Positions 1 to 64,000 of a stretch of DNA of 64,000 nucleotides are shown one piece after another (within the stretch, counting starts at the first letter, position 1; each line of letters opens with the position of its first letter). The notes under the pieces were generated by a model, which was not told the origin of the DNA, made no database searches, and was given only the letters and a program-made list of their open reading frames with translations. The translations under genes were made by a program, and so were the position numbers. The stretch covers positions 372,001-436,000 of the forward strand of contig NZ_JAGIOD010000002.1 of the NCBI RefSeq assembly GCF_017876545.1, in the 5' to 3' direction. This stretch comes from Brachybacterium sacelli. GTDB lineage: Bacteria > Actinomycetota > Actinomycetes > Actinomycetales > Dermabacteraceae.

Positions 1-71
1 TCGGACCCGCAGTCACTTCGCGCCGCTGAGGGATCCGGCGCACCCCACACCCACCAGAGGAGTTCTGCCGT

Positions 72-476
72 ATGGCAACCAAGACCCGTCAGGCCGCTGC
101 GCGCAAGCCGCGCCGCAAGGACAAGAAGAACATCGTCAACGGCCAGGCACACATCAAGAGCACGTTCAACAACACGATCGTGTCCATCACGGACCCGACC
201 GGTGCTGTCATCTCCTGGGCCTCGGCCGGGCAGGTCGGCTTCAAGGGCTCGCGCAAGTCGACCCCCTACGCCGCGCAGATGGCCGCCGAGGCCGCCGCGC
301 GCCAGGCGCAGGACCACGGCATGAAGAAGGTCGACGTCTTCGTGAAGGGCCCGGGCTCCGGCCGCGAGACCGCGATCCGCTCGCTCACCGCGACCGGCCT
401 CGAGGTCGGCTCGATCCAGGACGTCACCCCGCAGCCGCACAACGGCACCCGTCCGGCCAAGCGCCGCCGCGTCTGA
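72..476 (+). CDS. rpsK: 30S ribosomal protein S11
   Basis: Small-subunit ribosomal protein of the platform of the 30S subunit. The 134-residue protein has the usual family length, a basic N-terminus ([10 protein letters not shown]) and the conserved S11 segments [15 protein letters not shown] and [12 protein letters not shown], ending in the typical [11 protein letters not shown] tail. ATG at 72 is preceded by a good ribosome-binding site (AGAGGAG, about 60-66). It is the first complete gene of the window and presumably continues the alpha operon (rpsM upstream, outside the window). It is followed directly by rpoA, without rpsD between them, as in several actinobacterial lineages. Confidence 0.98.
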
Positions 477-480
477 CCGC

Positions 481-521
481 GTCGGCCGCGACCGGGCATC
501 GCCCCGTCCGTCGCGGCCGAC
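481..521 (+). other. Stem-loop between rpsK and rpoA
   Basis: A perfect 12-bp inverted repeat (481-492 GTCGGCCGCGAC with 510-521) starts 5 nt after the rpsK stop. Its loop contains a further short complementary pair (CGGGC/GCCCG). No T-tract follows. It could attenuate transcription between the ribosomal proteins and rpoA, act as an mRNA processing or stability element, or be incidental in GC-rich DNA. The function is inference. Confidence 0.4.
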
Positions 522-634
522 CCCGGTGCCGGCCGGCCCGTCGGCCCAGGCACCCCTGGACACCACACTCATCCTCTAGGCCCACCGCCCCCTTCTGAGC
601 GTCATATGGCGGACGCTCGCAGAAAGGATCCACA

Positions 635-1633
635 GTGCTCATTGCACAGCGCCCCACGCTGACCGAAGAGGTCGTGTCGGACAACCGCTCCCGGTTCGTC
701 ATCGAGCCGCTCGAGCCGGGCTTCGGCTACACCCTCGGCAACTCCCTGCGCCGCACCCTGCTGTCCTCCATCCCCGGCGCCGCGGTCACCTCGATCCGCA
801 TCGACGGCGTGCTGCACGAGTTCAGCACCGTCCCCGGGGTCAAGGAGGACATCACCGAGGTCATCCTCAACATCAAGAACCTCGTCGTCTCCTCGGAGAA
901 CGACGAGCCGGTCGTGATGTACCTGCGTCGCGAGGAAGCCGGTCACGTGACCGCGGCCGACATCACCCCGCCCGCCGGCGTGGAGATCCACAATCCCGAC
1001 CTCCACATCGCGACCCTCAACGAGAAGGGCCGTCTGGAGATCGAGCTGATCGTCGAGCGCGGCCGCGGCTACGTCTCCGCCGCTCAGAACAAGGGCATCG
1101 ACGGAGAGATCGGCCGGGTCCCGGTCGACTCGATCTACTCGCCCGTGCTCAAGGTGACCTACAAGGTCGAGGCGACCCGTGTCGAGCAGCGCACCGACTT
1201 CGACAAGCTGATCGTCGACGTCGAGACCAAGCCGGCCATCTCCCCGCGCGACGCGCTGGCTTCCGCCGGCAAGACGCTGGTCGAGCTGTTCGGTCTGGCC
1301 CACGAGCTGAACCAGGAGGCGGAGGGCATCGAGATCGGCCCGTCGCCGACCGACCAGGCGCTGGCCGCCGACCTGGCGCTGCCGATCAACGACCTCAACC
1401 TCACGGTGCGGTCGTACAACTGCCTCATGCGCGAGGGTGTGCACACCGTCGGCGAGCTGACCGCCCGTTCCGAGGCCGATCTGCTCGACATCCGCAACTT
1501 CGGGCAGAAGTCCATCGACGAGGTCAAGGCCAAGCTCGCCGACCTCGGACTGTCGCTGAAGGACTCCCCGGCCGGCTTCGACCCGTCCGCCGCCCTCGAG
1601 TCCTACTCCGACGACTTCGGCGACCAGTACTGA
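635..1633 (+). CDS. rpoA: DNA-directed RNA polymerase subunit alpha
   Basis: Alpha subunit, which nucleates RNA polymerase assembly and contacts promoter UP elements and activators. The 332-residue protein has the N-terminal dimerisation domain ([19 protein letters not shown] near the start) and the C-terminal helix-hairpin-helix domain ([20 protein letters not shown], then [17 protein letters not shown]). The start is GTG at 635, with an AAAGGA ribosome-binding site about 8 nt upstream. It lies 158 nt after rpsK and 27 nt before rplQ, so it is probably co-transcribed with rplQ. The acidic C-terminal tail is normal for actinobacteria. Confidence 0.99.
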
Positions 1634-1660
1634 CCTTCATCTTCACCAAGGAGAACGACC

Positions 1661-2155
1661 ATGCCTGCACCCACCAAGGGCGCGCGCCTCGGCGGATCCC
1701 CCGCGCATGAGCGGATGATCCTCGCCAACCTCGCCACCGAGCTGTTCCGCCACAAGGCGATCACCACGACGGAGTCCAAGGCCAAGCGGCTGCGTCCGTA
1801 CGCGGAGCGCCTGGTCACCTTCGCCAAGAAGGGCGACCTCGCCTCCCGCCGTCGCGTGATGCGCACGGTCCGCGACCGTGGCGTCGTGTACTCGCTGTTC
1901 GAGGAGATCGCCCCGACCTTCTCGGAGCGTCCCGGCGGCTACACCCGCATCACCAAGACCGGTCCCCGCAAGGGCGACAACGCCCCGATGGCCGTCATCG
2001 AGCTGGTCCAGGAGGAGTACTCCCCGAAGCAGGCCGTGGTGAAGGAGGCCGAGGGCGCCGCGAAGAACGCGTCCGCGACCGACGAGACCGCCGCCGCGGA
2101 GGAGACTCCCGAGGTTCCCGCTGAGGACGCCGCGGAGGAGACGAAGGAGGCCTGA
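1661..2155 (+). CDS. rplQ: 50S ribosomal protein L17
   Basis: Large-subunit ribosomal protein near the exit tunnel. The core L17 fold occupies residues 1-118 ([20 protein letters not shown] at the start; [23 protein letters not shown]). It is followed by an acidic Ala/Glu-rich C-terminal extension of about 45 residues, common in actinobacterial L17. ATG at 1661 has a GGAGAA ribosome-binding site. It is the last gene of the rpsK-rpoA-rplQ operon and is followed by a strong hairpin terminator. truA, often the next gene in other actinobacteria, is found 25 kb away in this window. Confidence 0.98.
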
Positions 2156-2172
2156 GCCCCTTCCCTCCCTGA

Positions 2173-2216
2173 GACGACGGAGCCCGCCGAGCATCTGCTC
2201 GGCGGGCTCCGTCGTC
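2173..2216 (+). terminator. Rho-independent-type terminator after rplQ
   Basis: A perfect 21-bp inverted repeat (2173-2193 pairing with 2196-2216) with a very small loop lies 18 nt past the rplQ stop, between rplQ (+) and the convergent purL (-). The stem has the sequence ACGGAGCCCGCCGAGCA on its left side. There is no long T-tract, as is usual for actinobacterial terminators. It can work in both directions. Confidence 0.88.
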
Positions 2217-2289
2217 TTCGCGGTGACGGGAGGTCCGGTGGCGTCCCGGTCAGCAATTCGACGCCGACGCCCGTGCCGCGGCGGCGGCC

Positions 2290-4620
2290 TCAGCCGAAGT
2301 AGCGCGGCAGCGTCCCCTCGCGCAGCTCGCGCAGGGCGCCGATGCCGTAGCTCCCGAGTCCGGCGATCGCCAGCTCCTCGCCGCCGGTGCTGCCCAGGCG
2401 CAGTGCCGGGACGCCGTGCGCCGCGGCCGAGGCGAGGAGCTGCTCCTCCGTCTCCGTGGGCACCGACACCAGGGCTCGGGACTGGGACTCGGAGAACAGC
2501 GCGGTGAACAGGTCCACCCCGTCGCGTGCGGCGAGGGCATCGAGGTCCACCGAGGCACCGGTGCCGAAGCGGACGACGGCCTCGACGAGAGCCTGCACCA
2601 GCCCGCCCTCGGACAGGTCGTGCGCGGCGGAGACGAGCCCGTCGGCGCTCGCCCCGATCAGCACCTCGGCCAGCGCGGCCTCGGCGGCGAGGTCGACCTG
2701 CGGGGGGAGGCCGCCGAGGTGGTCATGGGCCACCTGGGCCCAGGCCGAGCCGGAGAGCTCCTCGCGGGTGGTCCCGAGCAGGATCACGCTCTCACCCGCG
2801 TGCTGCCAGCCCGAGGGCACCCGGCGAGCGACGTCGTCGAACACGCCGAGCACGCCCACGACCGGGGTGGGGTGGATGGCGGAGTCGAGCCGACCGGGCT
2901 CTCCGGTGGAGTTGTACAGCGAGACGTTGCCGCCGGTGACCGGGACGCCGAGCGTCTCGCAGGCCTCCGCGAGGCCGCCGATCGCCTCGACCAGCTGCCA
3001 CATGGGGCCGGGGTCCTCGGGGGAGCCGAAGTTCAGGCAGTCGGTGACCGCCAGCGGGCGGGCGCCGGCGGCGGCGACGTTGCGATAGGCCTCCGCGAGC
3101 GCGAGCTGGGCGCCGGTGCGCGGGTCGAGCTTGGTGTAGCGGCCGCTGGCGTCGGTCGCCAGTGCGACCCCGCGCCCGGTGGTCTCGTCGACCCGCAGCA
3201 CGCCGGCGTCGTCGGGCATCGCGAGCGCGGTGCTACCGCCGACGTAGCGGTCGTACTGATCGGTGATCCAGCCCTTCGAGGCGAGGTTCGGGGAGGCGAC
3301 CAGCTCGCGGATCGCGTGGCCGATCTGCTCGGCGCCCTCCGGGCGGGGCAGGTCCTCGGCGCGGTCGGCCTGCAGGCCGTCCTGCCAGTCGGGCCGGGCG
3401 TAGGGGCGGTCGTAGACCGGGCTGTCGACCGCGACGGTGGTGGGATCGACGTCGACGATCCGGTGGCCGTGATGGTCGATGGTCAGCCGGCCGTCGCCCG
3501 TGACCTCGCCGATGACGGCGGCCTCGACGTCCCACTTCGCGACGATCGCCTCGAACTCGGCCAGCTTCGCGGGACTGACCACCGCCATCATCCGCTCCTG
3601 GGACTCGCTCATGAGGATCTCCCCGGCGGTCAGGGTGGGATCGCGCAGCAGCACGTCCTCGAGGTCGATGCGCATGCCGGAGCCGCCGTTGGCGGCCAGC
3701 TCGCTGGTGGCGCAGGAGATGCCCGCGGCGCCGAGGTCCTGGATGCCCTCGACGGTGCCGGCGGCGAACAGCTCGAGGCAGCACTCGATGAGGACCTTCT
3801 CCATGAAGGGGTCGCCCACCTGGACGCTGGGGCGCTTGACGGGGCCGTCCTCGTCGAAGGTCTCCGAGGCGAGGATCGAGGCACCGCCGATGCCGTCCCC
3901 GCCGGTGCGGGCACCGAACAGGACGACCTTGTTGCCGGGCCCGGTGGCAGAGGCGAGGTGGATGTCCTCGTGGCGCATCACGCCGATGGACAGGGCGTTG
4001 ACCAGGGGGTTGGTCTGGTAGGAGGCATCGAAGACGGTCTCGCCGCCGATGTTGGGCAGGCCGAGGGAGTTGCCGTAGCCGCCGACGCCGGAGACCACGC
4101 CGTGGACCACGCGCGCCGTATCGGGATGATCGATCGCCCCGAAGCGCAGCTGGTCCATGACGGCGACGGGCCGGGCGCCCATGGAGATGATGTCGCGCAC
4201 GATGCCGCCGACCCCGGTCGCGGCGCCCTGGTGGGGCTCGACGTAGCTGGGGTGATTGTGGGACTCGACCTTGAAGGTCACCGCCCAGCCGTCGCCGATG
4301 TCGACGACCCCCGCGTTCTCGCCCATGCCCACCAGCAGCTTCGCGCGCATCTCCTCGGTGGTGTGCGCGCCGAAGGTGCGCAGGTGCTTCTTCGAGGACT
4401 TGTAGGAGCAGTGCTCGGACCACATCACCGAGTACATGGCCAGCTCGGCGTTGGTGGGACGCCGGCCGAGGATCTCGCGGATGCTCGCGTACTCGCCGTC
4501 GGTGAGGCCGAGCTCCGCGTAGGGCTGGGTCTGCTCAGGGGTGCCGGAGGCATGCTCGATGGTGTCGACATCCCCGGGCGAGGCGGGCGAGGGGGAGGGG
4601 TGAGCGTCGTCAGCGGTCAT
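2290..4620 (-). CDS. purL: Phosphoribosylformylglycinamidine synthase subunit PurL
   Basis: Catalyses the ATP-dependent amidation of FGAR to FGAM, the fourth step of purine synthesis. It needs PurQ (glutaminase) and PurS, both encoded at 17-18 kb here. About 776 residues matches the small bacterial PurL type rather than the 1,300-residue fused type. Conserved segments include [15 protein letters not shown] near the N-terminus and the AIRS-like motifs GGNVSLYN and HDLSEGGL. The start is uncertain: ATG at 4620 is chosen because the Pro/Ser-rich leader already precedes the conserved domain; ATG at 4641 is in frame. The gene faces rplQ and is the first of three separated purine loci in the window. 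Confidence 0.95.
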
Positions 4621-4709
4621 CGCGGGGTCGAATCCGTTCATCACGTGGGCACAGGGGCGCGGGCGGTCGCCGGCGCCGGGATGCGGGCGGAATCCGCCGC
4701 GGCGCTCAC

Positions 4710-4715
4710 AGTCTA
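4710..4715 (-). promoter_or_regulatory. Candidate purL -10 box (TAGACT)
   Basis: On the minus strand TAGACT lies about 90 nt upstream of the purL ATG at 4620, which would give a leader of roughly 80 nt. No clear -35 hexamer is visible. Support is only the TANNNT match and the position. Confidence 0.35.
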
Positions 4716-4896
4716 CGATCGCCGCGCGTCCTCGGGCAGGACCGCCCACCGGGCCGACGGCGGGGGTCGACGGGTGCCACCGTGTCCGGCCCGGGCGCCC
4801 GCGGGCGCCCGCGGGACCGGGTCAGGTCCTCCGCCGCTGCGGGGTGGCCGGCGGCGGGGACCCGGCCCGGATCGGGGCGAGGAGACTCCGTCGGCC

Positions 4897-7035
4897 TCAG
4901 TGCGAACCCGCCGCGCGGCGGGCCCGCTTCTCCCGGTCCCGCAGGGCCTTCTCGCTGACCGGGGTATCGGCGCCGGCCCGCTGCGCACGGAAGTACGCGG
5001 CGGCCTCCTCCTGGCGCTCCTGCTCCCCGCCCAGGGCGATCGGGGCACGCACGTGCCCGGGGCGGATGTCGAAGGAGGCGACGAGGTCCAGGGCGTGGGG
5101 ACGCAGGCGCCACAGTAGACGGCGCAGATCCGAGTCGATCTGCCGACCGCGCTGGGTGGAGATCATGCCGCCCAGGAGGAACCAGGCCAGATCGTCCTCG
5201 ATGGTGGACAGCCCGAACAGGTCGCGCACATCGGTGAGCACCGACCGCGTTCCCTCGTCCTCGAAGCGCTCGATCGCCGTGGTGAAGGCGCGCCAGCGGA
5301 CCAGATCGGCGTGGGCGCGCGCGGCGTCGAGCATCTCCACCTGATGCTTGTTGACCTCGGCGGCGGCGTCGGCCGGATTCATCTTCGAGGCCGAGCGGAG
5401 TGAGAGCGCGACCTCCTCGACCTTCACCCGGGCGCGCGCGGAGAGCATCTCCTCCTGGAAGTCGCTCTGGCGCATCGAGTCGGAGGCCCGACGGGGATTG
5501 CCGCGGTCGCTGAGGTCCTGCGCAAGGCTCGCCCAGGGGGTGTGGCGCTTGGCGAGGACTTCGGCGCGCTGGGCGATGAAACGCCCGATGCCGGCGCGGT
5601 CCACGTTCTTCAGCTCGGAGGTGTAGTCGCTGAGCAGACGCTTGGCGACCAGCTGCAGCAGCACCGTGTTGTCGCCCTCGAAGGTGGTGTACACGTCGAG
5701 GTCCTGATGCAGGCCCACCAGCTGGTTCTCGGCGATGAAACCGGCGCCGCCGCAGGCCTCACGGCACTCCTGGATGGTGTCCAGGGCCAGCCGCGTGGAG
5801 GTGGGCTTGAGTGCGGCGGCGAGGGTCTCGAGGTCCTCGCGGGCCTCGGGATCGTCGGTGCGGTCGGAGAATACGTCGTCGAAGGCGTGCAGGAGCTGCT
5901 CGTGCGCGAAGGCGCCGGCGTAGGTGGCCGCGAGCTTCGGCAGCAGGCGATGCAGATGCGCCTGGTAGTCCATCAGCACCGTCTCCCGGGTGGGGTCGGC
6001 GGCCGTGAACTGGCGGCGCTGGGTGGCGTAGGTGATCGCGATGTGCAGTGCGAGCTGGCTCGCCCGGTTCGCGGAGCCGTCCAGGGACACGCGCCCCTGG
6101 ACCAGGGTCCCCAGCATCGTGAAGAACCGGCGACCGGGGGACTCGATCGGCGAGGTGTAGGTCCCGTCGGCGGCGACGTCGCCGTACCGGTTCAGCAGGT
6201 TCGTGCGCGGCACACGCACGTGGTCGAAGGCCAGGCGCCCGTTGTCGATCCCGTTCAGACCTCCCTTGGCGCCGTCGTCCTCGCTGGCCACCCCGGGCAG
6301 CAGCGTTCCGTCGGCATCGCGCACCGGCACGTAGAAGCAGTGCACGCCGTGGTCGACGCCCCCGGTGATGAGCCGGGCGAAGACCGTGGCGGCCTTCGCA
6401 TCGAGGGCGGCGTTGCCGAGGAACTCCTTCCAGGCGGCGCGGATGGGAGTGTTCAGCACCCACTCCTCGGTGGCGGGGTCGTAGGTCGCGGTGGTCGCGA
6501 GCGACTGCACATCGGAGCCGTGCCCGATCTCGGTCATCGCGAAAGCGCCGGGGGTGGCCAGGCTCATCGCGTCGGGAACCCAGGCCTTCTGCTGCTGCTC
6601 GTCGCCGAGCTGGACGATCGCGGAGGTGAACAGCCCCCACTGCACGCCGGCCTTGATCTGCAGCGAGGGATCGGCGACCACGAGCTCCTCGAAGCCGGCG
6701 ACGTTCGCGCCGTTGTCGTTGGGGCCGCCGAGGTGCTCGGGCAGCATCGGGAAGGAGACGTCCTCCTCGGCCAGCAGCTGCATCTGGGCGGAGGTGCGCT
6801 CGCGGTGCTCCGCGACCGTGGCGTCCAGCGGGCGATGCAGCTCGGGGCGGGCGGCGCGCTCACGGGCGGCCCGGCGGGTGTCGGCCCAGGACCCCAGCAG
6901 GGCCTCGGCGACGGCCTCGACGTCGAGGCGGGCGGCACCGCTCGGGGGGACCGGGATCGGGCCGGTGGGGGTGGCGGAGCTCGCCGCGGTGGCGGGCGTG
7001 CTGGGAGTGGGGGCGTTGTCGGCGTGGACGGTCAT
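4897..7035 (-). CDS. Acyl-CoA dehydrogenase/oxidase family protein
   Basis: FAD enzyme that introduces the alpha,beta double bond into acyl-CoA, the first step of beta-oxidation. The 712-residue protein resembles the acyl-CoA oxidase branch: the MTEIGHGSD motif (residues about 167-175) followed by LATTATYDPATEEWVLNTP, the central YATQRRQF segment, CREACGGAGF, and an ACOX-like C-terminal domain. Members of the mycobacterial FadE5 type at the comparable locus are about 610 residues. Its ATG overlaps the tetR stop codon by 4 nt (ATGA), so it is co-transcribed with the regulator. Whether it passes electrons to ETF or directly to oxygen cannot be read from the sequence. Confidence 0.88.
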   Translation of the reverse strand: MTVHADNAPTPSTPATAASSATPTGPIPVPPSGAARLDVEAVAEALLGSWADTRRAARERAARPELHRPLDATVAEHRERTSAQMQLLAEEDVSFPMLPEHLGGPNDNGANVAGFEELVVADPSLQIKAGVQWGLFTSAIVQLGDEQQQKAWVPDAMSLATPGAFAMTEIGHGSDVQSLATTATYDPATEEWVLNTPIRAAWKEFLGNAALDAKAATVFARLITGGVDHGVHCFYVPVRDADGTLLPGVASEDDGAKGGLNGIDNGRLAFDHVRVPRTNLLNRYGDVAADGTYTSPIESPGRRFFTMLGTLVQGRVSLDGSANRASQLALHIAITYATQRRQFTAADPTRETVLMDYQAHLHRLLPKLAATYAGAFAHEQLLHAFDDVFSDRTDDPEAREDLETLAAALKPTSTRLALDTIQECREACGGAGFIAENQLVGLHQDLDVYTTFEGDNTVLLQLVAKRLLSDYTSELKNVDRAGIGRFIAQRAEVLAKRHTPWASLAQDLSDRGNPRRASDSMRQSDFQEEMLSARARVKVEEVALSLRSASKMNPADAAAEVNKHQVEMLDAARAHADLVRWRAFTTAIERFEDEGTRSVLTDVRDLFGLSTIEDDLAWFLLGGMISTQRGRQIDSDLRRLLWRLRPHALDLVASFDIRPGHVRAPIALGGEQERQEEAAAYFRAQRAGADTPVSEKALRDREKRARRAAGSH

Positions 7036-7679
7036 GCGTGCATTCCCTTCATGAGCCAGGTGACCAGTCGAGTGACGAGCTGGTCGGAGGTGATCGGACT
7101 GCTCTGCGGTGCGGCGTCCTCCCGCGCGTCGACGGCCGCGTGCTCCTCGAGCTCGGTCATCCAGGTGTCGACCGCGCTCTCGACGAAGCCGACGGCTCCG
7201 TGCGCCCAGATCTGGCGAGAGGGCAGGTCGTCCGGGAGGAATGTGGCCACGAGGCGGGTGACGGCACCCAGGAAGTGGTTCAGCCCGTCGCTGGGGCGGG
7301 TGACGAAGCGGTAGACGCCGGGGGAGCGCTGTGCGGTCTCCACATAGGCGCGGATCATGGCATGGATGCGTTCGTCGGGCTCCGGCTCGCGGCCGACGGT
7401 GGACTCCAGAGCGCGCATCTCCTCGAGCAGCTTGGCGTGCATCGACGTCAGGATGCTGCGTCCCAGGGCCTGCTGCAGGGTCGCTTTGTCCTCGAAGTAC
7501 CGGTAGACGATGGACTTCGAGGTGCCCGAGGCTGCGGCGATGTCTTCCATCGTGACGTCGGGGCCGCTCTCGTGGATCAGATGCCGGGCGATGTCGAGCA
7601 GCTCGGCGCGCCGCTGCTCCCGGTGGCGCGCCCAGCGGGCCGATCGTCCGTCCACGGGGGCTTGCGTCGTCGCATTCAC
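7032..7679 (-). CDS. TetR family transcriptional regulator of the beta-oxidation cluster
   Basis: The 215-residue protein has an N-terminal TetR helix-turn-helix (residues about 25-62, TMEDIAAASGTSKSIVYRYFEDK) and a helical ligand-binding C-terminal domain. GTG at 7679 is chosen because it precedes the TetR domain by a normal distance and a TACCCT -10 box lies 7 nt upstream, predicting a leaderless message. It is divergent from the thiolase gene and translationally coupled to the acyl-CoA dehydrogenase. By analogy with FadR/FasR-type TetR repressors it probably senses acyl-CoA; the ligand is inference. A symmetric palindrome covers its promoter, suggesting autoregulation. Confidence 0.9.
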   Translation of the reverse strand: MNATTQAPVDGRSARWARHREQRRAELLDIARHLIHESGPDVTMEDIAAASGTSKSIVYRYFEDKATLQQALGRSILTSMHAKLLEEMRALESTVGREPEPDERIHAMIRAYVETAQRSPGVYRFVTRPSDGLNHFLGAVTRLVATFLPDDLPSRQIWAHGAVGFVESAVDTWMTELEEHAAVDAREDAAPQSSPITSDQLVTRLVTWLMKGMHA

Positions 7680-7680
7680 G

Positions 7681-7709
7681 GAACCTAGGGTATCAAGTAC
7701 CGTCGGTTC
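7681..7709. promoter_or_regulatory. Candidate TetR operator between tetR and thiolase
   Basis: Two nested inverted repeats share the centre 7695: GAACC (7681-7685) with GGTTC (7705-7709), and GGTA (7689-7692) with TACC (7698-7701). The 29-bp site contains the tetR -10 box (TACCCT, minus strand, 7687-7692) and occupies the -35 region of a thiolase promoter whose -10 would be TAAAGT (7714-7719). Binding here could repress both transcripts. That the adjacent TetR protein binds it is inference. Confidence 0.7.
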
Positions 7710-7772
7710 TATGTAAAGTCCCGAGCGTGGATCCGTCCGGATTCCCGCAGCGACCACGAAGAGGTGCCCACA

Positions 7773-9098
7773 GTGACCGTTCCCGACTTCCCGCGAGACG
7801 CGCTCATCCTGGGAGGCAACCGCATCCCGTTCGCCCGCTCCGGCGGAGCCTACGCCGGGATCTCCAACCAGGATCTGCTCACCGCCGCTCTCGACGGGCT
7901 CGTCGCCCGCTACGGGCTGCAGGGCGCGAAGCTCGGCGAGGTCGCGGGCGGCGCCGTCCTCAAGCTCGCCGGCGACCTCAACCTCACGCGCGAGAGCGCA
8001 CTGGGGACCCCGCTGGATCCGCGCACCCCCGCGATCGATCTCTCCCGCGCCTGCGCCACCAGCCTCGAGACCGTGATCCGCGTGTCGAACAAGATCCAGC
8101 TGGGGCAGATCGATTCCGGCATCGCCTGCGGTGTCGACTCCGCCTCCGACTCCCCGATCGAGGTCACCCCCCGGCTGCGGCGCATCCTGCATCGCGCCTT
8201 CGCCGCGAAGACCGCCGTGCAGCGTGTCAAGGCGTTCAGCGCGATCCGCCCCGCCGACCTCGCGCCGGTCCCGCCGCGCAACGGCGAGCCCCGCACCGGG
8301 CTGTCGATGGGAGAGCACCAGGCACTGACCGCCGCCCAGTGGGGGATCACCCGCCAGGCGCAGGACGAGCTGGCGCTGGCCTCGCACCAGAAGCTCGCCG
8401 CCGCCTACGACGCCGGGTTCTTCGACGACCTGGTCACCGGCTATCGGGGTCTGTCCCGCGACCAGAACCTGCGCCCGGACTCCACCCTCGACAAGCTCAG
8501 CACCCTCAAGCCCGTCTTCGGCGTCAGGAGCCCGGAGGTCGCCGAGCCGACCATGACCGCCGGCAACTCCACGCCGCTCAGCGACGGTGCCGCCTCCGTG
8601 CTGATGGGAACCCAGGAATGGGCCGACGAGCGGGGCCTGACCCCGCTGGCCCGCGTGGTCGACGCGCGCAGCGCGGCGGTCGACTTCGCCCACGGCGCCG
8701 AGGGCCTGCTGATGGCCCCCGCCTACGCGGTCCCCGAGCTGCTCGACGCCCACGGCCTGACCCTGCAGGACCTCGACATCTACGAGATCCACGAGGCCTT
8801 CGCCTCGACCGTCCTGGCGACCCTGGCGGCGTGGGAGTCCGAGGAGTTCTGCCGCGAGAAGCTCGGGCGGGGTGGGGCGCTCGGCGCGATCGACCCCGAC
8901 AAGCTCAACGTCGTCGGCTCCTCGCTCGCCGCCGGCCACCCCTTCGCCGCGACCGGCGGGCGCCTGGTCGCGACCGCGGCGAAGCTGCTGCACCAGCGGG
9001 AGGTGGAGACCGGTCGCGTCCAGCGCGGGCTGATCTCGGTGTGCGCTGCCGCCGGCCAGGGCACCGTCGTCCTGCTCGAGTCGGTCACCGACGCATGA
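7773..9098 (+). CDS. Acetyl-CoA C-acyltransferase (thiolase)
   Basis: Cleaves 3-ketoacyl-CoA with CoA, the last step of beta-oxidation (or condenses acetyl-CoA). About 441 residues. The nucleophilic cysteine is in SRACATS (about residue 94); the C-terminal motifs GHPFAATGGR (catalytic His) and CAAAGQGTVVLLES (second catalytic Cys) are present. GTG at 7773 is preferred over GTG at 7764 because GAAGAGG (7758-7764) is then a well-spaced ribosome-binding site. It is the first gene of the thiolase-FabG-MaoC operon, in the same position as fadA2 (Rv0243) next to fabG4-htdX in M. tuberculosis. Confidence 0.93.
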   Translation: MTVPDFPRDALILGGNRIPFARSGGAYAGISNQDLLTAALDGLVARYGLQGAKLGEVAGGAVLKLAGDLNLTRESALGTPLDPRTPAIDLSRACATSLETVIRVSNKIQLGQIDSGIACGVDSASDSPIEVTPRLRRILHRAFAAKTAVQRVKAFSAIRPADLAPVPPRNGEPRTGLSMGEHQALTAAQWGITRQAQDELALASHQKLAAAYDAGFFDDLVTGYRGLSRDQNLRPDSTLDKLSTLKPVFGVRSPEVAEPTMTAGNSTPLSDGAASVLMGTQEWADERGLTPLARVVDARSAAVDFAHGAEGLLMAPAYAVPELLDAHGLTLQDLDIYEIHEAFASTVLATLAAWESEEFCREKLGRGGALGAIDPDKLNVVGSSLAAGHPFAATGGRLVATAAKLLHQREVETGRVQRGLISVCAAAGQGTVVLLESVTDA

Positions 9099-9195
9099 CC
9101 CGTGGCGAGCGGCGCGCGGTCGCAGATCGGCGACCCGTCACCGCAGTGAGCCGCGCGGCCCGATGCCGTCCCCGTCCCGTCCCGAGGAGGATCCC

Positions 9196-10545
9196 ATGAC
9201 CGATGCCTACACGAAGTTCGTCCGCTCCGCGCCCGGCGCCCTGCTCGCGAAGCGGGTCGGCCTGCCCCGTCCCGCTCGGCTGCCGCGCCGCGGCGACCGT
9301 CCCGGGCCGGTGCTCGGCCCGGTCGTCGTGCTCGGCGAGTCCGAGGGCGCCGACCAGGTCGCCCATGAGCTGCTCGGCTGGGGCGCCGACGTGCGCCGAC
9401 GCTTCGAGGAGCTGCGCACCGTCGGCTCCGTGATCCTCGTGCTCGACGAGGTCTCCACCCCGGCCGACCTCGGCCGCCTCCTGCTGCCACTGGCCGGGGC
9501 CATGCGCACGCTCGCCCCCGGGGCCCGGGTGGTGACGATCTCCCGTCCCGCACGCGGCGAGGACCCGGCCCAGGACGCCGCCCGCGGCGGCGTCGAAGGG
9601 TTCCTGCGCTCGCTCGCCCATGAGATGCGCGCCGGCGGCACCGCGAACGGGATCCTCGTCACCGACGGCGTGGGCCCGGACGCGCCCGGTGTCATCGGGA
9701 CCCTGCGGTTCCTGCTCTCGGCCCGCAGCGCCTTCGTGACCGGCCAGCTGGTGACCGTCGCCTCCGAGGCGGGGTCGCTCACCGAGGACCTCGAGCAGCC
9801 GCTGGCCGGGCGCACCGCGCTGGTCACCGGGGCTGCCCGCGGCATCGGTGCGGCCATCGCCCGCACGCTCGCCGCCGACGGCGCCCGCCTCGTGGTGCTC
9901 GACGTGCCCGGAGCCGGCACCGAGCTCTCGCGCCTGGCCAACGAGCTGCATGCGGTGCCGATCCAGCTCGACGTCACCGCGCAGGGCGCGGGGGAGCGCC
10001 TGGTGGCCTCCCTGCGGGAGCGGGGCCTGAGGCTCGATGTCGTGGTGCTCAACGCCGGCATCACCCGCGACAAGCTGTTCGCCAATATGACCGCCGAGCG
10101 CTGGGACCCGGTGCTCGCGGTGAACATCGCCAGCCAGATCGCCCTCACCGACGCGCTGATCGAGGCGGGGGCGGCCGGCGCGGTCCTCGGTGCCCAGCCG
10201 CGGGTGGTCTCCCTGTCCTCCACCAGCGGCATCGCCGGCAACCGGGGTCAGACCAACTATGCGGCCTCCAAGGCCGGGGTGATCGCCTTCGTCGACGCGC
10301 TCGCCGCACGGCTCGAATCCCTCGGCGGCACCGCCAACGCGGTCGCCCCCGGATTCATCGAGACCGAGATGACCGCCAGGATGCCGGCTCTGACCCGCGA
10401 GGTGGCGCGCCGCCTGAACTCGCTGCAGCAGGGCGGGCTGCCGGCCGACGTCGCCGAGGCCATCGCCTTCCTCTCCTCCGCGGAGGCCGGGGGGCTGCGC
10501 GGCGAGACGCTGCGGGTGTGCGGCCAGAACATGGTGGGACGGTGA
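9196..10545 (+). CDS. 3-oxoacyl-ACP/CoA reductase, high-molecular-weight FabG type
   Basis: Short-chain dehydrogenase acting on beta-ketoacyl thioesters. The 449-residue length matches the HMwFabG (FabG4, Rv0242c) class: an N-terminal flavodoxin-like domain (residues about 1-200) precedes the catalytic SDR domain. That domain has the nucleotide motif TGAARGIG (211-218), NAG (286-288), serines near 342 and the YAASK motif (Tyr355, Lys359). ATG at 9196 follows a GAGGAGG ribosome-binding site. It overlaps the next gene by 4 nt (GTGA). The direction of reaction in vivo is not evident from sequence. Confidence 0.93.
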   Translation: MTDAYTKFVRSAPGALLAKRVGLPRPARLPRRGDRPGPVLGPVVVLGESEGADQVAHELLGWGADVRRRFEELRTVGSVILVLDEVSTPADLGRLLLPLAGAMRTLAPGARVVTISRPARGEDPAQDAARGGVEGFLRSLAHEMRAGGTANGILVTDGVGPDAPGVIGTLRFLLSARSAFVTGQLVTVASEAGSLTEDLEQPLAGRTALVTGAARGIGAAIARTLAADGARLVVLDVPGAGTELSRLANELHAVPIQLDVTAQGAGERLVASLRERGLRLDVVVLNAGITRDKLFANMTAERWDPVLAVNIASQIALTDALIEAGAAGAVLGAQPRVVSLSSTSGIAGNRGQTNYAASKAGVIAFVDALAARLESLGGTANAVAPGFIETEMTARMPALTREVARRLNSLQQGGLPADVAEAIAFLSSAEAGGLRGETLRVCGQNMVGR

Positions 10546-11564
10546 GCGCCGTGCGGAGCACCTCGAGCGGAGCTTCGGCGGAGCGGCTCAGGGACCTCGC
10601 CGAGGTGCCGTCGTTCCCGGCGGTCTACGCGGCCGCCCTCGACCCGCGTTCCGCCCGGCGCGGCTCCCGGCGGGAGCCGACGCTGCCCGAGGTCGCCTAC
10701 CGGGTCCGCGGCGTGCGGCTGGACGCCGAGCGGGCCCGCGACTTCGACCACCTGATGGGCGGTCCGGCGACCGATCTCGTCCATCCGGGTGTGCTGCACG
10801 TGCTGGCCTTCCCGGTCTCGCTCGCCCTCATGGCCCGCCGGGACTTCCCCTTCGCCCTGCTGGGACTGGTGCACCTGCGCAATCAGGTGCTCCAGCACCG
10901 CCCCGTGCGGGTCGGGGAACGGGTCGACGTCGAATGCCGTGTGCGCGATCTGCGGCCCCATCGCAAGGGCCGCACCTTCGAGGCGGTCTCGACGATCCTC
11001 GGCGAGGCCGGCGAGATCATCGCCACCGACGTCTCCACCTACCTGGCCAAGGGGGAGGGGACGAGGGACGGCGCCGAGGACCCCGCGGGCCGCCGCGACG
11101 AGAGCCCGGAGCGCACAGAGAACACGGGCGGCTCCGGCGGCTCGGTGAGCTCTTCGCCCCCGGAGCGTCCTGAGCACTCCTCGCGTCGGGTCTTCGAGGC
11201 GCCGCGCCCCACCGGACGGTGGAAGCTCCCGGCGGATGCCGGACGTCGCTACGCCGCCGTCTCCGGGGACGTGAACCCGATCCACCTCTCGGCGCTGAGC
11301 GCGAGGGCCTTCGGGTTCCCGCGGGCGATAGCCCACGGCATGTACACCGCCTCGCGCGCCTTCACCGAATCCTGCGTGGACCTCTCGCTCCCGCTGCGCT
11401 GGGACGTCAGCTTCGATGCCCCCGTCACGCTGCCGGGCACCGTGCTGGTGGCCTACGACGACGACCGTGGGTCCGACACCGTCCACTGCGTGGGCTGGCG
11501 AGCGGGCTCGGAGGACAAGGGTCCGCGCCGCTGCTTCGAGGTCGAGGTCACGACCCTGGGCTGA
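10542..11564 (+). CDS. MaoC-like double hot-dog dehydratase (HtdX-like)
   Basis: Likely (R)-specific 3-hydroxyacyl thioester dehydratase/hydratase. The protein has about 340 residues with two hot-dog halves. The C-terminal half carries the hydratase motif around YAAVSGDVNPIHLS ... FGFPRAIAHGMYT, with Asp and His positioned as in MaoC enzymes. The halves are joined by a Ser/Glu/Arg-rich low-complexity insert (residues about 170-220) that is longer than usual. GTG at 10542 overlaps the fabG stop. Gene order matches htdX (Rv0241c) beside fabG4 and fadA2, which supports a role in the same acyl-CoA pathway. Confidence 0.88.
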   Translation: MSAVRSTSSGASAERLRDLAEVPSFPAVYAAALDPRSARRGSRREPTLPEVAYRVRGVRLDAERARDFDHLMGGPATDLVHPGVLHVLAFPVSLALMARRDFPFALLGLVHLRNQVLQHRPVRVGERVDVECRVRDLRPHRKGRTFEAVSTILGEAGEIIATDVSTYLAKGEGTRDGAEDPAGRRDESPERTENTGGSGGSVSSSPPERPEHSSRRVFEAPRPTGRWKLPADAGRRYAAVSGDVNPIHLSALSARAFGFPRAIAHGMYTASRAFTESCVDLSLPLRWDVSFDAPVTLPGTVLVAYDDDRGSDTVHCVGWRAGSEDKGPRRCFEVEVTTLG

Positions 11565-11569
11565 CGCCG

Positions 11570-11605
11570 GCGCCCGGACACGGACTCCGGTCCGGGTGCG
11601 GGCGC
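11570..11605. terminator. Imperfect hairpin between convergent genes
   Basis: A 15-bp imperfect stem (11570-11584 with 11591-11605, two mismatches) lies 6 nt after the MaoC gene and before the convergent nucleoside hydrolase gene. No T-tract. Position suggests a terminator. Confidence 0.45.
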
Positions 11606-11652
11606 GACCGGACCCGGTCCGCGTGCCGGGCGCCGGGGACGGGACGGCGGAT

Positions 11653-12627
11653 TCAGCGCGGTGCGAGCCGCGCCAGCCCGTCGCCGAGCGTCGCCAGCAG
11701 ATGCTCGATGAACGACTCGGGCTGCACGTCCCGGAGCACGTCGACGTTCGGCTCCCGGCCCCAGCGACCCAGCTCGTCGCCTACGCTCTGGCCCCGGGTG
11801 AGGGTCCCGGCGAGCTCCACGTCGACCGCGAGCGGCCGGGTCGCCGCGAACTGCCCGGTCACGGCGTGCGCGGCGACCAGAGGATCATGCACGTGCGCCG
11901 TCCACCCGAAGCCGTCGGCTCGGTGGAACTCGAAGTAGAAGCGCAGAGCCTCCGTGAGGATCATCGCGACCGGGTGTCCGGTGCTCGCCCCGAACTGCCG
12001 GACACGGTCCAGGGTGTCCTGCGTGAACCGCACCGACTCGGTGGCCTCGAGCGAGCCGAGCACGGGACGCACCGGGGCGCCGCTGAACGCGGCGAGCACG
12101 CGCTGGGCCGCCTCCGGATCCACGGCGAAGTTCCACTCGCTCGTGGCACCGGTGTTCCCCCGGTGGTTGATGGCGCCGCCCATGATGTGCAGGCGCCGCA
12201 GCAGCCGCGGCAGCTCGGGCTCGATCTCGAGCGCGAGAGCGAGGTTGGTGTGCGGGCCCAGCACGAGACCGACCAGTTCCCCAGGATGCGCGCGGGCGGT
12301 GTCGACCCAGAGCTGCGCACCGGAGCGGGGATCCTCGGAGCGCCCGGGATCAGGGAGCACGGCGTGGCCGAGGCCCTGCGGCCCGTGGGTGTCGTCCGCG
12401 AACATCGGCTCCTGCACGAGCGGCCGTGCCGCGCCCAGGGAGATCGGGGCGGAGATGCCCAGCAGATCGGCCAGGGCGAGGTTGTTGCGATGCACGGCAG
12501 GGACCGGGACGTTCCCGCCGGTGGAGACGACGCCGATGATCTCCACATCGCTCCGGCAGGCGAGATAGGTCAGGGCGATCGCATCGTCGATGCCGGTGTC
12601 ACAGTCGATCAGCACAGGGAGGGTCAT
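11653..12627 (-). CDS. Nucleoside hydrolase (inosine-uridine preferring type)
   Basis: Hydrolyses the N-glycosidic bond of ribonucleosides to release base and ribose for salvage. The 324-residue protein starts with the calcium-binding aspartate cluster (Asp8, Asp10, Asp14, Asp15 in IDCDTGIDDA) that marks the family. It also has the expected VGLVLGPHTNLALALE segment and a late HDPL motif. ATG at 12627 has a TACGCT box 6 nt upstream and no ribosome-binding site, so a leaderless transcript is predicted. Substrate preference cannot be assigned. It stands alone, divergent from the MmcQ-like gene. Confidence 0.93.
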   Translation of the reverse strand: MTLPVLIDCDTGIDDAIALTYLACRSDVEIIGVVSTGGNVPVPAVHRNNLALADLLGISAPISLGAARPLVQEPMFADDTHGPQGLGHAVLPDPGRSEDPRSGAQLWVDTARAHPGELVGLVLGPHTNLALALEIEPELPRLLRRLHIMGGAINHRGNTGATSEWNFAVDPEAAQRVLAAFSGAPVRPVLGSLEATESVRFTQDTLDRVRQFGASTGHPVAMILTEALRFYFEFHRADGFGWTAHVHDPLVAAHAVTGQFAATRPLAVDVELAGTLTRGQSVGDELGRWGREPNVDVLRDVQPESFIEHLLATLGDGLARLAPR

Positions 12628-12633
12628 CGAGCC

Positions 12634-12639
12634 AGCGTA
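12634..12639 (-). promoter_or_regulatory. -10 box of nucleoside hydrolase gene (TACGCT)
   Basis: TACGCT on the minus strand ends 6 nt before the ATG at 12627. This spacing places the transcription start at the start codon (leaderless). Confidence 0.6.
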
Positions 12640-12765
12640 GGGCCGCTGACGGATGCCGGCGGTGGAGGCTGCGCGTCGGCGGCACGGCGACGCCGACGGA
12701 GGACCCCTCGCCCGTCTGCCGCCCCAGGGGTGGCGCATCAGGGCCGGGAACGCAAGGATCGACCC

Positions 12766-13161
12766 ATGCCACATCCGCAGATGTTCGATGACGACGACCC
12801 GGTGCTGGAGCGCGTCCGGTCGATCGCGCTGGCGCTCCCCGGGGCGAAGGAGAAGATCAGCCACGGTCGGCCCGCCTTCCACACCGTGAAGATCCATTGC
12901 TACTACGGCGGAGCGCGGAAGGTCGACGGGCAGTGGGAGCAGCACCCGCACGCGGTGTTGGTGCACCTGTCGGAGTCGGAGACCGCCGCTCTGCAGGAGG
13001 ACCCTCGCACGTTCGTCCCCGCCTACCTCGGGGCCTCGGGGTGGATCGGACTGGATCTGGATGCGCGGACCGATGACCAGGAGCTCGGTGAGCTGATCGA
13101 GGAGTCCTACCGGATGGTGGCCCCGGCGCGACTGGTCGCCGAGCTCGGGACGTCCGCGTGA
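12766..13161 (+). CDS. MmcQ/YjbR family DNA-binding-like protein
   Basis: A 131-residue protein of the MmcQ/YjbR (CyaY-like fold) family. It shows the family pattern of an N-terminal helix with ALPGAKEKISHGRPAFHT, a central strand region, and a C-terminal helix with the LGELIEESYRMVAP segment. Function in the family is poorly defined; some members are annotated as DNA-binding on structural grounds only. ATG at 12766 has AAGGAT 7 nt upstream, which can serve as a ribosome-binding site or as a -10 box. Single-gene unit. Confidence 0.85.
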   Translation: MPHPQMFDDDDPVLERVRSIALALPGAKEKISHGRPAFHTVKIHCYYGGARKVDGQWEQHPHAVLVHLSESETAALQEDPRTFVPAYLGASGWIGLDLDARTDDQELGELIEESYRMVAPARLVAELGTSA

Positions 13162-13336
13162 CCCGCACGCGACGTCGGGCCGATCCGATCTCGGTCGTGC
13201 AGGGGGCGGAGTGGTCGCCTCGGTCACGCACTGCACAGCAGATTTTCTTCGTGGCACATCGCCCGCCATCCGGGGGCACGGGGACGAGCAGCCGGGTCTG
13301 CGTCCTCCGGTCCGGGCCGATGGACGGACGGGGTGG

Positions 13337-14473
13337 TCAGCTCGCGGGGTCCGCGCCCGGCGGCGGGGCGAGCTCGCCGTAGGCCTCCAGCAGGGGTGCC
13401 AGGCGGTCTCCCATCGGCACCTGGGTGAGCAGCAGGCCGAGGGTGCCGTCGGGGTCGAGGAAGTAGTCCGTGCCTGCGCCGCCGGACCAGCTGCAGCGGC
13501 CGCGATGAGGGCCGTCGGTGACGACGGCCAGCCCGAATCCCCAGCTGGTCCGTTCCCAGAAGCCGGGGAAGAAGGATTCGGGCGTCTTCGCCTCCTGGGG
13601 CACCTGGTCGCTGCGCAGCATCCCCAGGTGCTCGTCGCTGAGCAGCTCCCCGTCGCGCAGCGCCCGCAGCAGGCGGAGGTAGTCGCCGGCGGTGGAGAGC
13701 AGCTCGCTGTGGCTCATGTCGTAGGGCGGTGGGCCCGCGTGGAAGCCGCCACCTGCCGGTTCGATCTCGACCAGCCCGGTTCCCTCCTCCGCGTAGGCGG
13801 CGGGGAGGCGGTCGAGCTTCTCGTGGGGTACGAAGTACCCCGTGTCGCGCATCCCGAGCGGCCCCAGCAACGTCTGCTCGAGGTACGCGCCGGTGCTGGT
13901 GCCGCTGATCCGGGACAGCAGGATCCCCAGCAGACCGAAGGAGTGGTGGTACCGCCACACGGTGCCGGGCTGTCCCACCAGCGGCAGGGAGGTCAGGGCG
14001 GCGATCCAGTCGTCGGCCCCGAGCGTGGGAGGCAGCGGGCCCGCCTCCGTCCCGGTCGCGGTCATCGCCCTGGCCAGAGGGCAGTCCTGGAGGATCATCC
14101 CGTACCCCGAGGTGTTGGTGAGCAGGTGTCGCAGGGTGAGCGGGGTGCGCAACGGCTCGGTGTCCGTCAGCTCGGCGTCGGGGCGGGTGAGCACCTCCGG
14201 GGCGGCCAGCTCCGGCAGCCAGTCCGCCACCGGGGCGTCGAGGGCGAGGACTCGCTGCTCGACCAGACGCAGCGCCGCCACGGTGGTGACCAGCTTGGTC
14301 ATCGACTGGATGCGGAAGATCGCGTCGGCGGGCATCGGCGGACCGCCGACGGACATCCGGCCGGCCGCGATCGGCTCCGGGTCGTGCCCGAGCGCGATCA
14401 CGCCGCCTGGGATCGTGCCCTCGTCGACGGATCGGGACAGCAGCAGGGCGGCGGGGGACGACGGAGTCGACAT
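13337..14473 (-). CDS. Serine hydrolase, beta-lactamase/class C PBP family
   Basis: A 378-residue protein of the beta-lactamase-like serine hydrolase family (esterases, D-aminopeptidases, PBP-like enzymes). The catalytic SxxK motif is SMTK (Ser57, Lys60) and a YxS-type second motif is at Tyr175 (YHHS). There is no clear signal peptide, so it is probably cytoplasmic and more likely an esterase than a resistance enzyme. A TACTGT box sits 6 nt upstream of the ATG (leaderless). It is divergent from the pirin gene with only 65 nt between the start codons. The substrate is unknown. Confidence 0.85.
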   Translation of the reverse strand: MSTPSSPAALLLSRSVDEGTIPGGVIALGHDPEPIAAGRMSVGGPPMPADAIFRIQSMTKLVTTVAALRLVEQRVLALDAPVADWLPELAAPEVLTRPDAELTDTEPLRTPLTLRHLLTNTSGYGMILQDCPLARAMTATGTEAGPLPPTLGADDWIAALTSLPLVGQPGTVWRYHHSFGLLGILLSRISGTSTGAYLEQTLLGPLGMRDTGYFVPHEKLDRLPAAYAEEGTGLVEIEPAGGGFHAGPPPYDMSHSELLSTAGDYLRLLRALRDGELLSDEHLGMLRSDQVPQEAKTPESFFPGFWERTSWGFGLAVVTDGPHRGRCSWSGGAGTDYFLDPDGTLGLLLTQVPMGDRLAPLLEAYGELAPPPGADPAS

Positions 14474-14479
14474 GCGCTC

Positions 14480-14485
14480 ACAGTA
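14480..14485 (-). promoter_or_regulatory. -10 box of serine hydrolase gene (TACTGT)
   Basis: TACTGT on the minus strand is separated by 6 nt from the ATG at 14473. It predicts a leaderless transcript and lies only 41 nt from the oppositely oriented pirin -10 box. Confidence 0.6.
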
Positions 14486-14526
14486 CGCAGGGGGCCGGGG
14501 AGGGGGAAGAGGCGATCCGCCGCCCC

Positions 14527-14532
14527 TACACT
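14527..14532 (+). promoter_or_regulatory. -10 box of pirin gene (TACACT)
   Basis: TACACT ends 6 nt before the ATG at 14539 with no ribosome-binding site between, predicting leaderless transcription. Confidence 0.6.
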
Positions 14533-14538
14533 CGGTCC

Positions 14539-15585
14539 ATGAGCTCCTTCGAGGACGTGGTCCTGCTCGAGCCCCGGGAGGTGCCGCTCGGTGGGCCGCG
14601 CGGCATGACCGTGCATCGCACTCTGCCGGCGCGTCGGACCTCGTTGATCGGTGCCTGGTGCTTCGTGGACCACTTCGGGCCGGACGACGTCTCCGTGAGC
14701 GGGGGCATGAGCGTCGCCCGTCACCCGCACACCGGGCTGGCGACGGTCTCCTGGCTGTTCGAGGGTGCGATCACGCACCGCGACTCGATCGGCAGCCATG
14801 CCCTGGTGCGTCCCGGCGACGTGGACCTCATGGTGGCCGGCTCCGGCATCACCCATTCCGAGTTCTCCACGAACGACACCACCATCCTGCACGGAGTCCA
14901 GCTCTGGTACGCCCTGCCGGACCGGTCGCGGTTCCGCGAGCAGGAGTTCGTGGTCCACACCCCGCGCGAGCGGGCCACCGCCGGCGCGCGGGTGCGGGTC
15001 GGCATGGGGCACCTGCGGGCGACCGATGAGGACGGAGCCGTGCTCGAGGACCTCAGCCCGCTGGTCACCGACACGGCGCTGACCATGGCCCAGATCGACC
15101 TGGACGCCGGGCACGAGATGCGCCTCGAGCTGGCCCCCTCCCACGAGCACGGGTTGCTCGTGGACCGGGGCACGGCGCACCTGGGGCTCGGCGCCTCGAC
15201 GGCGCGCGCGCAGCGCGACGAACTGGCCGTGCTGCCCGACGGCGCCGACCATGTCCGGCTGCGGGCGGACGGCGACGAGAACCTGCGGGTGATGCTCCTG
15301 GGCGGCGAACCGCTCGGGGAGGACATCATCATGTGGTGGAACTTCGTGGGCCGCACGCACGAGGAGATCGAGCAGTTCCGCGCCCGCTACCAGGCCGAGA
15401 TCGGCGTCGAGCTCGCCCTCGAGGACGCTCCGATCGCCGAGATCGCCCGCGAGCGGGGAGGTCTGGGTCCGCACGACGAGCAGTTCGGCCCCTTCGCCGC
15501 CCACACCCCGGCGGCCCTGCCCGCCCCGACGCTGCCGGGCGGGCGCCTGCGCTCCCGCGGCCGCGTCGGCCACTCCGCCCCCTGA
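14539..15585 (+). CDS. Pirin family protein
   Basis: A 348-residue cupin-fold protein. The N-terminal pirin domain contains the metal-ligand region (GAWCFVDHFGPDD and ARHPHTGLATVSWL, then GSGITHSEFS), followed by the pirin C-terminal domain (residues about 180-290). Bacterial pirins have been reported as quercetinase-like dioxygenases or regulators of metabolism; the role here is unknown. Expression is probably leaderless from the TACACT box. The following methyltransferase gene begins 11 nt after its stop and may be co-transcribed. Confidence 0.9.
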   Translation: MSSFEDVVLLEPREVPLGGPRGMTVHRTLPARRTSLIGAWCFVDHFGPDDVSVSGGMSVARHPHTGLATVSWLFEGAITHRDSIGSHALVRPGDVDLMVAGSGITHSEFSTNDTTILHGVQLWYALPDRSRFREQEFVVHTPRERATAGARVRVGMGHLRATDEDGAVLEDLSPLVTDTALTMAQIDLDAGHEMRLELAPSHEHGLLVDRGTAHLGLGASTARAQRDELAVLPDGADHVRLRADGDENLRVMLLGGEPLGEDIIMWWNFVGRTHEEIEQFRARYQAEIGVELALEDAPIAEIARERGGLGPHDEQFGPFAAHTPAALPAPTLPGGRLRSRGRVGHSAP

Positions 15586-15596
15586 TCGAGGACTTG

Positions 15597-16916
15597 ATGA
15601 CCGACCACCACAGCACCGCCCCCACGGGGGCCCCGACCACCGATGACGACCCGTCGGCCGCTCCCACCGGGGCCCTGCGTACGGATGATGACCCTTCGCC
15701 CGCCCCGACCACCGTCGACGACGCGGCCGCCTCCGGACCCGTTCCGGAGGCCTCCGCCCCGCACGGCCCGGACCAGACCGACCGCGTGATCCTGCGGACC
15801 GCCGCCGAGGAAGCCGCAGCGAGCGGGCCCGGCGCCGTGCTCGTGGTCGACGACGCCACCGGCGAGCTCACCGCGGCCGCGCTCGCGGAGGTTGGCACGG
15901 TGGGCGAGGCGACGTCCGCGGTGCCCGGGACGCCGGTGATCTCCTGGACGGCCTCGCACGCCGCCACCCTGGCCCTGCGCGCCCGTTTCTCCGAGGAGGT
16001 CACCGAAGGACGCCTGGAGGTCCCCGGCGGCGACCACCCCGCCTCGCTCGCCGAGATCGCCGCCGAGACCCGCCCGCGCCTGGCCCTGATGCGACTTCCC
16101 AAGGCGCTCGCCGATCTCGAGCACCGCGCCGTCGAGATCGCGCGTGCCGGGGACGTCACCCTGGTCGCGGGCGGACGCGTGAAGCACATGACCCGCACGC
16201 AGAACGTGGTGCTCGGCGGCGTCTTCACCGAGGTGCACGCCTCCCGCGGCCTGGGCAAGTCCCGCGCCCTGGTGGCCACCGCGGCGCGTGAGGACCTCGC
16301 CCCGCTGCCGATCGCCCGCGGCACCGCCCATCTCCCGGTGCGGGGGACGGCGTCGGCACTGGAACTGCGTGCGATCGGGGGAGTGTTCGGCGGCGCCACG
16401 GCCGATGCCGGCAGCCTCCTGCTGCTGGAGGCCCTGGACCGTCACCTCCTCACCCGCGAGGAGGCAGAGGCCGCCCCGCTCGCCCGCGCGATCGACCTCG
16501 GCTCCGGCAACGGGCTGCTGACCGCCTATCTCGCCGCCGCGCTGCCGGAGACGCCGGTGCTGGGCAGCGACGACGACGCCGACGCGGTCGCCTCCACCCG
16601 GGCGACCCTGGACGCGTACGGGCTGGATCGTGAGAGCACGGATGTGACCTGGGACGACTCACTGTTCCGGGTGGCCGACCGCAGCGCCGACCTGGTGCTG
16701 CTGAACCCGCCCTTCCATGACGGCACCGCGGTCGACGCCACCCTGGTGCAGGGTCTGCTGGACGCCGTCGCCCGCGTGCTGCGGCCCGGCGGCGAGCTCT
16801 GGTTCGTGCACAACTCCTCGCTGCGCTACCGCACGGAGGTCGAGCGTCGCATCGGCCCCGTGCGTCAGCGCGCCCGGGACCGGCGCTTCACGGTGCTGTC
16901 GGCAGAGCGCACCTGA
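15597..16916 (+). CDS. Class I SAM methyltransferase, RsmC/RlmG type
   Basis: A 439-residue protein with a pseudo-methyltransferase N-terminal half and a catalytic C-terminal half. Motif I is DLGSGNGLLTAYLA and the NPPF catalytic motif is in LLNPPFHDG, typical of exocyclic-amine methyltransferases of guanine in 16S or 23S rRNA. The first 60 residues are a Thr/Asp/Pro-rich low-complexity leader with repeated GA-TDDDPS units, so the true start may be downstream. ATG at 15597 follows the pirin stop by 11 nt. The exact rRNA target cannot be assigned. Confidence 0.85.
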   Translation: MTDHHSTAPTGAPTTDDDPSAAPTGALRTDDDPSPAPTTVDDAAASGPVPEASAPHGPDQTDRVILRTAAEEAAASGPGAVLVVDDATGELTAAALAEVGTVGEATSAVPGTPVISWTASHAATLALRARFSEEVTEGRLEVPGGDHPASLAEIAAETRPRLALMRLPKALADLEHRAVEIARAGDVTLVAGGRVKHMTRTQNVVLGGVFTEVHASRGLGKSRALVATAAREDLAPLPIARGTAHLPVRGTASALELRAIGGVFGGATADAGSLLLLEALDRHLLTREEAEAAPLARAIDLGSGNGLLTAYLAAALPETPVLGSDDDADAVASTRATLDAYGLDRESTDVTWDDSLFRVADRSADLVLLNPPFHDGTAVDATLVQGLLDAVARVLRPGGELWFVHNSSLRYRTEVERRIGPVRQRARDRRFTVLSAERT

Positions 16917-16984
16917 GACGAGACGGTGCCGCGCCCGGTGCCGTCGCCGGTCCCGTCCGCTGCCACCGGGTCGTCGGCCGCGTA

Positions 16985-17040
16985 GTCATGCACCCCGGTG
17001 ACCGGTGCGCGGCGGCACACCGGTCGCCGGGGTGCATGAC
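16985..17040. terminator. Long hairpin between convergent genes
   Basis: A 23-bp inverted repeat (16985-17007 with 17018-17040, one G-T pair) starting GTCATGCACCCCGG lies between the methyltransferase (+) and purQ (-). It is placed to end both transcripts. No T-tract. Confidence 0.82.
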
Positions 17041-17071
17041 CGTGCGGAGCGCTCCGTGAGGGCCCTGTGGC

Positions 17072-17797
17072 TCAGGCGACGAGGCTGCGCAGCACCGAGG
17101 TGAACATGCCCAGGCCGTCGACCCCGGTGCGGGTGCCCGCCCCGGGCTCGTCGGGACCGAAGCCGGCCTCGACCGCGTGCTCGGGGTGCGGCATCAGTCC
17201 GACGACGTTGCCCTCCGCGTTGGTGATGCCGGCGATGTCGTGTCGGGAACCGTTGGGGTTGGACTCGAAGCCGGCCGGTCCATGGGTGGCGCCCGCGGTG
17301 TAGCGGAACACCACGCGGTTCTCGGCCTCGAGCTCGGCCAGGGTGCGCTCGTCGGCCACGTACTGGCCGTCCTGGTTCTTCAGCGGGATCCGGATGACCT
17401 GGTCCTGCGCGTACTCCGTGGTCCACGCGGTGCGGGTGTTCTCGACCCGAAGCGGCTGGTCGCGGCAGAGGAACGAGCGGTGCGCGTTCTTGATCATGGC
17501 GCCCGGCAGCAGGTGCGTCTCGCACAGCACCTGGAAGCCGTTGCAGATGCCGAGCACCGGCATCCCGCCCTTCGCGGCGTCCACCACCTTGTCCATCACC
17601 GGGGCGAAGCGGCTGATCGCACCGGCGCGCAGGTAGTCGCCGTAGGAGAAACCGCCGGGCAGCACGATCGCCTCGACGTCCAGCAGATCGTCCTCTCCGT
17701 GCCACAGCGCCACCGGCTCGGCACCCGCGAGGCGCACGGCCCGCAGGGCGTCACGGTCATCGAGCGTGCCGGGGAAGGTCACCACACCGATGCGCAT
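17072..17797 (-). CDS. purQ: Phosphoribosylformylglycinamidine synthase subunit PurQ
   Basis: Class I glutamine amidotransferase that supplies ammonia to PurL in the FGAM synthase complex. The 241-residue protein has the nucleophile-elbow cysteine in LGICNGFQ and the His/Glu dyad in [12 protein letters not shown] at 17797 overlaps the purS stop by 1 nt (TGATG), so PurS and PurQ are translationally coupled. purL lies 13 kb away in this window. About 225 residues is usual; no unusual insertion is seen. Confidence 0.97.
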
Positions 17798-18054
17798 CAG
17801 GCCCTGCCCTCCTCGACCTCGAGGGCGACGACGTCCTCGATCACCGGGTTGGACAGCAAGGTGGTGGCCGCCTCGCGGAGGTGGTTGAGCACCTCGTCGG
17901 TGACCTCGCCCTCGACCTCGAGCTCGAACCGCTTGCCCTGGCGCACGGAGCTGATGCCCTCGAAGCCCAGTCGGGGCAGCGCCGCGGCGACCGCCTTCCC
18001 CTGCGGGTCGAGGATCTCCGGCTTCGGCATGACATGGACCACGACGCGGGGCAT
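17797..18054 (-). CDS. purS: Phosphoribosylformylglycinamidine synthase subunit PurS
   Basis: Small 85-residue bridging subunit that joins PurQ to PurL. It has the family start [21 protein letters not shown] and the segment [25 protein letters not shown] is well placed upstream of ATG 18054. First gene of the purSQ operon; a TACGAT -10-like box lies about 120 nt upstream. Confidence 0.97.
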
Positions 18055-18376
18055 GGGGCGTTCTCCTGGAGGACGGCGGCCGCGCGGGGGGCGGGCCGGA
18101 CGGGTGGGTGCAGCGGGGCGGAGCGGGAGGAGCTCCCGGGCTCACCGACGATCTCGGTGCCGACCGCGACCATCGTACCGAGCCCCGGGCGCGCAGAGGG
18201 GGAGCGCCCACCGCCGGCGCCCCTCGCGCGGCGCACCGCCCCGCACCCGTCCCGCGGTGGTCGCCGCTCGCACGGTGTCCACCGCTGCCGCAGTGCCCTC
18301 CGCCGCCGCCCCTCGCGCGTCGAGCCATGTCGCGTTAGGTTCGTCGTGTCCGAGTCCACCGATGCCGGAGGCAGCG
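18055..18376. other. Divergent intergenic region purS / MBL hydrolase
   Basis: This 322-nt GC-rich gap holds the two divergent 5' regions. On the minus strand TACGAT (18172-18177) is a candidate purS -10 box, leaving a leader of about 110 nt. On the plus strand TAGGTT (18336-18341) is a candidate -10 box for the downstream hydrolase. I see no riboswitch consensus, repeat or small gene here. Confidence 0.5.
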
Positions 18377-19102
18377 ATGAAGATCCGTCACCTCGTCCAT
18401 TCGTGCCTGCTCGTGGAGACCGCCGGGCGGCGGCTCCTGGTCGACCCGGGCGGCTTCAGCGCTCAGGCCGTACGTGCCCTGACCCCGGAGGTGCTCGGCA
18501 CCCTCGACGCCGTCGCCGTCACCCACCAGCATCCCGACCACCTCGACCGCGCCCTGCTCGCCGAGGTCCTCGCCGCGAGCGCCGAGGCGATCGTGATCGC
18601 CGAGCCGGAGACCGCTCAGCAGCTCGCCGAGCCGTCCGAGGGCGCGCCGGCGGTCGACGGTGAGCGCCTGCTCCCGCTCAGCGCCGGGACCGCGCACGAG
18701 TTCCCCGCGACCGGCGAGCATCCGCCCCTGCGGATCAGCGCCGTCGGCGGCAACCATGCGATCATCCATCCCGACATCCCGCGCGTGGGCAACACGGGTC
18801 TAGTGCTCACCGCCGGCGACGGGCCACGGCTCGGCATCACAGGGGACTCCCTCGAGCCGGTCCCCGAGTTCCACGGCATCGACGTGCTCGCCTTCGCGGT
18901 CGTCGCGCCGTGGTCGAAGATGTCCGAGACTATCGACTTCCTGCGCAGTGTCCGCCCGGTCCTCGCCCTGCCCGTGCACGATGCGGTCGCCAGCGACGTC
19001 GGCCGTCCGATCTTCCTGCGTCAGTCCACGCACCTCGCCCCCGAGGGCACCGAGGTGCGCGACTGGCCCGCGGGCGGCGTCGTCGAGATCACCGCGAGCT
19101 GA
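18377..19102 (+). CDS. MBL fold metallo-hydrolase, UlaG-like
   Basis: A 241-residue metallo-beta-lactamase-fold hydrolase. It has the metal motif HQHPDH (in VTHQHPDHLD), a following GNHA segment, GITGDS and a late PVHD histidine, as in UlaG-like or UPF0173-like proteins. The ATG at 18377 is preceded by GGAGGCAG. The PIMT-like gene follows 9 nt after its stop, so the two are probably co-transcribed. Substrate unknown. Confidence 0.87.
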   Translation: MKIRHLVHSCLLVETAGRRLLVDPGGFSAQAVRALTPEVLGTLDAVAVTHQHPDHLDRALLAEVLAASAEAIVIAEPETAQQLAEPSEGAPAVDGERLLPLSAGTAHEFPATGEHPPLRISAVGGNHAIIHPDIPRVGNTGLVLTAGDGPRLGITGDSLEPVPEFHGIDVLAFAVVAPWSKMSETIDFLRSVRPVLALPVHDAVASDVGRPIFLRQSTHLAPEGTEVRDWPAGGVVEITAS

Positions 19103-19111
19103 GGGACTGCC

Positions 19112-19705
19112 ATGGCACGTGACGACTCAGGGCACGACGACGACCCGGTCGCGGGAGCCTTCGCGGCGGTCCCGCGCACCCCGTTCCTGCCTGCGGAGCA
19201 GCGCCGGCACGCCGAGGTCGACGCCCCGCTGCGCATCGCGCAGGGGCAGACCAACTCGCAACCGACGACCGTCGAGATCATGCTGCGGTTGCTCGAGGTG
19301 CGCCCCGGGGACCGGGTGCTCGACGTCGGCGCCGGGTCCGGCTGGACCACGGCCCTGCTCGCGCACCTCGCCGGTCCGCGCGGGCGCGTGATCGGGGTGG
19401 AGCGGCACGAGGCGCTGGTCGAGTCCGCTCGCGCGGCTCTCGGTGAGGCCGAGGCGTTCGGCGTCGCGGAGGTCCGCGTCGCCGCCGACGGCGTGCTCGG
19501 CGCGCCGGAGGACGGCCCCTACGATCGGATCCTGGTCTCGGCCGAGGCGCAGGGGCTTCCCGACGCGCTGATCGAGCAGCTGGCCGACGGCGGGGTGATG
19601 GTGATCCCGGTCGGCACCACGATGCATCGCATCGAGCGTCACGGGGACCAGCTGCGGGACACCGAGCACGGCGCCTTCCGCTTCGTGCCGCTGGTGGAGG
19701 ACTGA
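19112..19705 (+). CDS. Protein-L-isoaspartate O-methyltransferase family protein
   Basis: A 197-residue SAM-dependent methyltransferase related to PIMT, which repairs isoaspartyl residues in aged proteins. The pre-motif (LRIAQGQTNSQPTTVEIML) and motif I (VLDVGAGSGWTTALLAHL) are those of the PCMT family. PILVS-like post-motifs (RILVSAEAQGLPDALIEQL) and GGVMVIPVG follow. In PIMTs the pre-motif is usually GQTISQP, which differs here at one position. It follows the MBL hydrolase gene by 9 nt. Confidence 0.85.
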   Translation: MARDDSGHDDDPVAGAFAAVPRTPFLPAEQRRHAEVDAPLRIAQGQTNSQPTTVEIMLRLLEVRPGDRVLDVGAGSGWTTALLAHLAGPRGRVIGVERHEALVESARAALGEAEAFGVAEVRVAADGVLGAPEDGPYDRILVSAEAQGLPDALIEQLADGGVMVIPVGTTMHRIERHGDQLRDTEHGAFRFVPLVED

Positions 19706-19730
19706 CGGCGCAGTACGAGCGCCCGGTCCC

Positions 19731-20504
19731 TCAATGCCGTCGCTGCGGGGAACCGGCCGGGTGCGCGGCGCGGGCCCTGTCGACGGCCTCCCGGACGGGG
19801 CCGCGCCAGGACGGTCCGTGACCCGGGACGACGGCATCGGCCCCGAGCTCGGCGAGGACGTCCAGGGTGGAGCGCGCGGTGGCCGGGTCGTGGGTGAAGA
19901 ACTCCGGGATGAGCTGCGGCCCGAGGCGAGCGGAGGTCTGGTGGCCGGTGACGAGGGCGTCCCCGGTGACCACGACGCCCGCCTGCGGCAGGTGGTAGAC
20001 GGTGTGCCCGGAGGTGTGGCCGGAGCAGGCCAGGGCGATCGGTCCCCCGGGGAGGTCCAGCGGCGTGCCGGTGCTGACGGCTCGTGCCTGGGGAAGGTGG
20101 ATCGTGGACAGGCCTCCCGCGCGGGCGACGGTGAATGCCCATCGCGCCGTCCGCGGCCGCCAGCACCGTCGCACGACGTCGCGGGCGGACGCCTGCTCAT
20201 GGACCTCGCCGCGGAGCATCGGCAGCTCCCGGTCGTGGGCATGCATCGGGATCGGATGCATCGCCTGGATCCCCGGGAGCGAGCCCACGTGGTCGACATG
20301 GGCGTGGGTGATCAGCACGCCGCGGACGTCCTCGATCCTGCCTCCGAGGTGCTCGAGAGAGGAGAGGACGTTCTCGAGATCCTTCGGGTACCCGGCATCG
20401 ATCAGGGTGAGATCGCGGCCCTCGCGCACCACCGTCCAGTTGGAGGCGATCCCCTCGACCATGAACACCTCGGACGCGACCTCCTGGATCTGCCTGTGGG
20501 CCAT
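19731..20504 (-). CDS. MBL fold metallo-hydrolase
   Basis: A 257-residue metallo-beta-lactamase-fold hydrolase with the canonical HxHxDH motif (THAHVDHVG). It also has GHTSGHTVYHL (third metal histidine), a metal-ligand aspartate in VVTGDALV and a late GHGP histidine. The pattern resembles glyoxalase II/SoxH-like thioesterases and lactonases, not true beta-lactamases. ATG at 20504 has an excellent GGGAGGAG ribosome-binding site. It is convergent with the PIMT-like gene and divergent from the riboswitch-controlled thiamine operon. Substrate unknown. Confidence 0.87.
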   Translation of the reverse strand: MAHRQIQEVASEVFMVEGIASNWTVVREGRDLTLIDAGYPKDLENVLSSLEHLGGRIEDVRGVLITHAHVDHVGSLPGIQAMHPIPMHAHDRELPMLRGEVHEQASARDVVRRCWRPRTARWAFTVARAGGLSTIHLPQARAVSTGTPLDLPGGPIALACSGHTSGHTVYHLPQAGVVVTGDALVTGHQTSARLGPQLIPEFFTHDPATARSTLDVLAELGADAVVPGHGPSWRGPVREAVDRARAAHPAGSPQRRH

Positions 20505-20594
20505 GCGCTCTCCTCCCGGACGTCGGGACTTGAAGCTACCAGCCGCTCCCGGCCGGGGATCATCAGCACCGCCGGACGCGGCGGTGGACCGCAC

Positions 20595-20623
20595 CTGCGG
20601 CGAGCGCCCTCGGCGACTACAGT
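20595..20623 (+). promoter_or_regulatory. Candidate promoter of the ykoFEDC operon
   Basis: CTGCGG (20595-20600) and TACAGT (20618-20623) are 17 nt apart. Transcription would start near 20630, at the 5' edge of the TPP riboswitch. The -35 match is weak. Confidence 0.5.
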
Positions 20624-20631
20624 GGCCGCGT

Positions 20632-20725
20632 GCACGGGAGCCCGGTGAGCCGGGCTGAGAGGGAGTGCTCCGACTCCGACCGTAGAACCTGATCCGGATC
20701 ATGCCGGCGCAGGGAGCCTCCGCAG
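20632..20725 (+). ncRNA. TPP riboswitch (THI element)
   Basis: The conserved thi-box elements are present in order: CGGGAGCCC...GGGCTGAGAGGG (about 20635-20663), then CCGACCGTAGAACCTGATCC (20676-20695) and the GGATCATGCCGGCGCAGGGA portion (20696-20715). Downstream, GTGCC (20747-20751) can pair with GGCAC (20763-20767) around the AAAGG ribosome-binding site of ykoF, which suggests control of translation initiation; that mechanism is inference. It precedes the ykoF-ykoE-ykoDC operon, consistent with repression when thiamine pyrophosphate is plentiful. Confidence 0.95.
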
Positions 20726-20772
20726 GGCGAGAGCCGCTGTGCGCCCGTGCCGCGTCGTGAAAGGCACGGATC

Positions 20773-21492
20773 GTGACCACCGCTGCTGCATCTCCCGCCT
20801 CTCCCTCCCCACCCGTCCCCTCGGGCGACGGGTGGTCCCCGACACCCCCCACCGACCCCGCCGGGACCCCGCTCGGCTTCGGGGTGGGCGCCCGGGTCAC
20901 CGCCGCTGTCATGGCCGACGACTACGCCCGGATCCTCGTCGAGACGCTCTCCGCGCTCGACGAGACCTCGCTGGTGCGCGAGACCGGCGACGTCTCCACC
21001 TACCTCGGCGGCCACGAGGCCGATCTCCTGCGCTGGCTCACCGACCTCGGCGAGGCCCTCGCCCGCACCGAGCACCACGCCACCCTCGCCGTGCACCTGT
21101 CGCGCGGCTGTCCCGGCGAGGTCGTCTGCGAGCTGCCCGGCGGCGCCGGGCCGCGCCGCACCGAGGTCCCGTCCCCGCGCCGGACCGGGCGCTTCGCCAC
21201 CGCCGAGTGGGCCCTGTACCCGCTCGCGGACCAGGTCACCGCGGACGGCACCGCTCCCGACCACATGCGGGACATCTACGCGGCGATCGACCACGCCCGG
21301 GAGCTGGGCACCTTCCGCGGCTCCGAGCACTTCGTGACCCGGCTCGAGGGCGACGTCGGGGACGTCCTCGCGACAGCACTCGCCGGATGGGTGCAGGTGG
21401 GCCACGGCGTCCAGCACGTGACCAGTCATCTCACGCTCAGCCTCAACAGCCCCTCCCACCGGACCCGGGACCTCGGACAGGACGCGCGATGA
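20773..21492 (+). CDS. ykoF: YkoF-type thiamine/HMP-binding protein
   Basis: A 239-residue soluble protein of the YkoF family, built from a repeated ferredoxin-like (ACT-like) fold; the B. subtilis member binds thiamine and its pyrimidine precursor HMP. The two repeat halves begin with GVGARVTAAVMADDYARILVE-like and GRFATAEWALYPL segments. An N-terminal Pro/Ser-rich stretch of about 35 residues precedes the fold. GTG at 20773 lies just after AAAGG, in the riboswitch expression platform. It overlaps ykoE by 4 nt (ATGA). It may scavenge or buffer the transported pyrimidine. Confidence 0.9.
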   Translation: MTTAAASPASPSPPVPSGDGWSPTPPTDPAGTPLGFGVGARVTAAVMADDYARILVETLSALDETSLVRETGDVSTYLGGHEADLLRWLTDLGEALARTEHHATLAVHLSRGCPGEVVCELPGGAGPRRTEVPSPRRTGRFATAEWALYPLADQVTADGTAPDHMRDIYAAIDHARELGTFRGSEHFVTRLEGDVGDVLATALAGWVQVGHGVQHVTSHLTLSLNSPSHRTRDLGQDAR

Positions 21493-22136
21493 CCGCCCCC
21501 GCTCCCGCCACCGCCCGCGCGCGGCTGGAGCTGCGCGAGATCGTACTGGTGGTGGTGCTGGGCATCGTCTTCGGCTTCCTGTACTGGGTGTTCGTCCAGG
21601 CGTGGAACGGCCTGGCGATCGCCATGGGCCCCGCCGGGGATCTCGCCCAGCACGTCCTGGCCGGCTCCTGGCTGCTGGTGGGACCGGTCGCGGTCGCCAT
21701 CATCCGTCGGCCCTTCAGCGGTGTGATCGCCGAGATCCTCGCGGCGGTCGTCGAGGTGGTGTTCCTCGGCAGTCCCGTCGGCCCGCTGCTGCTGCTGTCC
21801 GCGGCGCTCCAGGGCGTCGGCAGCGAGCTGCCCTTCGCGCTGACCCGGTACCGCCGGTTCGGGTGGAGCACCTTCGCCGTCTCCGGGGCTCTCGGCGCCG
21901 GTCTCGTCTTCTTCTGGACCGCGCTGCGGATGGGCTGGTACGGGCAGGACATCCTCGCACTGCGACTGGGCATGCAGGTGCTCTCCGGCATCGTGCTCGG
22001 CGGCCTGCTCGCCAAGGTGCTGGTCGACGCGCTCGTGCGCACCGGGGTGCTCGACAACTTCGCGATCGGCGGCTCGCGCGGGAGCACCGGTGCGCGGGAG
22101 CCCGAGGACTCCGCCCCTGCCCGTCGTGTCCACTGA
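21489..22136 (+). CDS. ykoE: ECF transporter substrate-binding membrane component YkoE
   Basis: A 215-residue integral membrane S component of an energy-coupling-factor transporter, with about five to six hydrophobic helices (for example LREIVLVVVLGIVFGFLYWVF and LLLLSAALQGVGSELPFAL). The GSELPF segment is characteristic of YkoE. It determines specificity for the hydroxymethylpyrimidine part of thiamine. It overlaps ykoF at its start and the energising component at its end, consistent with tight translational coupling under the TPP riboswitch. Confidence 0.92.
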   Translation: MTAPAPATARARLELREIVLVVVLGIVFGFLYWVFVQAWNGLAIAMGPAGDLAQHVLAGSWLLVGPVAVAIIRRPFSGVIAEILAAVVEVVFLGSPVGPLLLLSAALQGVGSELPFALTRYRRFGWSTFAVSGALGAGLVFFWTALRMGWYGQDILALRLGMQVLSGIVLGGLLAKVLVDALVRTGVLDNFAIGGSRGSTGAREPEDSAPARRVH

Positions 22137-24660
22137 GGCGCGCTCGGCGCCGGGCCGGGTGGCGAGCACTGGACGTGCCCCCGCGGCCCGTGCGGAGCAG
22201 CACACCGATCGCGCCCTCGAGGGGTCGGACCACGGGGACCGGCCGCTGGTCCGGGCGGAGGACTTCGAGGTCATCCTGCCCTCGGGAGACGGCGTCGGCC
22301 CGTGGACCGGCACCCTCCGGGCGGGCGAACAGGTCCTGCTGCTCGGGCCCTCCGGTGCGGGCAAGTCCACCTTCCTGTTGGCGCTGGCGGGCGCCGTCCC
22401 CTCCCATGTCCGCGCGAGCACCCGCGGGAGGCTGCGCATCGACGGGCGGGACCCGGTGGCCGACGGTGTGGTCGCCCTGTCGGACGTCGTCGGGTATCTC
22501 GGGCAGGACCCGGTCAGCGGCGTGTGCCTGCCGGACGTCGCCGACGAGATCGCCCTGCCGCTCGAGAACCGCCGCGTGCCGCGAGCACGGATCGGGGCAC
22601 AGGTCTCCTCCGCGCTGCGCAGTGCCGGGGCGGAGCATCTGCAGGCCCGAGGGACCCGTGGCCTCTCCGGCGGTGAGCTGCAGCGGGTCGCCCTCGCGGC
22701 GTCGACCGTGGCCGGGCCGCAGCTGCTGCTGCTCGACGAACCCACCGCGATGCTGGACGCCGGCGGTGTGGCGGCGGTGCGGGCGAGCCTCGAGTCGGCG
22801 GTCGCCGGTTCCGGGGCGGCCACGGTGCTCGTGGAGCATCGGCTCGACGAGTGGGCGGGGGAGCGAGGTGTGGAGGCGCTGCCGGGACGCATCATCGCCC
22901 TGGACCGCTCCGGGCACGTCCTGGCCGACGGGCCGACAGCGGCCGTCCTCGCCGAGCACGGCCGCGCGCTGCGGGAGGACGGGTGCTGGCTGCCACGGGA
23001 CGTCGAGCAGGAGCTCGCGCGGGAGGACCGAGTGCGTCGGGATCATGAGGTCGGGAGCGAGGCCGAGCTCGGGACCGAGAACAGGAGACGGTCGGGGCGG
23101 GAGAACGGAATCGAGAGCGGGCCGAGGGCCGGGACCGAGCCCCCGGACCCGGGCTCGACGGGCGAGGAGGAATCCGTCGCGCTGCAGGCCCGTGACCTCG
23201 TGCTCGGGCACGACGACACCACGGTGCTCTCCGGCATCGATCTCGACCTGGTCGCGGGGGAGCTGCTCGCGGTCGTCGGCTGGAACGGGGCCGGGAAGTC
23301 CACTCTCCTCGGCGCGCTCGCTGGCCTCGATCAGCCCCGGGCGGGCACGGTCGAGGGTGGCGCCGCCGGCCTCGTCTTCCAGCGGCCCGAGTCCCAGTTC
23401 GTCGGGGCGACGGTGCGGGAGGAGCTCGCCGACACCGGCGCGAGCCCGGAGCAGATCGAGGAGATGCTGACCCGGCTGCGACTCGAGGACTGGAGCGGGT
23501 CGAGCCCGTTCCGCCTCTCCGGAGGACAGCAGCGGCGCCTGTCGCTCGCCGCGATGCTGCTGCGCGACCGGCCCGTCCTGCTGGCCGACGAGCCCGGGTT
23601 CGGCCTCGACCATGCCGCCCACCGCACCGTCATGGCAATGCTGAGGTCGGCCGCCGACGAGGGACGCGCAGTGGTGATGACCACCCACGATCTGCGCGCC
23701 GTGACCGCCGCCGACTCGGTGGTGGTGCTCGCCGAGGGCACGGCGCTGCCACCGCTCACCCCCGACGAGCTGCTCGCGGACCGCGCACTGATGACCGCGG
23801 CGGGGCTGGCCCCGGGTGACGGGCACGGCGCACCCCCCGAGCCCGTCGCCGTGACCGGGGACGGGATCGCGGCGGAGAGCGGCACCGCGAGGGAGACGGG
23901 GGTCGAACCGGCCGAGCCCGCGCGCCGTCGGCCCCTCCCGTCCCGGAACCCCACGGTGCTGCTGGGGCTGCTCGCCGCGGTCAGCGGGCTGTGCCTGTTC
24001 CTCACGGACCCGGTGCCGCTCGCCGTGCTCTACCTCCTGCTCACCGTCGCGGTGATGGTGGGCACCCGCCTGGGACCGCTCCGCCTGCTGCGCGGCCAGC
24101 TGCCCTTCGCGGTCTTCGCCCTCGGGGTGTTCTCCGTCAACGTGCTGAGCCGCCCCGGGCGCGAACCGTGGCCGGACCTGCCCGTGCGCGTCACCGAGGA
24201 GGGTCTCGTGCTCGGCGCGGCCCTCGCCCTGCGCGCCCTGGTGATCGGGCTCGGTGCCCTCGGTGTCGCCCGCGCGACCGACCCTCGCCGCACCATGGTC
24301 AGCCTGCACCAGCACGCTCGCCTGCCCGCGCGGTACGCGCTGGCGCTCCTCGCCGGCCGTCGCCTGCTCGATGAGCTCCCGGGGCGCTGGCGGACCCTCA
24401 CCCGGGCCCACCGGGTGCGACTGCCGCTGCGGCCCGACGGCTCGGTGCCGCCGCTCGGACCGCGCCGTCTGCTCGGCTGCGCGTTCGCCCTGCTGGTGGA
24501 CGCGATCCGTGCGGCGGAGCGGATCGCGCTGGCGCTGGAATCCCGTGGCCTTGGCGACGGTCCGCGCACCGTCTGGCGGCCGGTGCTGCTGACCTGGGCC
24601 GACGCCGTGCTCGTTGTCGCGGTGGCCGGCGTGGCCACCGCGGTGCTGATGCTGTTCTGA
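22090..24660 (+). CDS. ECF transporter: fused double ATPase (YkoD) and EcfT (YkoC) protein
   Basis: A single polypeptide of about 856 residues carries the whole energising module. ATPase 1 has Walker A GPSGAGKST (86-94), signature LSGGE (192-196) and Walker B LLLLDEP (212-218). After a charged linker of about 60 residues, ATPase 2 has Walker A GWNGAGKST (397-405), LSGGQQ (476-481) and VLLADEP (496-502). Residues about 620-856 are the hydrophobic EcfT domain with an ALESRG coupling motif near the end. In B. subtilis YkoD (double ATPase) and YkoC (EcfT) are separate. The start is uncertain: GTG 22090 has a GGAG site but overlaps ykoE by 47 nt; GTG 22126 overlaps by 11 nt. Confidence 0.9.
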   Translation: MRGSPRTPPLPVVSTEARSAPGRVASTGRAPAARAEQHTDRALEGSDHGDRPLVRAEDFEVILPSGDGVGPWTGTLRAGEQVLLLGPSGAGKSTFLLALAGAVPSHVRASTRGRLRIDGRDPVADGVVALSDVVGYLGQDPVSGVCLPDVADEIALPLENRRVPRARIGAQVSSALRSAGAEHLQARGTRGLSGGELQRVALAASTVAGPQLLLLDEPTAMLDAGGVAAVRASLESAVAGSGAATVLVEHRLDEWAGERGVEALPGRIIALDRSGHVLADGPTAAVLAEHGRALREDGCWLPRDVEQELAREDRVRRDHEVGSEAELGTENRRRSGRENGIESGPRAGTEPPDPGSTGEEESVALQARDLVLGHDDTTVLSGIDLDLVAGELLAVVGWNGAGKSTLLGALAGLDQPRAGTVEGGAAGLVFQRPESQFVGATVREELADTGASPEQIEEMLTRLRLEDWSGSSPFRLSGGQQRRLSLAAMLLRDRPVLLADEPGFGLDHAAHRTVMAMLRSAADEGRAVVMTTHDLRAVTAADSVVVLAEGTALPPLTPDELLADRALMTAAGLAPGDGHGAPPEPVAVTGDGIAAESGTARETGVEPAEPARRRPLPSRNPTVLLGLLAAVSGLCLFLTDPVPLAVLYLLLTVAVMVGTRLGPLRLLRGQLPFAVFALGVFSVNVLSRPGREPWPDLPVRVTEEGLVLGAALALRALVIGLGALGVARATDPRRTMVSLHQHARLPARYALALLAGRRLLDELPGRWRTLTRAHRVRLPLRPDGSVPPLGPRRLLGCAFALLVDAIRAAERIALALESRGLGDGPRTVWRPVLLTWADAVLVVAVAGVATAVLMLF

Positions 24661-24684
24661 GACGGCGCCGACGGCGCCGGGTCG

Positions 24685-25602
24685 TCAGAACTGCTGGCCG
24701 GTGAGCCGTTCGTAGGCCTCGACGTAGCGGGCGCGGGTCTGTTCGACGACCTCGGAGGGCAGGGCCGGGGGCGGGGTGGCCGTGCCTTTGTGCCACCCGG
24801 AGGCCCGGGACGTCAGCCAGTCCCGCACGAACTGCTTGTCCAGGCTCGGCTGGGTGCGGCCCTCGACGTAGGTGTCGGCGGACCAGAAGCGGCTCGAGTC
24901 CGGGGTGAGGACCTCGTCGCCGAGCATCAGGGTCCCGTCCGCGCGGGAGCGGCCGAACTCGAGCTTGGTGTCGGCCAGCAGGATCCCCCGTTCGGCGGCG
25001 AGGTTCCGGGCTCGTTCGTAGACCGCGAGGGTGAGGCGCTCGAGCTCGTCGGCGAGCTCCGGGCCCAGCAGGTCCCGGGCCTGGGCGACGGAGATGTTCT
25101 CGTCGTGCTCCCCGGCCTCCGCCTTGGTCGACGGGGTGAAGATCGCAGGATCGAGCCGGGACGCGTCGACCAGACCGCTGGGCAGCACGTGCCCTCCGAC
25201 GGACCCTCCTGCGCGGTAGTCGGCCAGGCCCGAGCCGGTGAGGTAGCCGCGGGCCACGCACTCCAGCGGCACCATGTCCAGCCCCCGGCAGCGCAGTGCC
25301 CGGCCGGCGACGGCGTCGGGCACCTCGGTCGCGGAGAGCACGTGGTGGGGGACGAGGTCGGCCAGCTGCTCGAACCAGAAACGGCTGATCGCGGTGAGCA
25401 CCCGGCCCTTGTCGGGGATGCCCGGCTGCAGCGAGTGGTCGTAGGCGCTGATGCGGTCGGTCGCGACCACCAGCACCTCGGTGGCCGCGGCGGGGTCGAC
25501 ACCCGTGGGCACGTACAGTTCGCGCACCTTGCCGGTGACGGCATGGTCCCAGCCCGGCAGCTGCGGGGCCTCGATCAGGGGCGTGGAGGTGGTGGCGCTC
25601 AT
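24685..25602 (-). CDS. purC: Phosphoribosylaminoimidazole-succinocarboxamide synthase
   Basis: SAICAR synthetase, which joins CAIR and aspartate with ATP in purine synthesis. The 305-residue protein carries both family signatures: VECVARGYLTGSGLADY and LADTKLEFGR. ATG at 25602 overlaps the purD stop by 4 nt (ATGA), so it is coupled to purD. It is convergent with the ykoDC gene, with 24 nt between the stops. Confidence 0.97.
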   Translation of the reverse strand: MSATTSTPLIEAPQLPGWDHAVTGKVRELYVPTGVDPAAATEVLVVATDRISAYDHSLQPGIPDKGRVLTAISRFWFEQLADLVPHHVLSATEVPDAVAGRALRCRGLDMVPLECVARGYLTGSGLADYRAGGSVGGHVLPSGLVDASRLDPAIFTPSTKAEAGEHDENISVAQARDLLGPELADELERLTLAVYERARNLAAERGILLADTKLEFGRSRADGTLMLGDEVLTPDSSRFWSADTYVEGRTQPSLDKQFVRDWLTSRASGWHKGTATPPPALPSEVVEQTRARYVEAYERLTGQQF

Positions 25603-26924
25603 GCGGGGGATCCGTCCTCGGGCGTGGGTGCCGGATGCGCTGCCTGGGCGGCCTGTGCGTCCTGCGCGGCGGTGCGGGCGATGTCGTGGCGGTGATGGCT
25701 GCCCTCGAGCGAGATGGCCTCGGCGCCTGCCAGGGCCAGGGCACGAGCGGCCTCGAGGTCCTCCCCGGTGCCGACCACCGAGAGCACCCGGCCGCCGGCG
25801 CTGCGAAGAGCGCCGTCCTCGTCGCGGGCGGTGCCGGCGTGGATCACGTGGGTGGCGGGGCCCTCGGTGGCCTCGAGACCGGTGATGACGTCACCGGTGC
25901 GGGTCTCGGCCGGGTAGCCGGCGCAGGCCACGACCACGGTCACGGCAGCGGACTCGTGCCAGCTCGGAGCCGGGGCGTCGCCGAGGTCGCCCCCGGCGGC
26001 GGCGAGCAGCAGCGGGGCGAACGGGGAGGCCAGACGCTCGAGGACCACCTGCGTCTCGGGGTCGCCGAAGCGCGCGTTGAACTCCACCACCCGCACCCCG
26101 CGGGAGGTCAGGGCGAGGCCGCAGTACAGCACGCCGACGAACGGGATCTCGCGGGCGGCCAGCTCGTCGATCGTGGGACGGGCGACGGTCCGGATCACCT
26201 CGTCGACGAGGTCCTCGGGCGCCCAAGGCAGCGGCGAGTAGGCGCCCATGCCGCCGGTGTTGGGGCCCTCGTCGTCGTCCAGGGCCCGCTTGAAGTCCTG
26301 GGCGGGGGCCAGGGGCAGCACACGGTTGCCGTCGCTGACGCAGAACAGGGACACCTCGGGACCGTCGAGGAACTCCTCGAGGACCACGGAGCCGCCGGCG
26401 GCCAGGACGGCCTGGGCGTGGGCGATCGCCCCGTCGCGCTCGGGCGTGACCACGACGCCCTTGCCCGCGGCGAGCCCGTCGGCCTTCACGACGAAGGGCA
26501 CGTCGCCGAGCGGGTTCACGCGGTCCAGGCCGGCGTCGAGCTCCTCGAGCGTGGTGACGGTCACGGAGGCGGCGGTGGGTACGCCCGCGGTGGCCATGAT
26601 CTCCTTCGCCCACGACTTGGAGCCTTCGAGCCGGGCGGCGGCGGCCGACGGGCCGAACACCGTGAATCCAGCCTCGCGCAGACGGTCCGCGCTGCCCGCG
26701 ACCAGCGGTGCCTCCGGGCCGATCACCACCAGATCGGGAGCCAGGCGCCGGGCGAGCGAGACCTGGGCGTCGAGGTCACCGACGGCGACGTCGTGGCAGG
26801 TGGCGAGCTCGGCGATCCCGGGGTTGCCGGGAGCGGCATGGAGCTCGGGGGCGGGGCGGTCGGCGGCGAGGCGACGGATGATCGCGTGCTCGCGGCCTCC
26901 GGAGCCGATGACGAGGATCTTCAC
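25599..26924 (-). CDS. purD: Phosphoribosylamine-glycine ligase
   Basis: GAR synthetase, the second step of purine synthesis, an ATP-grasp enzyme. The 441-residue protein opens with the KILVIGSGGREHAI segment and contains the GARS signature RFGDPETQ and the ATP-grasp loop regions (FVVKADGLAAGKGVVV). GTG at 26924 is chosen because the domain begins immediately after it and a TACGCT box is 7 nt upstream, predicting a leaderless message. It ends in an Ala-rich tail after residue about 420. Confidence 0.97.
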   Translation of the reverse strand: MKILVIGSGGREHAIIRRLAADRPAPELHAAPGNPGIAELATCHDVAVGDLDAQVSLARRLAPDLVVIGPEAPLVAGSADRLREAGFTVFGPSAAAARLEGSKSWAKEIMATAGVPTAASVTVTTLEELDAGLDRVNPLGDVPFVVKADGLAAGKGVVVTPERDGAIAHAQAVLAAGGSVVLEEFLDGPEVSLFCVSDGNRVLPLAPAQDFKRALDDDEGPNTGGMGAYSPLPWAPEDLVDEVIRTVARPTIDELAAREIPFVGVLYCGLALTSRGVRVVEFNARFGDPETQVVLERLASPFAPLLLAAAGGDLGDAPAPSWHESAAVTVVVACAGYPAETRTGDVITGLEATEGPATHVIHAGTARDEDGALRSAGGRVLSVVGTGEDLEAARALALAGAEAISLEGSHHRHDIARTAAQDAQAAQAAHPAPTPEDGSPA

Positions 26925-26931
26925 GCAAGTC

Positions 26932-26937
26932 AGCGTA
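26932..26937 (-). promoter_or_regulatory. -10 box of purDC operon (TACGCT)
   Basis: TACGCT on the minus strand ends 7 nt before the purD GTG at 26924, with no ribosome-binding site between them. Leaderless transcription is predicted. Confidence 0.55.
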
Positions 26938-27033
26938 CCGAGCAGGCAGTACATCCCGTAGAAGTGCCCGCACTGCGGCATCGGACGCCAGGACGGGCAC
27001 CTCCCGGATCCCGGCGGGACCCTCCCGCGCCGT

Positions 27034-27039
27034 TACGAT
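27034..27039 (+). promoter_or_regulatory. -10 box of truA (TACGAT)
   Basis: TACGAT ends 7 nt before the truA ATG at 27047. Leaderless transcription is predicted. Confidence 0.6.
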
Positions 27040-27046
27040 CTGAGCC

Positions 27047-28009
27047 ATGCCCGCCGCGTTCCCGGACCCTGCCCGCACCGCCACCCCGGTGGAGTGGACC
27101 GTGCCTCGAGGGGCCCCTGGCGATGAGCGGACCGCTGCAGTCGGGGCCCCGACTGCCCGGCTGCGCCTGGACCTGTCCTACGACGGCACCGACTTCCGCG
27201 GCTGGGCCGCCCAGCCCGGCCGGCGCACCGTGCAGGGTGAAGTGGAGGAGGCCCTGGCTCGCATCTGCCGGGTCCCGCTGCGCGTGAGCGTGGCCGGCCG
27301 CACCGATGCCGGGGTCCACGCCCGCGGGCAGGTCTGCCACCTCGATGTGCCGCACGTGGTGCTGGACACCCTGCCCGGACGCTCCGACCGCAGGCCGGTC
27401 GATGCCCTCGTCACCCGGCTCGCCGGAGTTCTGCCGTCCGACGTCGTCGTGCACGTGGCCCGAGAGGTCCCCGACGACTTCGACGCCCGGTTCGGCGCCC
27501 TGTGGCGCCGCTACCGCTACCGCCTCTCGGACGGGCCCGCGGTCCACGACCCGCTGCGTCGTGACGTGCTGCGCCACCGCCGCCACCTCGACGTGTCCGC
27601 GATGGCGCGCGCGAGCACCTCTCTGCTCGGCGAGCACGACTTCCTTTCCTTCTGCAAGCCCCGCGACGGGGCGACCACCATCCGCACCCTGCGCGAGCTG
27701 CGCTGGGAGCGTCCGGACATCGGCCGGGCGGACGAAGGCCTGGTCGTCGCCACCGTGGTCGCCGACGCCTTCTGCCACCACATGGTGCGTTCCCTGGTCG
27801 GCGCCCTGATCGCCGTGGGGGAGGGGCGACGGGGGGAGGACTGGCCCGCCGAGGTGCTCGCCGCCCGCACCCGCGAGGCCGCCACCCGGGACGGCCGCGG
27901 CTCGGCCCCCATCTGCCCGCCGCAGGGGCTGACCCTCGACCACGTCGCCTACCCGCCCGACGAGGAGCTCGCCGCCCGGGCCGCGCTGGCGCGGGCACGG
28001 CGGGGCTGA
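27047..28009 (+). CDS. truA: tRNA pseudouridine(38-40) synthase TruA
   Basis: Converts uridines 38-40 of the tRNA anticodon arm to pseudouridine. The 320-residue protein has the TruA motif with the catalytic aspartate in VAGRTDAGVHARGQV, the RLDLSYDGTDFRGWA start of the domain, and the late FCHHMVRSLVGAL segment. About 40 N-terminal residues precede the domain. The gene has its own leaderless-type promoter and stands next to rplM-rpsI rather than after rplQ. Confidence 0.96.
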   Translation: MPAAFPDPARTATPVEWTVPRGAPGDERTAAVGAPTARLRLDLSYDGTDFRGWAAQPGRRTVQGEVEEALARICRVPLRVSVAGRTDAGVHARGQVCHLDVPHVVLDTLPGRSDRRPVDALVTRLAGVLPSDVVVHVAREVPDDFDARFGALWRRYRYRLSDGPAVHDPLRRDVLRHRRHLDVSAMARASTSLLGEHDFLSFCKPRDGATTIRTLRELRWERPDIGRADEGLVVATVVADAFCHHMVRSLVGALIAVGEGRRGEDWPAEVLAARTREAATRDGRGSAPICPPQGLTLDHVAYPPDEELAARAALARARRG

Positions 28010-28048
28010 CAGAGCCGGAGATCACACCCGTGCCAGGGCCTCCTCGCG

Positions 28049-28078
28049 TTGACGCTGCCTGCTCGTGCGCACTATCGT
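28049..28078 (+). promoter_or_regulatory. Promoter of rplM-rpsI
   Basis: TTGACG (28049-28054) and TATCGT (28073-28078) are 18 nt apart, the best sigma-A-type promoter in the window. Transcription from here gives a 5' leader of about 225 nt before rplM. The rest of the 300-nt gap (28010-28309) shows no recognisable leader-RNA consensus and no gene. Confidence 0.75.
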
Positions 28079-28309
28079 TGAGGGTCGTTGTGCCTTGATG
28101 TGTGCCCGACTCCGCAGCCGATTTCTCACGCCCGGCGCGAAAAGGGCATCTCACACACATCCAGGACCGCCGTCGCATCGTGTGCGGAGCGGGACGGGTG
28201 CAACGTCAGGGCCATGCTTTTACCCGAAGGAAGCGTGCCCACGGTCCATCGAACCGTGTCCGGTCAGCGATCAGCTGCCCGGGCACCATGACGAGAGAAG
28301 AAGGCACGA

Positions 28310-28753
28310 GTGCGTACGTTCACCCCGAAGCCCGACGATGTCGAGCGTTCCTGGTACGTCATCGACGCAACGGATGTCGTCCTCGGCCGGCTCGCTTCCC
28401 AGGCTGCTCAGCTCCTCCGGGGAAAGCACAAGCCGGTCTTCGCACCCCACGTGGATGCAGGCGACTTCGTGATCATCATCAACGCTGACAAGGTCGCGCT
28501 GACCGGCAACAAGCGGGAGACCAAGCTGGCCTACCGCCACTCCGGCTACCCGGGCGGCCTCCGCGGCATCCCCTACTCCGAGCTGCTCGAGAAGCGCCCG
28601 GAGCGTGCGGTGGAGAAGGCCATCCGTGGCATGCTCCCCAAGAACAAGCTTGCTGATCAGCAGATCAAGAAGCTGAAGATCTACTCGGGCTCCGAGCACC
28701 CGCATTCCGCTCAGCAGCCCGTCCCCTTCACCATCGATCAGGTGGCGCAGTAA
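28310..28753 (+). CDS. rplM: 50S ribosomal protein L13
   Basis: Early-assembling large-subunit protein. The 147-residue sequence shows the L13 core ([54 protein letters not shown]). GTG at 28310 follows the AGAAGAAGG ribosome-binding site. It starts the rplM-rpsI operon, conserved in almost all bacteria. Its leader from the TTGACG/TATCGT promoter is unusually long. Confidence 0.98.
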
Positions 28754-28805
28754 GCGGGGGCGTCCCGCCACTCCGCCCTGCCGCACGGAAGAACCAAGGA
28801 GAACC

Positions 28806-29324
28806 GTGACTGAGACCACCCCCGATACCACCGAGGCCCTCGAAGCCGTGACCGAAGAGACGGACGAGAACTTCCCGTCGAACTTCACCACCGAGTCCAC
28901 CGGCGAGGCCGCCGTCGGCGCCGGTCAGTCCGCGACCGCGCCGGGCTACGGCACCGGTCGTCGCAAGCAGGCCGTGGCCCGCGTGCGTCTGATCCCCGGC
29001 TCCGGCCAGTGGACCATCAACGACCGCAGCCTCGAGGACTACTTCCCGAACAAGCTGCACCAGCAGGAGGTCAACGACCCGTTCACGGTCCTCGACCTCC
29101 AGGGCCGTTTCGACGTCGTCGTCCGCCTCACCGGCGGTGGCCCGTCCGGTCAGGCCGGTGCCGTGCGCCTCGGCGTCGCCCGTGCCCTCAACGAGATCGA
29201 TCGGGACAACAACCGCCCGACGCTCAAGAAGGCCGGCTTCCTCAAGCGCGACGCGCGCATCATCGAGCGCAAGAAGGCCGGACTGAAGAAGGCCCGGAAG
29301 GCGCCGCAGTACTCCAAGCGCTGA
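28806..29324 (+). CDS. rpsI: 30S ribosomal protein S9
   Basis: Small-subunit protein whose C-terminal KR tail reaches the P-site tRNA. The 172-residue protein has an acidic N-terminal extension of about 45 residues, usual in actinobacteria, then the S9 core ([35 protein letters not shown]). It ends in YSKR as expected. GTG at 28806 follows AAGGAGAA. It is co-transcribed with rplM and followed by a terminator at 29376-29411. Confidence 0.98.
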
Positions 29325-29375
29325 TCCACGGCATCCCCACGGGATGCTGATCCGCGGCTCGTCCGCCGGATCGCT

Positions 29376-29411
29376 GACGATGCCCTCGACCTTAGGGTCG
29401 GGGGCATCGTC
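29376..29411 (+). terminator. Terminator after rpsI
   Basis: A 16-bp stem (29376-29391 with 29396-29411, one G-T pair) with a TTAG loop lies 51 nt after rpsI. It is a strong hairpin at the end of a ribosomal operon. Confidence 0.85.
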
Positions 29412-29472
29412 GTGTCCGGGGTGCGGTGGGTTGCGGGGCGAGGTGCGTGCAGTTCGGGGGTACATGGTCGGG

Positions 29473-29532
29473 TACTGGCGCTCAGCGAGGCGCTGTGGCC
29501 ATATAGCCAGAGCGCATGCCATAGCGCCAGTA
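29473..29532. repeat. Palindromic element E
   Basis: A 60-bp imperfect palindrome centred at 29502.5. Outer arms TACTGGCGCT/AGCGCCAGTA (29473-29482, 29523-29532), an inner GCGC/GCGC pair (29490-29493, 29512-29515) and a core GTGGCCATATAGCCAG (29495-29510) all share that centre. The core and symmetry match the elements at 54.6-56.9 kb. It lies between the rpsI terminator and the CaiB gene. Confidence 0.65.
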
Positions 29533-29548
29533 GTCGGAGAAGAGCGGG

Positions 29549-29710
29549 GCGAGACGGGTGAGGCAGGCGGGACAGGCGAGACCGGCCGGGCGAGACCCCC
29601 CGGGCGAGAGGGGCAGGCGAGGCGGGTGGGGCAGGCGGGATAGGCGAGACGGGCGGGGCGAGAGGGGCAGGCGAGACGGGTGGGGCAGGCCGGACGGGCG
29701 GGACGGGCGG
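29549..29710 (+). repeat. G-rich imperfect minisatellite
   Basis: About 160 nt built from GCGAGACGGG-type units. A 27-nt unit recurs at 29549-29575, 29617-29643 and 29671-29697 with few changes, and GCGAGAGGGGCAG occurs twice between them. The plus strand has runs such as GGGCGGGGCGAGAGGGG that could form a G-quadruplex. It lies immediately upstream of the CaiB-gene promoter. I see no coding signal in it. Confidence 0.75.
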
Positions 29711-29712
29711 AC

Positions 29713-29718
29713 TAGGCT
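29713..29718 (+). promoter_or_regulatory. -10 box of CaiB-type gene (TAGGCT)
   Basis: TAGGCT ends 6 nt before the ATG at 29725 and predicts a leaderless transcript starting at the edge of the G-rich repeat. Confidence 0.55.
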
Positions 29719-29724
29719 CCGCCC

Positions 29725-31068
29725 ATGGAGCCCACGCCTCCCACGCCTCCCACGCCTCCCACTTCTCCCGCGCCTCCCGCGCCTCGACGATGGTGGACCG
29801 GACCGTTCGACGTGGAGCACCTGGCCTGGTCCGCGGTGACGGCGGTGCGCGATGCCGCCGCGGAGCTGGCCGCCGCGCGGGGCCTCGATCTCACGATCGA
29901 CACCACTGCCGAGCTGGTCGCCGCCTCCTTCGCCGCCCTCGAGAACCTCCGGATGGACGGCCACGCCCCCACCGCCTGGGGCGAGCTGTCCGGCTTCGTC
30001 GCCGCCCGGGACGGCTGGGTGCGCCTGCACGGCAATTATCCCCACCACGCCACGATCCTCCGCGAGGTCCTCGGCGCGGACCGTGCCTCCCTGGAGCGGG
30101 CGGTGTCCCACCGCGACGCGGCGGAGGTCGAGCACGCCATCGCCCACGCCGGCGGCATCGCGGTGGCCGTGCGCACCCGCGAGGAATGGGAGGCACATCC
30201 GCACGCCCGCGCCACGGCCGAGGCGCCCTGGTCCGAGGTCGTGGTCCGCGGTGAGCGCCCAGCCCTCGGACACGTGGGCGCCGTGCGCGTCGCGGGCGAG
30301 GAGGCCGCCGGGGGACGCGATCGAGCCCCGCGCAGTCCGCTCCGCGGGGTCCGGGTGCTGGACCTGACCCGGGTGATCGCCGGACCTACCGGCTCCCAGC
30401 TGCTCGCCTGCCTCGGCGCCGACGTGCTGCGCCTGGATCCACCGCACCGGCCGGAGATCCTCGACCAGCATCGCTCCACCGGCATGGGCAAGCGCTCCGC
30501 CGTGGTGGACCTGCGCCGCGAGGCCGAGCGGGTGCGCACCCTCGCTGCGGGCGCCGACGTGATCCTCGACGGCTACCGGCCCGGTGCTCTCGCCGGGTTG
30601 GGCCTCGGCACCGCGGACCTCGAGGAGCTCGCCCCGCAGGCGATCCTCGTCTCGCTGTCGGCCTGGGGCGAGACCGGTCCGTGGGGAAGCCGCGCCGGAT
30701 TCGACTCGATCGTCCAGGCGGCCACCGGCATCGCCGACTGCTGCGGAACCTCCGACCACCCCGGCGCGCTCCCGGTGCAGGCCCTCGACCACACCACCGG
30801 TCACCTGCTTGCCGCGCACGTGCTCGAGGCGCTCGCCCGTCGCCAGGCCGCCACGATCCACATGAACCTGCTCGGCGCCGCCCGCACACTGCTCGCCGCG
30901 CCGCCGGCGCCCGCGACGCCGCCGACCCCTCTCGAGGTGCCGCGGGTCCGGTTCGACGAGGTCGACGGGTCGCTGGACCTGGTGCCCCCGCCCCTGCTGA
31001 TCGACGGACGTACCGTGGAGCGGCCGGTGGGCAGATACGGTGCGGCGCGGCCGGAGTGGATCCGCTGA
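29725..31068 (+). CDS. CaiB/BaiF family CoA transferase
   Basis: Class III CoA transferase-like protein, 447 residues. The N-terminal part holds a degenerate CoA-transferase half; the second half begins at about residue 208 with LRGVRVLDLTRVIAGPTGSQ, the usual N-terminal motif of the family, and continues with LGADVLRLDPP and MGKRSAVVDLR. The arrangement resembles duplicated or permuted CoA transferases. The first 20 residues are a PPT/PAP repeat encoded by tandem CCTCCCACG units. The ATG at 29725 is supported by a TAGGCT box 6 nt upstream. Substrate unknown. Confidence 0.82.
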   Translation: MEPTPPTPPTPPTSPAPPAPRRWWTGPFDVEHLAWSAVTAVRDAAAELAAARGLDLTIDTTAELVAASFAALENLRMDGHAPTAWGELSGFVAARDGWVRLHGNYPHHATILREVLGADRASLERAVSHRDAAEVEHAIAHAGGIAVAVRTREEWEAHPHARATAEAPWSEVVVRGERPALGHVGAVRVAGEEAAGGRDRAPRSPLRGVRVLDLTRVIAGPTGSQLLACLGADVLRLDPPHRPEILDQHRSTGMGKRSAVVDLRREAERVRTLAAGADVILDGYRPGALAGLGLGTADLEELAPQAILVSLSAWGETGPWGSRAGFDSIVQAATGIADCCGTSDHPGALPVQALDHTTGHLLAAHVLEALARRQAATIHMNLLGAARTLLAAPPAPATPPTPLEVPRVRFDEVDGSLDLVPPPLLIDGRTVERPVGRYGAARPEWIR

Positions 31069-31086
31069 CCCCCACCGACGACTGGA

Positions 31087-34000
31087 TCAGCTCAGCAGCT
31101 CCCGGATGTCGTCGGCGGTCATCGCGGAGCGGAAGGCTTCCCCACCGTCGGTGAAGGCGTCGAACAATTCCGCCTTGCGCTGCTGGAGCGCGAGCACCTT
31201 CTCCTCGATCGTGTCCTCGGCGACCATGCGGTACACCATGACCTGGCGGTCCTGGCCGATGCGGTGGGCACGGTCCACGGCCTGGTTCTCCGCCGCCGGG
31301 TTCCACCACGGGTCCAGGAGGAACACGTAGTCGGCCTCGGTCAGCGTCAGCCCGAATCCGCCCGCCTTGAGCGAGATGAGGAAGACCGGGGCGTCGCCCT
31401 GCCGGAACCCGGCTACCGCGGCGTCGCGGTCGCGGGTGGAACCGTCCAGGTGCGCGTAGCGGATGCCGCGCACCTCGAGCTCGCCCGCGACCCGGTCGAG
31501 ATAGGAGGTGAACTGGCTGAACAGCAGCACCCGATGCCCATCGCCGATGACCTCCGCGAGTCGGTCGAACAGGGCCTCCAGCTTCGAGCTGGGCACCTCG
31601 CCGTACGCCTCGGCATCGACCAGGCGAGGGTCGAGCGCCATCATCCGCAGCAGCGTCAGCGACCGGAAGACGATGAACCGCTGCCGGTCGAGGTCGGATT
31701 CGATGATGCCCAGGACCTTCTTGCGCTCGCGCTGCAGCACCGAGTCGTAGACGGCGCGGTGCTCCTGGCCGAGGGTCACCGTCAGCACCTGCTCGTGTTT
31801 CTCGGGCAGCTCGGAGGCCACCAGCTCCTTGGTGCGCCGCAGCAGGAACGGTCGCACCCGTCGGCGCAGCAGCTCCATCCGGCCGGGATGCTCCCCGGTC
31901 TCGATCGGCAGTGTGTACCGCTGGCGGAATCCGTTCGCGCCGCCCAGCAGCCCCGGGGTGACCAGGTCCAGGATCGCCCACAGGTCATCGAGCGAGTTCT
32001 CCATCGGCGTGCCCGTGATCGCCAGGCGGAAGTCGGCGCGGATGCTCTTGGCCGCGCGGTGCGTGCGTGCACGGCGGTTCTTCACGAACTGCGCCTCGTC
32101 GAGCACGAAACCCTGGAAGGTCTGCGCGGCGAAGCGCTCGTCGTCGATGCGAAGCACCGTATAGCTGGTCACGACCAGGTCGGCGCCCGCGATCCGGGCG
32201 TCCAGGTCCACGCCGTGGGAGGCGGAGGTGCGGTCCAGCACCCGCACGTCCAGGCCCGGGGTGAAGCGTTCGGCCTCGTGCCGCCACACCGGCAGCACCG
32301 AGGCGGGGGCGACCACCAGGAACGGGGGCGCCTCGGGCCCGGCACCCTCACGGGCATGAGCGATCAGCGCGAGTGCCTGGAGGGTCTTGCCCAGGCCCAT
32401 GTCGTCGGCCAGCACGCCGCCGAGCCCGTGCGCGAACAAAGTGGCGAGCCAGGTGAAACCCTCGCTCTGGTAAGGGCGGAGGTCGGCGTCCAGGGTGCGG
32501 GGCAGCGCCGGCGGTGCGACGTCCTGCGCGGCCTGCACGCGGCCGACGGACCGGTCCCAGGCGGCGCTCGCGGTGGCCTCCTCGGCCATCTCCTCGAGGT
32601 CGTTCCACATGTCCACCTGGAAGCGGCTGAGGCGCTGCTGCTCGGGCTCCCATTCTGCGAGCGCCTCGCCCTCACGGATCAGTTCGCGCAGGGTGTCGAA
32701 GGCCGGATGGTCGAGGGAGAAGTAGGTCTTGTCCGGCAGCAGCAGCCTGCTGCGCCCGCGGGCGAGAGCGACGAAGAGGGTCGGGAACGGGATCTCCCGA
32801 CCCTCGATGGTGATCTGGAAGCCGAGGTCGAACCAGTCGTGCTTGCCCGGGGTCGCCTGCTGGGTGATCCGGACCCGGGGGTCCCCGTCGAGCTCGCGGT
32901 AGGCGTGGCGGGTGCCCACCACCTCGGTCTCCACGTGGTCCAGCGCCTCGAGCGCATCGAGCACGTGCTCGGTGAAGCGGGCGGTGTCGGGGCCGCTGAG
33001 CAGTTCCGGGTCCGGGGAGCCGGCCCCCGGCCACAGCGTCATGGCCTCGGCGATCACCTCGTCCTCGTGCACGGGGTCGCGCCGCGCGCCCTGGCGCCGG
33101 TCGATCGGCAGCAGGCGATCGGGGTCGTGGTAATGCCAGGACCAGCGCAGCGTGAGGCGGTCACCGGAGGCGTAGGAGGCGCTCAGTCGCAGGCTGGGGC
33201 GCCGGGCGGCAGGGATCTCGACGCTGTCGTCGGAACTGGTGACGCTGGTGAGGGCGCGCAGCTGGGGGTAGGCGACCTCGAGGAAGGCCACGCGATCCGC
33301 GGCCGGGACCTGCAACGGTCGGCGGCGCTGGAGCAGCGTGCGCAGCGCCCGGGGGACCGGGGAGGCCAGCGGCGCGATGCGGGCAGCGAGGGCGTCCTCG
33401 CCGTGCGGGGCGACGTCGAGCACCCCGGCCGAGCCCAGCAGCCGGGCCTGCTGGGCGGGCTCGCCGGCGAGAGTGAGGCGGGGGATCACCTGCAGGTCCT
33501 GCGCCGTCTCATCGAGGCGCAGGTCCAAGCCGACGTCGGCCTCGTCCAACAGAGCGATCGAGGTCAGGCCCGCTCCCGGGAGGAGCTCGACCCCGGCATC
33601 ACGGGCATGGGCCAGCGACTGCCACAGCAGCGGGGAGGTGATCGTGTTCAGCCAGAGGTGGTCGATCGCCCCGCTGGAGTAGGAGCGCTCCGCGGAGGCG
33701 GAGGCGAAGATCCGCGAGAGGGCCTCGGTCTGGACCGCGTCGTACTCCCGTGCCGACAGACGACCCTCGAAGCTGCGCCAGGAGAGGTCCCCCTTGATCC
33801 ACGAGCCCGTACGCCCGCGGGTCAGCGGTCGCAGTCCCAGCCACAGGTCGGCGTCGGTCCCCAGATCCGCCGGGACGGCGGTCTCCCGCCGGTTCCGGGA
33901 CGCGCCCGTGCCGGCGGGACCGGCCTCGAGGTCCACGCCGATGGCCAGGGGGCGGGCCGCGCCGCGAGGGCCCGAGGTGCCCAGCAGGGGACGCAGCACG

Positions 34001-34389
34001 CTGCGCCATTCGGCGGGCGGATCCGAGGCCTCGGCCCGGGTGCCCAGGTCGTTCAGGCGGTACAGGAGCGCTGCGACGTGCTCGCAGCTGCCCTCGGCGG
34101 CGCAGCTGCACCAGGAGGCGCTCGGCCGCCACAGCCCGCCGGGGGCCGACGGCAGGAACCGCCGCGAGACGGCGTCCTCCTCGTACTCGACGAGCACCGC
34201 GCGAGGGTGGTGGACGGTGCCGTCCTCGTCGGTGACGGCGGCGGCGACCGTCGAGGCCTCCGCGTCCCAGGCGAGGTCCTCGACACGTCCGCCCCGGGCC
34301 CGTGCGAGCCCGCGGCCCGCGGACCGATCGCCGACATGGTGGCTGATGGCCGACGGCAGCAGGCGAGGGAGGAGGACGGCGTCAGGCAT
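31087..34389 (-). CDS. SWIM zinc-finger SNF2 family helicase
   Basis: A large DEAD/DEAH-type ATPase of about 1,100 residues. Residues 94-104 form a SWIM zinc finger (Cys94, Cys96, Cys102, His104). The C-terminal 450 residues are a Swi2/Snf2 motor: Walker A LADDMGLGKT (about residue 660), DEAQ box (about residue 765), and helicase C motifs LLFSQFTSYLDR, LISLKAGGFGLTLT and DRAHRIGQDRQVMVYR. Such proteins remodel protein-DNA complexes in bacteria (RapA-like), but the role of this class is not settled. A TACTTT box 7 nt before ATG 34389 suggests a leaderless message. It is convergent with the CaiB-type gene. Confidence 0.92.
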   Translation of the reverse strand: MPDAVLLPRLLPSAISHHVGDRSAGRGLARARGGRVEDLAWDAEASTVAAAVTDEDGTVHHPRAVLVEYEEDAVSRRFLPSAPGGLWRPSASWCSCAAEGSCEHVAALLYRLNDLGTRAEASDPPAEWRSVLRPLLGTSGPRGAARPLAIGVDLEAGPAGTGASRNRRETAVPADLGTDADLWLGLRPLTRGRTGSWIKGDLSWRSFEGRLSAREYDAVQTEALSRIFASASAERSYSSGAIDHLWLNTITSPLLWQSLAHARDAGVELLPGAGLTSIALLDEADVGLDLRLDETAQDLQVIPRLTLAGEPAQQARLLGSAGVLDVAPHGEDALAARIAPLASPVPRALRTLLQRRRPLQVPAADRVAFLEVAYPQLRALTSVTSSDDSVEIPAARRPSLRLSASYASGDRLTLRWSWHYHDPDRLLPIDRRQGARRDPVHEDEVIAEAMTLWPGAGSPDPELLSGPDTARFTEHVLDALEALDHVETEVVGTRHAYRELDGDPRVRITQQATPGKHDWFDLGFQITIEGREIPFPTLFVALARGRSRLLLPDKTYFSLDHPAFDTLRELIREGEALAEWEPEQQRLSRFQVDMWNDLEEMAEEATASAAWDRSVGRVQAAQDVAPPALPRTLDADLRPYQSEGFTWLATLFAHGLGGVLADDMGLGKTLQALALIAHAREGAGPEAPPFLVVAPASVLPVWRHEAERFTPGLDVRVLDRTSASHGVDLDARIAGADLVVTSYTVLRIDDERFAAQTFQGFVLDEAQFVKNRRARTHRAAKSIRADFRLAITGTPMENSLDDLWAILDLVTPGLLGGANGFRQRYTLPIETGEHPGRMELLRRRVRPFLLRRTKELVASELPEKHEQVLTVTLGQEHRAVYDSVLQRERKKVLGIIESDLDRQRFIVFRSLTLLRMMALDPRLVDAEAYGEVPSSKLEALFDRLAEVIGDGHRVLLFSQFTSYLDRVAGELEVRGIRYAHLDGSTRDRDAAVAGFRQGDAPVFLISLKAGGFGLTLTEADYVFLLDPWWNPAAENQAVDRAHRIGQDRQVMVYRMVAEDTIEEKVLALQQRKAELFDAFTDGGEAFRSAMTADDIRELLS

Positions 34390-34396
34390 ACCTACC

Positions 34397-34402
34397 AAAG
34401 TA
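34397..34402 (-). promoter_or_regulatory. -10 box of SNF2 helicase gene (TACTTT)
   Basis: TACTTT on the minus strand ends 7 nt before the ATG at 34389. Confidence 0.5.
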
Positions 34403-34534
34403 ACCGTGACAGCGGACGGGTGACGAGACGAGACGGGAGCAGCGGGTAGTCTCACAGCGGACGTCCGGCCTGGGCCCCGCCCCGCGGCGGTCCCGCCAGG
34501 ACGACGACATCCCCGTCCTCATGAGGAGAACCCT

Positions 34535-35881
34535 GTGGCACGACTGTTCGGAACCGACGGAGTGCGCGGACGCGCCAACGGTGACATCACCGCGGAGCTC
34601 GCGGTCGAACTCTCCGTCGGAGCGGCCCACGTCCTGGGCACCCTGGGCGCCTTCGGGGGCACCCGGCCGCGCGCCATCGTCGCCCGTGACCCCCGCCCTT
34701 CGGGAGACTTCCTCTCCGCCGCCGTGTGCGCGGGGCTCGCCTCCGCCGGTGTCGACGTGCTCGACGCCGAGGTGCTGCCCACTCCGGGACTGGCCCACCT
34801 CGTCCAGTCCACCAGCGCCGACCTCGGGGTGATGATCTCCGCCTCCCACAATCCCGCGCCCGACAACGGGATCAAGTTCTTCGCCCGCGGCGGCACGAAG
34901 CTCCCCGACGAGGTCGAGGACGCGATCGAGGCCCGGCTCGGCGAGAAGTGGGACCGTCCCGAGGGCACCGAGGTCGGCTCCATCACCCGGTACGAGGGGG
35001 CCGTCGATGCCTACGTGGAGCATCTGGTCGCCACCTTGAACCGCTCCCTCGAGGGGATCACCGTCGTCGCCGACTGCGCGAACGGCGCGGCCTGCGAGAC
35101 CGGCCCCCAGGCGCTGCGGCGCGCCGGGGCGACCGTCCATGTGATCGGCGACCGCAGCGACGGGGGCCTGATCAACGACGGCATCGGCTCCACCCATCTC
35201 GGCCCTCTGCAGGAGGCGGTGCGCGTCCACGGCGCCGACGTCGGTGTCGCCTTCGACGGCGATGCGGATCGCTGCCTCGCGGTCGACGCGGACGGCGAGA
35301 TCATCGACGGCGACCAGATCATGGGCATCCTCGCCGTCGACCTCAAGGAGAAGGGGCGACTGCACGACGACACCCTCGTGGTCACCGTGATGAGCAACCT
35401 CGGCCTCAAGCTCGCCATGCGCGAGCACGGGATCCTGCTGGGTCAGACCGGTGTCGGCGACCGCTACGTGCTCGAGGAGATGAACCTCGGCGGCTACTCC
35501 ATCGGCGGCGAGCAGTCCGGGCACGTGATCATCGCGGAGCACGCCACCACCGGCGACGGAGAGCTGACGGCGCTGCACCTGATCCAGCGCATGGCCGAGA
35601 CCGGCCGTGCCGCCCGCGAGCTGGCCGACGTCATGACCCGCATGCCCCAGGCGCTGATCAACGTCAAAGGCGTCGACAAGGCCCGCGCCACCATCGACCG
35701 CGGCGTGCTCGACGCCGTCGCCGAGGCGGAGCGGGAGCTGGGGGAGACCGGACGGGTGCTGCTGCGCCCCTCCGGCACCGAGCCCGTCGTCCGGGTCATG
35801 GTCGAGGCGCCCTCCGACGAGGTCGCCACCACGGTCGCCGACCGCCTCGCCACCATCGTCCGCGACCGCGTCGGCCTCTGA
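34535..35881 (+). CDS. glmM: Phosphoglucosamine mutase
   Basis: Interconverts glucosamine-6-phosphate and glucosamine-1-phosphate for UDP-GlcNAc and peptidoglycan synthesis. The 448-residue protein has the phosphoserine loop MISASHNP (Ser104), the metal loop DGDADRC and the phosphate-binding [18 protein letters not shown] at 34535 has an AGGAGAA ribosome-binding site; TAGTCT at 34447-34452 is a candidate -10 box. It is the first of the glm genes here; glmS, the preceding enzyme of the pathway, is 1.3 kb downstream. Confidence 0.98.
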
Positions 35882-35913
35882 CCCCGCCGGCCGCGCAGGG
35901 GCCCGATCGCCGT

Positions 35914-35949
35914 CTCAGGACCGATGCTGCGCATCACACAGGTCCTGAG
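35914..35949. terminator. Hairpin between glmM and coaA
   Basis: A perfect 9-bp stem (CTCAGGACC 35914-35922 with GGTCCTGAG 35941-35949) and an 18-nt loop lie between the convergent glmM and coaA genes. It is probably a bidirectional terminator. Just downstream, GCTGTGGGGCG is repeated at 35963 and 35986. Confidence 0.6.
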
Positions 35950-36040
35950 CCGGCAATCGGATGCTGTGGGGCGAGTCGGCCGGAAGCTGTGGGGCGGGGT
36001 CCGGGTGGCCCGGGGCGGCGGTGCACCCCGCCGGTGCGCC

Positions 36041-36997
36041 TCAGACCTTGCGCAGGAGCACCGAGTGCACGCGGTGCTGGCCGTCCTTGCGCAGCACGAG
36101 GTCGGCGCGGCCGCGGGTGGGCAGTACGTTCTCGGTGAGGTTGGGACCGTTGATGGTGCGCCAGATCCGCAGCGCCGTCTGCACGGCCTCGTCGTCGGTG
36201 AGGTCGGCGTAGCGACGGAAGTAGGAGCGCGGGTCGGAGAAGGCCGTGCGCCGCAGCTGCAGGAACCGGTCGACGTACCACCGCTGGACGTCCTCGAGTC
36301 GGGCATCGACGTACACCGAGAAGTCGAAGAAGTCGGAGACCGCCATGCCCAGTCGCCCGTCACGGCGCGGCCGGGCCGGCTGCAGCACGTTCAGGCCCTC
36401 CAGGATCAGCACGTCGGGCTGCTCGACCACGACCCGCTCGTCCTCGAGGATGTCGTAGGTCAGGTGCGAGTACACCGGGGCCTCGACCCGCTCCTGCCCG
36501 GACTTCACATCGGCGACGAAGCGCAGCAGGCCGCGACGGTCGTAGCTCTCGGGGAAGCCCTTGCGGTGCATGATCCCGCGCTTCTCGAGCTCGGCATTGG
36601 GCAGCAGGAACCCGTCGGTCGTCACCAGCTGCACCCGCGGTGTCTCCGGCCAGCGCGCCATCAGCTCGCGCACCAGGCGCGCGGTGGTCGACTTGCCGAC
36701 CGCGACCGACCCGGCCACGCCGATGATGTACGGCGTGCGGTGCTGTCGCTGGGCGAGGAAGTCCTCGCGGTCCCTGCGCAGCGCTTGCGCACCGGCCACC
36801 TGGATGTTCAGCAGACGGGAGATCGGCCGGTAGACGGCGTCGACCTCGCGCAGGTCCAGGCGGTCGCCCAGACCGCGCAGCTTCGCGATATCGGCCTCGG
36901 ACAGCGGCAGGGGGGTCTGGTTGGACAAGCGCGCCCAGTCATCGCGGGGGATCTCTTCGAACGGGGTGACGGTGCTCGACGGTGACGCGGCCTTCAT
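36041..36997 (-). CDS. coaA: Type I pantothenate kinase
   Basis: Phosphorylates pantothenate, the first and regulated step of coenzyme A synthesis. The 318-residue protein has the P-loop GVAGSVAVGKSTTA and the PRK-like segments TTDGFLLPNAELEKRGIMHRKGFPES and VLILEGLNVLQ. The ATG at 36997 has AAGAAT 7 nt upstream and no clear ribosome-binding site. It is divergent from glmS with 203 nt between the starts. Confidence 0.97.
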   Translation of the reverse strand: MKAASPSSTVTPFEEIPRDDWARLSNQTPLPLSEADIAKLRGLGDRLDLREVDAVYRPISRLLNIQVAGAQALRRDREDFLAQRQHRTPYIIGVAGSVAVGKSTTARLVRELMARWPETPRVQLVTTDGFLLPNAELEKRGIMHRKGFPESYDRRGLLRFVADVKSGQERVEAPVYSHLTYDILEDERVVVEQPDVLILEGLNVLQPARPRRDGRLGMAVSDFFDFSVYVDARLEDVQRWYVDRFLQLRRTAFSDPRSYFRRYADLTDDEAVQTALRIWRTINGPNLTENVLPTRGRADLVLRKDGQHRVHSVLLRKV

Positions 36998-37187
36998 GGT
37001 CCCGATTCTTCCAGCATCGGGCGGAGAACCCGGCCAGGGCGCTGTGAGATGAGACCCGCGCCGGGCCCCTGCGTGAATCTGACCGGTCGTGCGCGGGTTC
37101 GGCCAGGCGCATGCACGGATCCTCGTCAGGGTGAGGAACGACTCGCGCCGACGACTTCCTGATGCGGCGCACAGGTCGGGAGATCGT

Positions 37188-37193
37188 TAGCGT
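37188..37193 (+). promoter_or_regulatory. -10 box of glmS (TAGCGT)
   Basis: TAGCGT ends 7 nt before the glmS ATG at 37201 and no ribosome-binding site is present. A leaderless message is predicted. There is no room for a glmS ribozyme. Confidence 0.55.
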
Positions 37194-37200
37194 GTTCACC

Positions 37201-39069
37201 ATGTGTGGAATCGTCGGATACGCAGGCCCGCAGGCCGCAGCCCCCTCTACCCGTCCCGTCGACGTCGCCCTCCAGGGCCTCGCTCGCCTCGAGTACCGCG
37301 GCTACGACTCCGCGGGCGTCGCCGTCCTCGACGACGACACCGTGCGCGTGACCAAGCGCGCCGGGAAGCTCGCCAACCTCCGGGAGGCGCTCGAGAACGA
37401 CACCGAGACCACCGGGCGCGTCGCCATCGCCCACACCCGCTGGGCCACCCACGGCGGCCCCACCGACGTGAACGCCCACCCCCACCACGGTGGCCGCGAG
37501 GGTGAGCTGGCCGTGGTCCACAACGGGATCATCGAGAACTTCGCGACCCTGCGCGCCGAGCTGGAGGGCCAGGGCTACACCTTCACCTCCGAGACCGACT
37601 CCGAGGCCGCCGCCCACCTGATCGCCCACGAGATGGAGTCCGCCGGCGACCTCACCGAGGCGATGCGCCGCACCGCCTCCCGGCTCGAGGGCGCCTTCAC
37701 CCTGCTCGCCGTGCATCGCGACGCCCCGGACACCGTCGTCGCCGCCCGCCGCAACTCCCCGCTGGTCGTGGGCCTCGGCGAGGGCGAGAACTTCCTCGGC
37801 TCCGATGTGGCCGCCTTCGTCGACTCCACCAAGGAGGCGCTCGAGATCGGCCAGGACCAGATCGTCACCGTCAGCTCCGACGCCGTGCGCATCATCGACG
37901 TCGAGGGTCACGAGGTCACCGACGCCAAGCGCTACACGATCGAATGGGATGCCGCCGCCGCGCAGAAGGGCGGCTACCCGTCCTTCATGGCCAAGGAGAT
38001 CCACGAGCAGGCCGGCGCGGTCGCCGACACCCTCCTGGGCCGCCTGTCCGACGGGTCCCTCCAGCTCGACGAGATGGACATCGACCCCTCCGTGCTGCGC
38101 AGCGTCGACAAGATCGTCGTGGTCGCCTGCGGCACCGCCGCCAACGCCGGCGAGGTCGCCAAGTACGCCATCGAGCACTGGTGCCGCATCCCCACCGAGG
38201 TCGAGCTCGCCCACGAGTTCCGCTACCGCGACCCGGTCGTCACCGAGAAGACCCTGGTCGTGGCGATCTCGCAGTCCGGCGAGACCATGGACACCCTGAT
38301 GGCCGTGCGCCACGCCCGCGAGCAGGGCGCGAAGGTGGTCGCGATCTGCAACACCCGCGGCTCCACGATCCCGCGCGAGTCCGACGCCGCGCTGTACCTG
38401 CACGTCGGCCCCGAGATCGCGGTCGCCTCCACCAAGGCGTACCTGGGACAGATCGCCGCCTGCTACCTGCTGGGCCTGTTCCTGGCGCAGGTGCGCGGCA
38501 ATCTCTACCCCGACGAGATCGCCGCCCTGATGGCGGACCTCGAGCAGATCCCCGACCAGATCCAGCAGGTCCTGGACAACTCCGGCCAGATCGAGCAGCT
38601 CGCGGCCGACATGCAGGACGCCAACAGCGTGCTGTTCCTGGGCCGCCACGTCGGCTACCCGACCGCGATGGAGGGGGCGCTGAAGCTCAAGGAGATCGCC
38701 TACATCCACGCCGAGGGCTTCGCCGCCGGCGAGCTCAAGCACGGGCCGATCGCCCTGGTCGAGGAGGGGCAGCCGGTGTTCGTCATCGTGCCCTCGCCCC
38801 ACGGCCGGCACTCGCTGCACTCGAAGGTCGTCTCCAACATCCAGGAGGTGCGTGCCCGCGGCGCCCGCACCCTGGTGATCGCCGAGGAGGGCGACGACGC
38901 GGTGCTTCCCTACGCCGACGAGGTGATCCGGGTGCCCGCCACCCGCACCCTGTTCGCCGCGCTGCTGACGGTGATCCCGCTGCAGATCTTCTCCTGCGAG
39001 CTGGCCACCGCGAAGGGCCTGGACGTGGACCAGCCGCGCAACCTCGCCAAGTCCGTCACGGTCGAATGA
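37201..39069 (+). CDS. glmS: Glutamine-fructose-6-phosphate aminotransferase (isomerising)
   Basis: Makes glucosamine-6-phosphate from fructose-6-phosphate and glutamine. The 622-residue protein starts with MCGIVGY. The N-terminal Cys2 is the glutaminase nucleophile, which fixes the start at 37201 although an upstream in-frame ATG exists. The glutaminase domain covers residues 1-240 and two SIS sugar-isomerase domains follow (SQSGETMDT; the late ELKHGPIALVEEG). It ends in KSVTVE, the conserved C-terminal tail. It is divergent from coaA and followed by a hairpin and acpS. Confidence 0.98.
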   Translation: MCGIVGYAGPQAAAPSTRPVDVALQGLARLEYRGYDSAGVAVLDDDTVRVTKRAGKLANLREALENDTETTGRVAIAHTRWATHGGPTDVNAHPHHGGREGELAVVHNGIIENFATLRAELEGQGYTFTSETDSEAAAHLIAHEMESAGDLTEAMRRTASRLEGAFTLLAVHRDAPDTVVAARRNSPLVVGLGEGENFLGSDVAAFVDSTKEALEIGQDQIVTVSSDAVRIIDVEGHEVTDAKRYTIEWDAAAAQKGGYPSFMAKEIHEQAGAVADTLLGRLSDGSLQLDEMDIDPSVLRSVDKIVVVACGTAANAGEVAKYAIEHWCRIPTEVELAHEFRYRDPVVTEKTLVVAISQSGETMDTLMAVRHAREQGAKVVAICNTRGSTIPRESDAALYLHVGPEIAVASTKAYLGQIAACYLLGLFLAQVRGNLYPDEIAALMADLEQIPDQIQQVLDNSGQIEQLAADMQDANSVLFLGRHVGYPTAMEGALKLKEIAYIHAEGFAAGELKHGPIALVEEGQPVFVIVPSPHGRHSLHSKVVSNIQEVRARGARTLVIAEEGDDAVLPYADEVIRVPATRTLFAALLTVIPLQIFSCELATAKGLDVDQPRNLAKSVTVE

Positions 39070-39109
39070 GCATCGGCGGGTGAACGGCCGGACCGTGCGG
39101 TGACCGGCC

Positions 39110-39137
39110 CACACCCCACCTCCCGGGTCGGGGTGTG
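39110..39137 (+). terminator. Hairpin after glmS
   Basis: CACACCCC (39110-39117) pairs with GGGGTGTG (39130-39137) 40 nt after glmS. Its right arm touches the acpS -10 box. Confidence 0.6.
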
Positions 39138-39142
39138 ATACT
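39137..39142 (+). promoter_or_regulatory. -10 box of acpS (GATACT)
   Basis: GATACT ends 6 nt before the acpS ATG at 39149, predicting a leaderless transcript for the acpS-nnr-alr-tsaEB-rimI gene group. Confidence 0.5.
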
Positions 39143-39148
39143 GCGGGG

Positions 39149-39595
39149 ATGAGCAGCTTTCCGACCGCGACGCCGACGCCCGGCCCCGACGACAGCTTCG
39201 GGGGCCGGGCGTTCGCGCCTCGCGAGGACGGCACCGTCGTCGGCGTGGGCGTCGACGTCGTGGACGTCTCGCGCCTGGCCGTGCTGATCGACCGCACCCC
39301 CGCGCTGCTGGACCGGCTGTTCACTCCGGGGGAGCGGCAGCTCTCGGCCGCCTCCCGTGCCGCCCGGGTCGCCGCGAAGGAGGCCGTGGGCAAGGCCCTC
39401 GGCGCCCCGGGAGACTTCTCCTGGCAGGACGTCACCGTCGAACGCACCGAGGCCCGCCGCCCCTACCTGCGCCTGCGCGGCGCCACCCTGCTCGCCGCCG
39501 AGGCCCAGCGGGTCACCCACCTGCACCTGTCGCTGTCGCACGACGGCGACATCGCCACTGCGATCGTGGTCGCCGAACGCGAGGGGGCACGATGA
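39149..39595 (+). CDS. acpS: Holo-[acyl-carrier-protein] synthase
   Basis: Transfers 4'-phosphopantetheine from CoA to ACP. The 148-residue protein has the metal/CoA-binding segment VGVGVDVVDVSRL and the second motif RVAAKEAVGKALG. It is slightly longer than usual (about 125) because of an N-terminal extension of 33 residues. It overlaps the next gene by 4 nt (ATGA). The group acpS-nnr-alr-tsaE-tsaB-rimI has overlaps or gaps of at most 13 nt and is probably one operon. Confidence 0.94.
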   Translation: MSSFPTATPTPGPDDSFGGRAFAPREDGTVVGVGVDVVDVSRLAVLIDRTPALLDRLFTPGERQLSAASRAARVAAKEAVGKALGAPGDFSWQDVTVERTEARRPYLRLRGATLLAAEAQRVTHLHLSLSHDGDIATAIVVAEREGAR

Positions 39596-41082
39596 TCCGC
39601 GGCTACACCGCCGAGGACGTCCGCGCGGCGGAGCGCCCGCTGCTGGATGCCGGTGAGCCCCTCATGCAGCATGCCGCGCGCGCTCTCGCCGGCCGGGCCG
39701 CCGAGCGTCTGCGCACCCCTGACGAACCCCAGGTCGTGGTCCTCGCCGGCAGCGGCGCCAACGGCGGGGACGGGCTCCATGCCGCCGCCCTGCTGCGCCG
39801 CCAGGGGATCCTCGCCGACGCGATCGCCACCGCCGACGGGCTCCACGCGGGCGGATCGGAGGCCCTGCGGGAGGCCGGCGGCACGTTACGCGCCCTCGAG
39901 GACACCGATCCCGAGGACCTCCGCGCCCAGCTCGCCGACGCGGATCTGGTGCTGGATGCGATCGTCGGCATCGGCGGTCGCCCCGAGATCCCCGCCCACC
40001 TCACGGCGCTGCTCCAGGAGGTGCGCCGCAGCGGCGTCCCCGTGCTCGCGGTCGACGTGCCCAGCTTCGTGGACGCCTCCACCGGACAGGCGGCCCCCGG
40101 TGCCCTCGCGGCCCGGGAGACCGTCACCTTCGGCGCCGTCAAAGCGGGCCTGCTCCTGCCCGGCGGCGCCGACCTCGCCGGTCGCCTCCACCTCGTCGAC
40201 CTCAGACTGAGCGAGCATCTCCCGCCCGAACCCGCAGTGCTCCGCCTGGGGGACGCCGACGTGCAGGACCTCTGGCCGCACCCGGAGCGAGATGCGACCA
40301 AGTACTCACGGGGCGTGGTCGCGATCGCCGCCGGCAGCCCGCGCTTCCCGGGCGCTGCCGTCCTGACCGCCTCGGGCTCGGCACGCACCGGTGCCGGGAT
40401 GGTGCGCGTCATCGCCCCGCAGAGCGTGCTGGATCTCGTGCTGCGCACCCGCCCCGAGATCGTCGGGCATCCCGCCGAGACGGTGGACCCCGAGTCGATC
40501 GGTCGTCTGGACGCCCTCGTCGTGGGCCCGGGCCTGCCGGGTGATGATCCTCGCACCCGCGCCGGTGCGGAGCTGCTGAGCATCTCGGGAGGAGAGCTCG
40601 GCCGCGGCGTGCTCGATGCCGGCGGTCTCGACGCGATCGACCCGGAGCACCGCTTCGGCCCCGACGTCGTCCTCACCCCGCACCGCGGGGAAGCGGACCG
40701 ATTGGCCCAGCGTCTCGGGATCGGCACGGAGCTCCCGGGACCCGAGCTCGCGGCCGCGCTCGCCGCGGCGACCGGGGCGACCGTCCTGCTCAAGGGCGCG
40801 ATCACCCTCATCGCGCCCGGGGACGGCGGGCCGCTGCGCGCGCAGGACGACGCCACGCCCCAGCTCGCCACCGCCGGCACCGGGGACGTCCTCGCCGGGG
40901 TCCTGGGCACCCTGCTCGCCGCCGGGCTGCCCGGACCGGACGCCGCGACCCTGGCCGCGATCCTGCACGGCCGAGCCGGGCGCCGGGCCTCCCGGGACGG
41001 GGTGCTGCCCCTGGTCGCCCTCGACGTCGCCGCACACGTCCCGGAGGCACTCGGGACTATCCTGGCGGGCGCCCTGACGTGA
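39592..41082 (+). CDS. nnr: Bifunctional NAD(P)H-hydrate epimerase / dehydratase
   Basis: Repairs hydrated NAD(P)H: the YjeF-N domain (residues about 1-210, with GSGANGGDGLHAA) epimerises NADHX, and the C-terminal ribokinase-like dehydratase domain (about 225-496) restores NAD(P)H using ADP or ATP. The dehydratase motifs LTPHRGEADRL and ATAGTGDVLAGVLG are intact. The 496-residue length matches bacterial Nnr. The ATG overlaps the acpS stop. The order acpS-nnr-alr-tsaE is common in actinobacteria. Confidence 0.95.
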   Translation: MIRGYTAEDVRAAERPLLDAGEPLMQHAARALAGRAAERLRTPDEPQVVVLAGSGANGGDGLHAAALLRRQGILADAIATADGLHAGGSEALREAGGTLRALEDTDPEDLRAQLADADLVLDAIVGIGGRPEIPAHLTALLQEVRRSGVPVLAVDVPSFVDASTGQAAPGALAARETVTFGAVKAGLLLPGGADLAGRLHLVDLRLSEHLPPEPAVLRLGDADVQDLWPHPERDATKYSRGVVAIAAGSPRFPGAAVLTASGSARTGAGMVRVIAPQSVLDLVLRTRPEIVGHPAETVDPESIGRLDALVVGPGLPGDDPRTRAGAELLSISGGELGRGVLDAGGLDAIDPEHRFGPDVVLTPHRGEADRLAQRLGIGTELPGPELAAALAAATGATVLLKGAITLIAPGDGGPLRAQDDATPQLATAGTGDVLAGVLGTLLAAGLPGPDAATLAAILHGRAGRRASRDGVLPLVALDVAAHVPEALGTILAGALT

Positions 41083-41095
41083 ACCGAGGAGCTCG

Positions 41096-42268
41096 ATGAC
41101 CATTCCGATCCCTGCCGAGGACCCTCGGCACGTGCCCAACCGGGCCGTGATCGACCCCGCGGCGATCACCCAGAACACCCGGGCGCTGACCGGGCTGCTC
41201 GAGGAGCAGACGGCCCTGATGGCCGTGGTCAAGGCCGACGGCTACGGGCACGGCATGCTCACCGCCGCCCGGGCCGCGCTCGAGGGCGGCGCCACCTGGC
41301 TCGGCGTCGCCCATCCCGCCAGCGCGCTCGCCCTCGCCCGCGCCGGCCTCGATGCGCACATCCTCACCTGGCTGTACGAGCCGCGCACCGCCGCCACGGT
41401 GCTGCCCGAGGTGCTCTCCTCCGGGATCGACGTGTCGGTCGGCTCCCCGGAGATGCTCGCGCTGGTGGCCGAAGCCGCCCGCCAGGCAGACCGTCGGGCC
41501 CGCGTGCATCTGAAGATCGACACCGGCATGGGACGTAACGGCGTCCTGCCCTGGCAGATCCGCGAGCTCGGCCCGGCGATGGCCGAGGACGACTACACCC
41601 AGGTGGTCGCCGCCTGGACCCATCTCACCAGCGCGGACGACCCCGCCGACCCCGCGACGGACCAGCAGGTCGAACTGTTCGACTCGGCCTGCGAGGCGCT
41701 GGCCGACGAGGTCGGCCCCGTCCCCCTCCAGCACATCGCGAACTCCGCCGCACTGCTGACCCGCCCCGACCTGCACCGGGATCTCGTGCGTCCCGGCATC
41801 GCCCTGTACGGCTACCCGCCGGTCTCCACGGACGTGCCGCTGCGCCCCGCGATGACCCTCACCAGCCGCCTGGCCCTGGTCAAGGAGGTCCCCGAGGGGC
41901 ACAGCATCGGCTACGGACGCATCCACAGCACGGCGCAGCGCACTCGCGTGGGCCTGGTCCCCCTCGGCTACGCCGACGGGCTCCACCGCGCCGCCAGCGA
42001 CCGCTGCGAGGTGCTCGTGCGCACCGAGTCCGGTGACCGCCGCGCACCGCAGGTGGGCCGGATCAGCATGGACCAGATCGTCATCGACCTGGGCCCGGAC
42101 TCCGACGCCCGCGCCGGGGACGAGGTGTTCGTCTTCGGTGACGCCGGGGGAGTGCCCAACGCCCCCTCCGCCACCACCGCCGACGACTGGGCGCGCGCCG
42201 CGGGGACCATCCCCTATGAGATCCTCACGTCCGTCTCCGGGAGGGTCACCCGGGAGGTGCTCTCGTGA
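41096..42268 (+). CDS. alr: Alanine racemase
   Basis: PLP enzyme that makes D-alanine for peptidoglycan. The 390-residue protein has the PLP-lysine motif MAVVKADGYGHG near residue 43 and the late GYADGLHR with GRISMDQIVIDLG (catalytic-tyrosine region). ATG at 41096 follows GAGGAG. The tsaE GTG overlaps its stop by 4 nt. Confidence 0.97.
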   Translation: MTIPIPAEDPRHVPNRAVIDPAAITQNTRALTGLLEEQTALMAVVKADGYGHGMLTAARAALEGGATWLGVAHPASALALARAGLDAHILTWLYEPRTAATVLPEVLSSGIDVSVGSPEMLALVAEAARQADRRARVHLKIDTGMGRNGVLPWQIRELGPAMAEDDYTQVVAAWTHLTSADDPADPATDQQVELFDSACEALADEVGPVPLQHIANSAALLTRPDLHRDLVRPGIALYGYPPVSTDVPLRPAMTLTSRLALVKEVPEGHSIGYGRIHSTAQRTRVGLVPLGYADGLHRAASDRCEVLVRTESGDRRAPQVGRISMDQIVIDLGPDSDARAGDEVFVFGDAGGVPNAPSATTADDWARAAGTIPYEILTSVSGRVTREVLS

Positions 42269-42804
42269 GCGGCCTCGAGGTCCGCACCCACGACGCGGCC
42301 GGCACCCGCATCGCCGCCGCGGCGCTCGCCGGCGTGCTGCGCGCCGGGGACCTGCTGGTGCTGGACGGCCCTCTCGGCGCCGGGAAGACCACCTTCACCC
42401 AGGGGCTCGGCGAGGGCCTCGGGGTGCGCGGCCCCATCGCGTCGCCGACCTTCGTCATCGAGCGCGTCCACCCCAGCCTGACCGGCGGGCCCGCCCTCGT
42501 GCACGTGGACGCCTACCGTCTCGGAGGGGGCGGTGACATCGACGACCTCGACCTCGAGGCCGATCTCGACGCCTCCGTCACGGTCGTCGAATGGGGCCGC
42601 GACCGGGTCGAGCACCTCGTGGACTCCTTCCTGCTCATCGAACTGGAGCGGCCCGACCAGGTCGAGGATCCGGAAGATCCCGACGAGTCCCGCGCCCTGC
42701 GCCTGACGCCGAGCGGCGGCCGTTGGGACGAGGCGGCGCGGGCCGCGCTCGCTGCCGCTGTGACCGCGCTCGAGGGATCCGCCACCGCCGAGGAGAACCG
42801 CTGA
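42265..42804 (+). CDS. tsaE: tRNA threonylcarbamoyladenosine biosynthesis ATPase TsaE
   Basis: P-loop ATPase that works with TsaB and TsaD in t6A37 modification of ANN-decoding tRNAs. The 179-residue protein has Walker A GPLGAGKTTFTQGLGEGL and the following SPTFVIERVH, HVDAYRL and VVEWG motifs. GTG at 42265 overlaps alr by 4 nt, and its stop overlaps the tsaB ATG by 1 nt. Confidence 0.95.
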   Translation: MSGLEVRTHDAAGTRIAAAALAGVLRAGDLLVLDGPLGAGKTTFTQGLGEGLGVRGPIASPTFVIERVHPSLTGGPALVHVDAYRLGGGGDIDDLDLEADLDASVTVVEWGRDRVEHLVDSFLLIELERPDQVEDPEDPDESRALRLTPSGGRWDEAARAALAAAVTALEGSATAEENR

Positions 42805-43511
42805 TGCTGCTGGGAATCGACACCTCCGGAGCGGTGAGCGTCGCCGTCGCCCGCGGCGCCCTCGTCGAGGCCGCGCCACCGGAGGTCCTCGCCGTCCGCG
42901 GCGATGACCGCGCCCGTCACCACGACGAAGTGCTACTGGCCCGGATCGACGAGGCGATGCGGGAGGCCGGTGCCGAGCGCCGGGACCTCACCGGCATCGT
43001 CGTCGGCCGCGGGCCGGGCCCGTTCACCGGGCTGCGCGTGGGGCTGGTCGCCGCCCGCAGCATCGCCGGGGTGCTGGACCTCCCGCTGCACGGCCTCAGT
43101 TCGCTCGACGCCCTTGCGCACCAGGCCCTGGCCGGGGCGAGCGTCGGCGGGGCGGCACCGGTCACGGTCGGTGTCGCACTGGACGCGCGTCGCCGCGAGG
43201 TCTACCACGCCCGCTACCGGCGCGCCGCCGACGGCACGGTGACCCGCGAGGCCGGTCCTGCCGTCGACGCCCCGGCAGAGGTCGCCGCCGAGCTCACCGC
43301 CTGCGACCTCCTCGTCGGCTCCGGCACCGGGCTGTACCCGGAACTGCTCCCGGCCACCGCCGAGATGGCGCACGCCGACGCCGGGCACCTGATCCTCGCC
43401 GCCGCGCAGCTGAGCGCCCAGGGCGCGGACCTCTCCGACACCGCGCCGCTGTACCTGCGGGAGCCCGACGCCGCCAAGCCCACCGCGCGCAAGAGCGCTC
43501 TGGGTCGCTGA
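42804..43511 (+). CDS. tsaB: tRNA t6A biosynthesis protein TsaB
   Basis: ASKHA-fold partner of TsaD in t6A synthesis. The 235-residue protein begins MLLGIDTSGAVSVAV and has the RGPGPFTGLRVGLVAARSIA motif that defines TsaB. It overlaps tsaE (TGATG) and is followed by rimI after one nucleotide. tsaD, which often comes next in actinobacteria, is not found downstream in the window. Confidence 0.95.
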   Translation: MLLGIDTSGAVSVAVARGALVEAAPPEVLAVRGDDRARHHDEVLLARIDEAMREAGAERRDLTGIVVGRGPGPFTGLRVGLVAARSIAGVLDLPLHGLSSLDALAHQALAGASVGGAAPVTVGVALDARRREVYHARYRRAADGTVTREAGPAVDAPAEVAAELTACDLLVGSGTGLYPELLPATAEMAHADAGHLILAAAQLSAQGADLSDTAPLYLREPDAAKPTARKSALGR

Positions 43512-43512
43512 G

Positions 43513-44007
43513 ATGCCCGCCGGGACGGGCAGCGCGGCTGCCGCGGGGCCGTGGGCCCTGCGCCCGGTCACTCCCGAGGACATCGAGGTGATCGCCCACG
43601 CCGAGCTCGAGCTGTTCCCCGACGAGGCCTGGAACGTCTTCCAGCTCGCCGAGGAGATCTCCCACCGCGACCGTCGTTACGTCCTGGCCGCCGAGGGAGC
43701 CGAAGCGGGTGGGAGCCTGCTCGGATACGCCGGGATCATGCTCGCCGGCGACCTGGCCGACCTGCACACCATCGGCACTCTCCGCGAAGGCGCCGGCATC
43801 GGCCGCGCGCTGCTGATCTGGTGCGAGGAGCAGGCCCGCGCCGGGGGCGCCGTGCGGATGCTGCTCGAGGTGCGGGAGGACAACGACCGGGCGCGCCGCT
43901 TCTACGCTGCGGCCGGCTACCGCGAGATCGACCGGCGCCGCGGCTACTACCCGATCCGCGGCAGGCGCATCGACGCGCTGGTCCTGGAGCGCACGCTGAC
44001 CGCGTGA
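43513..44007 (+). CDS. rimI: Ribosomal-protein-alanine N-acetyltransferase
   Basis: GNAT-family N-acetyltransferase. The 164-residue protein has the acetyl-CoA loop REGAGIGRALLIWCEEQAR, then MLLEVREDNDRARRFYAAAGY, the classic RimI motif. ATG at 43513 lies one nucleotide after the tsaB stop. The stop codon falls inside an 8-bp tandem repeat (TGACCGCG). Whether S18 is the target in actinobacteria is not certain; the mycobacterial RimI has broader specificity. Confidence 0.93.
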   Translation: MPAGTGSAAAAGPWALRPVTPEDIEVIAHAELELFPDEAWNVFQLAEEISHRDRRYVLAAEGAEAGGSLLGYAGIMLAGDLADLHTIGTLREGAGIGRALLIWCEEQARAGGAVRMLLEVREDNDRARRFYAAAGYREIDRRRGYYPIRGRRIDALVLERTLTA

Positions 44008-44042
44008 CCGCGTGACCGCGTGACCGCGTGACCGCGTGACCG
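43997..44042 (+). repeat. 8-bp tandem repeat TGACCGCG at the end of rimI
   Basis: Five perfect copies of TGACCGCG (43997-44036) followed by a partial copy (44037-44042). The rimI stop TGA is the first three bases of copy 2. Because the unit is 8 bp and starts with TGA, the array gives stop codons in all three forward frames. It lies between convergent genes. Confidence 0.95.
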
Positions 44043-44079
44043 TCGGGCCGTTCGGCCACGAGGCCGGGTCAGAAGCGGC

Positions 44080-45776
44080 TCACAGGAAGTCGCGGACCTT
44101 CCAGAAGAGTTCCGGATAGCGGGCCTCCAGCCGCACCGTGCCGATCCGCATCCCCACGAGGAAGGCGACCACGCCCAGGACGAGGGAGACCAGACCGGCT
44201 ACCAGCAGCAGCACCTCGCTGCCCACCACCAGGCCCCAGATCGCGATCCCGATCGTCGGGATCTGCGGGACGAACACGGCGACCATCGCGATCGTCATCG
44301 TGAGCATCGCGTTCGCGCTGGAGGCCGACTTGTCCTTCATCGGGTTGGTGCCGGGAGGGGAGGACGGGTACGGCATGATCGCGCCGACCGCGACCGACGC
44401 CCCCCATCCGGTGACCATGACCCCCAGGGATGCGAGCGCCGTCAGCGGGATCAGGTGCGCCATGTCGTACAGCAGCGGCATCACGATGGTGATCAGCAGC
44501 ACCGGCGGGACCATGATCAGGGCGATCGCGGCGACGCGACCGAGGAGGTTCGCGCGGGCGGGCAGATTGGCGGTGATGTTGACCCAGCCGGAGGGGCCGT
44601 CGAAGCCGATCTCGTTGCACAGGGTGATGCCCGTGAGGCCGCACATGAAGATCGTCATCGTCAGCATCATCGGCCGCGACTCCGGCAGCATCAGCCCCAT
44701 CGCCACGAAGAACACGATGATCAGCGGATAGATGCCGATCGAGGCCAGGTAACGGGTGTCGCGCCGCCAGTAGCGCAGTGACTTGCCCATCACCGCCCCG
44801 AAGGCCGTGGGCCGGACGAACCGCGGCACCAGGGAGGAGACCTTCGTGGTACCGGAGGAGGCGTCACCGCTCAGCGCGGAGGTGAGGGAGGCGTCCAGCG
44901 AGCGCCGCCACCACAGCCAGGTCGCCGCGATGGTGGCCGTGCCAATCAGCAGGCGCACCAGCGCCGGGAGCACCTCGCCCTCGGCGAGGTCCATCGGCAC
45001 GGCGAACAGTGCCCCGAACGGGGTCCAGGCCAGCACCTCGACCACGCCCGGCAGTGCCTGCCGCACCTGCTCGAAGTCCAGGTCGTCGATGCGCTGCATG
45101 CCGAGCGAGAAACCGTATATCGCCGCGAACATGGCCATCATCGCGACGATGCCGCCGAGTTCGCGGCCGCTGCGGGAGGAGGCTCGGCTCGCCGAGTGCG
45201 CGAACCAGGCCCGCGGCAGCAGCAGGCACAGCCCCAGCCCGGCGAGGTTGGCGGGGATCAGCAGCACCACGGCGGCGAGGATCCATCCCGCGCCCTGCCC
45301 GAACAGCACCAGCCACAGCACCTCGAATGCGGTGGCCACGGCCACGGCGAGCAGGGTGAACAGGCCCGGCAGGCTGAGGGCGGACGCGGCGAACAGCCCC
45401 GGCTGCAGCTCCTTCGCGCTGCGGGGGAACAGGGCGAAGGATCGTGGGTCCAGGGTGTCGTCCATGCCGAAGGCCACCACGGGGATCAGGAACCACGCCA
45501 GCACCGTCACCGCGCCCAGGCCCCGGATGATCTGCGGGAAGAGCTCGCCTTCCCCGGCCCACAGGGTGGTGCCGAGGAACGCGAACACGAGGGCGACGAG
45601 ACCGGCCAGGGCGTACAGCGATCCGAAGATCGTGCCGATCAGCTTGCCGATGTTCTTGCGGTAGGACCGCTTCCACAGCGTCCACTTCAGGTGCAGCAGG
45701 AGCCGCACGAGGGACTTCTGGGCGACCGCGCCGTGGTGGACGTCGGCCGCCGAGGCGGTCGCGGCATGCTCGCTGC

Positions 45777-45792
<16 letters not shown>
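44080..45792 (-). CDS. ABC exporter permease (ABC-2-like membrane protein)
   Basis: A polytopic membrane protein of about 570 residues with roughly 12 hydrophobic segments (for example LIGTIFGSLYALAGLVALVF, LASIGIYPLIIVFFVAMGL). GTG at 45792 is chosen because GGGGAG is well spaced before it; it overlaps the end of the ATPase gene by 16 nt. With the ATPase it forms a two-gene exporter unit of the ABC-2 type. Such pairs export lipids, peptides or drugs; the substrate cannot be predicted. It is convergent with rimI. Confidence 0.85.
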
Positions 45793-46655
<863 letters not shown>

Positions 46656-46661
46656 GGGATC

Positions 46662-46667
46662 ACGGTA
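46662..46667 (-). promoter_or_regulatory. -10 box of ABC exporter operon (TACCGT)
   Basis: TACCGT on the minus strand ends 6 nt before ATG 46655. Confidence 0.55.
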
Positions 46668-46803
46668 GCGGGGCTCACCCCGGTCCCGCTCCCCCTGACG
46701 GCCATGGGCAGGCCGACCTTCGTCGGGGTGCGGCGAGTGCGCAGGTGCGCAGGCAGCCGACTAGGATGCCCGCAGTCGACCTGCAGCTGATGGAAGGAAC
46801 CCC

Positions 46804-48195
46804 ATGACGAAGCTGAGCCCGACCCCACGGGCACCTGGCCTCGCCCCCGAGGTCGAGGAGATCCCGCTGGGGATCCGTCGGCTCGCGGCCTGGTCCTGGC
46901 GGATCCTCGTGATCGTCGCCGCCGCCGTCCTGATCCTCTACGGCGCGCTGCAGGTGACCGGCATCGTGATCCCCGTGCTGCTGGCCGTCCTGCTGGCGGT
47001 GCTGCTGACCCCCGTGGTCAAGGTGCTCACGCGCTACACGTTCCTGGGTCGGGGCGCGGCCAGCGGTATCGCGCTGCTGGGCCTGCTGCTGGTGGTCGCG
47101 GGAATGTTCACGCTCGCGGGTCGTCAGCTGATCGCGCAGTGGGCGGACATCCAGTCCAAGGCGGTCACCGGTTTCCAGTCCGTCACGGACTGGGCCACCA
47201 CCACCTTCAAGATCGACACGCCGATGATCAACTCGGCGATCGACGAAGGGCTCACGAAGCTGCAGGAGAATGCCGACACCCTGCTGAACTCGGCGGTGAC
47301 CACGGCGGCCGTGGTCGGCAACCTCGCCACCGGCATCGTGATCTGCCTGTTCTCCCTGTTCTTCCTGCTCTCCAGCGGTCCGACGATCTGGCGCTGGGTG
47401 GTGGGCCTGATGCCGCCGGCCGCGCGCCTGGGCACCCATGAGGCGTTCCGCCGCGGCTGGAAGGCGCTGTCGGCCTACGTGCGCACCCAGATCCTGGTCG
47501 CTGCGGTCGACGCCGTGGGCATCGCGATCGGCATGGTCTGCCTGGGCCTGGGCTCCTACGCGGTGCCGATCTGGCTGCTGGTGTTCCTGTTCTCCTTCAT
47601 CCCCCTGGTGGGCGCGATCGCCTCGGGCGTCATCGCGGTGCTGCTCGTGCTGGTGCTGCAGAACTGGCTGTTCGCCGTGATCATGGCGGGGATCGTGGTA
47701 CTGGTCCAGCAGCTCGAGAGCAACATCCTCCAGCCGTTCCTGATGGGCAAGGCCGTCGAGCTGCATCCGCTGGCGGTGTTCCTGGGAGTGGCTGGCGGTG
47801 CGATGATCGCCGGGATCCCCGGCGCGCTGTTCGCGATCCCGCTGATCGCCTTCGTCAATGCGACGCTGCTGTACATCGTCGGTCGCGACCCCAGCCCCGA
47901 GCTGGGCGTGGACCGACCCGTCGCGGACCACTTCGCCGCCCTCAGCGCCGCGTCCCGCAAGCACGCCCAGGAGACCCGGGCCGCGTTCGCGGAGTCCCTG
48001 ACCGCGGTGCCGGCCGGAGCCGCAGCGGCCGCAGAGCCGACGGGGAGCGCCGACGACGATCAGACGGTCGACCCGGAGCCCCCCGCCACGGAGCCCTCCG
48101 CTCCCTCGAACCCCACGGCGGATCCGGCCCCCGACGAGTCGTCGCAGACTCCGAACGACCCGGAGGACCCGACCTCGCCGCCTCGCCGGGAGTGA
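46804..48195 (+). CDS. AI-2E family transporter
   Basis: A 463-residue membrane protein of the AI-2E (PF01594) permease family, with about seven to eight transmembrane helices and the characteristic LFSFIPLVGAIASGV and QNWLFAVIMAGIVVLVQQLESNILQPFLMG segments. The last 90 residues are a Pro/Asp/Ser-rich cytosolic tail. Family members are linked to autoinducer export or sodium/proton exchange; assignment is open. TAGGAT (46762-46767) is a candidate -10 box and GGAAGG the ribosome-binding site. Confidence 0.9.
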   Translation: MTKLSPTPRAPGLAPEVEEIPLGIRRLAAWSWRILVIVAAAVLILYGALQVTGIVIPVLLAVLLAVLLTPVVKVLTRYTFLGRGAASGIALLGLLLVVAGMFTLAGRQLIAQWADIQSKAVTGFQSVTDWATTTFKIDTPMINSAIDEGLTKLQENADTLLNSAVTTAAVVGNLATGIVICLFSLFFLLSSGPTIWRWVVGLMPPAARLGTHEAFRRGWKALSAYVRTQILVAAVDAVGIAIGMVCLGLGSYAVPIWLLVFLFSFIPLVGAIASGVIAVLLVLVLQNWLFAVIMAGIVVLVQQLESNILQPFLMGKAVELHPLAVFLGVAGGAMIAGIPGALFAIPLIAFVNATLLYIVGRDPSPELGVDRPVADHFAALSAASRKHAQETRAAFAESLTAVPAGAAAAAEPTGSADDDQTVDPEPPATEPSAPSNPTADPAPDESSQTPNDPEDPTSPPRRE

Positions 48196-48215
48196 GCTGC
48201 TGAGGCGGCCAGGAT

Positions 48216-48270
48216 GCACGACGACGGCCCCCGGTCCGGCATGAGCCGGGCTCGGGGGCCGTCGTGGTGC
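48216..48270. terminator. Bidirectional terminator between AI-2E gene and greA
   Basis: An 18-bp stem (48216-48233 with 48253-48270, one mismatch) with an inner CCGGC/GCCGG pair lies 20 nt after the AI-2E stop and before the convergent greA. No T-tract. Confidence 0.8.
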
Positions 48271-48307
48271 ACGGGGCGCGGCGCTCAGGAGGCGAGCGGC
48301 GCGCGCC

Positions 48308-48799
48308 TCACGGGCGGTAGGGGCTCGCCTTGACGATCTCGATCGGGAACGACTTCCCGGTCGGCGCGGTGTAGTCGACCGTGTCGCCCACCTTCGAGCC
48401 GTGGATCGCGCTGCCCAGCGGCGACTCGGTGGAGTACACCTCGAGATCGGAGGAACCCTCGGCGATCTCGCGGTTGCCGAGCAGGAACGTGCGGTCCTTG
48501 CCGGCCAGGGTGATGCTGACGACCATGCCGGGCTCGACGACGCCGTCGTCCTTCGGCGACTCACCGACCACGGCGTTCTTCAGCAGACGCTGGAGGTCGG
48601 CGATGCGCGCCTCCATCTTCCCCTGCTCCTCACGGGCGGCGTGGTATCCACCGTTCTCCTTGAGGTCGCCCTCGTCGCGGGCGGCGGCGATGCGCTCCGC
48701 GATCTCGGTGCGACCCGGCCCTTCGAGCTCATCGAGCTCCTTGGCCAGGCGGTCGTATGCGTCCTGGGTGAGCCAGGCGCCATTCGGCTGGCTGCTCAT
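48308..48799 (-). CDS. greA: Transcription elongation factor GreA
   Basis: Stimulates cleavage of backtracked RNA by RNA polymerase. The 163-residue protein has the N-terminal coiled-coil with the acidic tip (ARDEGDLKENGGYHAAREEQGK) and the C-terminal FKBP-like domain (GSAIHGSKVGDTVDYTAPTG). ATG at 48799 has GGAG well spaced upstream. It begins the block collinear with M. tuberculosis Rv1080c onward. Confidence 0.98.
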   Translation of the reverse strand: MSSQPNGAWLTQDAYDRLAKELDELEGPGRTEIAERIAAARDEGDLKENGGYHAAREEQGKMEARIADLQRLLKNAVVGESPKDDGVVEPGMVVSITLAGKDRTFLLGNREIAEGSSDLEVYSTESPLGSAIHGSKVGDTVDYTAPTGKSFPIEIVKASPYRP

Positions 48800-49065
48800 G
48801 GGTTCACTCCTGTCGTCTTCGGTCCATGCGCATCGGAACCCGAAAAAGAGCCCCCATACGCGAATCACGGGGCACATGTCCTCATGCGCCCCGTGCTGCG
48901 GGTGATGATCCCCGGCACGATGCCGGTTTCGAGATACCTTACACCGCTCGTTTCCGTGTTCCCGGGACCTCCGAGCGCATTTCGCGTTCCGAGGAATCCT
49001 CACCCCGCAGTGCGGTGACCGGGCGGGGGAGGCGGGCGAACGGACGCTGCTGCGCGCCTTATGGC

Positions 49066-49458
49066 TCAGGTGGGCTCGCAGCCCAGCACCTCGGCGGAGA
49101 CCGCCTCGCCCTGGGTCGAGATCTCCACATGGTGGGCCGTGCGACGGCTGGACTGCGGCGGGATGGTCGTCTCGACGAAGCCGACCTGGGCGCGGCCCTC
49201 GTTCATGGCCTGGATCCGGCAGACTGCCTCCGTGCCCGGATCCATCGTGATCGTGTAGTCCACGGCGATGACGTTCTCGGCGAGGTGGTCGTACCCGACC
49301 ATGTCGGAGCGGATGGGCGGGCTGGCCACCCAGTAACCGACCACACCGACGACGGCGAGGAACACGGCAGCGGCGAGACCGATGAGGACGCGCGTGGCGC
49401 GCTTCGAGAGCAGCGGTGCGCCGTAGCGATCCGCCGGACGCTGCACAGTGCCGTTCAT
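49066..49458 (-). CDS. DUF4307 membrane protein
   Basis: A 130-residue protein with a cytosolic N-terminus (about 30 residues), one transmembrane helix (VLIGLAAAVFLAVVGVVGYWV) and an extracytoplasmic domain with two cysteines (AVCRIQAMN and the C-terminal LGCEPT). This matches the DUF4307 family, always near greA and mca in actinobacteria (Rv1081c in M. tuberculosis). Function unknown. It is divergent from mca. An earlier ATG at 49485 is possible but less likely. Confidence 0.88.
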   Translation of the reverse strand: MNGTVQRPADRYGAPLLSKRATRVLIGLAAAVFLAVVGVVGYWVASPPIRSDMVGYDHLAENVIAVDYTITMDPGTEAVCRIQAMNEGRAQVGFVETTIPPQSSRRTAHHVEISTQGEAVSAEVLGCEPT

Positions 49459-49677
49459 GCCCTCATCCTCCCAGAGCCCGACCACGCGGTCTCCCAGGAG
49501 CGTGCACCGGTGGCGAGGTACCCGTCACGTCGATGCCCCACCAGGATTCCCGCTCACGACGGCACGACGACTGCTCAGGCACGGTGGCGTAGGATCGGTC
49601 GCTGGTGCGGCCCCCGTCCGAGGCCGTACCGGTCCCCGGGGTACCTCGTCCCCGTCCAGTCGTTGCCGAGGAGAATC

Positions 49678-50586
49678 GTGACCGTCCAGCTGCCCGCCCC
49701 TGATGAGACCCTGCGGATGGTTGCCGTCCACGCGCATCCGGACGACGAGTCCTCCAAGGGTGCCGGAACGACCGCCCGCTACGCCCGGGAGGGCGCCCAG
49801 GTCACCGTCATCACCTGCACCGGCGGTGAGCGCGGTGACGTGCTCAATCCGCGTCTGCGCGACGATCCCGAACTCACCGTGGACCTCCCCGCGGTGCGCC
49901 GCCGCGAGATGGCGACGGCACAGGAGATCCTCGGCGTGGACCACGAGTGGCTCGGGTTCGTCGATTCCGGGCTCCCTGAGGGAGATCCGCTGCCGGCGCT
50001 GCCGGAGGGCAGCTTCGCGACCCTCCCCGTCGACGAGGCGGCCACCCCGCTGGTGGCGGCCGTGCGCCGGCTGCGCCCGCACGTGCTGACCACGTACGAC
50101 GAGAACGGTGGCTACCCCCACCCCGACCACATCCAGACCAACCGGGTCGCCCTGGCGGCCTTCGATCTCGCGGCCGATCCCGACTTCGCCCCGGAGCTCG
50201 GCGAGCCCTGGGCGGTCGCCAAGCTCTACTACATCAACGGCTTCCACCGGCAGCGGTTCTCCGCCGTCGCCCGGCACCTGCGGGCCTCCGGCGCGCCGAA
50301 CGAGGAGCTGGAACAGATGCTGCAGCGCTTCGACGAGTCCACCGATCGGCTCCTGACCACGCGTATCGACGTGCGGGACTACCTCGGAGTGCGTGATGAC
50401 GCCCTGCGCGCCCACGCGACCCAGGTGGACCCCGACGGCCCGTTCTTCCGCATCACGCACGACGTCGAGTCCGCCGTCTGGGGCACCGAGGACTACGAGC
50501 TGCACATCTCCCGCATCGGCGTGAAGCTGCCCGAGGACGACCTGTTCGCCGGTCTGCGCCACGAGCACGTGGAGGCGCGACCGTGA
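49678..50586 (+). CDS. mca: Mycothiol S-conjugate amidase
   Basis: Zinc amidase that cleaves mycothiol S-conjugates so that mercapturic acids can be exported, part of actinobacterial detoxification. The 302-residue protein has the zinc motif AHPDDESSKG near residue 20, ENGGYPHPDHIQTNR in the middle (third metal His), and the Mca/MshB-type fold. GTG at 49678 follows GAGGAGA; TAGGAT at 49590-49595 is a candidate -10 box. It overlaps the next small gene by 4 nt. Confidence 0.96.
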   Translation: MTVQLPAPDETLRMVAVHAHPDDESSKGAGTTARYAREGAQVTVITCTGGERGDVLNPRLRDDPELTVDLPAVRRREMATAQEILGVDHEWLGFVDSGLPEGDPLPALPEGSFATLPVDEAATPLVAAVRRLRPHVLTTYDENGGYPHPDHIQTNRVALAAFDLAADPDFAPELGEPWAVAKLYYINGFHRQRFSAVARHLRASGAPNEELEQMLQRFDESTDRLLTTRIDVRDYLGVRDDALRAHATQVDPDGPFFRITHDVESAVWGTEDYELHISRIGVKLPEDDLFAGLRHEHVEARP

Positions 50587-51026
50587 TCGGGGCGGGGCTG
50601 GACGTCGTGCCCGCGGCCGGCGGAGTCCTGCTCGCGGAGCCGTTCCCCTCGGACGACGGCGGGTTCAACTCCGTCACCGTCTCCCCGGGGTTGGGAGGCT
50701 TTCTCGCGATGTTCGTCCTCGCGGTGGCCGTGGTGCTGCTGGTGGTGGACATGACCCGTCGGACGCGTCGTGTCCGTGCCCGCGCCGAGGCAGAGACCCG
50801 GGTGGAGGCCGAGCGCGAGGCGGAGAAGGCCGGCGAGGAGCGTGGCGCAGGCGACGAGGCCGAGGCGGCCGCGAGCGGTCCGGCCGGCGGGGAGCCCGGC
50901 TCCCGCTCGGACGGCGACGCTGCCTCATCGACCGACGGCGACCGCTCGAGCGAGGTCGATCGCTCTGCCGACGACGACTCGCCGGCCGGCAGCGACCTGG
51001 GCACCCCGGGCGACGACCGCCGCTGA
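50583..51026 (+). CDS. Small single-pass membrane protein downstream of mca
   Basis: A 147-residue protein: short N-terminus, one transmembrane helix (residues about 38-55, GGFLAMFVLAVAVVLLVVDM), then an Arg/Glu-rich coiled-coil-like stretch and an acidic Ser/Asp/Gly-rich disordered tail. GTG at 50583 overlaps the mca stop (GTGA). A small membrane gene also follows mca in M. tuberculosis (Rv1083), so the association is conserved. Function unknown. It is convergent with trhA with only 1 nt between the stops. Confidence 0.8.
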   Translation: MIGAGLDVVPAAGGVLLAEPFPSDDGGFNSVTVSPGLGGFLAMFVLAVAVVLLVVDMTRRTRRVRARAEAETRVEAEREAEKAGEERGAGDEAEAAASGPAGGEPGSRSDGDAASSTDGDRSSEVDRSADDDSPAGSDLGTPGDDRR

Positions 51027-51027
51027 G

Positions 51028-51918
51028 TCAGAGGACGGCGGTGGCGACCGCCGCGAAGTGGCAGCCGAAACCGATGAGCGTGCCGGCGTGGAAGATCTCG
51101 TGGAACCCGAACCAGGCCGGTGACGGATTCGGCCTCTTGAGGGCGTAGACGACCGCCCCCACCGTGTAGGCCAGACCCCCCAGGACCAGCAGCCAGACCA
51201 CGGACCAGCCGCCCGTGGCATGCAGCGCAGGCATGTAGAAGACCGCCACCCAGCCCAGGGCGATGTAGGCGGGCACGTAGAGCCAGCGCGGTGCCCCGGT
51301 CCAGAACAGGCGGAAGCACACGCCGATCAGCGCGCCGCCCCACGCGATCGAGAGCAGCGTGATCGCCTGGCGCGGGGCCAGCAGGGTGGCCGCGATGGGG
51401 GTGTACGTGCCGGCGATGATCAGGAAGATGTTCGCGTGGTCGAAGCGGCGCAGCATGATCGCGCGCTGCGGGGACCAGGTGCCGCGGTGGTAGACGGCGC
51501 TGACGCCGAACAGCAGGCCGGCGGTCAGGACGAAGACGGCGCAGGCCAGACGGATCGCGAGCGTCTCACCCACGGCGATCAGCAGCAGTCCCACCACCAG
51601 CGAGGTGGGGAAGGCGATCAGATGCAGCACGCCGCGCAGGCGGGGCTTGGGCAGCTGCAGCCCGAGCTGACGGGCGCGGACCGCCATCGACCGGGTCAGG
51701 GTCCGGGGCGCGAAGGGGTAGTCGTCCGCGGTGGGGATGTCCTCGTCGGCCGCTGAACGTGGCTCGCCCGATTCGGCGACGGCCTCGACGGCCTCCTGCA
51801 GCGCCGGGTCCCGCGACTCGGAGGAGCTCGCGGGGTTCCCCGGAGCGGACGCCGGGACGCGGTCGGGGGAGGGGTCGGGCGAGCTCGCGCCGCTCTCCCT
51901 GCGGGAGCCGGTGTTCAT
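51028..51918 (-). CDS. trhA: Hemolysin III / TrhA family membrane protein
   Basis: A 296-residue member of the PAQR/hemolysin III family, with seven transmembrane helices after a cytosolic N-terminus of about 95 residues rich in Ser/Asp/Glu. The metal-site histidines are in VYHRGTW, FDHANIF and FHEIFHAG. Members affect membrane homeostasis in bacteria. The gene is divergent from the prenyl synthase. A TACGCT -10 box 7 nt before ATG 51918 predicts a leaderless message and abuts a perfect palindrome, suggesting regulated expression. Confidence 0.9.
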   Translation of the reverse strand: MNTGSRRESGASSPDPSPDRVPASAPGNPASSSESRDPALQEAVEAVAESGEPRSAADEDIPTADDYPFAPRTLTRSMAVRARQLGLQLPKPRLRGVLHLIAFPTSLVVGLLLIAVGETLAIRLACAVFVLTAGLLFGVSAVYHRGTWSPQRAIMLRRFDHANIFLIIAGTYTPIAATLLAPRQAITLLSIAWGGALIGVCFRLFWTGAPRWLYVPAYIALGWVAVFYMPALHATGGWSVVWLLVLGGLAYTVGAVVYALKRPNPSPAWFGFHEIFHAGTLIGFGCHFAAVATAVL

Positions 51919-51925
51919 GGCGACG

Positions 51926-51931
51926 AGCGTA
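51926..51931 (-). promoter_or_regulatory. -10 box of trhA (TACGCT)
   Basis: TACGCT on the minus strand ends 7 nt before ATG 51918; it touches the palindrome at 51931-51950, which would fill the -10/-35 spacer. Confidence 0.55.
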
Positions 51932-51950
51932 ACCTACGCCAGCGTAGGTT
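51931..51950. promoter_or_regulatory. Operator-like palindrome at the trhA promoter
   Basis: AACCTACG (51931-51938) and CGTAGGTT (51943-51950) are a perfect 8-bp inverted repeat with a 4-nt spacer. It lies directly upstream of the trhA -10 box, in the region between trhA and the prenyl synthase gene. It looks like a site for a dimeric (TetR-like) repressor that is not encoded in this window. Confidence 0.6.
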
Positions 51951-52135
51951 CGTGATGCGGCGCTGTGACGATCCGGTGTGGATCCCTCCGGCGCGTCCGG
52001 TGCACCCTCCGGCATCGTCGATAATGAGAGAGTGCGGTGAGTGGGTCGGGCCGCACAGCACCGGATCACGGTGCTCGGATGCCCGCGGCGAGTCGCGCAC
52101 GGGGGAGACACCCGACCCGAGGAGCGGAGGCTGCA

Positions 52136-52894
52136 GTGGACGACGACGGCCTTCTGTACCGCGTGTACGAGCGCCGGCTCATCAGGGAGCTCGAGGCCTT
52201 CGACCTCCCGCAGCACCTCGGCGTCATCGTCGACGGGAACCGACGGTGGGCGAAGGAAGCCGGGGAGACCACCGAGCACGGCCATCGCGTCGGCGCTGCG
52301 AAGATCGCGGAGTTCCTCTCCTGGTGCGAGGGCCTGCGGATCCCGCTGGTCACTGTGTGGATGCTGTCCACCGACAACCTCAGCCGCACCCCGGAGGAGC
52401 TGGAAGCGCTCTACGAGATCATCACCGCCACCGTCGAGCAGATCGCCGAGGCGGGGTACTGCGTACGGCTGGCCGGAACCGCCGAGGGCCTGCCCGAGGA
52501 GGTCCGCGGGGGCATCGCCCGGATCCAGGAGCGGGCCGCGCCGGAGTCGCAGCTGACGGTCAACGTCGCCATCGGCTACGGCGGGCGCGAGGAGATCGTC
52601 GACGCCGTCCGGGAGCTGGTGCGCGACCACGGCCAGCGGGGCCGCAGCCCCGAGCAGATCGCGGAGGCGATCAGTGTCGATTCGATCGCCGAACACCTCT
52701 ACACCCGCGGCCAGCCCGATCCCGACCTCATCATCCGCACCTCGGGGGAGCAGCGGCTCTCCGGTTTCCTGCTCTGGCAGTCGGTGCACTCCGAGTACTG
52801 GTTCTGCGAGACCTACTGGCCGGGCTTCCGCCGGGTCGACCTGCTACGTGCGCTGCGCGACTTCTGCCGGCGGGAGCGCCGCTTCGGCGCGTGA
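52136..52894 (+). CDS. uppS: Cis-isoprenyl diphosphate synthase
   Basis: Adds isoprene units in cis to make polyprenyl diphosphate for cell-wall lipid carriers. The 252-residue protein has the catalytic VIVDGNRRWAKEAG (Asp33) and the signature RTSGEQRLSGFLLWQSVHSEYWF. GTG at 52136 has a GGAGCGGAGG ribosome-binding site; GATAAT (52020-52025) is a candidate -10 box. The neighbour trhA corresponds to M. tuberculosis Rv1085c, and this gene to Rv1086, which is a short-chain Z-FPP synthase. The product chain length here is therefore uncertain. Confidence 0.93.
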   Translation: MDDDGLLYRVYERRLIRELEAFDLPQHLGVIVDGNRRWAKEAGETTEHGHRVGAAKIAEFLSWCEGLRIPLVTVWMLSTDNLSRTPEELEALYEIITATVEQIAEAGYCVRLAGTAEGLPEEVRGGIARIQERAAPESQLTVNVAIGYGGREEIVDAVRELVRDHGQRGRSPEQIAEAISVDSIAEHLYTRGQPDPDLIIRTSGEQRLSGFLLWQSVHSEYWFCETYWPGFRRVDLLRALRDFCRRERRFGA

Positions 52895-53098
52895 GCCGCC
52901 CTCCGGCCCACGGCGACTCTCCGTGGCGCAGATCCCTCCCGTCGCGCCCCCGCGGTGGCAGACTGGCCGCACCGGGAGGTCGGCAGAACTCCGGGTGACG
53001 ATCGGGTGAATGTCGAGCCCGCACACGGCGGGACGCGCCCGAGAGCGGGAGCCGACGGGGCTAAGGTCCAGGCATCCGCGAGATTTCGGGAGGCTCCG

Positions 53099-54559
53099 AT
53101 GCATGAGACCACCACTGCCCGCGAGACGATGACCGCCGATCCGGCGCTCACCGGCGCCGGGGCCGGCATCGGCTCCGAGGTGATCGGTGAGGCGAACCCG
53201 GACGGTTCGCCCGTGGTGCCGTCGCTGGTGCCCGGGGCCGCCCAGCAGATGCTGGCCGACGTCGAGACCGGGCTGATCACCTACGTGCTGGACACCTCGG
53301 TGCTGCTGTCCGACCCGCTGTCGCTGCACCGATTCGCCGAGCACGACATCGTGCTGCCGATCGTGGTGGTCACCGAGCTCGAGGCCAAGCGCCACCACCC
53401 CGACCTCGGCTACTTCGCACGCCAGGCCCTGCGCCTCCTCGACGACCTGCGCGAGCTGTACGGGAACCTCTCGGTGCCGCTGCCGATCGGCAAGGACGGC
53501 GGCCACGTGCACGTCGAGCTGAACCACATGAGCCCCGCCTCGCTGCCCGACGGTTTCCGACTCGGGGACAACGACACCCGCATCCTCGCCGTCGCGAAGA
53601 ACCTGCAGCTCGAGGGTCACAACGTCGTGCTGGTCTCCAAGGACCTGCCGATGCGGATCAAGGCCTCGGCCTCGGGGATCCATGCCGAGGAGTACCGGGC
53701 CGAGCTCGCCCGCGACCGCGGCTACACCGGGATGGTCACGGCGGGTGTCGACGAGCAGACCATGACCGATCTCTACGACGGTCAGACCGTCGAGATCCCG
53801 GAGGTCGCCCACCAGCCCGTCCACACGGGGCTGACCATCACCAGCCCGCGCGGCTCGGCCCTGGGACGCGTGACCCGGGACAAGCAGGTGCGACTGGTCC
53901 AGGGCGATCAGACCGCGTTCGGGGTCGCCGGGCGTTCGGCCGAACAGCGCGTGGCGATCGACCTGCTGCAGGACGAGTCGGTCGGCATCGTGTCGCTGGG
54001 CGGTCGCGCCGGCACCGGCAAGAGCGCCCTCGCGCTGTGCTCGGGTCTCGAGGCGGTCCTCGAACGTCGCACCCAGCGCAGGATCATGGTGTTCCGTCCG
54101 CTGTTCTCCGTCGGCGGCCAGGAGCTCGGCTACCTGCCCGGCGACCAGAGCGAGAAGATGGGCCCCTGGGGGCAGGCCGTGTTCGACACGCTCGGCTCGA
54201 TGGTCTCCCAGAACGTCATCGACGAGGTGCTCTCGCGCGGCATGCTCGAGGTGCTGCCGCTGACGCACATCCGCGGCCGCTCCCTGCACGACGCCTTCGT
54301 GATCGTCGACGAGGCCCAGTCCCTGGAGCGCAACGTGCTACTGACGATGCTCTCCCGCATCGGGCAGAACTCCCGCGTGGTCCTCACCCACGACATCGCC
54401 CAGCGCGACAACCTGCGCATCGGCCGCTACGACGGCATCGCCTCGGTGGTCGAGGCGCTCAAGGAGAAGGAGCTGTTCGCGCACGTGACCCTGCAGCGCT
54501 CCGAGCGCTCGAAGGTCGCCGAGCTGGTCACCCACGTCCTGGACGAGCCCGTGATCTGA
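53099..54559 (+). CDS. PhoH2-type PIN domain-ATPase (ribonuclease/helicase)
   Basis: A 486-residue protein joining an N-terminal PIN nuclease domain (residues about 60-210, [13 protein letters not shown] with Asp65, and [13 protein letters not shown]) to a PhoH ATPase domain (Walker [17 protein letters not shown] in [12 protein letters not shown]). PhoH2 proteins show RNA helicase and RNase activity in vitro. ATG at 53099 follows GGGAGG; TAAGGT (53062-53067) is a candidate -10 box. It is collinear with M. tuberculosis Rv1095. Confidence 0.94.
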
Positions 54560-54617
54560 CCGCGGCGTCCGCGGGGCGGCTGGCACGGCACGGCACGGCG
54601 GAGCTGGTGTTGCCGGC

Positions 54618-54688
54618 CATGTCCTGAACGGGCCGCTGGTGACGTTAGCTGGCAATATTGCCACTTCGCCTCATCATCGGCCCGTCGG
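54618..54688. repeat. Palindromic element A
   Basis: A 71-nt element with about 85 percent identity (60/71) to element B. It is symmetric about 54656.5: CGGGCCG/CGGCCCG arms (54629-54635, 54678-54684), GGTGA/TCATC (54638-54642, 54671-54675, one G-T pair) and a perfect 14-bp core palindrome TGGCAATATTGCCA (54650-54663). Confidence 0.8.
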
Positions 54689-54774
54689 TGCTCGGTGCGG
54701 CGCGGCCTGGTGCGGCGGTCCTGGCGGAGGATGGGCGGCACGGTCCAGCCGATGCCGGGGTTGGCGGAGTGGGA

Positions 54775-54845
54775 CATGTCCTGGATGGGCCGCTGGTGAT
54801 GTGAGCTGGCAGCATCGCCAGGTCGCCTCACCGTCGGCCCGTCGG
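54775..54845. repeat. Palindromic element B
   Basis: Direct repeat of element A, 157 nt downstream, also starting CATGTCCTG and ending CCCGTCGG. Its centre is 54813.5. The arms GGGCCG/CGGCCC and GGTGA/TCACC pair perfectly; the core is CTGGCAGCATCGCCAG. Several differences from A keep base pairing, which suggests selection on the fold. Confidence 0.8.
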
Positions 54846-55012
54846 CACTACGGGAACGGACGGGGCGATCGGCCCAGGCCTGCCGGTGCCGGCAGCACTA
54901 CGGCGCCGGGAGAGGGCAACGGACGGCGCTGACGGCTCCTCCCCACGTCCCGATCATCCACAATCGTGGCCGTCTCTCCCACCAGACAGCACGGGGATGG
55001 TCCGATCGCCGA

Positions 55013-55933
55013 ATGAAGATCCAGGGAGTGATCCTCAAATCAGAGCTGTCAAGGGTCGAGCCGAATCCTCGTCGCCGTCGCGCCTGGCTGCGCGACGGCA
55101 CGGTTCGTTCTGCGGGGCAGTGGTACGTGACCTCTGAGGCGCCTGACGATCTGGTGGCGCTGCTCGCGCTGGGGGTGCGCCCCACCTGTCTGGAGGCCGC
55201 GGCTCTCCATGGTCTGTGGGTTCCGCTCGCGGACGGAGTCCACGCCTACCGCCCCCGAGCCGTGGAGGTCCCGCCTCCGACGCCCCACCTGATACAGATT
55301 CGACGTCACGTCGATCCGGAGACGAAAGAGCTGGTGCCGCTCCCGGAGCCCGCCGCCGGCGCACCCCGGCGCAGGCCGCAGCCCCTGGTGCTGCATGGCC
55401 CCCGCATGAGGGCGTGGGGAGGAGCCGATCCGGTCCCCGACATCATCCAGGCCCTCGATCACGCGGCACGCTGCATGTCTACCATGAAGGCGGCGATCCT
55501 CATCGAGTCCGCGCTCAATCAGGGCAGGCTCAGCAGGGCGGGACTGGAGCAACTTCTCGGGAAGCTCCCGCAGAGGTACCGGTCTCCGCTGTCCCGCGTC
55601 CGCTCCGACGCACAGTCCGGCACGGAGACGGCGGTGCGCTGGTGGCTGGAAGAGCGGTGCGTACGGGTCCGCAGCCAGGTGCAACTGGCGCTCGGGATCC
55701 GCGTCGATCTGCTGCTGGGCACCAACTGGGTGATCGAGTGCGACAGTCGGCGCTTCCACGACGATCCGGACCAGTACCGAGAGGACCGACGGCGGGATCT
55801 GGTGCTGGCTTCCCGCGGGTACCGGGTTACGAGGCTGACCTGGGAGCAGGTCTTTCTGGAGTGGAAGGCGACTGAGCGGATGCTGCAGACGATGCTCCGC
55901 CGGCGTGATCACCGTCGTGCGCTGCCCGCGTGA
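55013..55933 (+). CDS. DUF559 (Vsr-like) endonuclease-domain protein
   Basis: A 306-residue protein in two parts. Residues 1-90 resemble the winged-helix AbiEi-type N-terminus found in actinobacterial DUF559 proteins (VRPTCLEAAALHGLWVP). Residues about 200-295 form a PD-(D/E)XK nuclease-like domain: Glu205 (SGTETAVRWW), Asp232 (RVDLLL), Glu242 and Asp244 in VIECDSRRFH (His249), then DRRRDLVLASRGYRVTRLTWEQV. The metal-site residues look intact. Function of the family is unproven; it may be a defence or DNA-processing nuclease. ATG 55013 has only a weak ribosome-binding site. The gene and its surroundings look like an insertion between phoH and fumC. Confidence 0.82.
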   Translation: MKIQGVILKSELSRVEPNPRRRRAWLRDGTVRSAGQWYVTSEAPDDLVALLALGVRPTCLEAAALHGLWVPLADGVHAYRPRAVEVPPPTPHLIQIRRHVDPETKELVPLPEPAAGAPRRRPQPLVLHGPRMRAWGGADPVPDIIQALDHAARCMSTMKAAILIESALNQGRLSRAGLEQLLGKLPQRYRSPLSRVRSDAQSGTETAVRWWLEERCVRVRSQVQLALGIRVDLLLGTNWVIECDSRRFHDDPDQYREDRRRDLVLASRGYRVTRLTWEQVFLEWKATERMLQTMLRRRDHRRALPA

Positions 55934-55970
55934 GACGGTGCGCCACGGGAGCGGATGCCGCGGAAGGTCA

Positions 55971-56044
55971 TGTCACACACGGGCCGATGCCGTGACGAGC
56001 TGTTGATATCGCCAGCCCGCATCGTCACCGGCCTGTGTGTGACA
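55971..56044. repeat. Palindromic element C (74-bp palindrome)
   Basis: Outer arms TGTCACACAC (55971-55980) and GTGTGTGACA (56035-56044) are perfect. GGGCC (55981-55985) pairs with GGCCT (56030-56034, one G-T pair), and the core CTGTTGATATCGCCAG (56000-56015) contains GATATC. All are symmetric about 56007.5. It lies between the convergent DUF559 and NUDIX genes and could terminate both. Confidence 0.8.
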
Positions 56045-56084
56045 GGGACCTGGTCGGCTAGGCAACCTACCGTCGTCGGAGCGG

Positions 56085-56741
56085 TCAGCCGAGCAGTTCG
56101 AGACCCTCGAGCGTCGAGTCGCGCAATAGTGTCCTCGCTCCGACGACCTCGACACCCAGGAGACGGCCGTCGGCATCGACATCGAGGATGATCGTGCCTC
56201 CGGGTCGCTCGATCACCGTGTTCTCGACGGCCTCGCCGTGCCCGATGTGCGAGACGAGGGAGAAGTACGCCGCGTCAGCCTGTGCATCGAAGGTCGCGGC
56301 GCCGTCGTCGAGCAACGTCAGAGGTGCATAGGAAGGGAATTGCTGCAGAGCCTCTACGGCCAGCAGCGAGAGCTGATCGATTGTGCGCCCTGCAGCCAGG
56401 ACGATCCCATTCACGTCTTCGTCGTCGATGTCGTGGCGGAGATCGCCCTCCACCTGCACTTCGACGATCCTGCCCCGGTGTCGGAGGTCGATCGCGCAGC
56501 CTTTGCTATCCGCCGTGACATGGATGTCGAAGGATCGCGGCATCGAACTGCTGAACAGACGGGCGCCTGTCTCCTCGCGGAGCTCACGGGCGAGCGTCTC
56601 CGCGGTCGTTTCGCCGGGTTCGGGGGAGCCGCCGGGCAAGTCGAGCAGACCGGTGTAGGGGCCGCGGCTCTTACGGACCAGGACGAGTCTGCCCTGATCC
56701 CGCCACAGGCCGTAGATGCCGAAGTGCTGAGTAGTTTCCAT
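56085..56741 (-). CDS. NUDIX hydrolase fused to a DUF2283-like domain
   Basis: A 218-residue protein. Residues 1-140 are a NUDIX hydrolase with an intact box (Gly38 to Ala60: GGSPEPGETTAETLARELRE, then ETGA), which hydrolyses nucleoside diphosphate derivatives in the family. Residues about 152-205 (FDAQADAAYFSLVSHIGHGE, VIERPGGTIILDVDADGRL, LGVEVVGARTLL) match the DUF2283 pattern, normally a small free-standing protein. ATG at 56741 is chosen because the NUDIX fold starts there; an upstream in-frame ATG at 56867 would add 42 residues without family character. The base composition is less GC-rich than in neighbouring core genes. Confidence 0.8.
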   Translation of the reverse strand: METTQHFGIYGLWRDQGRLVLVRKSRGPYTGLLDLPGGSPEPGETTAETLARELREETGARLFSSSMPRSFDIHVTADSKGCAIDLRHRGRIVEVQVEGDLRHDIDDEDVNGIVLAAGRTIDQLSLLAVEALQQFPSYAPLTLLDDGAATFDAQADAAYFSLVSHIGHGEAVENTVIERPGGTIILDVDADGRLLGVEVVGARTLLRDSTLEGLELLG

Positions 56742-56886
56742 CCCAGGATCCCATTCACGACGCGGGCCGGAAGGAATTTTCCGCCACCGCTGGTCGCGGA
56801 AGCTGTCTGCGTTGTGGTGGATCACGTCGTGAGGGGTCCGTGTGTCCGGGTGCGCGGTAGCTCTCATGGCGGGCCGCGTCGTGCGA

Positions 56887-56940
56887 TGGCCGTTGGTGCG
56901 GTGACCTGGCCATATCGACAGCTCCCCTCACCAGAGGCCT
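56887..56940. repeat. Palindromic element D
   Basis: Centred at 56913.5, with GGCC/GGCC (56888-56891, 56936-56939), GGTG/CACC (56895-56898, 56929-56932) and core CTGGCCATATCGACAG (56906-56921). The distances of these pairs from the centre are the same as in elements A and B. Confidence 0.7.
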
Positions 56941-56987
56941 TCCCGCGACACCGCCGGGGCCGGTGCCGGGTAGGACGGCTCATAGTC

Positions 56988-57043
56988 CGGCGACGGGGCT
57001 CCTCCCGGCGACGGGGTGCCCCACCGGCGATGGGACGCCCCGT
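56988..57043 (+). repeat. Degenerate tandem repeat
   Basis: CCGGCGACGGGG-type units begin at 56988, 57006 and 57025 (periods of 18 and 19 nt), followed by a partial inverted CCCCGTCGC. It lies 75 nt past the fumC stop. Confidence 0.5.
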
Positions 57044-57117
57044 CGCTGGGGTCGATCTGGAGCTGGGCATCTCAGGGCGTGCCGCGGGGCCAGGCCGAGG
57101 TCGGGCCGTGGCCGAGA

Positions 57118-58533
57118 TCAAGCCTTCGGAGCCGTCATCGAGAGCACGTCGAGGGCGGAATCGAGCTGCTGCTCGGTGAGCTCGCCGCGCTCGACGAAGC
57201 CCAGCGCGAGGACTGCCTCGCGCACGGAGATGCGCTCGGCCACCGCGTGCTTGGCGATCTTCGCGGCACTCTCGTAGCCGATCAGGCTGTTCAGCGGGGT
57301 CACGATCGAGGGGGAGGCCTCGGCGTAGAAGCGGGCCTTCTCCTCGTTCGCGACCAGACCGTCGACCGTCTTGTCGGCCAGCGCCACGCTCGCGTTGGCG
57401 AGCAGACGGATCGACTCCAGCAGGCTCGTGCCCATCAGCGGGATCTGCACGTTGAGCTCGAAGGAGCCCTGCGCGCCGCCCCAGGCGACGGCGGCGTCGT
57501 TGCCGACGATCTTCGCGCACACCATGAGCACGGCCTCGGGGATCACCGGGTTGACCTTGCCCGGCATGATCGAGGAGCCCGGCTGCAGGTCCGGGATCGC
57601 GATCTCGCCCAGACCGGTGTTGGGGCCGGAGCCCATCCAGCGCAGGTCGTTGCAGATCTTGGTGACGGAGACGGCGATCGTGCGCAGCGCTCCGGACATC
57701 TCGACGAGACCGTCGCGCGCCGACTGCGCCTCGAAGTGGTTGCGCGCCTCGGTCAGCGGAAGCCCGGTCTGCTCGGCGAGGTTCGCGATGACCTTCTGCG
57801 GGAAGCCGGCCGGGGTGTTGATACCGGTGCCCACGGCGGTGCCGCCCTGAGGGACCTCGGCGGTCCGCGGCAGGGCCGCCTCGACCCGCTCGATGCCGTA
57901 GCGGATCGCGGCCGCGTAGCCGCCGAACTCCTGGCCGAGGGTGACCGGGGTGGCGTCCATGAGGTGGGTGCGGCCGGACTTCACCACGGCCTTCCACGCC
58001 TCGGCCTTGGTCTCCAGTGCCTCGGCGAGGTGGGCGAGGGCGGGCAGCAGCGTCTCGACGACGCCCGCGGTGACCGCGACGTGCACCGAGGTGGGGAACA
58101 CGTCGTTGGAGGACTGCGAGCAGTTCACGTGATCGTTGGGGTGGACGTCGAGCTCGCCGCCGGAGGCGAGGGTCGCGAGCACCTCGTTCATGTTCATGTT
58201 CGAGCTGGTGCCGGAGCCGGTCTGGTACGTGTCCACCGGGAACTGGTCATCGTGCTTGCCGGCGACGACCTCGTCGGCGGCCGCGATGATGGCGCCGGCG
58301 ATGTCCGCCCCGAGGACGCCCAGCTCGCGGTTGGCGCGTGCCGCGGCCTTCTTCACCTGGGCCAGGGCGTGGATATGCGCGGGCTCCAGGCCCTGTCCGG
58401 AGATCGGGAAGTTCTCCACCGCGCGCTGGGTCTGGGCGCGGTACAGGGCCGAGGCGGGCACGCGCACCTCTCCCATGGTGTCGTGCTCGATGCGGTAGCC
58501 GTCCTGAGTGGTGTCGGGCGTGGACTGGGACAT
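57118..58533 (-). CDS. fumC: Class II fumarate hydratase
   Basis: Iron-independent fumarase of the TCA cycle. The 471-residue protein has the superfamily signature [11 protein letters not shown], plus [18 protein letters not shown] and [14 protein letters not shown] (substrate site). ATG at 58533 has a strong GAGGGAGG ribosome-binding site. In M. tuberculosis the collinear gene is Rv1098c. The PfkB gene lies 70 nt upstream in the same direction and may be co-transcribed. Confidence 0.97.
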
Positions 58534-58603
58534 GGAGAGGCCTCCCTCGGGGTTGCGGTGGCTGGGTGCGGGGTGCAGCGGGTGGGACGGTCGACGGAGC
58601 GGA

Positions 58604-59515
58604 TCAGGTGAGCTCGTGGCTCCACGGGGGATTCGCCCCGGCCCGCGAGACGGTGATGGCAGCGAGTGAGGCCGCACGGCGCAGCACGGTCGCGAGGTCG
58701 TCCGACGGGATGGCCGCCAGCTGCTCGCGACGGTCCGCGCCCAACAGGCCCTTGGCCGCGAGGGCATCGAGGACGCCGGCGGAGAAGGTGTCCCCGGCGC
58801 CGACGGTGTCGACTGCCTTGACGGTCACGGGGGAGACCTGGACCCGGCCGGAGCGGGCGAAGGCGACCGCACCCTCGCCGCCGCGGGTCATGACGGTCAG
58901 CGCCGGCCCGTGCGCGAGCCAGGAGGCGACCACGTCCTCGACGTCGTCGGTGCCGTACAGCCAGGCCACGTCCTCGTCGGAGGCCTTGACGACGTCGCTG
59001 AGGGCGATGTTCGCCTCGACCCGCTCCCGCACGGCGGCCGGGTCGCCCATCAGGGTGGGGCGGGCATTGGGGTCGTAGCTGATCGTTGCACGATCTCGGG
59101 TGCGCCGCAGTACGTCCACGACGGTGGCCGCCCCGGGGACCATCACGGCCGCGAGGGACGAGGTGTGCACGGCATCGACCTGCTCGGGCAGCCCGGAGGG
59201 GTCCGGGTCCCACACCAGGTCGAAGGTGTACGTGGCGGCGCCGGTCGGGTCCAGCGTGGCCTGGGCGGTCGAGGTGGGGGCGTCGACCGAGCTGCCGGGG
59301 GTGAGCGCGACGCCGGACTCGGCCAGGTGCGCGCGGATCGCCTCGCCGCGGTCGTCGCGGCCGATGCGGGTGAGCAGGTGGGCGGCGTGGCCGAGGCGGC
59401 TGAGGGCCACGGCCACGTTCAGGGGGGATCCGCCGGGATGCTCGCGCCGCGCGCCGTCCGCGTCGACGACGATGTCGGTGAGAGCTTCTCCAGCGATGAG
59501 GAATGTCGCGGTCAC
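58604..59515 (-). CDS. PfkB family carbohydrate kinase
   Basis: A 303-residue ribokinase-like sugar kinase. It has the N-terminal GG motif ([17 protein letters not shown]) and the C-terminal signature with the catalytic Asp in [18 protein letters not shown]. It resembles fructokinases or 2-keto-3-deoxygluconate kinases, but the substrate cannot be fixed. GTG at 59515 is chosen because the fold starts there and GATGAT lies 6 nt upstream. It occupies the place where glpX is found between fumC and the DUF4245 gene in M. tuberculosis. Confidence 0.9.
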
Positions 59516-59680
59516 CGCTCGATCATCGCAGGTTTCCCCGGTCAGGGCGAACTCCGAGGACTTCATCGGCCACGGCGGCGCGGATCGCGGGGGATCCGCG
59601 TGCTCCCTGGCCCAGGGCCGTGCAGGTATCGCCCGGTGCCCGCGGCACGCACCCTGGGAACGAGACTGCCCGATGGCGAG

Positions 59681-59686
59681 GACAAT
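59681..59686 (+). promoter_or_regulatory. -10 box of DUF4245 gene (GACAAT)
   Basis: GACAAT ends 6 nt before ATG 59693. The six-nucleotide spacer is GGGGGC, which may instead act as a weak ribosome-binding site. Confidence 0.45.
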
Positions 59687-59692
59687 GGGGGC

Positions 59693-60355
59693 ATGCACGT
59701 GCCCCACGACCAGACCCCGGAGGCGCTCGAGAGCGCGGAGGATCCCGCGACCTCGGAGACCCCGCAGCCGACGGTGGAACCGCGTCCGCAGCCGAAATCC
59801 GCCTATGAGCTGCCGTCGAAAAAGAACACGGTGCTGCGCAACATGGTCTGGGCGCTCGCGCTGACCATGGCGGTGGTGGTCGTGGTCGGCATCGCGTTCT
59901 TCGGGGTGGGCAGCGACGCAGGGCGGGAGCCGCTGGCGAACTCGGAGCTGGACGTGGCCGCGAGCGCCGAGCGCGCCCAGGACGTCGCGGACTTCCCGGT
60001 CGCTGCGCCGGAGCCGGGGGAGGGGTGGACGGAGCGCTCGGCGCGCTTCACGACGGGGGAGTCTGCGCAGTGGACGGTCGAGTACACCTCCCCGAGCGAA
60101 CATCTGGTGACCCTCACCGAGGAAAGCGAGGTCAGCGCGCCGTTGCTGTCCTCCGTGCTCCCGGGGGCGACGCTCGAGGAGGAGCTCAGCATCGACGGCG
60201 CCGACTGCCAGGTGCTCAGCGGCGGCGAGAGCGGGGCGACGAAGCGCGGCATCTCCTGCCAGGGCGAGGAATTCGGCCTGCTCGTGCACGGTGCGACGGA
60301 CCGCGAGGAGCTCCAGGCCCTGATGGAGCGGGCACTCGCCGGCGTGCGGGAGTGA
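59693..60355 (+). CDS. DUF4245 membrane-anchored protein
   Basis: A 220-residue protein: a cytosolic N-terminus of about 50 residues, one transmembrane helix (residues about 55-78, MVWALALTMAVVVVVGIAFFGV), and an extracytoplasmic domain with two cysteines (GADCQVLSGG and KRGISCQGEE) that probably form a disulfide. It matches DUF4245, a family found beside fumC/glpX and xseAB in actinobacteria (Rv1100). Function unknown. It is convergent with xseB with 24 nt between the stops. Confidence 0.85.
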   Translation: MHVPHDQTPEALESAEDPATSETPQPTVEPRPQPKSAYELPSKKNTVLRNMVWALALTMAVVVVVGIAFFGVGSDAGREPLANSELDVAASAERAQDVADFPVAAPEPGEGWTERSARFTTGESAQWTVEYTSPSEHLVTLTEESEVSAPLLSSVLPGATLEEELSIDGADCQVLSGGESGATKRGISCQGEEFGLLVHGATDREELQALMERALAGVRE

Positions 60356-60379
60356 GACATGCGGGAGTGACCCGCGCGG

Positions 60380-60712
60380 TCACTCTCCCTGTCGGCGCGC
60401 GCTGACGGCCTCGTCGAGACGCTCGCGCGCCCCGTCGAGCCACTGCTGGCAGCGACGGGCGAGCATCTCCCCGCGCTCCCAGAGACCGATCGAGTCCTCG
60501 AGCCCGCCCTGCCCCGACTCCAGGCGGCGCACCACCTCGACCAGCTGGTCCCGCGCGGCCTCGTAGGACAGCGCGGCGATGTCCGGAGGCAGCTGGACGT
60601 CCTCGGTCGGGGTGACCTCGGGCGCCTGCGCGGCGGCGTCCTCGACGACGTCGGCAGGATCCGCTGCGTCAGCCGCATCGGCGGGTGAGCTCTCGGCGGG
60701 GGACTGGGTCAT
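60380..60712 (-). CDS. xseB: Exodeoxyribonuclease VII small subunit
   Basis: Small subunit that stabilises the XseA nuclease. The 110-residue protein has a long acidic Ala/Asp-rich N-terminus (about 45 residues), then the XseB core (LSYEAARDQLVEVVRRLESGQ, LEDSIGLWERGEMLARRC). It lies 57 nt downstream of xseA. Confidence 0.95.
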   Translation of the reverse strand: MTQSPAESSPADAADAADPADVVEDAAAQAPEVTPTEDVQLPPDIAALSYEAARDQLVEVVRRLESGQGGLEDSIGLWERGEMLARRCQQWLDGARERLDEAVSARRQGE

Positions 60713-60769
60713 GACGACTCCTCGGGTGGGGCGGACGGTCGGGGGCGGGAACGGAGATGGGTCGAGCCC

Positions 60770-62068
60770 TCAGGCGGCCGGAGGTATGTATGGGTCCGTC
60801 TCGGTGCGCTCGACGCCGAAGCGGCCGCCGGCCACCCGGACCGAGAGCGCCTCGCCCACGGAGGTGGCCTCGGGGGCGCGCACGATCGTCCCGTCCGGGC
60901 TCTGCACCACGGCGTAGCCCCGCTCGAGAGTGGCCAGCGGGCTGAGGGAGCGCACCTGGCGGCCGAGATGGTCGACCTCGTCGGCCGCCCGATCCAGGCG
61001 GGCCCCGACCAGGGTGCGAGCCAGGGCGATCCGGGAACGGATCTCGTCGGCACGGCCGGCCAGGATGGTGGAGGGGTCCTCCAGCACGGGCCGGGAGCGC
61101 AACGCGTCCAGCCCGGACTGCTCGCGCTCCAGACGGGCGCGGATCGCCGATCGCAGCCGAGTGCGTCCCAGGTCCAGCTGTTCCAGCTCGGCCTGGATGT
61201 CCGGCACCACCCGCTTGGCGGCGTCGGTGGGGGTGGAGGCGCGCACGTCGGCCGCGAGATCGATCAGCGGGGTGTCCACCTCGTGGCCGATCGCGGAGAC
61301 GATCGGGGTGCGGGCGCCGACGACCAGGCGGGTCAGCTGCTCGTCGGAGAAGGGCAGCAGGTCCTCGAGGGAGCCGCCGCCGCGGGAGACGATGATGACG
61401 TCGACGTCCTCGCGCTCGTCGAGCTCACGCAATGCGGCGGAGACCTCCCGCACCGCCTTGTTCCCCTGCACCGCGACCTCGCGGATCTCGAACTGCACGG
61501 CCGGCCAGCGGCGACGGGCATTGACGACCACGTCACGCTCGGCCGCCGATTCGCGTCCGCAGATCAGCCCCACCGCTCGCGGCAGGAACGGCAACGGCTG
61601 CTTGCGGGAGGCCTCGAACAGACCCTCCGCGGTCAGCACCCGCTTGAGCTGCTCGAGTCGGGCCAGCAGCTCACCGAGTCCGACCGGACGGATGTCGTCG
61701 GCCTCGAGCTGCAGACTGCCCCGCTTGGTCCAGAAGGTGGGCTTGGCGTGGACCACCACGCGCGCGCCCGGGACCGGTTCGATCGACAGGCCGCGCAGCA
61801 CGTACTCACGCACCGGCACCGAGAAGGACATGTCCACGTCCACGTCCCGCAGCGTCATGAAGGACAGCCCTGCGCCGGGGCGCCGATTGAACTGCACGAT
61901 CTCGCCCTCGACCCACAGCGGCGACATGCGGGCGACGTACTCACCGACCTTCACCGACAACTGTCGCAGCGGCCACGGATTCTCCGCCGTGGTCCCAGCG
62001 GCGGTCGGAGCCGGTGCCGGACGCGGCGTCCCGCCGTCGGTGTCCTGCTCGGACGTGCTCTCGGTCAT
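60770..62068 (-). CDS. xseA: Exodeoxyribonuclease VII large subunit
   Basis: Catalytic subunit of the bidirectional single-strand exonuclease. The 432-residue protein has an N-terminal OB-fold (residues about 35-135, LSVKVGEYVARMSPLWVEGEI), the catalytic domain (VGLICGRESAAERD, VIIVSRGGGSLEDLLPFSDE, VSAIGHEVDTPLIDLAADVRASTPTDAA) and a coiled-coil region. ATG at 62068 is chosen because upstream residues lack family character. It is divergent from the VWA gene. Confidence 0.97.
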   Translation of the reverse strand: MTESTSEQDTDGGTPRPAPAPTAAGTTAENPWPLRQLSVKVGEYVARMSPLWVEGEIVQFNRRPGAGLSFMTLRDVDVDMSFSVPVREYVLRGLSIEPVPGARVVVHAKPTFWTKRGSLQLEADDIRPVGLGELLARLEQLKRVLTAEGLFEASRKQPLPFLPRAVGLICGRESAAERDVVVNARRRWPAVQFEIREVAVQGNKAVREVSAALRELDEREDVDVIIVSRGGGSLEDLLPFSDEQLTRLVVGARTPIVSAIGHEVDTPLIDLAADVRASTPTDAAKRVVPDIQAELEQLDLGRTRLRSAIRARLEREQSGLDALRSRPVLEDPSTILAGRADEIRSRIALARTLVGARLDRAADEVDHLGRQVRSLSPLATLERGYAVVQSPDGTIVRAPEATSVGEALSVRVAGGRFGVERTETDPYIPPAA

Positions 62069-62195
62069 GGGCACCACTGTGGCACGACGGGCGGACACCT
62101 CGCGCGTCCTCCCCGGATTGGGGACGGAGCCTTCCTGGGGAGGGCGGGTCCGTCCCGAGGTCGGCGGTGGGCCTGCGGGGGGCGGGGGATATCGG

Positions 62196-62201
62196 CATGA
62201 T
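62196..62201 (+). promoter_or_regulatory. -10 box of VWA gene (CATGAT)
   Basis: CATGAT ends 6 nt before GTG 62208, fitting the leaderless spacing seen elsewhere in the window. Confidence 0.4.
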
Positions 62202-62207
62202 GGGCGC

Positions 62208-64000
62208 GTGAGCTCCCACACGCTGACCCGTCCACCGGTCGTCGCCTTCCTCGTGATCATGCTGGCGTCCCTCATCGCCCTCGCGCCCCTAGGGCTGCCG
62301 CGGGCGCACGCCGAAGGGTTCAACACCGGTCGTACTGCTCCGTCGATGCTGGTCATGGACGGCTCCGGGTCGATGTCCGCCGAGGATGTGGGCGGGCGCA
62401 GCCGGATGGAGGTCGCCAAGGAGGCGCTCACCACCCTCGTGCCGATGCTGCCCGAGGACGCGAACGTGGGACTGATGACCTACGGCAACTCGGATCCGGC
62501 GACGGCCGCGGATCAGGAGGCCGCCTGCCAGGACGTGAAGACGCTGGTGGAGCCCGACGGGCTGGACCGTGACGGGCTGCTCGAGGCGATCAGCGGGGTG
62601 AAGCCCTCGGGATACACCCCGATCGGGCTGTCCTTGCAGAAAGCCGCCGGCGCTCTCCCCGAGGCCGAGATGCGCTCCATCGTCCTGGTCTCCGACGGGA
62701 TCGACGAGTGCGGCGGTCCGCCTCCGTGCGAGGTCGCCGCCGATCTGGCCGCGGCGCATCCCGAGCTGCGCATCCACACCATCGGCTTCAAGGCCGAACA
62801 AGATGCCCGCGACCAGCTGGCCTGCATCGCCGAGGCCACGGGCGGCACTTTCGCCGACGCCACCGACGCGGAGACCCTGCGCGATGAGCTGCTGGTGAAG
62901 ATGACCCGCGCGATCCAGGGGTACGCCTCGCAGGGAAGCCCCATCACCGGCGGCACGACGCCCGAAGAGGCCGTGGACCTCACCCCGGGCTCCTACCTGG
63001 ACGTGCTGGAGCACGGCAGCGCCGGCATCGACGACGGCGAGGGCTTCTCGCGCTACTACCGGCTGCAGATCGCACCCGGGGAGGTCGCGCACCTGTCGGC
63101 GACGATGATCCTGCCCGGCGGTGAGGGCGCCGACAACAAGCTCGCCCAGCTCCAGCTGCGCACGATGAGCCCTGACGGCGTGGACTGCCGCATCGGTGAG
63201 GTCAACGCCCGCGCCGAGGCCGATCTGGGCAAGGGGCCGATCACGGCGACGATCGCGACCCCGCGCATGGGGGCGACGGAGAACCTCTCCTGCTTCGGGG
63301 AGGACTCCGACGGCGCGGTGATCCTCGAGGTCGAGCGCACCGGAAGCCCCTCGCAGGAGGAGGCGGTGCCGGTCGAGGTGCAGTTCTTCGCCGAGGAGGC
63401 GGTGGACCTCGACGGAATGCCGCCGGCCATGCAACATGTGAGCCCGCTGGATCCGCTGCCGGCTCCGACCGATGGCGCGCAGATCCAGCCGGCGTTCTCC
63501 TTCGCCTCCGCGCTCCCGGCGACCGACGGACCGATGCGGGGCACGATCATTCCTGGTGAGGTGCAGTTCTTCCGCGTCCCCGTCCAATACGGCCAGCAGG
63601 TGCGCAGCGCCCTGACACTGGGGGACTTCGAGACCCCGGAGGGGATGGAGCTGACGCTGCAGGCCACGCTCCTCTCCCCGCTGCGGGACGGGGTCTACTC
63701 GACCCTCCCACCGCTGACCGATCCCGACCCGTCGGGGTTCTCCGAGCCCGCGACGCCCGGCGCGACCATGCAGCTGAACCAGGCCACCCCCGTCCAGTTC
63801 CGCAACCGGGACGAAGGCGGGACGGCGGCGAGAACGTCGTTCCTGGCCGGTGATTACTATCTGCAGCTCGCCGTGGTGCCCTCCAGCTACTCGGCCGACC
63901 GGCTGTTCGAGGTGCCCTATGTGATCGATCTCGAAGCGTCCGGCGAGGTCGGGAAGGGGCCGGAGCTGACCGGTCAGGGGGCCGCCTCGGCCGAGGACCG
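62208..64000 (+). CDS. Secreted von Willebrand factor type A domain protein (partial)
   Basis: The reading frame from GTG 62208 stays open to the window end (at least 597 residues), so the C-terminus is missing. An N-terminal signal peptide (hydrophobic VVAFLVIMLASLIALAPLGL, then AHA near residue 35) is followed by a VWA domain with the MIDAS motif MDGSGSMS (about residues 51-58), the threonine in SGYTPIGLSL and the aspartate in VSDGIDECGG. Cys pairs in the VWA domain fit an extracytoplasmic location. After residue about 260 comes a beta-rich region of unknown type. A role in the envelope or in protein-protein contacts is likely; specific function unknown. Confidence 0.85.
   Translation, partial: MSSHTLTRPPVVAFLVIMLASLIALAPLGLPRAHAEGFNTGRTAPSMLVMDGSGSMSAEDVGGRSRMEVAKEALTTLVPMLPEDANVGLMTYGNSDPATAADQEAACQDVKTLVEPDGLDRDGLLEAISGVKPSGYTPIGLSLQKAAGALPEAEMRSIVLVSDGIDECGGPPPCEVAADLAAAHPELRIHTIGFKAEQDARDQLACIAEATGGTFADATDAETLRDELLVKMTRAIQGYASQGSPITGGTTPEEAVDLTPGSYLDVLEHGSAGIDDGEGFSRYYRLQIAPGEVAHLSATMILPGGEGADNKLAQLQLRTMSPDGVDCRIGEVNARAEADLGKGPITATIATPRMGATENLSCFGEDSDGAVILEVERTGSPSQEEAVPVEVQFFAEEAVDLDGMPPAMQHVSPLDPLPAPTDGAQIQPAFSFASALPATDGPMRGTIIPGEVQFFRVPVQYGQQVRSALTLGDFETPEGMELTLQATLLSPLRDGVYSTLPPLTDPDPSGFSEPATPGATMQLNQATPVQFRNRDEGGTAARTSFLAGDYYLQLAVVPSSYSADRLFEVPYVIDLEASGEVGKGPELTGQGAASAED

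Follow-up and report, generated by a model that had tools for sequence, protein, structure and literature searches.

Dispersed palindromes and the nuclease genes they bracket in Brachybacterium look like a little-known type of mobile element

Palindromes and a nuclease gene near phoH and fumC

The window analysed here is a stretch of 64,000 nucleotides from the 4.87-Mb genome of Brachybacterium sacelli (G000; other G numbers denote the compared genomes). Its phoH-fumC region, for which the gene names come from the initial annotation, holds a nuclease gene and four palindromes, A to D, and a fifth palindrome, E, lies elsewhere in the window:

54621..54692, no strand assigned: palindrome A, subfamily I, a 72-bp unit (match of the model R2 at G000:C2:426619-426694)
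54778..54849, no strand assigned: palindrome B, subfamily I, upstream of the nuclease gene
55013..55933, plus strand: nuclease gene, 306 aa, with an AbiEi-like region and a Vsr/EDxHD-type nuclease domain
55972..56043, no strand assigned: palindrome C, subfamily I, downstream of the nuclease gene
56878..56949, no strand assigned: palindrome D, subfamily I, past the Nudix gene
29467..29538, no strand assigned: palindrome E, subfamily II, a solo copy

Palindromes A, B, C, and D are centred at 54656.5, 54813.5, 56007.5, and 56913.5, respectively. They lie where the initial annotation had placed them, align without gaps about a single centre, and all fall outside the genes called there, as had been proposed; some of the extents then given were nevertheless too short. 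The fifth copy claimed at that time, for which no position was given, may correspond to palindrome E, though this belongs to the second subfamily. Over the 30 innermost symmetric positions, A has 22 pairs and B, C, and D have 21 each, against a background mean of 9.0 (sd 2.7) over all window centres; four centres in the window reach 22 pairs and eight reach 21. Taken singly, A-D are strong palindromes, not unique ones, and it is their likeness to one another that sets them apart. The window scan also returned a palindrome at 16973-17052 with the highest score (25/30 pairs; GGTCATGCACCCCGG arm), whose sequence is unlike the A-E family, an imperfect palindrome at 35892-35971 (21/30 pairs; CCGAT..TCAGGACC arms), which may belong to another such family, and a GC-rich inverted repeat at 2155-2234 (24/30 pairs), which resembles an ordinary intrinsic terminator.

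The 306-aa protein matches PF18741 (REase_MTES_1575, E 2.1e-8) and PF04480 (DUF559, E 0.0045), both under the curated cut-offs; at E 0.01, PF18741 matches 37 of 37 family members and PF04480 27 of 37. It has a Vsr/EDxHD nuclease fold, an assignment made at the level of the fold. Weak PADLOC matches were obtained to AbiEi (E 0.0041), a homing endonuclease (E 0.00035), and Hhe (E 0.009), and NCBIfam gave scattered weak matches only for the family. The codon use of the gene may be unusual, since a gene caller trained on codon usage in the window overlooked it. The next gene downstream, on the opposite strand, encodes a Nudix domain fused to DUF2283 (56085-56867) and sits between C and D; no AbiEii toxin gene adjoins the nuclease gene at this locus. 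At E 1e-10, the sole other match in G000 is a second nuclease gene outside the window, C1:1113408-1114226, which sits between two subfamily-II copies that are 99% identical to each other.

A dispersed family of 72-bp units

A model built from A-D only (R1) matched strongly, among the G000 candidates scored, only A-D themselves, because the arm sequences of subfamily II differ, a limit of the model; including G000, it had matches in 21 of 38 genomes of the genus at E 0.1. Subfamily II, first shown by the palindrome centred at 29502.5 and by the loci of weak R1 matches, reads GTCGAGTACTGGCGCTATGGCATGCGC.CTGGC.AT... and has the same core, ends, and length as subfamily I. In an ungapped alignment of 44 sequences (A3), 82.9% of cells are paired; shuffles give 67.7%, and sliding the partner gives no more than 42.9%. 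Of the 34 position pairs, 26 carry changes on both sides. A covariance search of the genome, as proposed in the initial annotation, was made with the model used after this alignment (R2) and did return an excess over chance: at least 29 distinct places in 4.87 Mb (58 matches over both strands, best-strand E at most 3.2e-6), comprising A-D and 25 subfamily-II copies. Since some 100-150 of about 1200-6000 candidates per genome were scored in the genome searches, copy counts are lower bounds. Across the genus, R2 has matches in 26 of 38 genomes at E 0.01; at E 1e-4 with stricter filters, matches were found in 25 of 38, and in none of nine genomes from five other genera of the same family. At G000:C1:641831-642060 (L078, L214), subfamily-II left-arm pieces stand in tandem with a 41-bp period and five starts, the last of which merges into a full palindrome. 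G025 has 54 matches over both strands, corresponding to up to 27 copies, with no clade-I or clade-II nuclease gene found in that genome; its copies are possibly an orphan population.

Aligned at their centres, 119 copies from 13 genomes delimit a unit of about 72 bp, whose ends are sharp at different sites. Positions 34-36 from the centre form the GTC/GAC ends (paired 0.85-0.89), positions 37-38 are partially paired and conserved, and past 36-38 bases there is background only (paired 0.26-0.41, at most 0.09 bit). The expected intergenic preference is borne out by 116 of the 119 copies, as judged with a rough gene caller, one that overlooked the nuclease gene of the window. As to gene context, 43 of 91 solo copies lie in tandem gaps, 33 in convergent gaps, and 12 in divergent gaps, with 3 within a called gene. 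No consistent target-site duplication was seen by eye among the 29 copies of G000, where the whole unit is one palindrome. Five solos lie at orthologous sites in sister species, so that movement is not rapid. Between these five orthologous pairs of copies, 35 position pairs have changed, 7 of them on both sides, and 5 stay Watson-Crick by double change; in this small sample of sequences, the changes would fit either selection for symmetry or arm-to-arm correction.

Passive duplication combined with arm-to-arm correction, with no dedicated enzyme, could produce such a family. The copies at C1:1103013 and 1103219 have common flanks and are therefore local duplications, and those at 964736/964898 and 1410311/1410439 have common flanks on at least one side. 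Conservation nevertheless ends at the unit limits over the 119 copies, and the palindromes vary jointly with the nuclease (see below), which makes this the most improbable of the alternatives weighed here.

It is also very unlikely that the palindromes are an RNA or single-stranded DNA hairpin device, such as a terminator or an RNA processing site, copied round the genome with the nuclease gene as a bystander. The predicted hairpins of A-D are indeed strong (z -2.8 to -6.6), and the compensatory changes that the initial annotation had proposed to count are in excess, with 252 cells paired through changes on both sides versus 117.7 in shuffles that ignore relatedness; the double changes between orthologous copies count on the same side. 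Selection on an RNA helix is expected to favour G-U pairs. In tandem-gene gaps, however, the transcribed strand carries 80 G-U and 81 A-C mismatches in 50 copies, of which 7 are gene-flanking copies with a less safe strand, and 69 and 68, respectively, in the 43 solos alone. This equality disfavours the RNA hairpin suggested at the outset, a wobble test of this kind speaking to RNA and not to a single-stranded DNA hairpin. Given the missing G-U excess and the spread of solos over gene orientations, among them the 12 in divergent gaps, the palindrome is seemingly kept at the DNA level. Searches of 52000-60000 and 29300-29700 gave no Rfam match at gathering level; below it were mir-278 (25.5 bits, gathering 55) over C on the minus strand and P36 (16.5 bits, gathering 36) beside E.

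Matched repeats around nuclease genes and the states of single sites

Comparison of orthologous phoH-fumC intervals, as the initial annotation had advised, was informative. Among 35 phoH loci from sister genomes, some of which end at contig ends, R2 copies lie on both sides of a nuclease gene in G001, G004, G010, G012, and G021, the bracketed genes being 64-74% identical to window 55013-55933; weak single R2 matches occur near fumC in G009 and G028. Genus-wide, 39 of 65 nuclease loci, down to 29-36% identity, share a repeat between their upstream and downstream 450-bp flanks, with scores that exceed the 99% level for 250 mismatched pairs of flanks and, in 38 cases, every one of the 250, and none of 92 ordinary G000 genes does so under the same test. 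These 65 loci are 70 less 4 duplicates and 1 short flank, and orthologous loci among them are non-independent. The remaining 26 include the window gene (16.5 against a threshold of 22), which fails the test because B and C are only 61% alike; the bracketing of this gene is thus a model-based one, resting on the covariance model. Each protein clade has its own distinct flank repeats.

Palindromy played no part in that test. By a strict criterion, 18 of the 39 matched pairs are palindromic about a single centre without gaps, and 37 are inverted repeats under a looser test, run after the strict one, in which loops are allowed. The R2 family is symmetric right to its centre, but 21 of the 39 fail the ungapped test; the loops or offset arms of most matched pairs fit a hairpin better than a dimer on duplex DNA, and the many looped palindromes speak for the hairpin device to that extent. 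Against it stands the tie of the palindromes to one gene family.

Similar flanks occur outside the genus. Among the best 80 of 234 matches, 26 of 41 loci (44 less L401, L402, and L412 on short contigs) share a flank repeat with 600-bp flanks and a threshold of 16.1, and 14 exceed all 474 controls; the passing loci include Janibacter, Trueperella, Arcanobacterium, Agreia, Herbiconiux, Tessaracoccus, Agrococcus, and Propionicimonas. Since 14 of these 26 shared repeats are inverted repeats, the wider claim stands on fewer loci than 26. The repeat of J. limosus is found at nine places in that species and at eight in J. indicus, two in each adjoining the nuclease gene; three further genomes, in which the nuclease genes carry other flanks, gave no match to it.

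Palindromes and proteins also vary together. Across 26 loci (27 chosen by hand, 1 omitted for its short protein), palindrome similarity tracks protein identity (Mantel r 0.667, 0 of 5000 permutations), a correlation that co-inheritance alone could produce. Solo copies tend to be closest to the gene-flanking palindromes of their own genome: this holds for 24/25 in G000, 7/7 in G010, 10/13 in G012, 8/10 in G001, 3/4 in G021, and 4/4 in G023. In the other six of the 12 genomes, solos match poorly, 1 of 18 in total (G004 1/2; G014 0/2, G037 0/2, G013 0/6, G011 0/3, G034 0/3), and such unmatched solos may be relics of a gene since lost or replaced. When flank sets were permuted among the 12 genomes, the observed mean was never reached in 20000 trials. 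This comparison covers 81 of the 91 solos, the 10 of G025 being set aside as that genome has no gene flank, and uses a hand-picked subset of R1 and R2 matches that favours R2-like subtypes, with A and D counted as solos. By a hand tally, 14 of 15 genomes with a clade-I or clade-II gene have palindrome matches, as do 12 of 23 without one (Fisher p 0.012).

Two sites occur with the gene, with a solo palindrome, or empty. At the first, which a UGD-like and a YhgE-like gene (names read from translations) delimit, the nuclease gene is present in G000, G004, G010, G014, G023, and G037, with R2 copies on both sides in all of these except G004, which has one. G009 has a single palindrome without the gene; G025 likewise has one palindrome and no gene beside the YhgE side, its UGD side being unmatched; G036 has neither, and G028 has other sequence. 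The tally sets aside G021 and G024, and for G014, as for G025, one alignment matched the YhgE side only. At the phoH-fumC site, G005 has a solo palindrome (28/28 pairs) matching the two that bracket the nuclease gene elsewhere in that genome, and 13 other gene-less intervals hold no palindrome with at least 19/28 pairs. In the protein tree, clade-I genes of phoH-fumC and of other loci are intermixed in one clade (100/99). The site states and the tree together show that the unit has been gained, lost, or moved, with a direction that we infer. A candidate for a clean empty site in the trio G011, G013, and G034 was rejected, as in G011 the right end of one solo persists with the rest missing, which is no pre-insertion site; neither in this trio nor at the UGD-YhgE site did a base-precise empty site align.

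An AbiEi-like nuclease might instead be autoregulated, with the palindromes as its operators; the dispersed copies would then mark a regulon or be inert decoys, and transposition would not have produced them. This is unlikely, since a simple operator model does not account for a matched downstream copy, an operator of 72 bp would be long, and 76 of the 91 solos lie in tandem or convergent gaps, even if tandem gaps may also hold a promoter; nor are gene, solo, and empty states at single sites expected of it. A protein-binding site, as raised in the initial annotation, remains part of the explanation that we prefer.

This preferred explanation, to which we give a probability of about two in three, is a mobile element that has the palindromes as its ends and also as its solo copies, and whose own nuclease recognises, cuts, and spreads them. 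The full element would consist of a nuclease gene between two palindromes. Through its AbiEi-like DNA-binding part and its Vsr/EDxHD nuclease, the protein, most likely acting on duplex DNA and as a dimer with one monomer per 36-bp arm, or alternatively on a folded single strand, would recognise its cognate palindrome and would cut or nick in or near the conserved TGGCnATATnGCCA centre. Repair of the break could then place further copies, of a palindrome or of the entire gene unit, at new intergenic sites or in existing solos, and recombination between the two flanking palindromes could drop the gene and leave a solo copy. Several observations count against this mobile element. At several nuclease loci, the flanking palindromes are whole copies on both sides, which would leave the full element open to attack by the enzyme that it encodes; there are also unmatched solos, unpaired loci, looped pairs, the 12 of 26 shared repeats outside the genus that are not inverted, solos retained at orthologous sites, no evident target-site duplication, no base-precise empty site, and gene-less genomes with matches.

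Comparison with known systems

The suggestion that these are REP/BIME-like or MITE-like mobile palindromes with a partner nuclease is supported by their dispersed intergenic copies, their genus-wide occurrence, and the bracketed nuclease gene. The partner is not RAYT-like: the bracketed gene belongs to PF18741/DUF559, with a Vsr-like fold of the I-Bth0305I kind. Like REP/RAYT systems (REPtrons), in which REPs and TnpA-REP are reported to have co-evolved (PMC8266576), the family has multi-copy extragenic palindromes and a nuclease gene flanked by cognate copies. Unlike them, it has a Vsr/EDxHD-type nuclease with an AbiEi-like region instead of a HUH Y1 transposase (TnpA-REP), and a 72-bp unit with GTC...GAC ends, where REPs are given as 20-40 bp (PMC3733652) and carry a GTAG (or CGTC) tag on one side. 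Layout and behaviour are thus REPtron-like, and the enzyme and repeat type place the family outside that group.

EDxHD homing endonucleases of the I-Bth0305I type share the kind of nuclease domain, but here it is joined to an AbiEi-like DNA-binding part in a free-standing gene with many solo copies of its palindrome, and two whole palindromes flank the gene, whereas a homing target is interrupted by it. The AbiEi antitoxin of AbiE systems differs in that the AbiEi-like part is here fused to a nuclease, with phoH and the Nudix gene as neighbours in the window. All family members compared match PF18741, and most also match PF04480. The MTES_1575_REase has been named as a Vsr-fold domain in a giant HEPN protein, and the accessible text of that paper mentions no link to palindromes (PMC3710099), to which the present free-standing protein of about 300 aa is tied. 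No description of such an element was found in the titles and abstracts of literature on MTES_1575, DUF559, Vsr, REP, or Brachybacterium palindromes, searched mostly outside subscription papers.

The palindromes and their nuclease look like a little-known type of mobile element. A bolder proposal, to which we give somewhat less than even odds, is that of a categorically new class over the Actinobacteria, in which each nuclease lineage, combining a Vsr fold and an AbiEi-like reader, acts on palindromes of about 70-90 bp with a sequence particular to that lineage, and solo copies are both targets for re-invasion and a non-autonomous population. Such a mobile element would point to more than one origin of palindromic extragenic repeats that have a nuclease dedicated to them, with unrelated enzymes. 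It would also give a role to the large family of 'endonuclease domain-containing' (DUF559/MTES_1575) proteins, and would supply numerous natural pairs of an enzyme and its site, the sites being long and readable.
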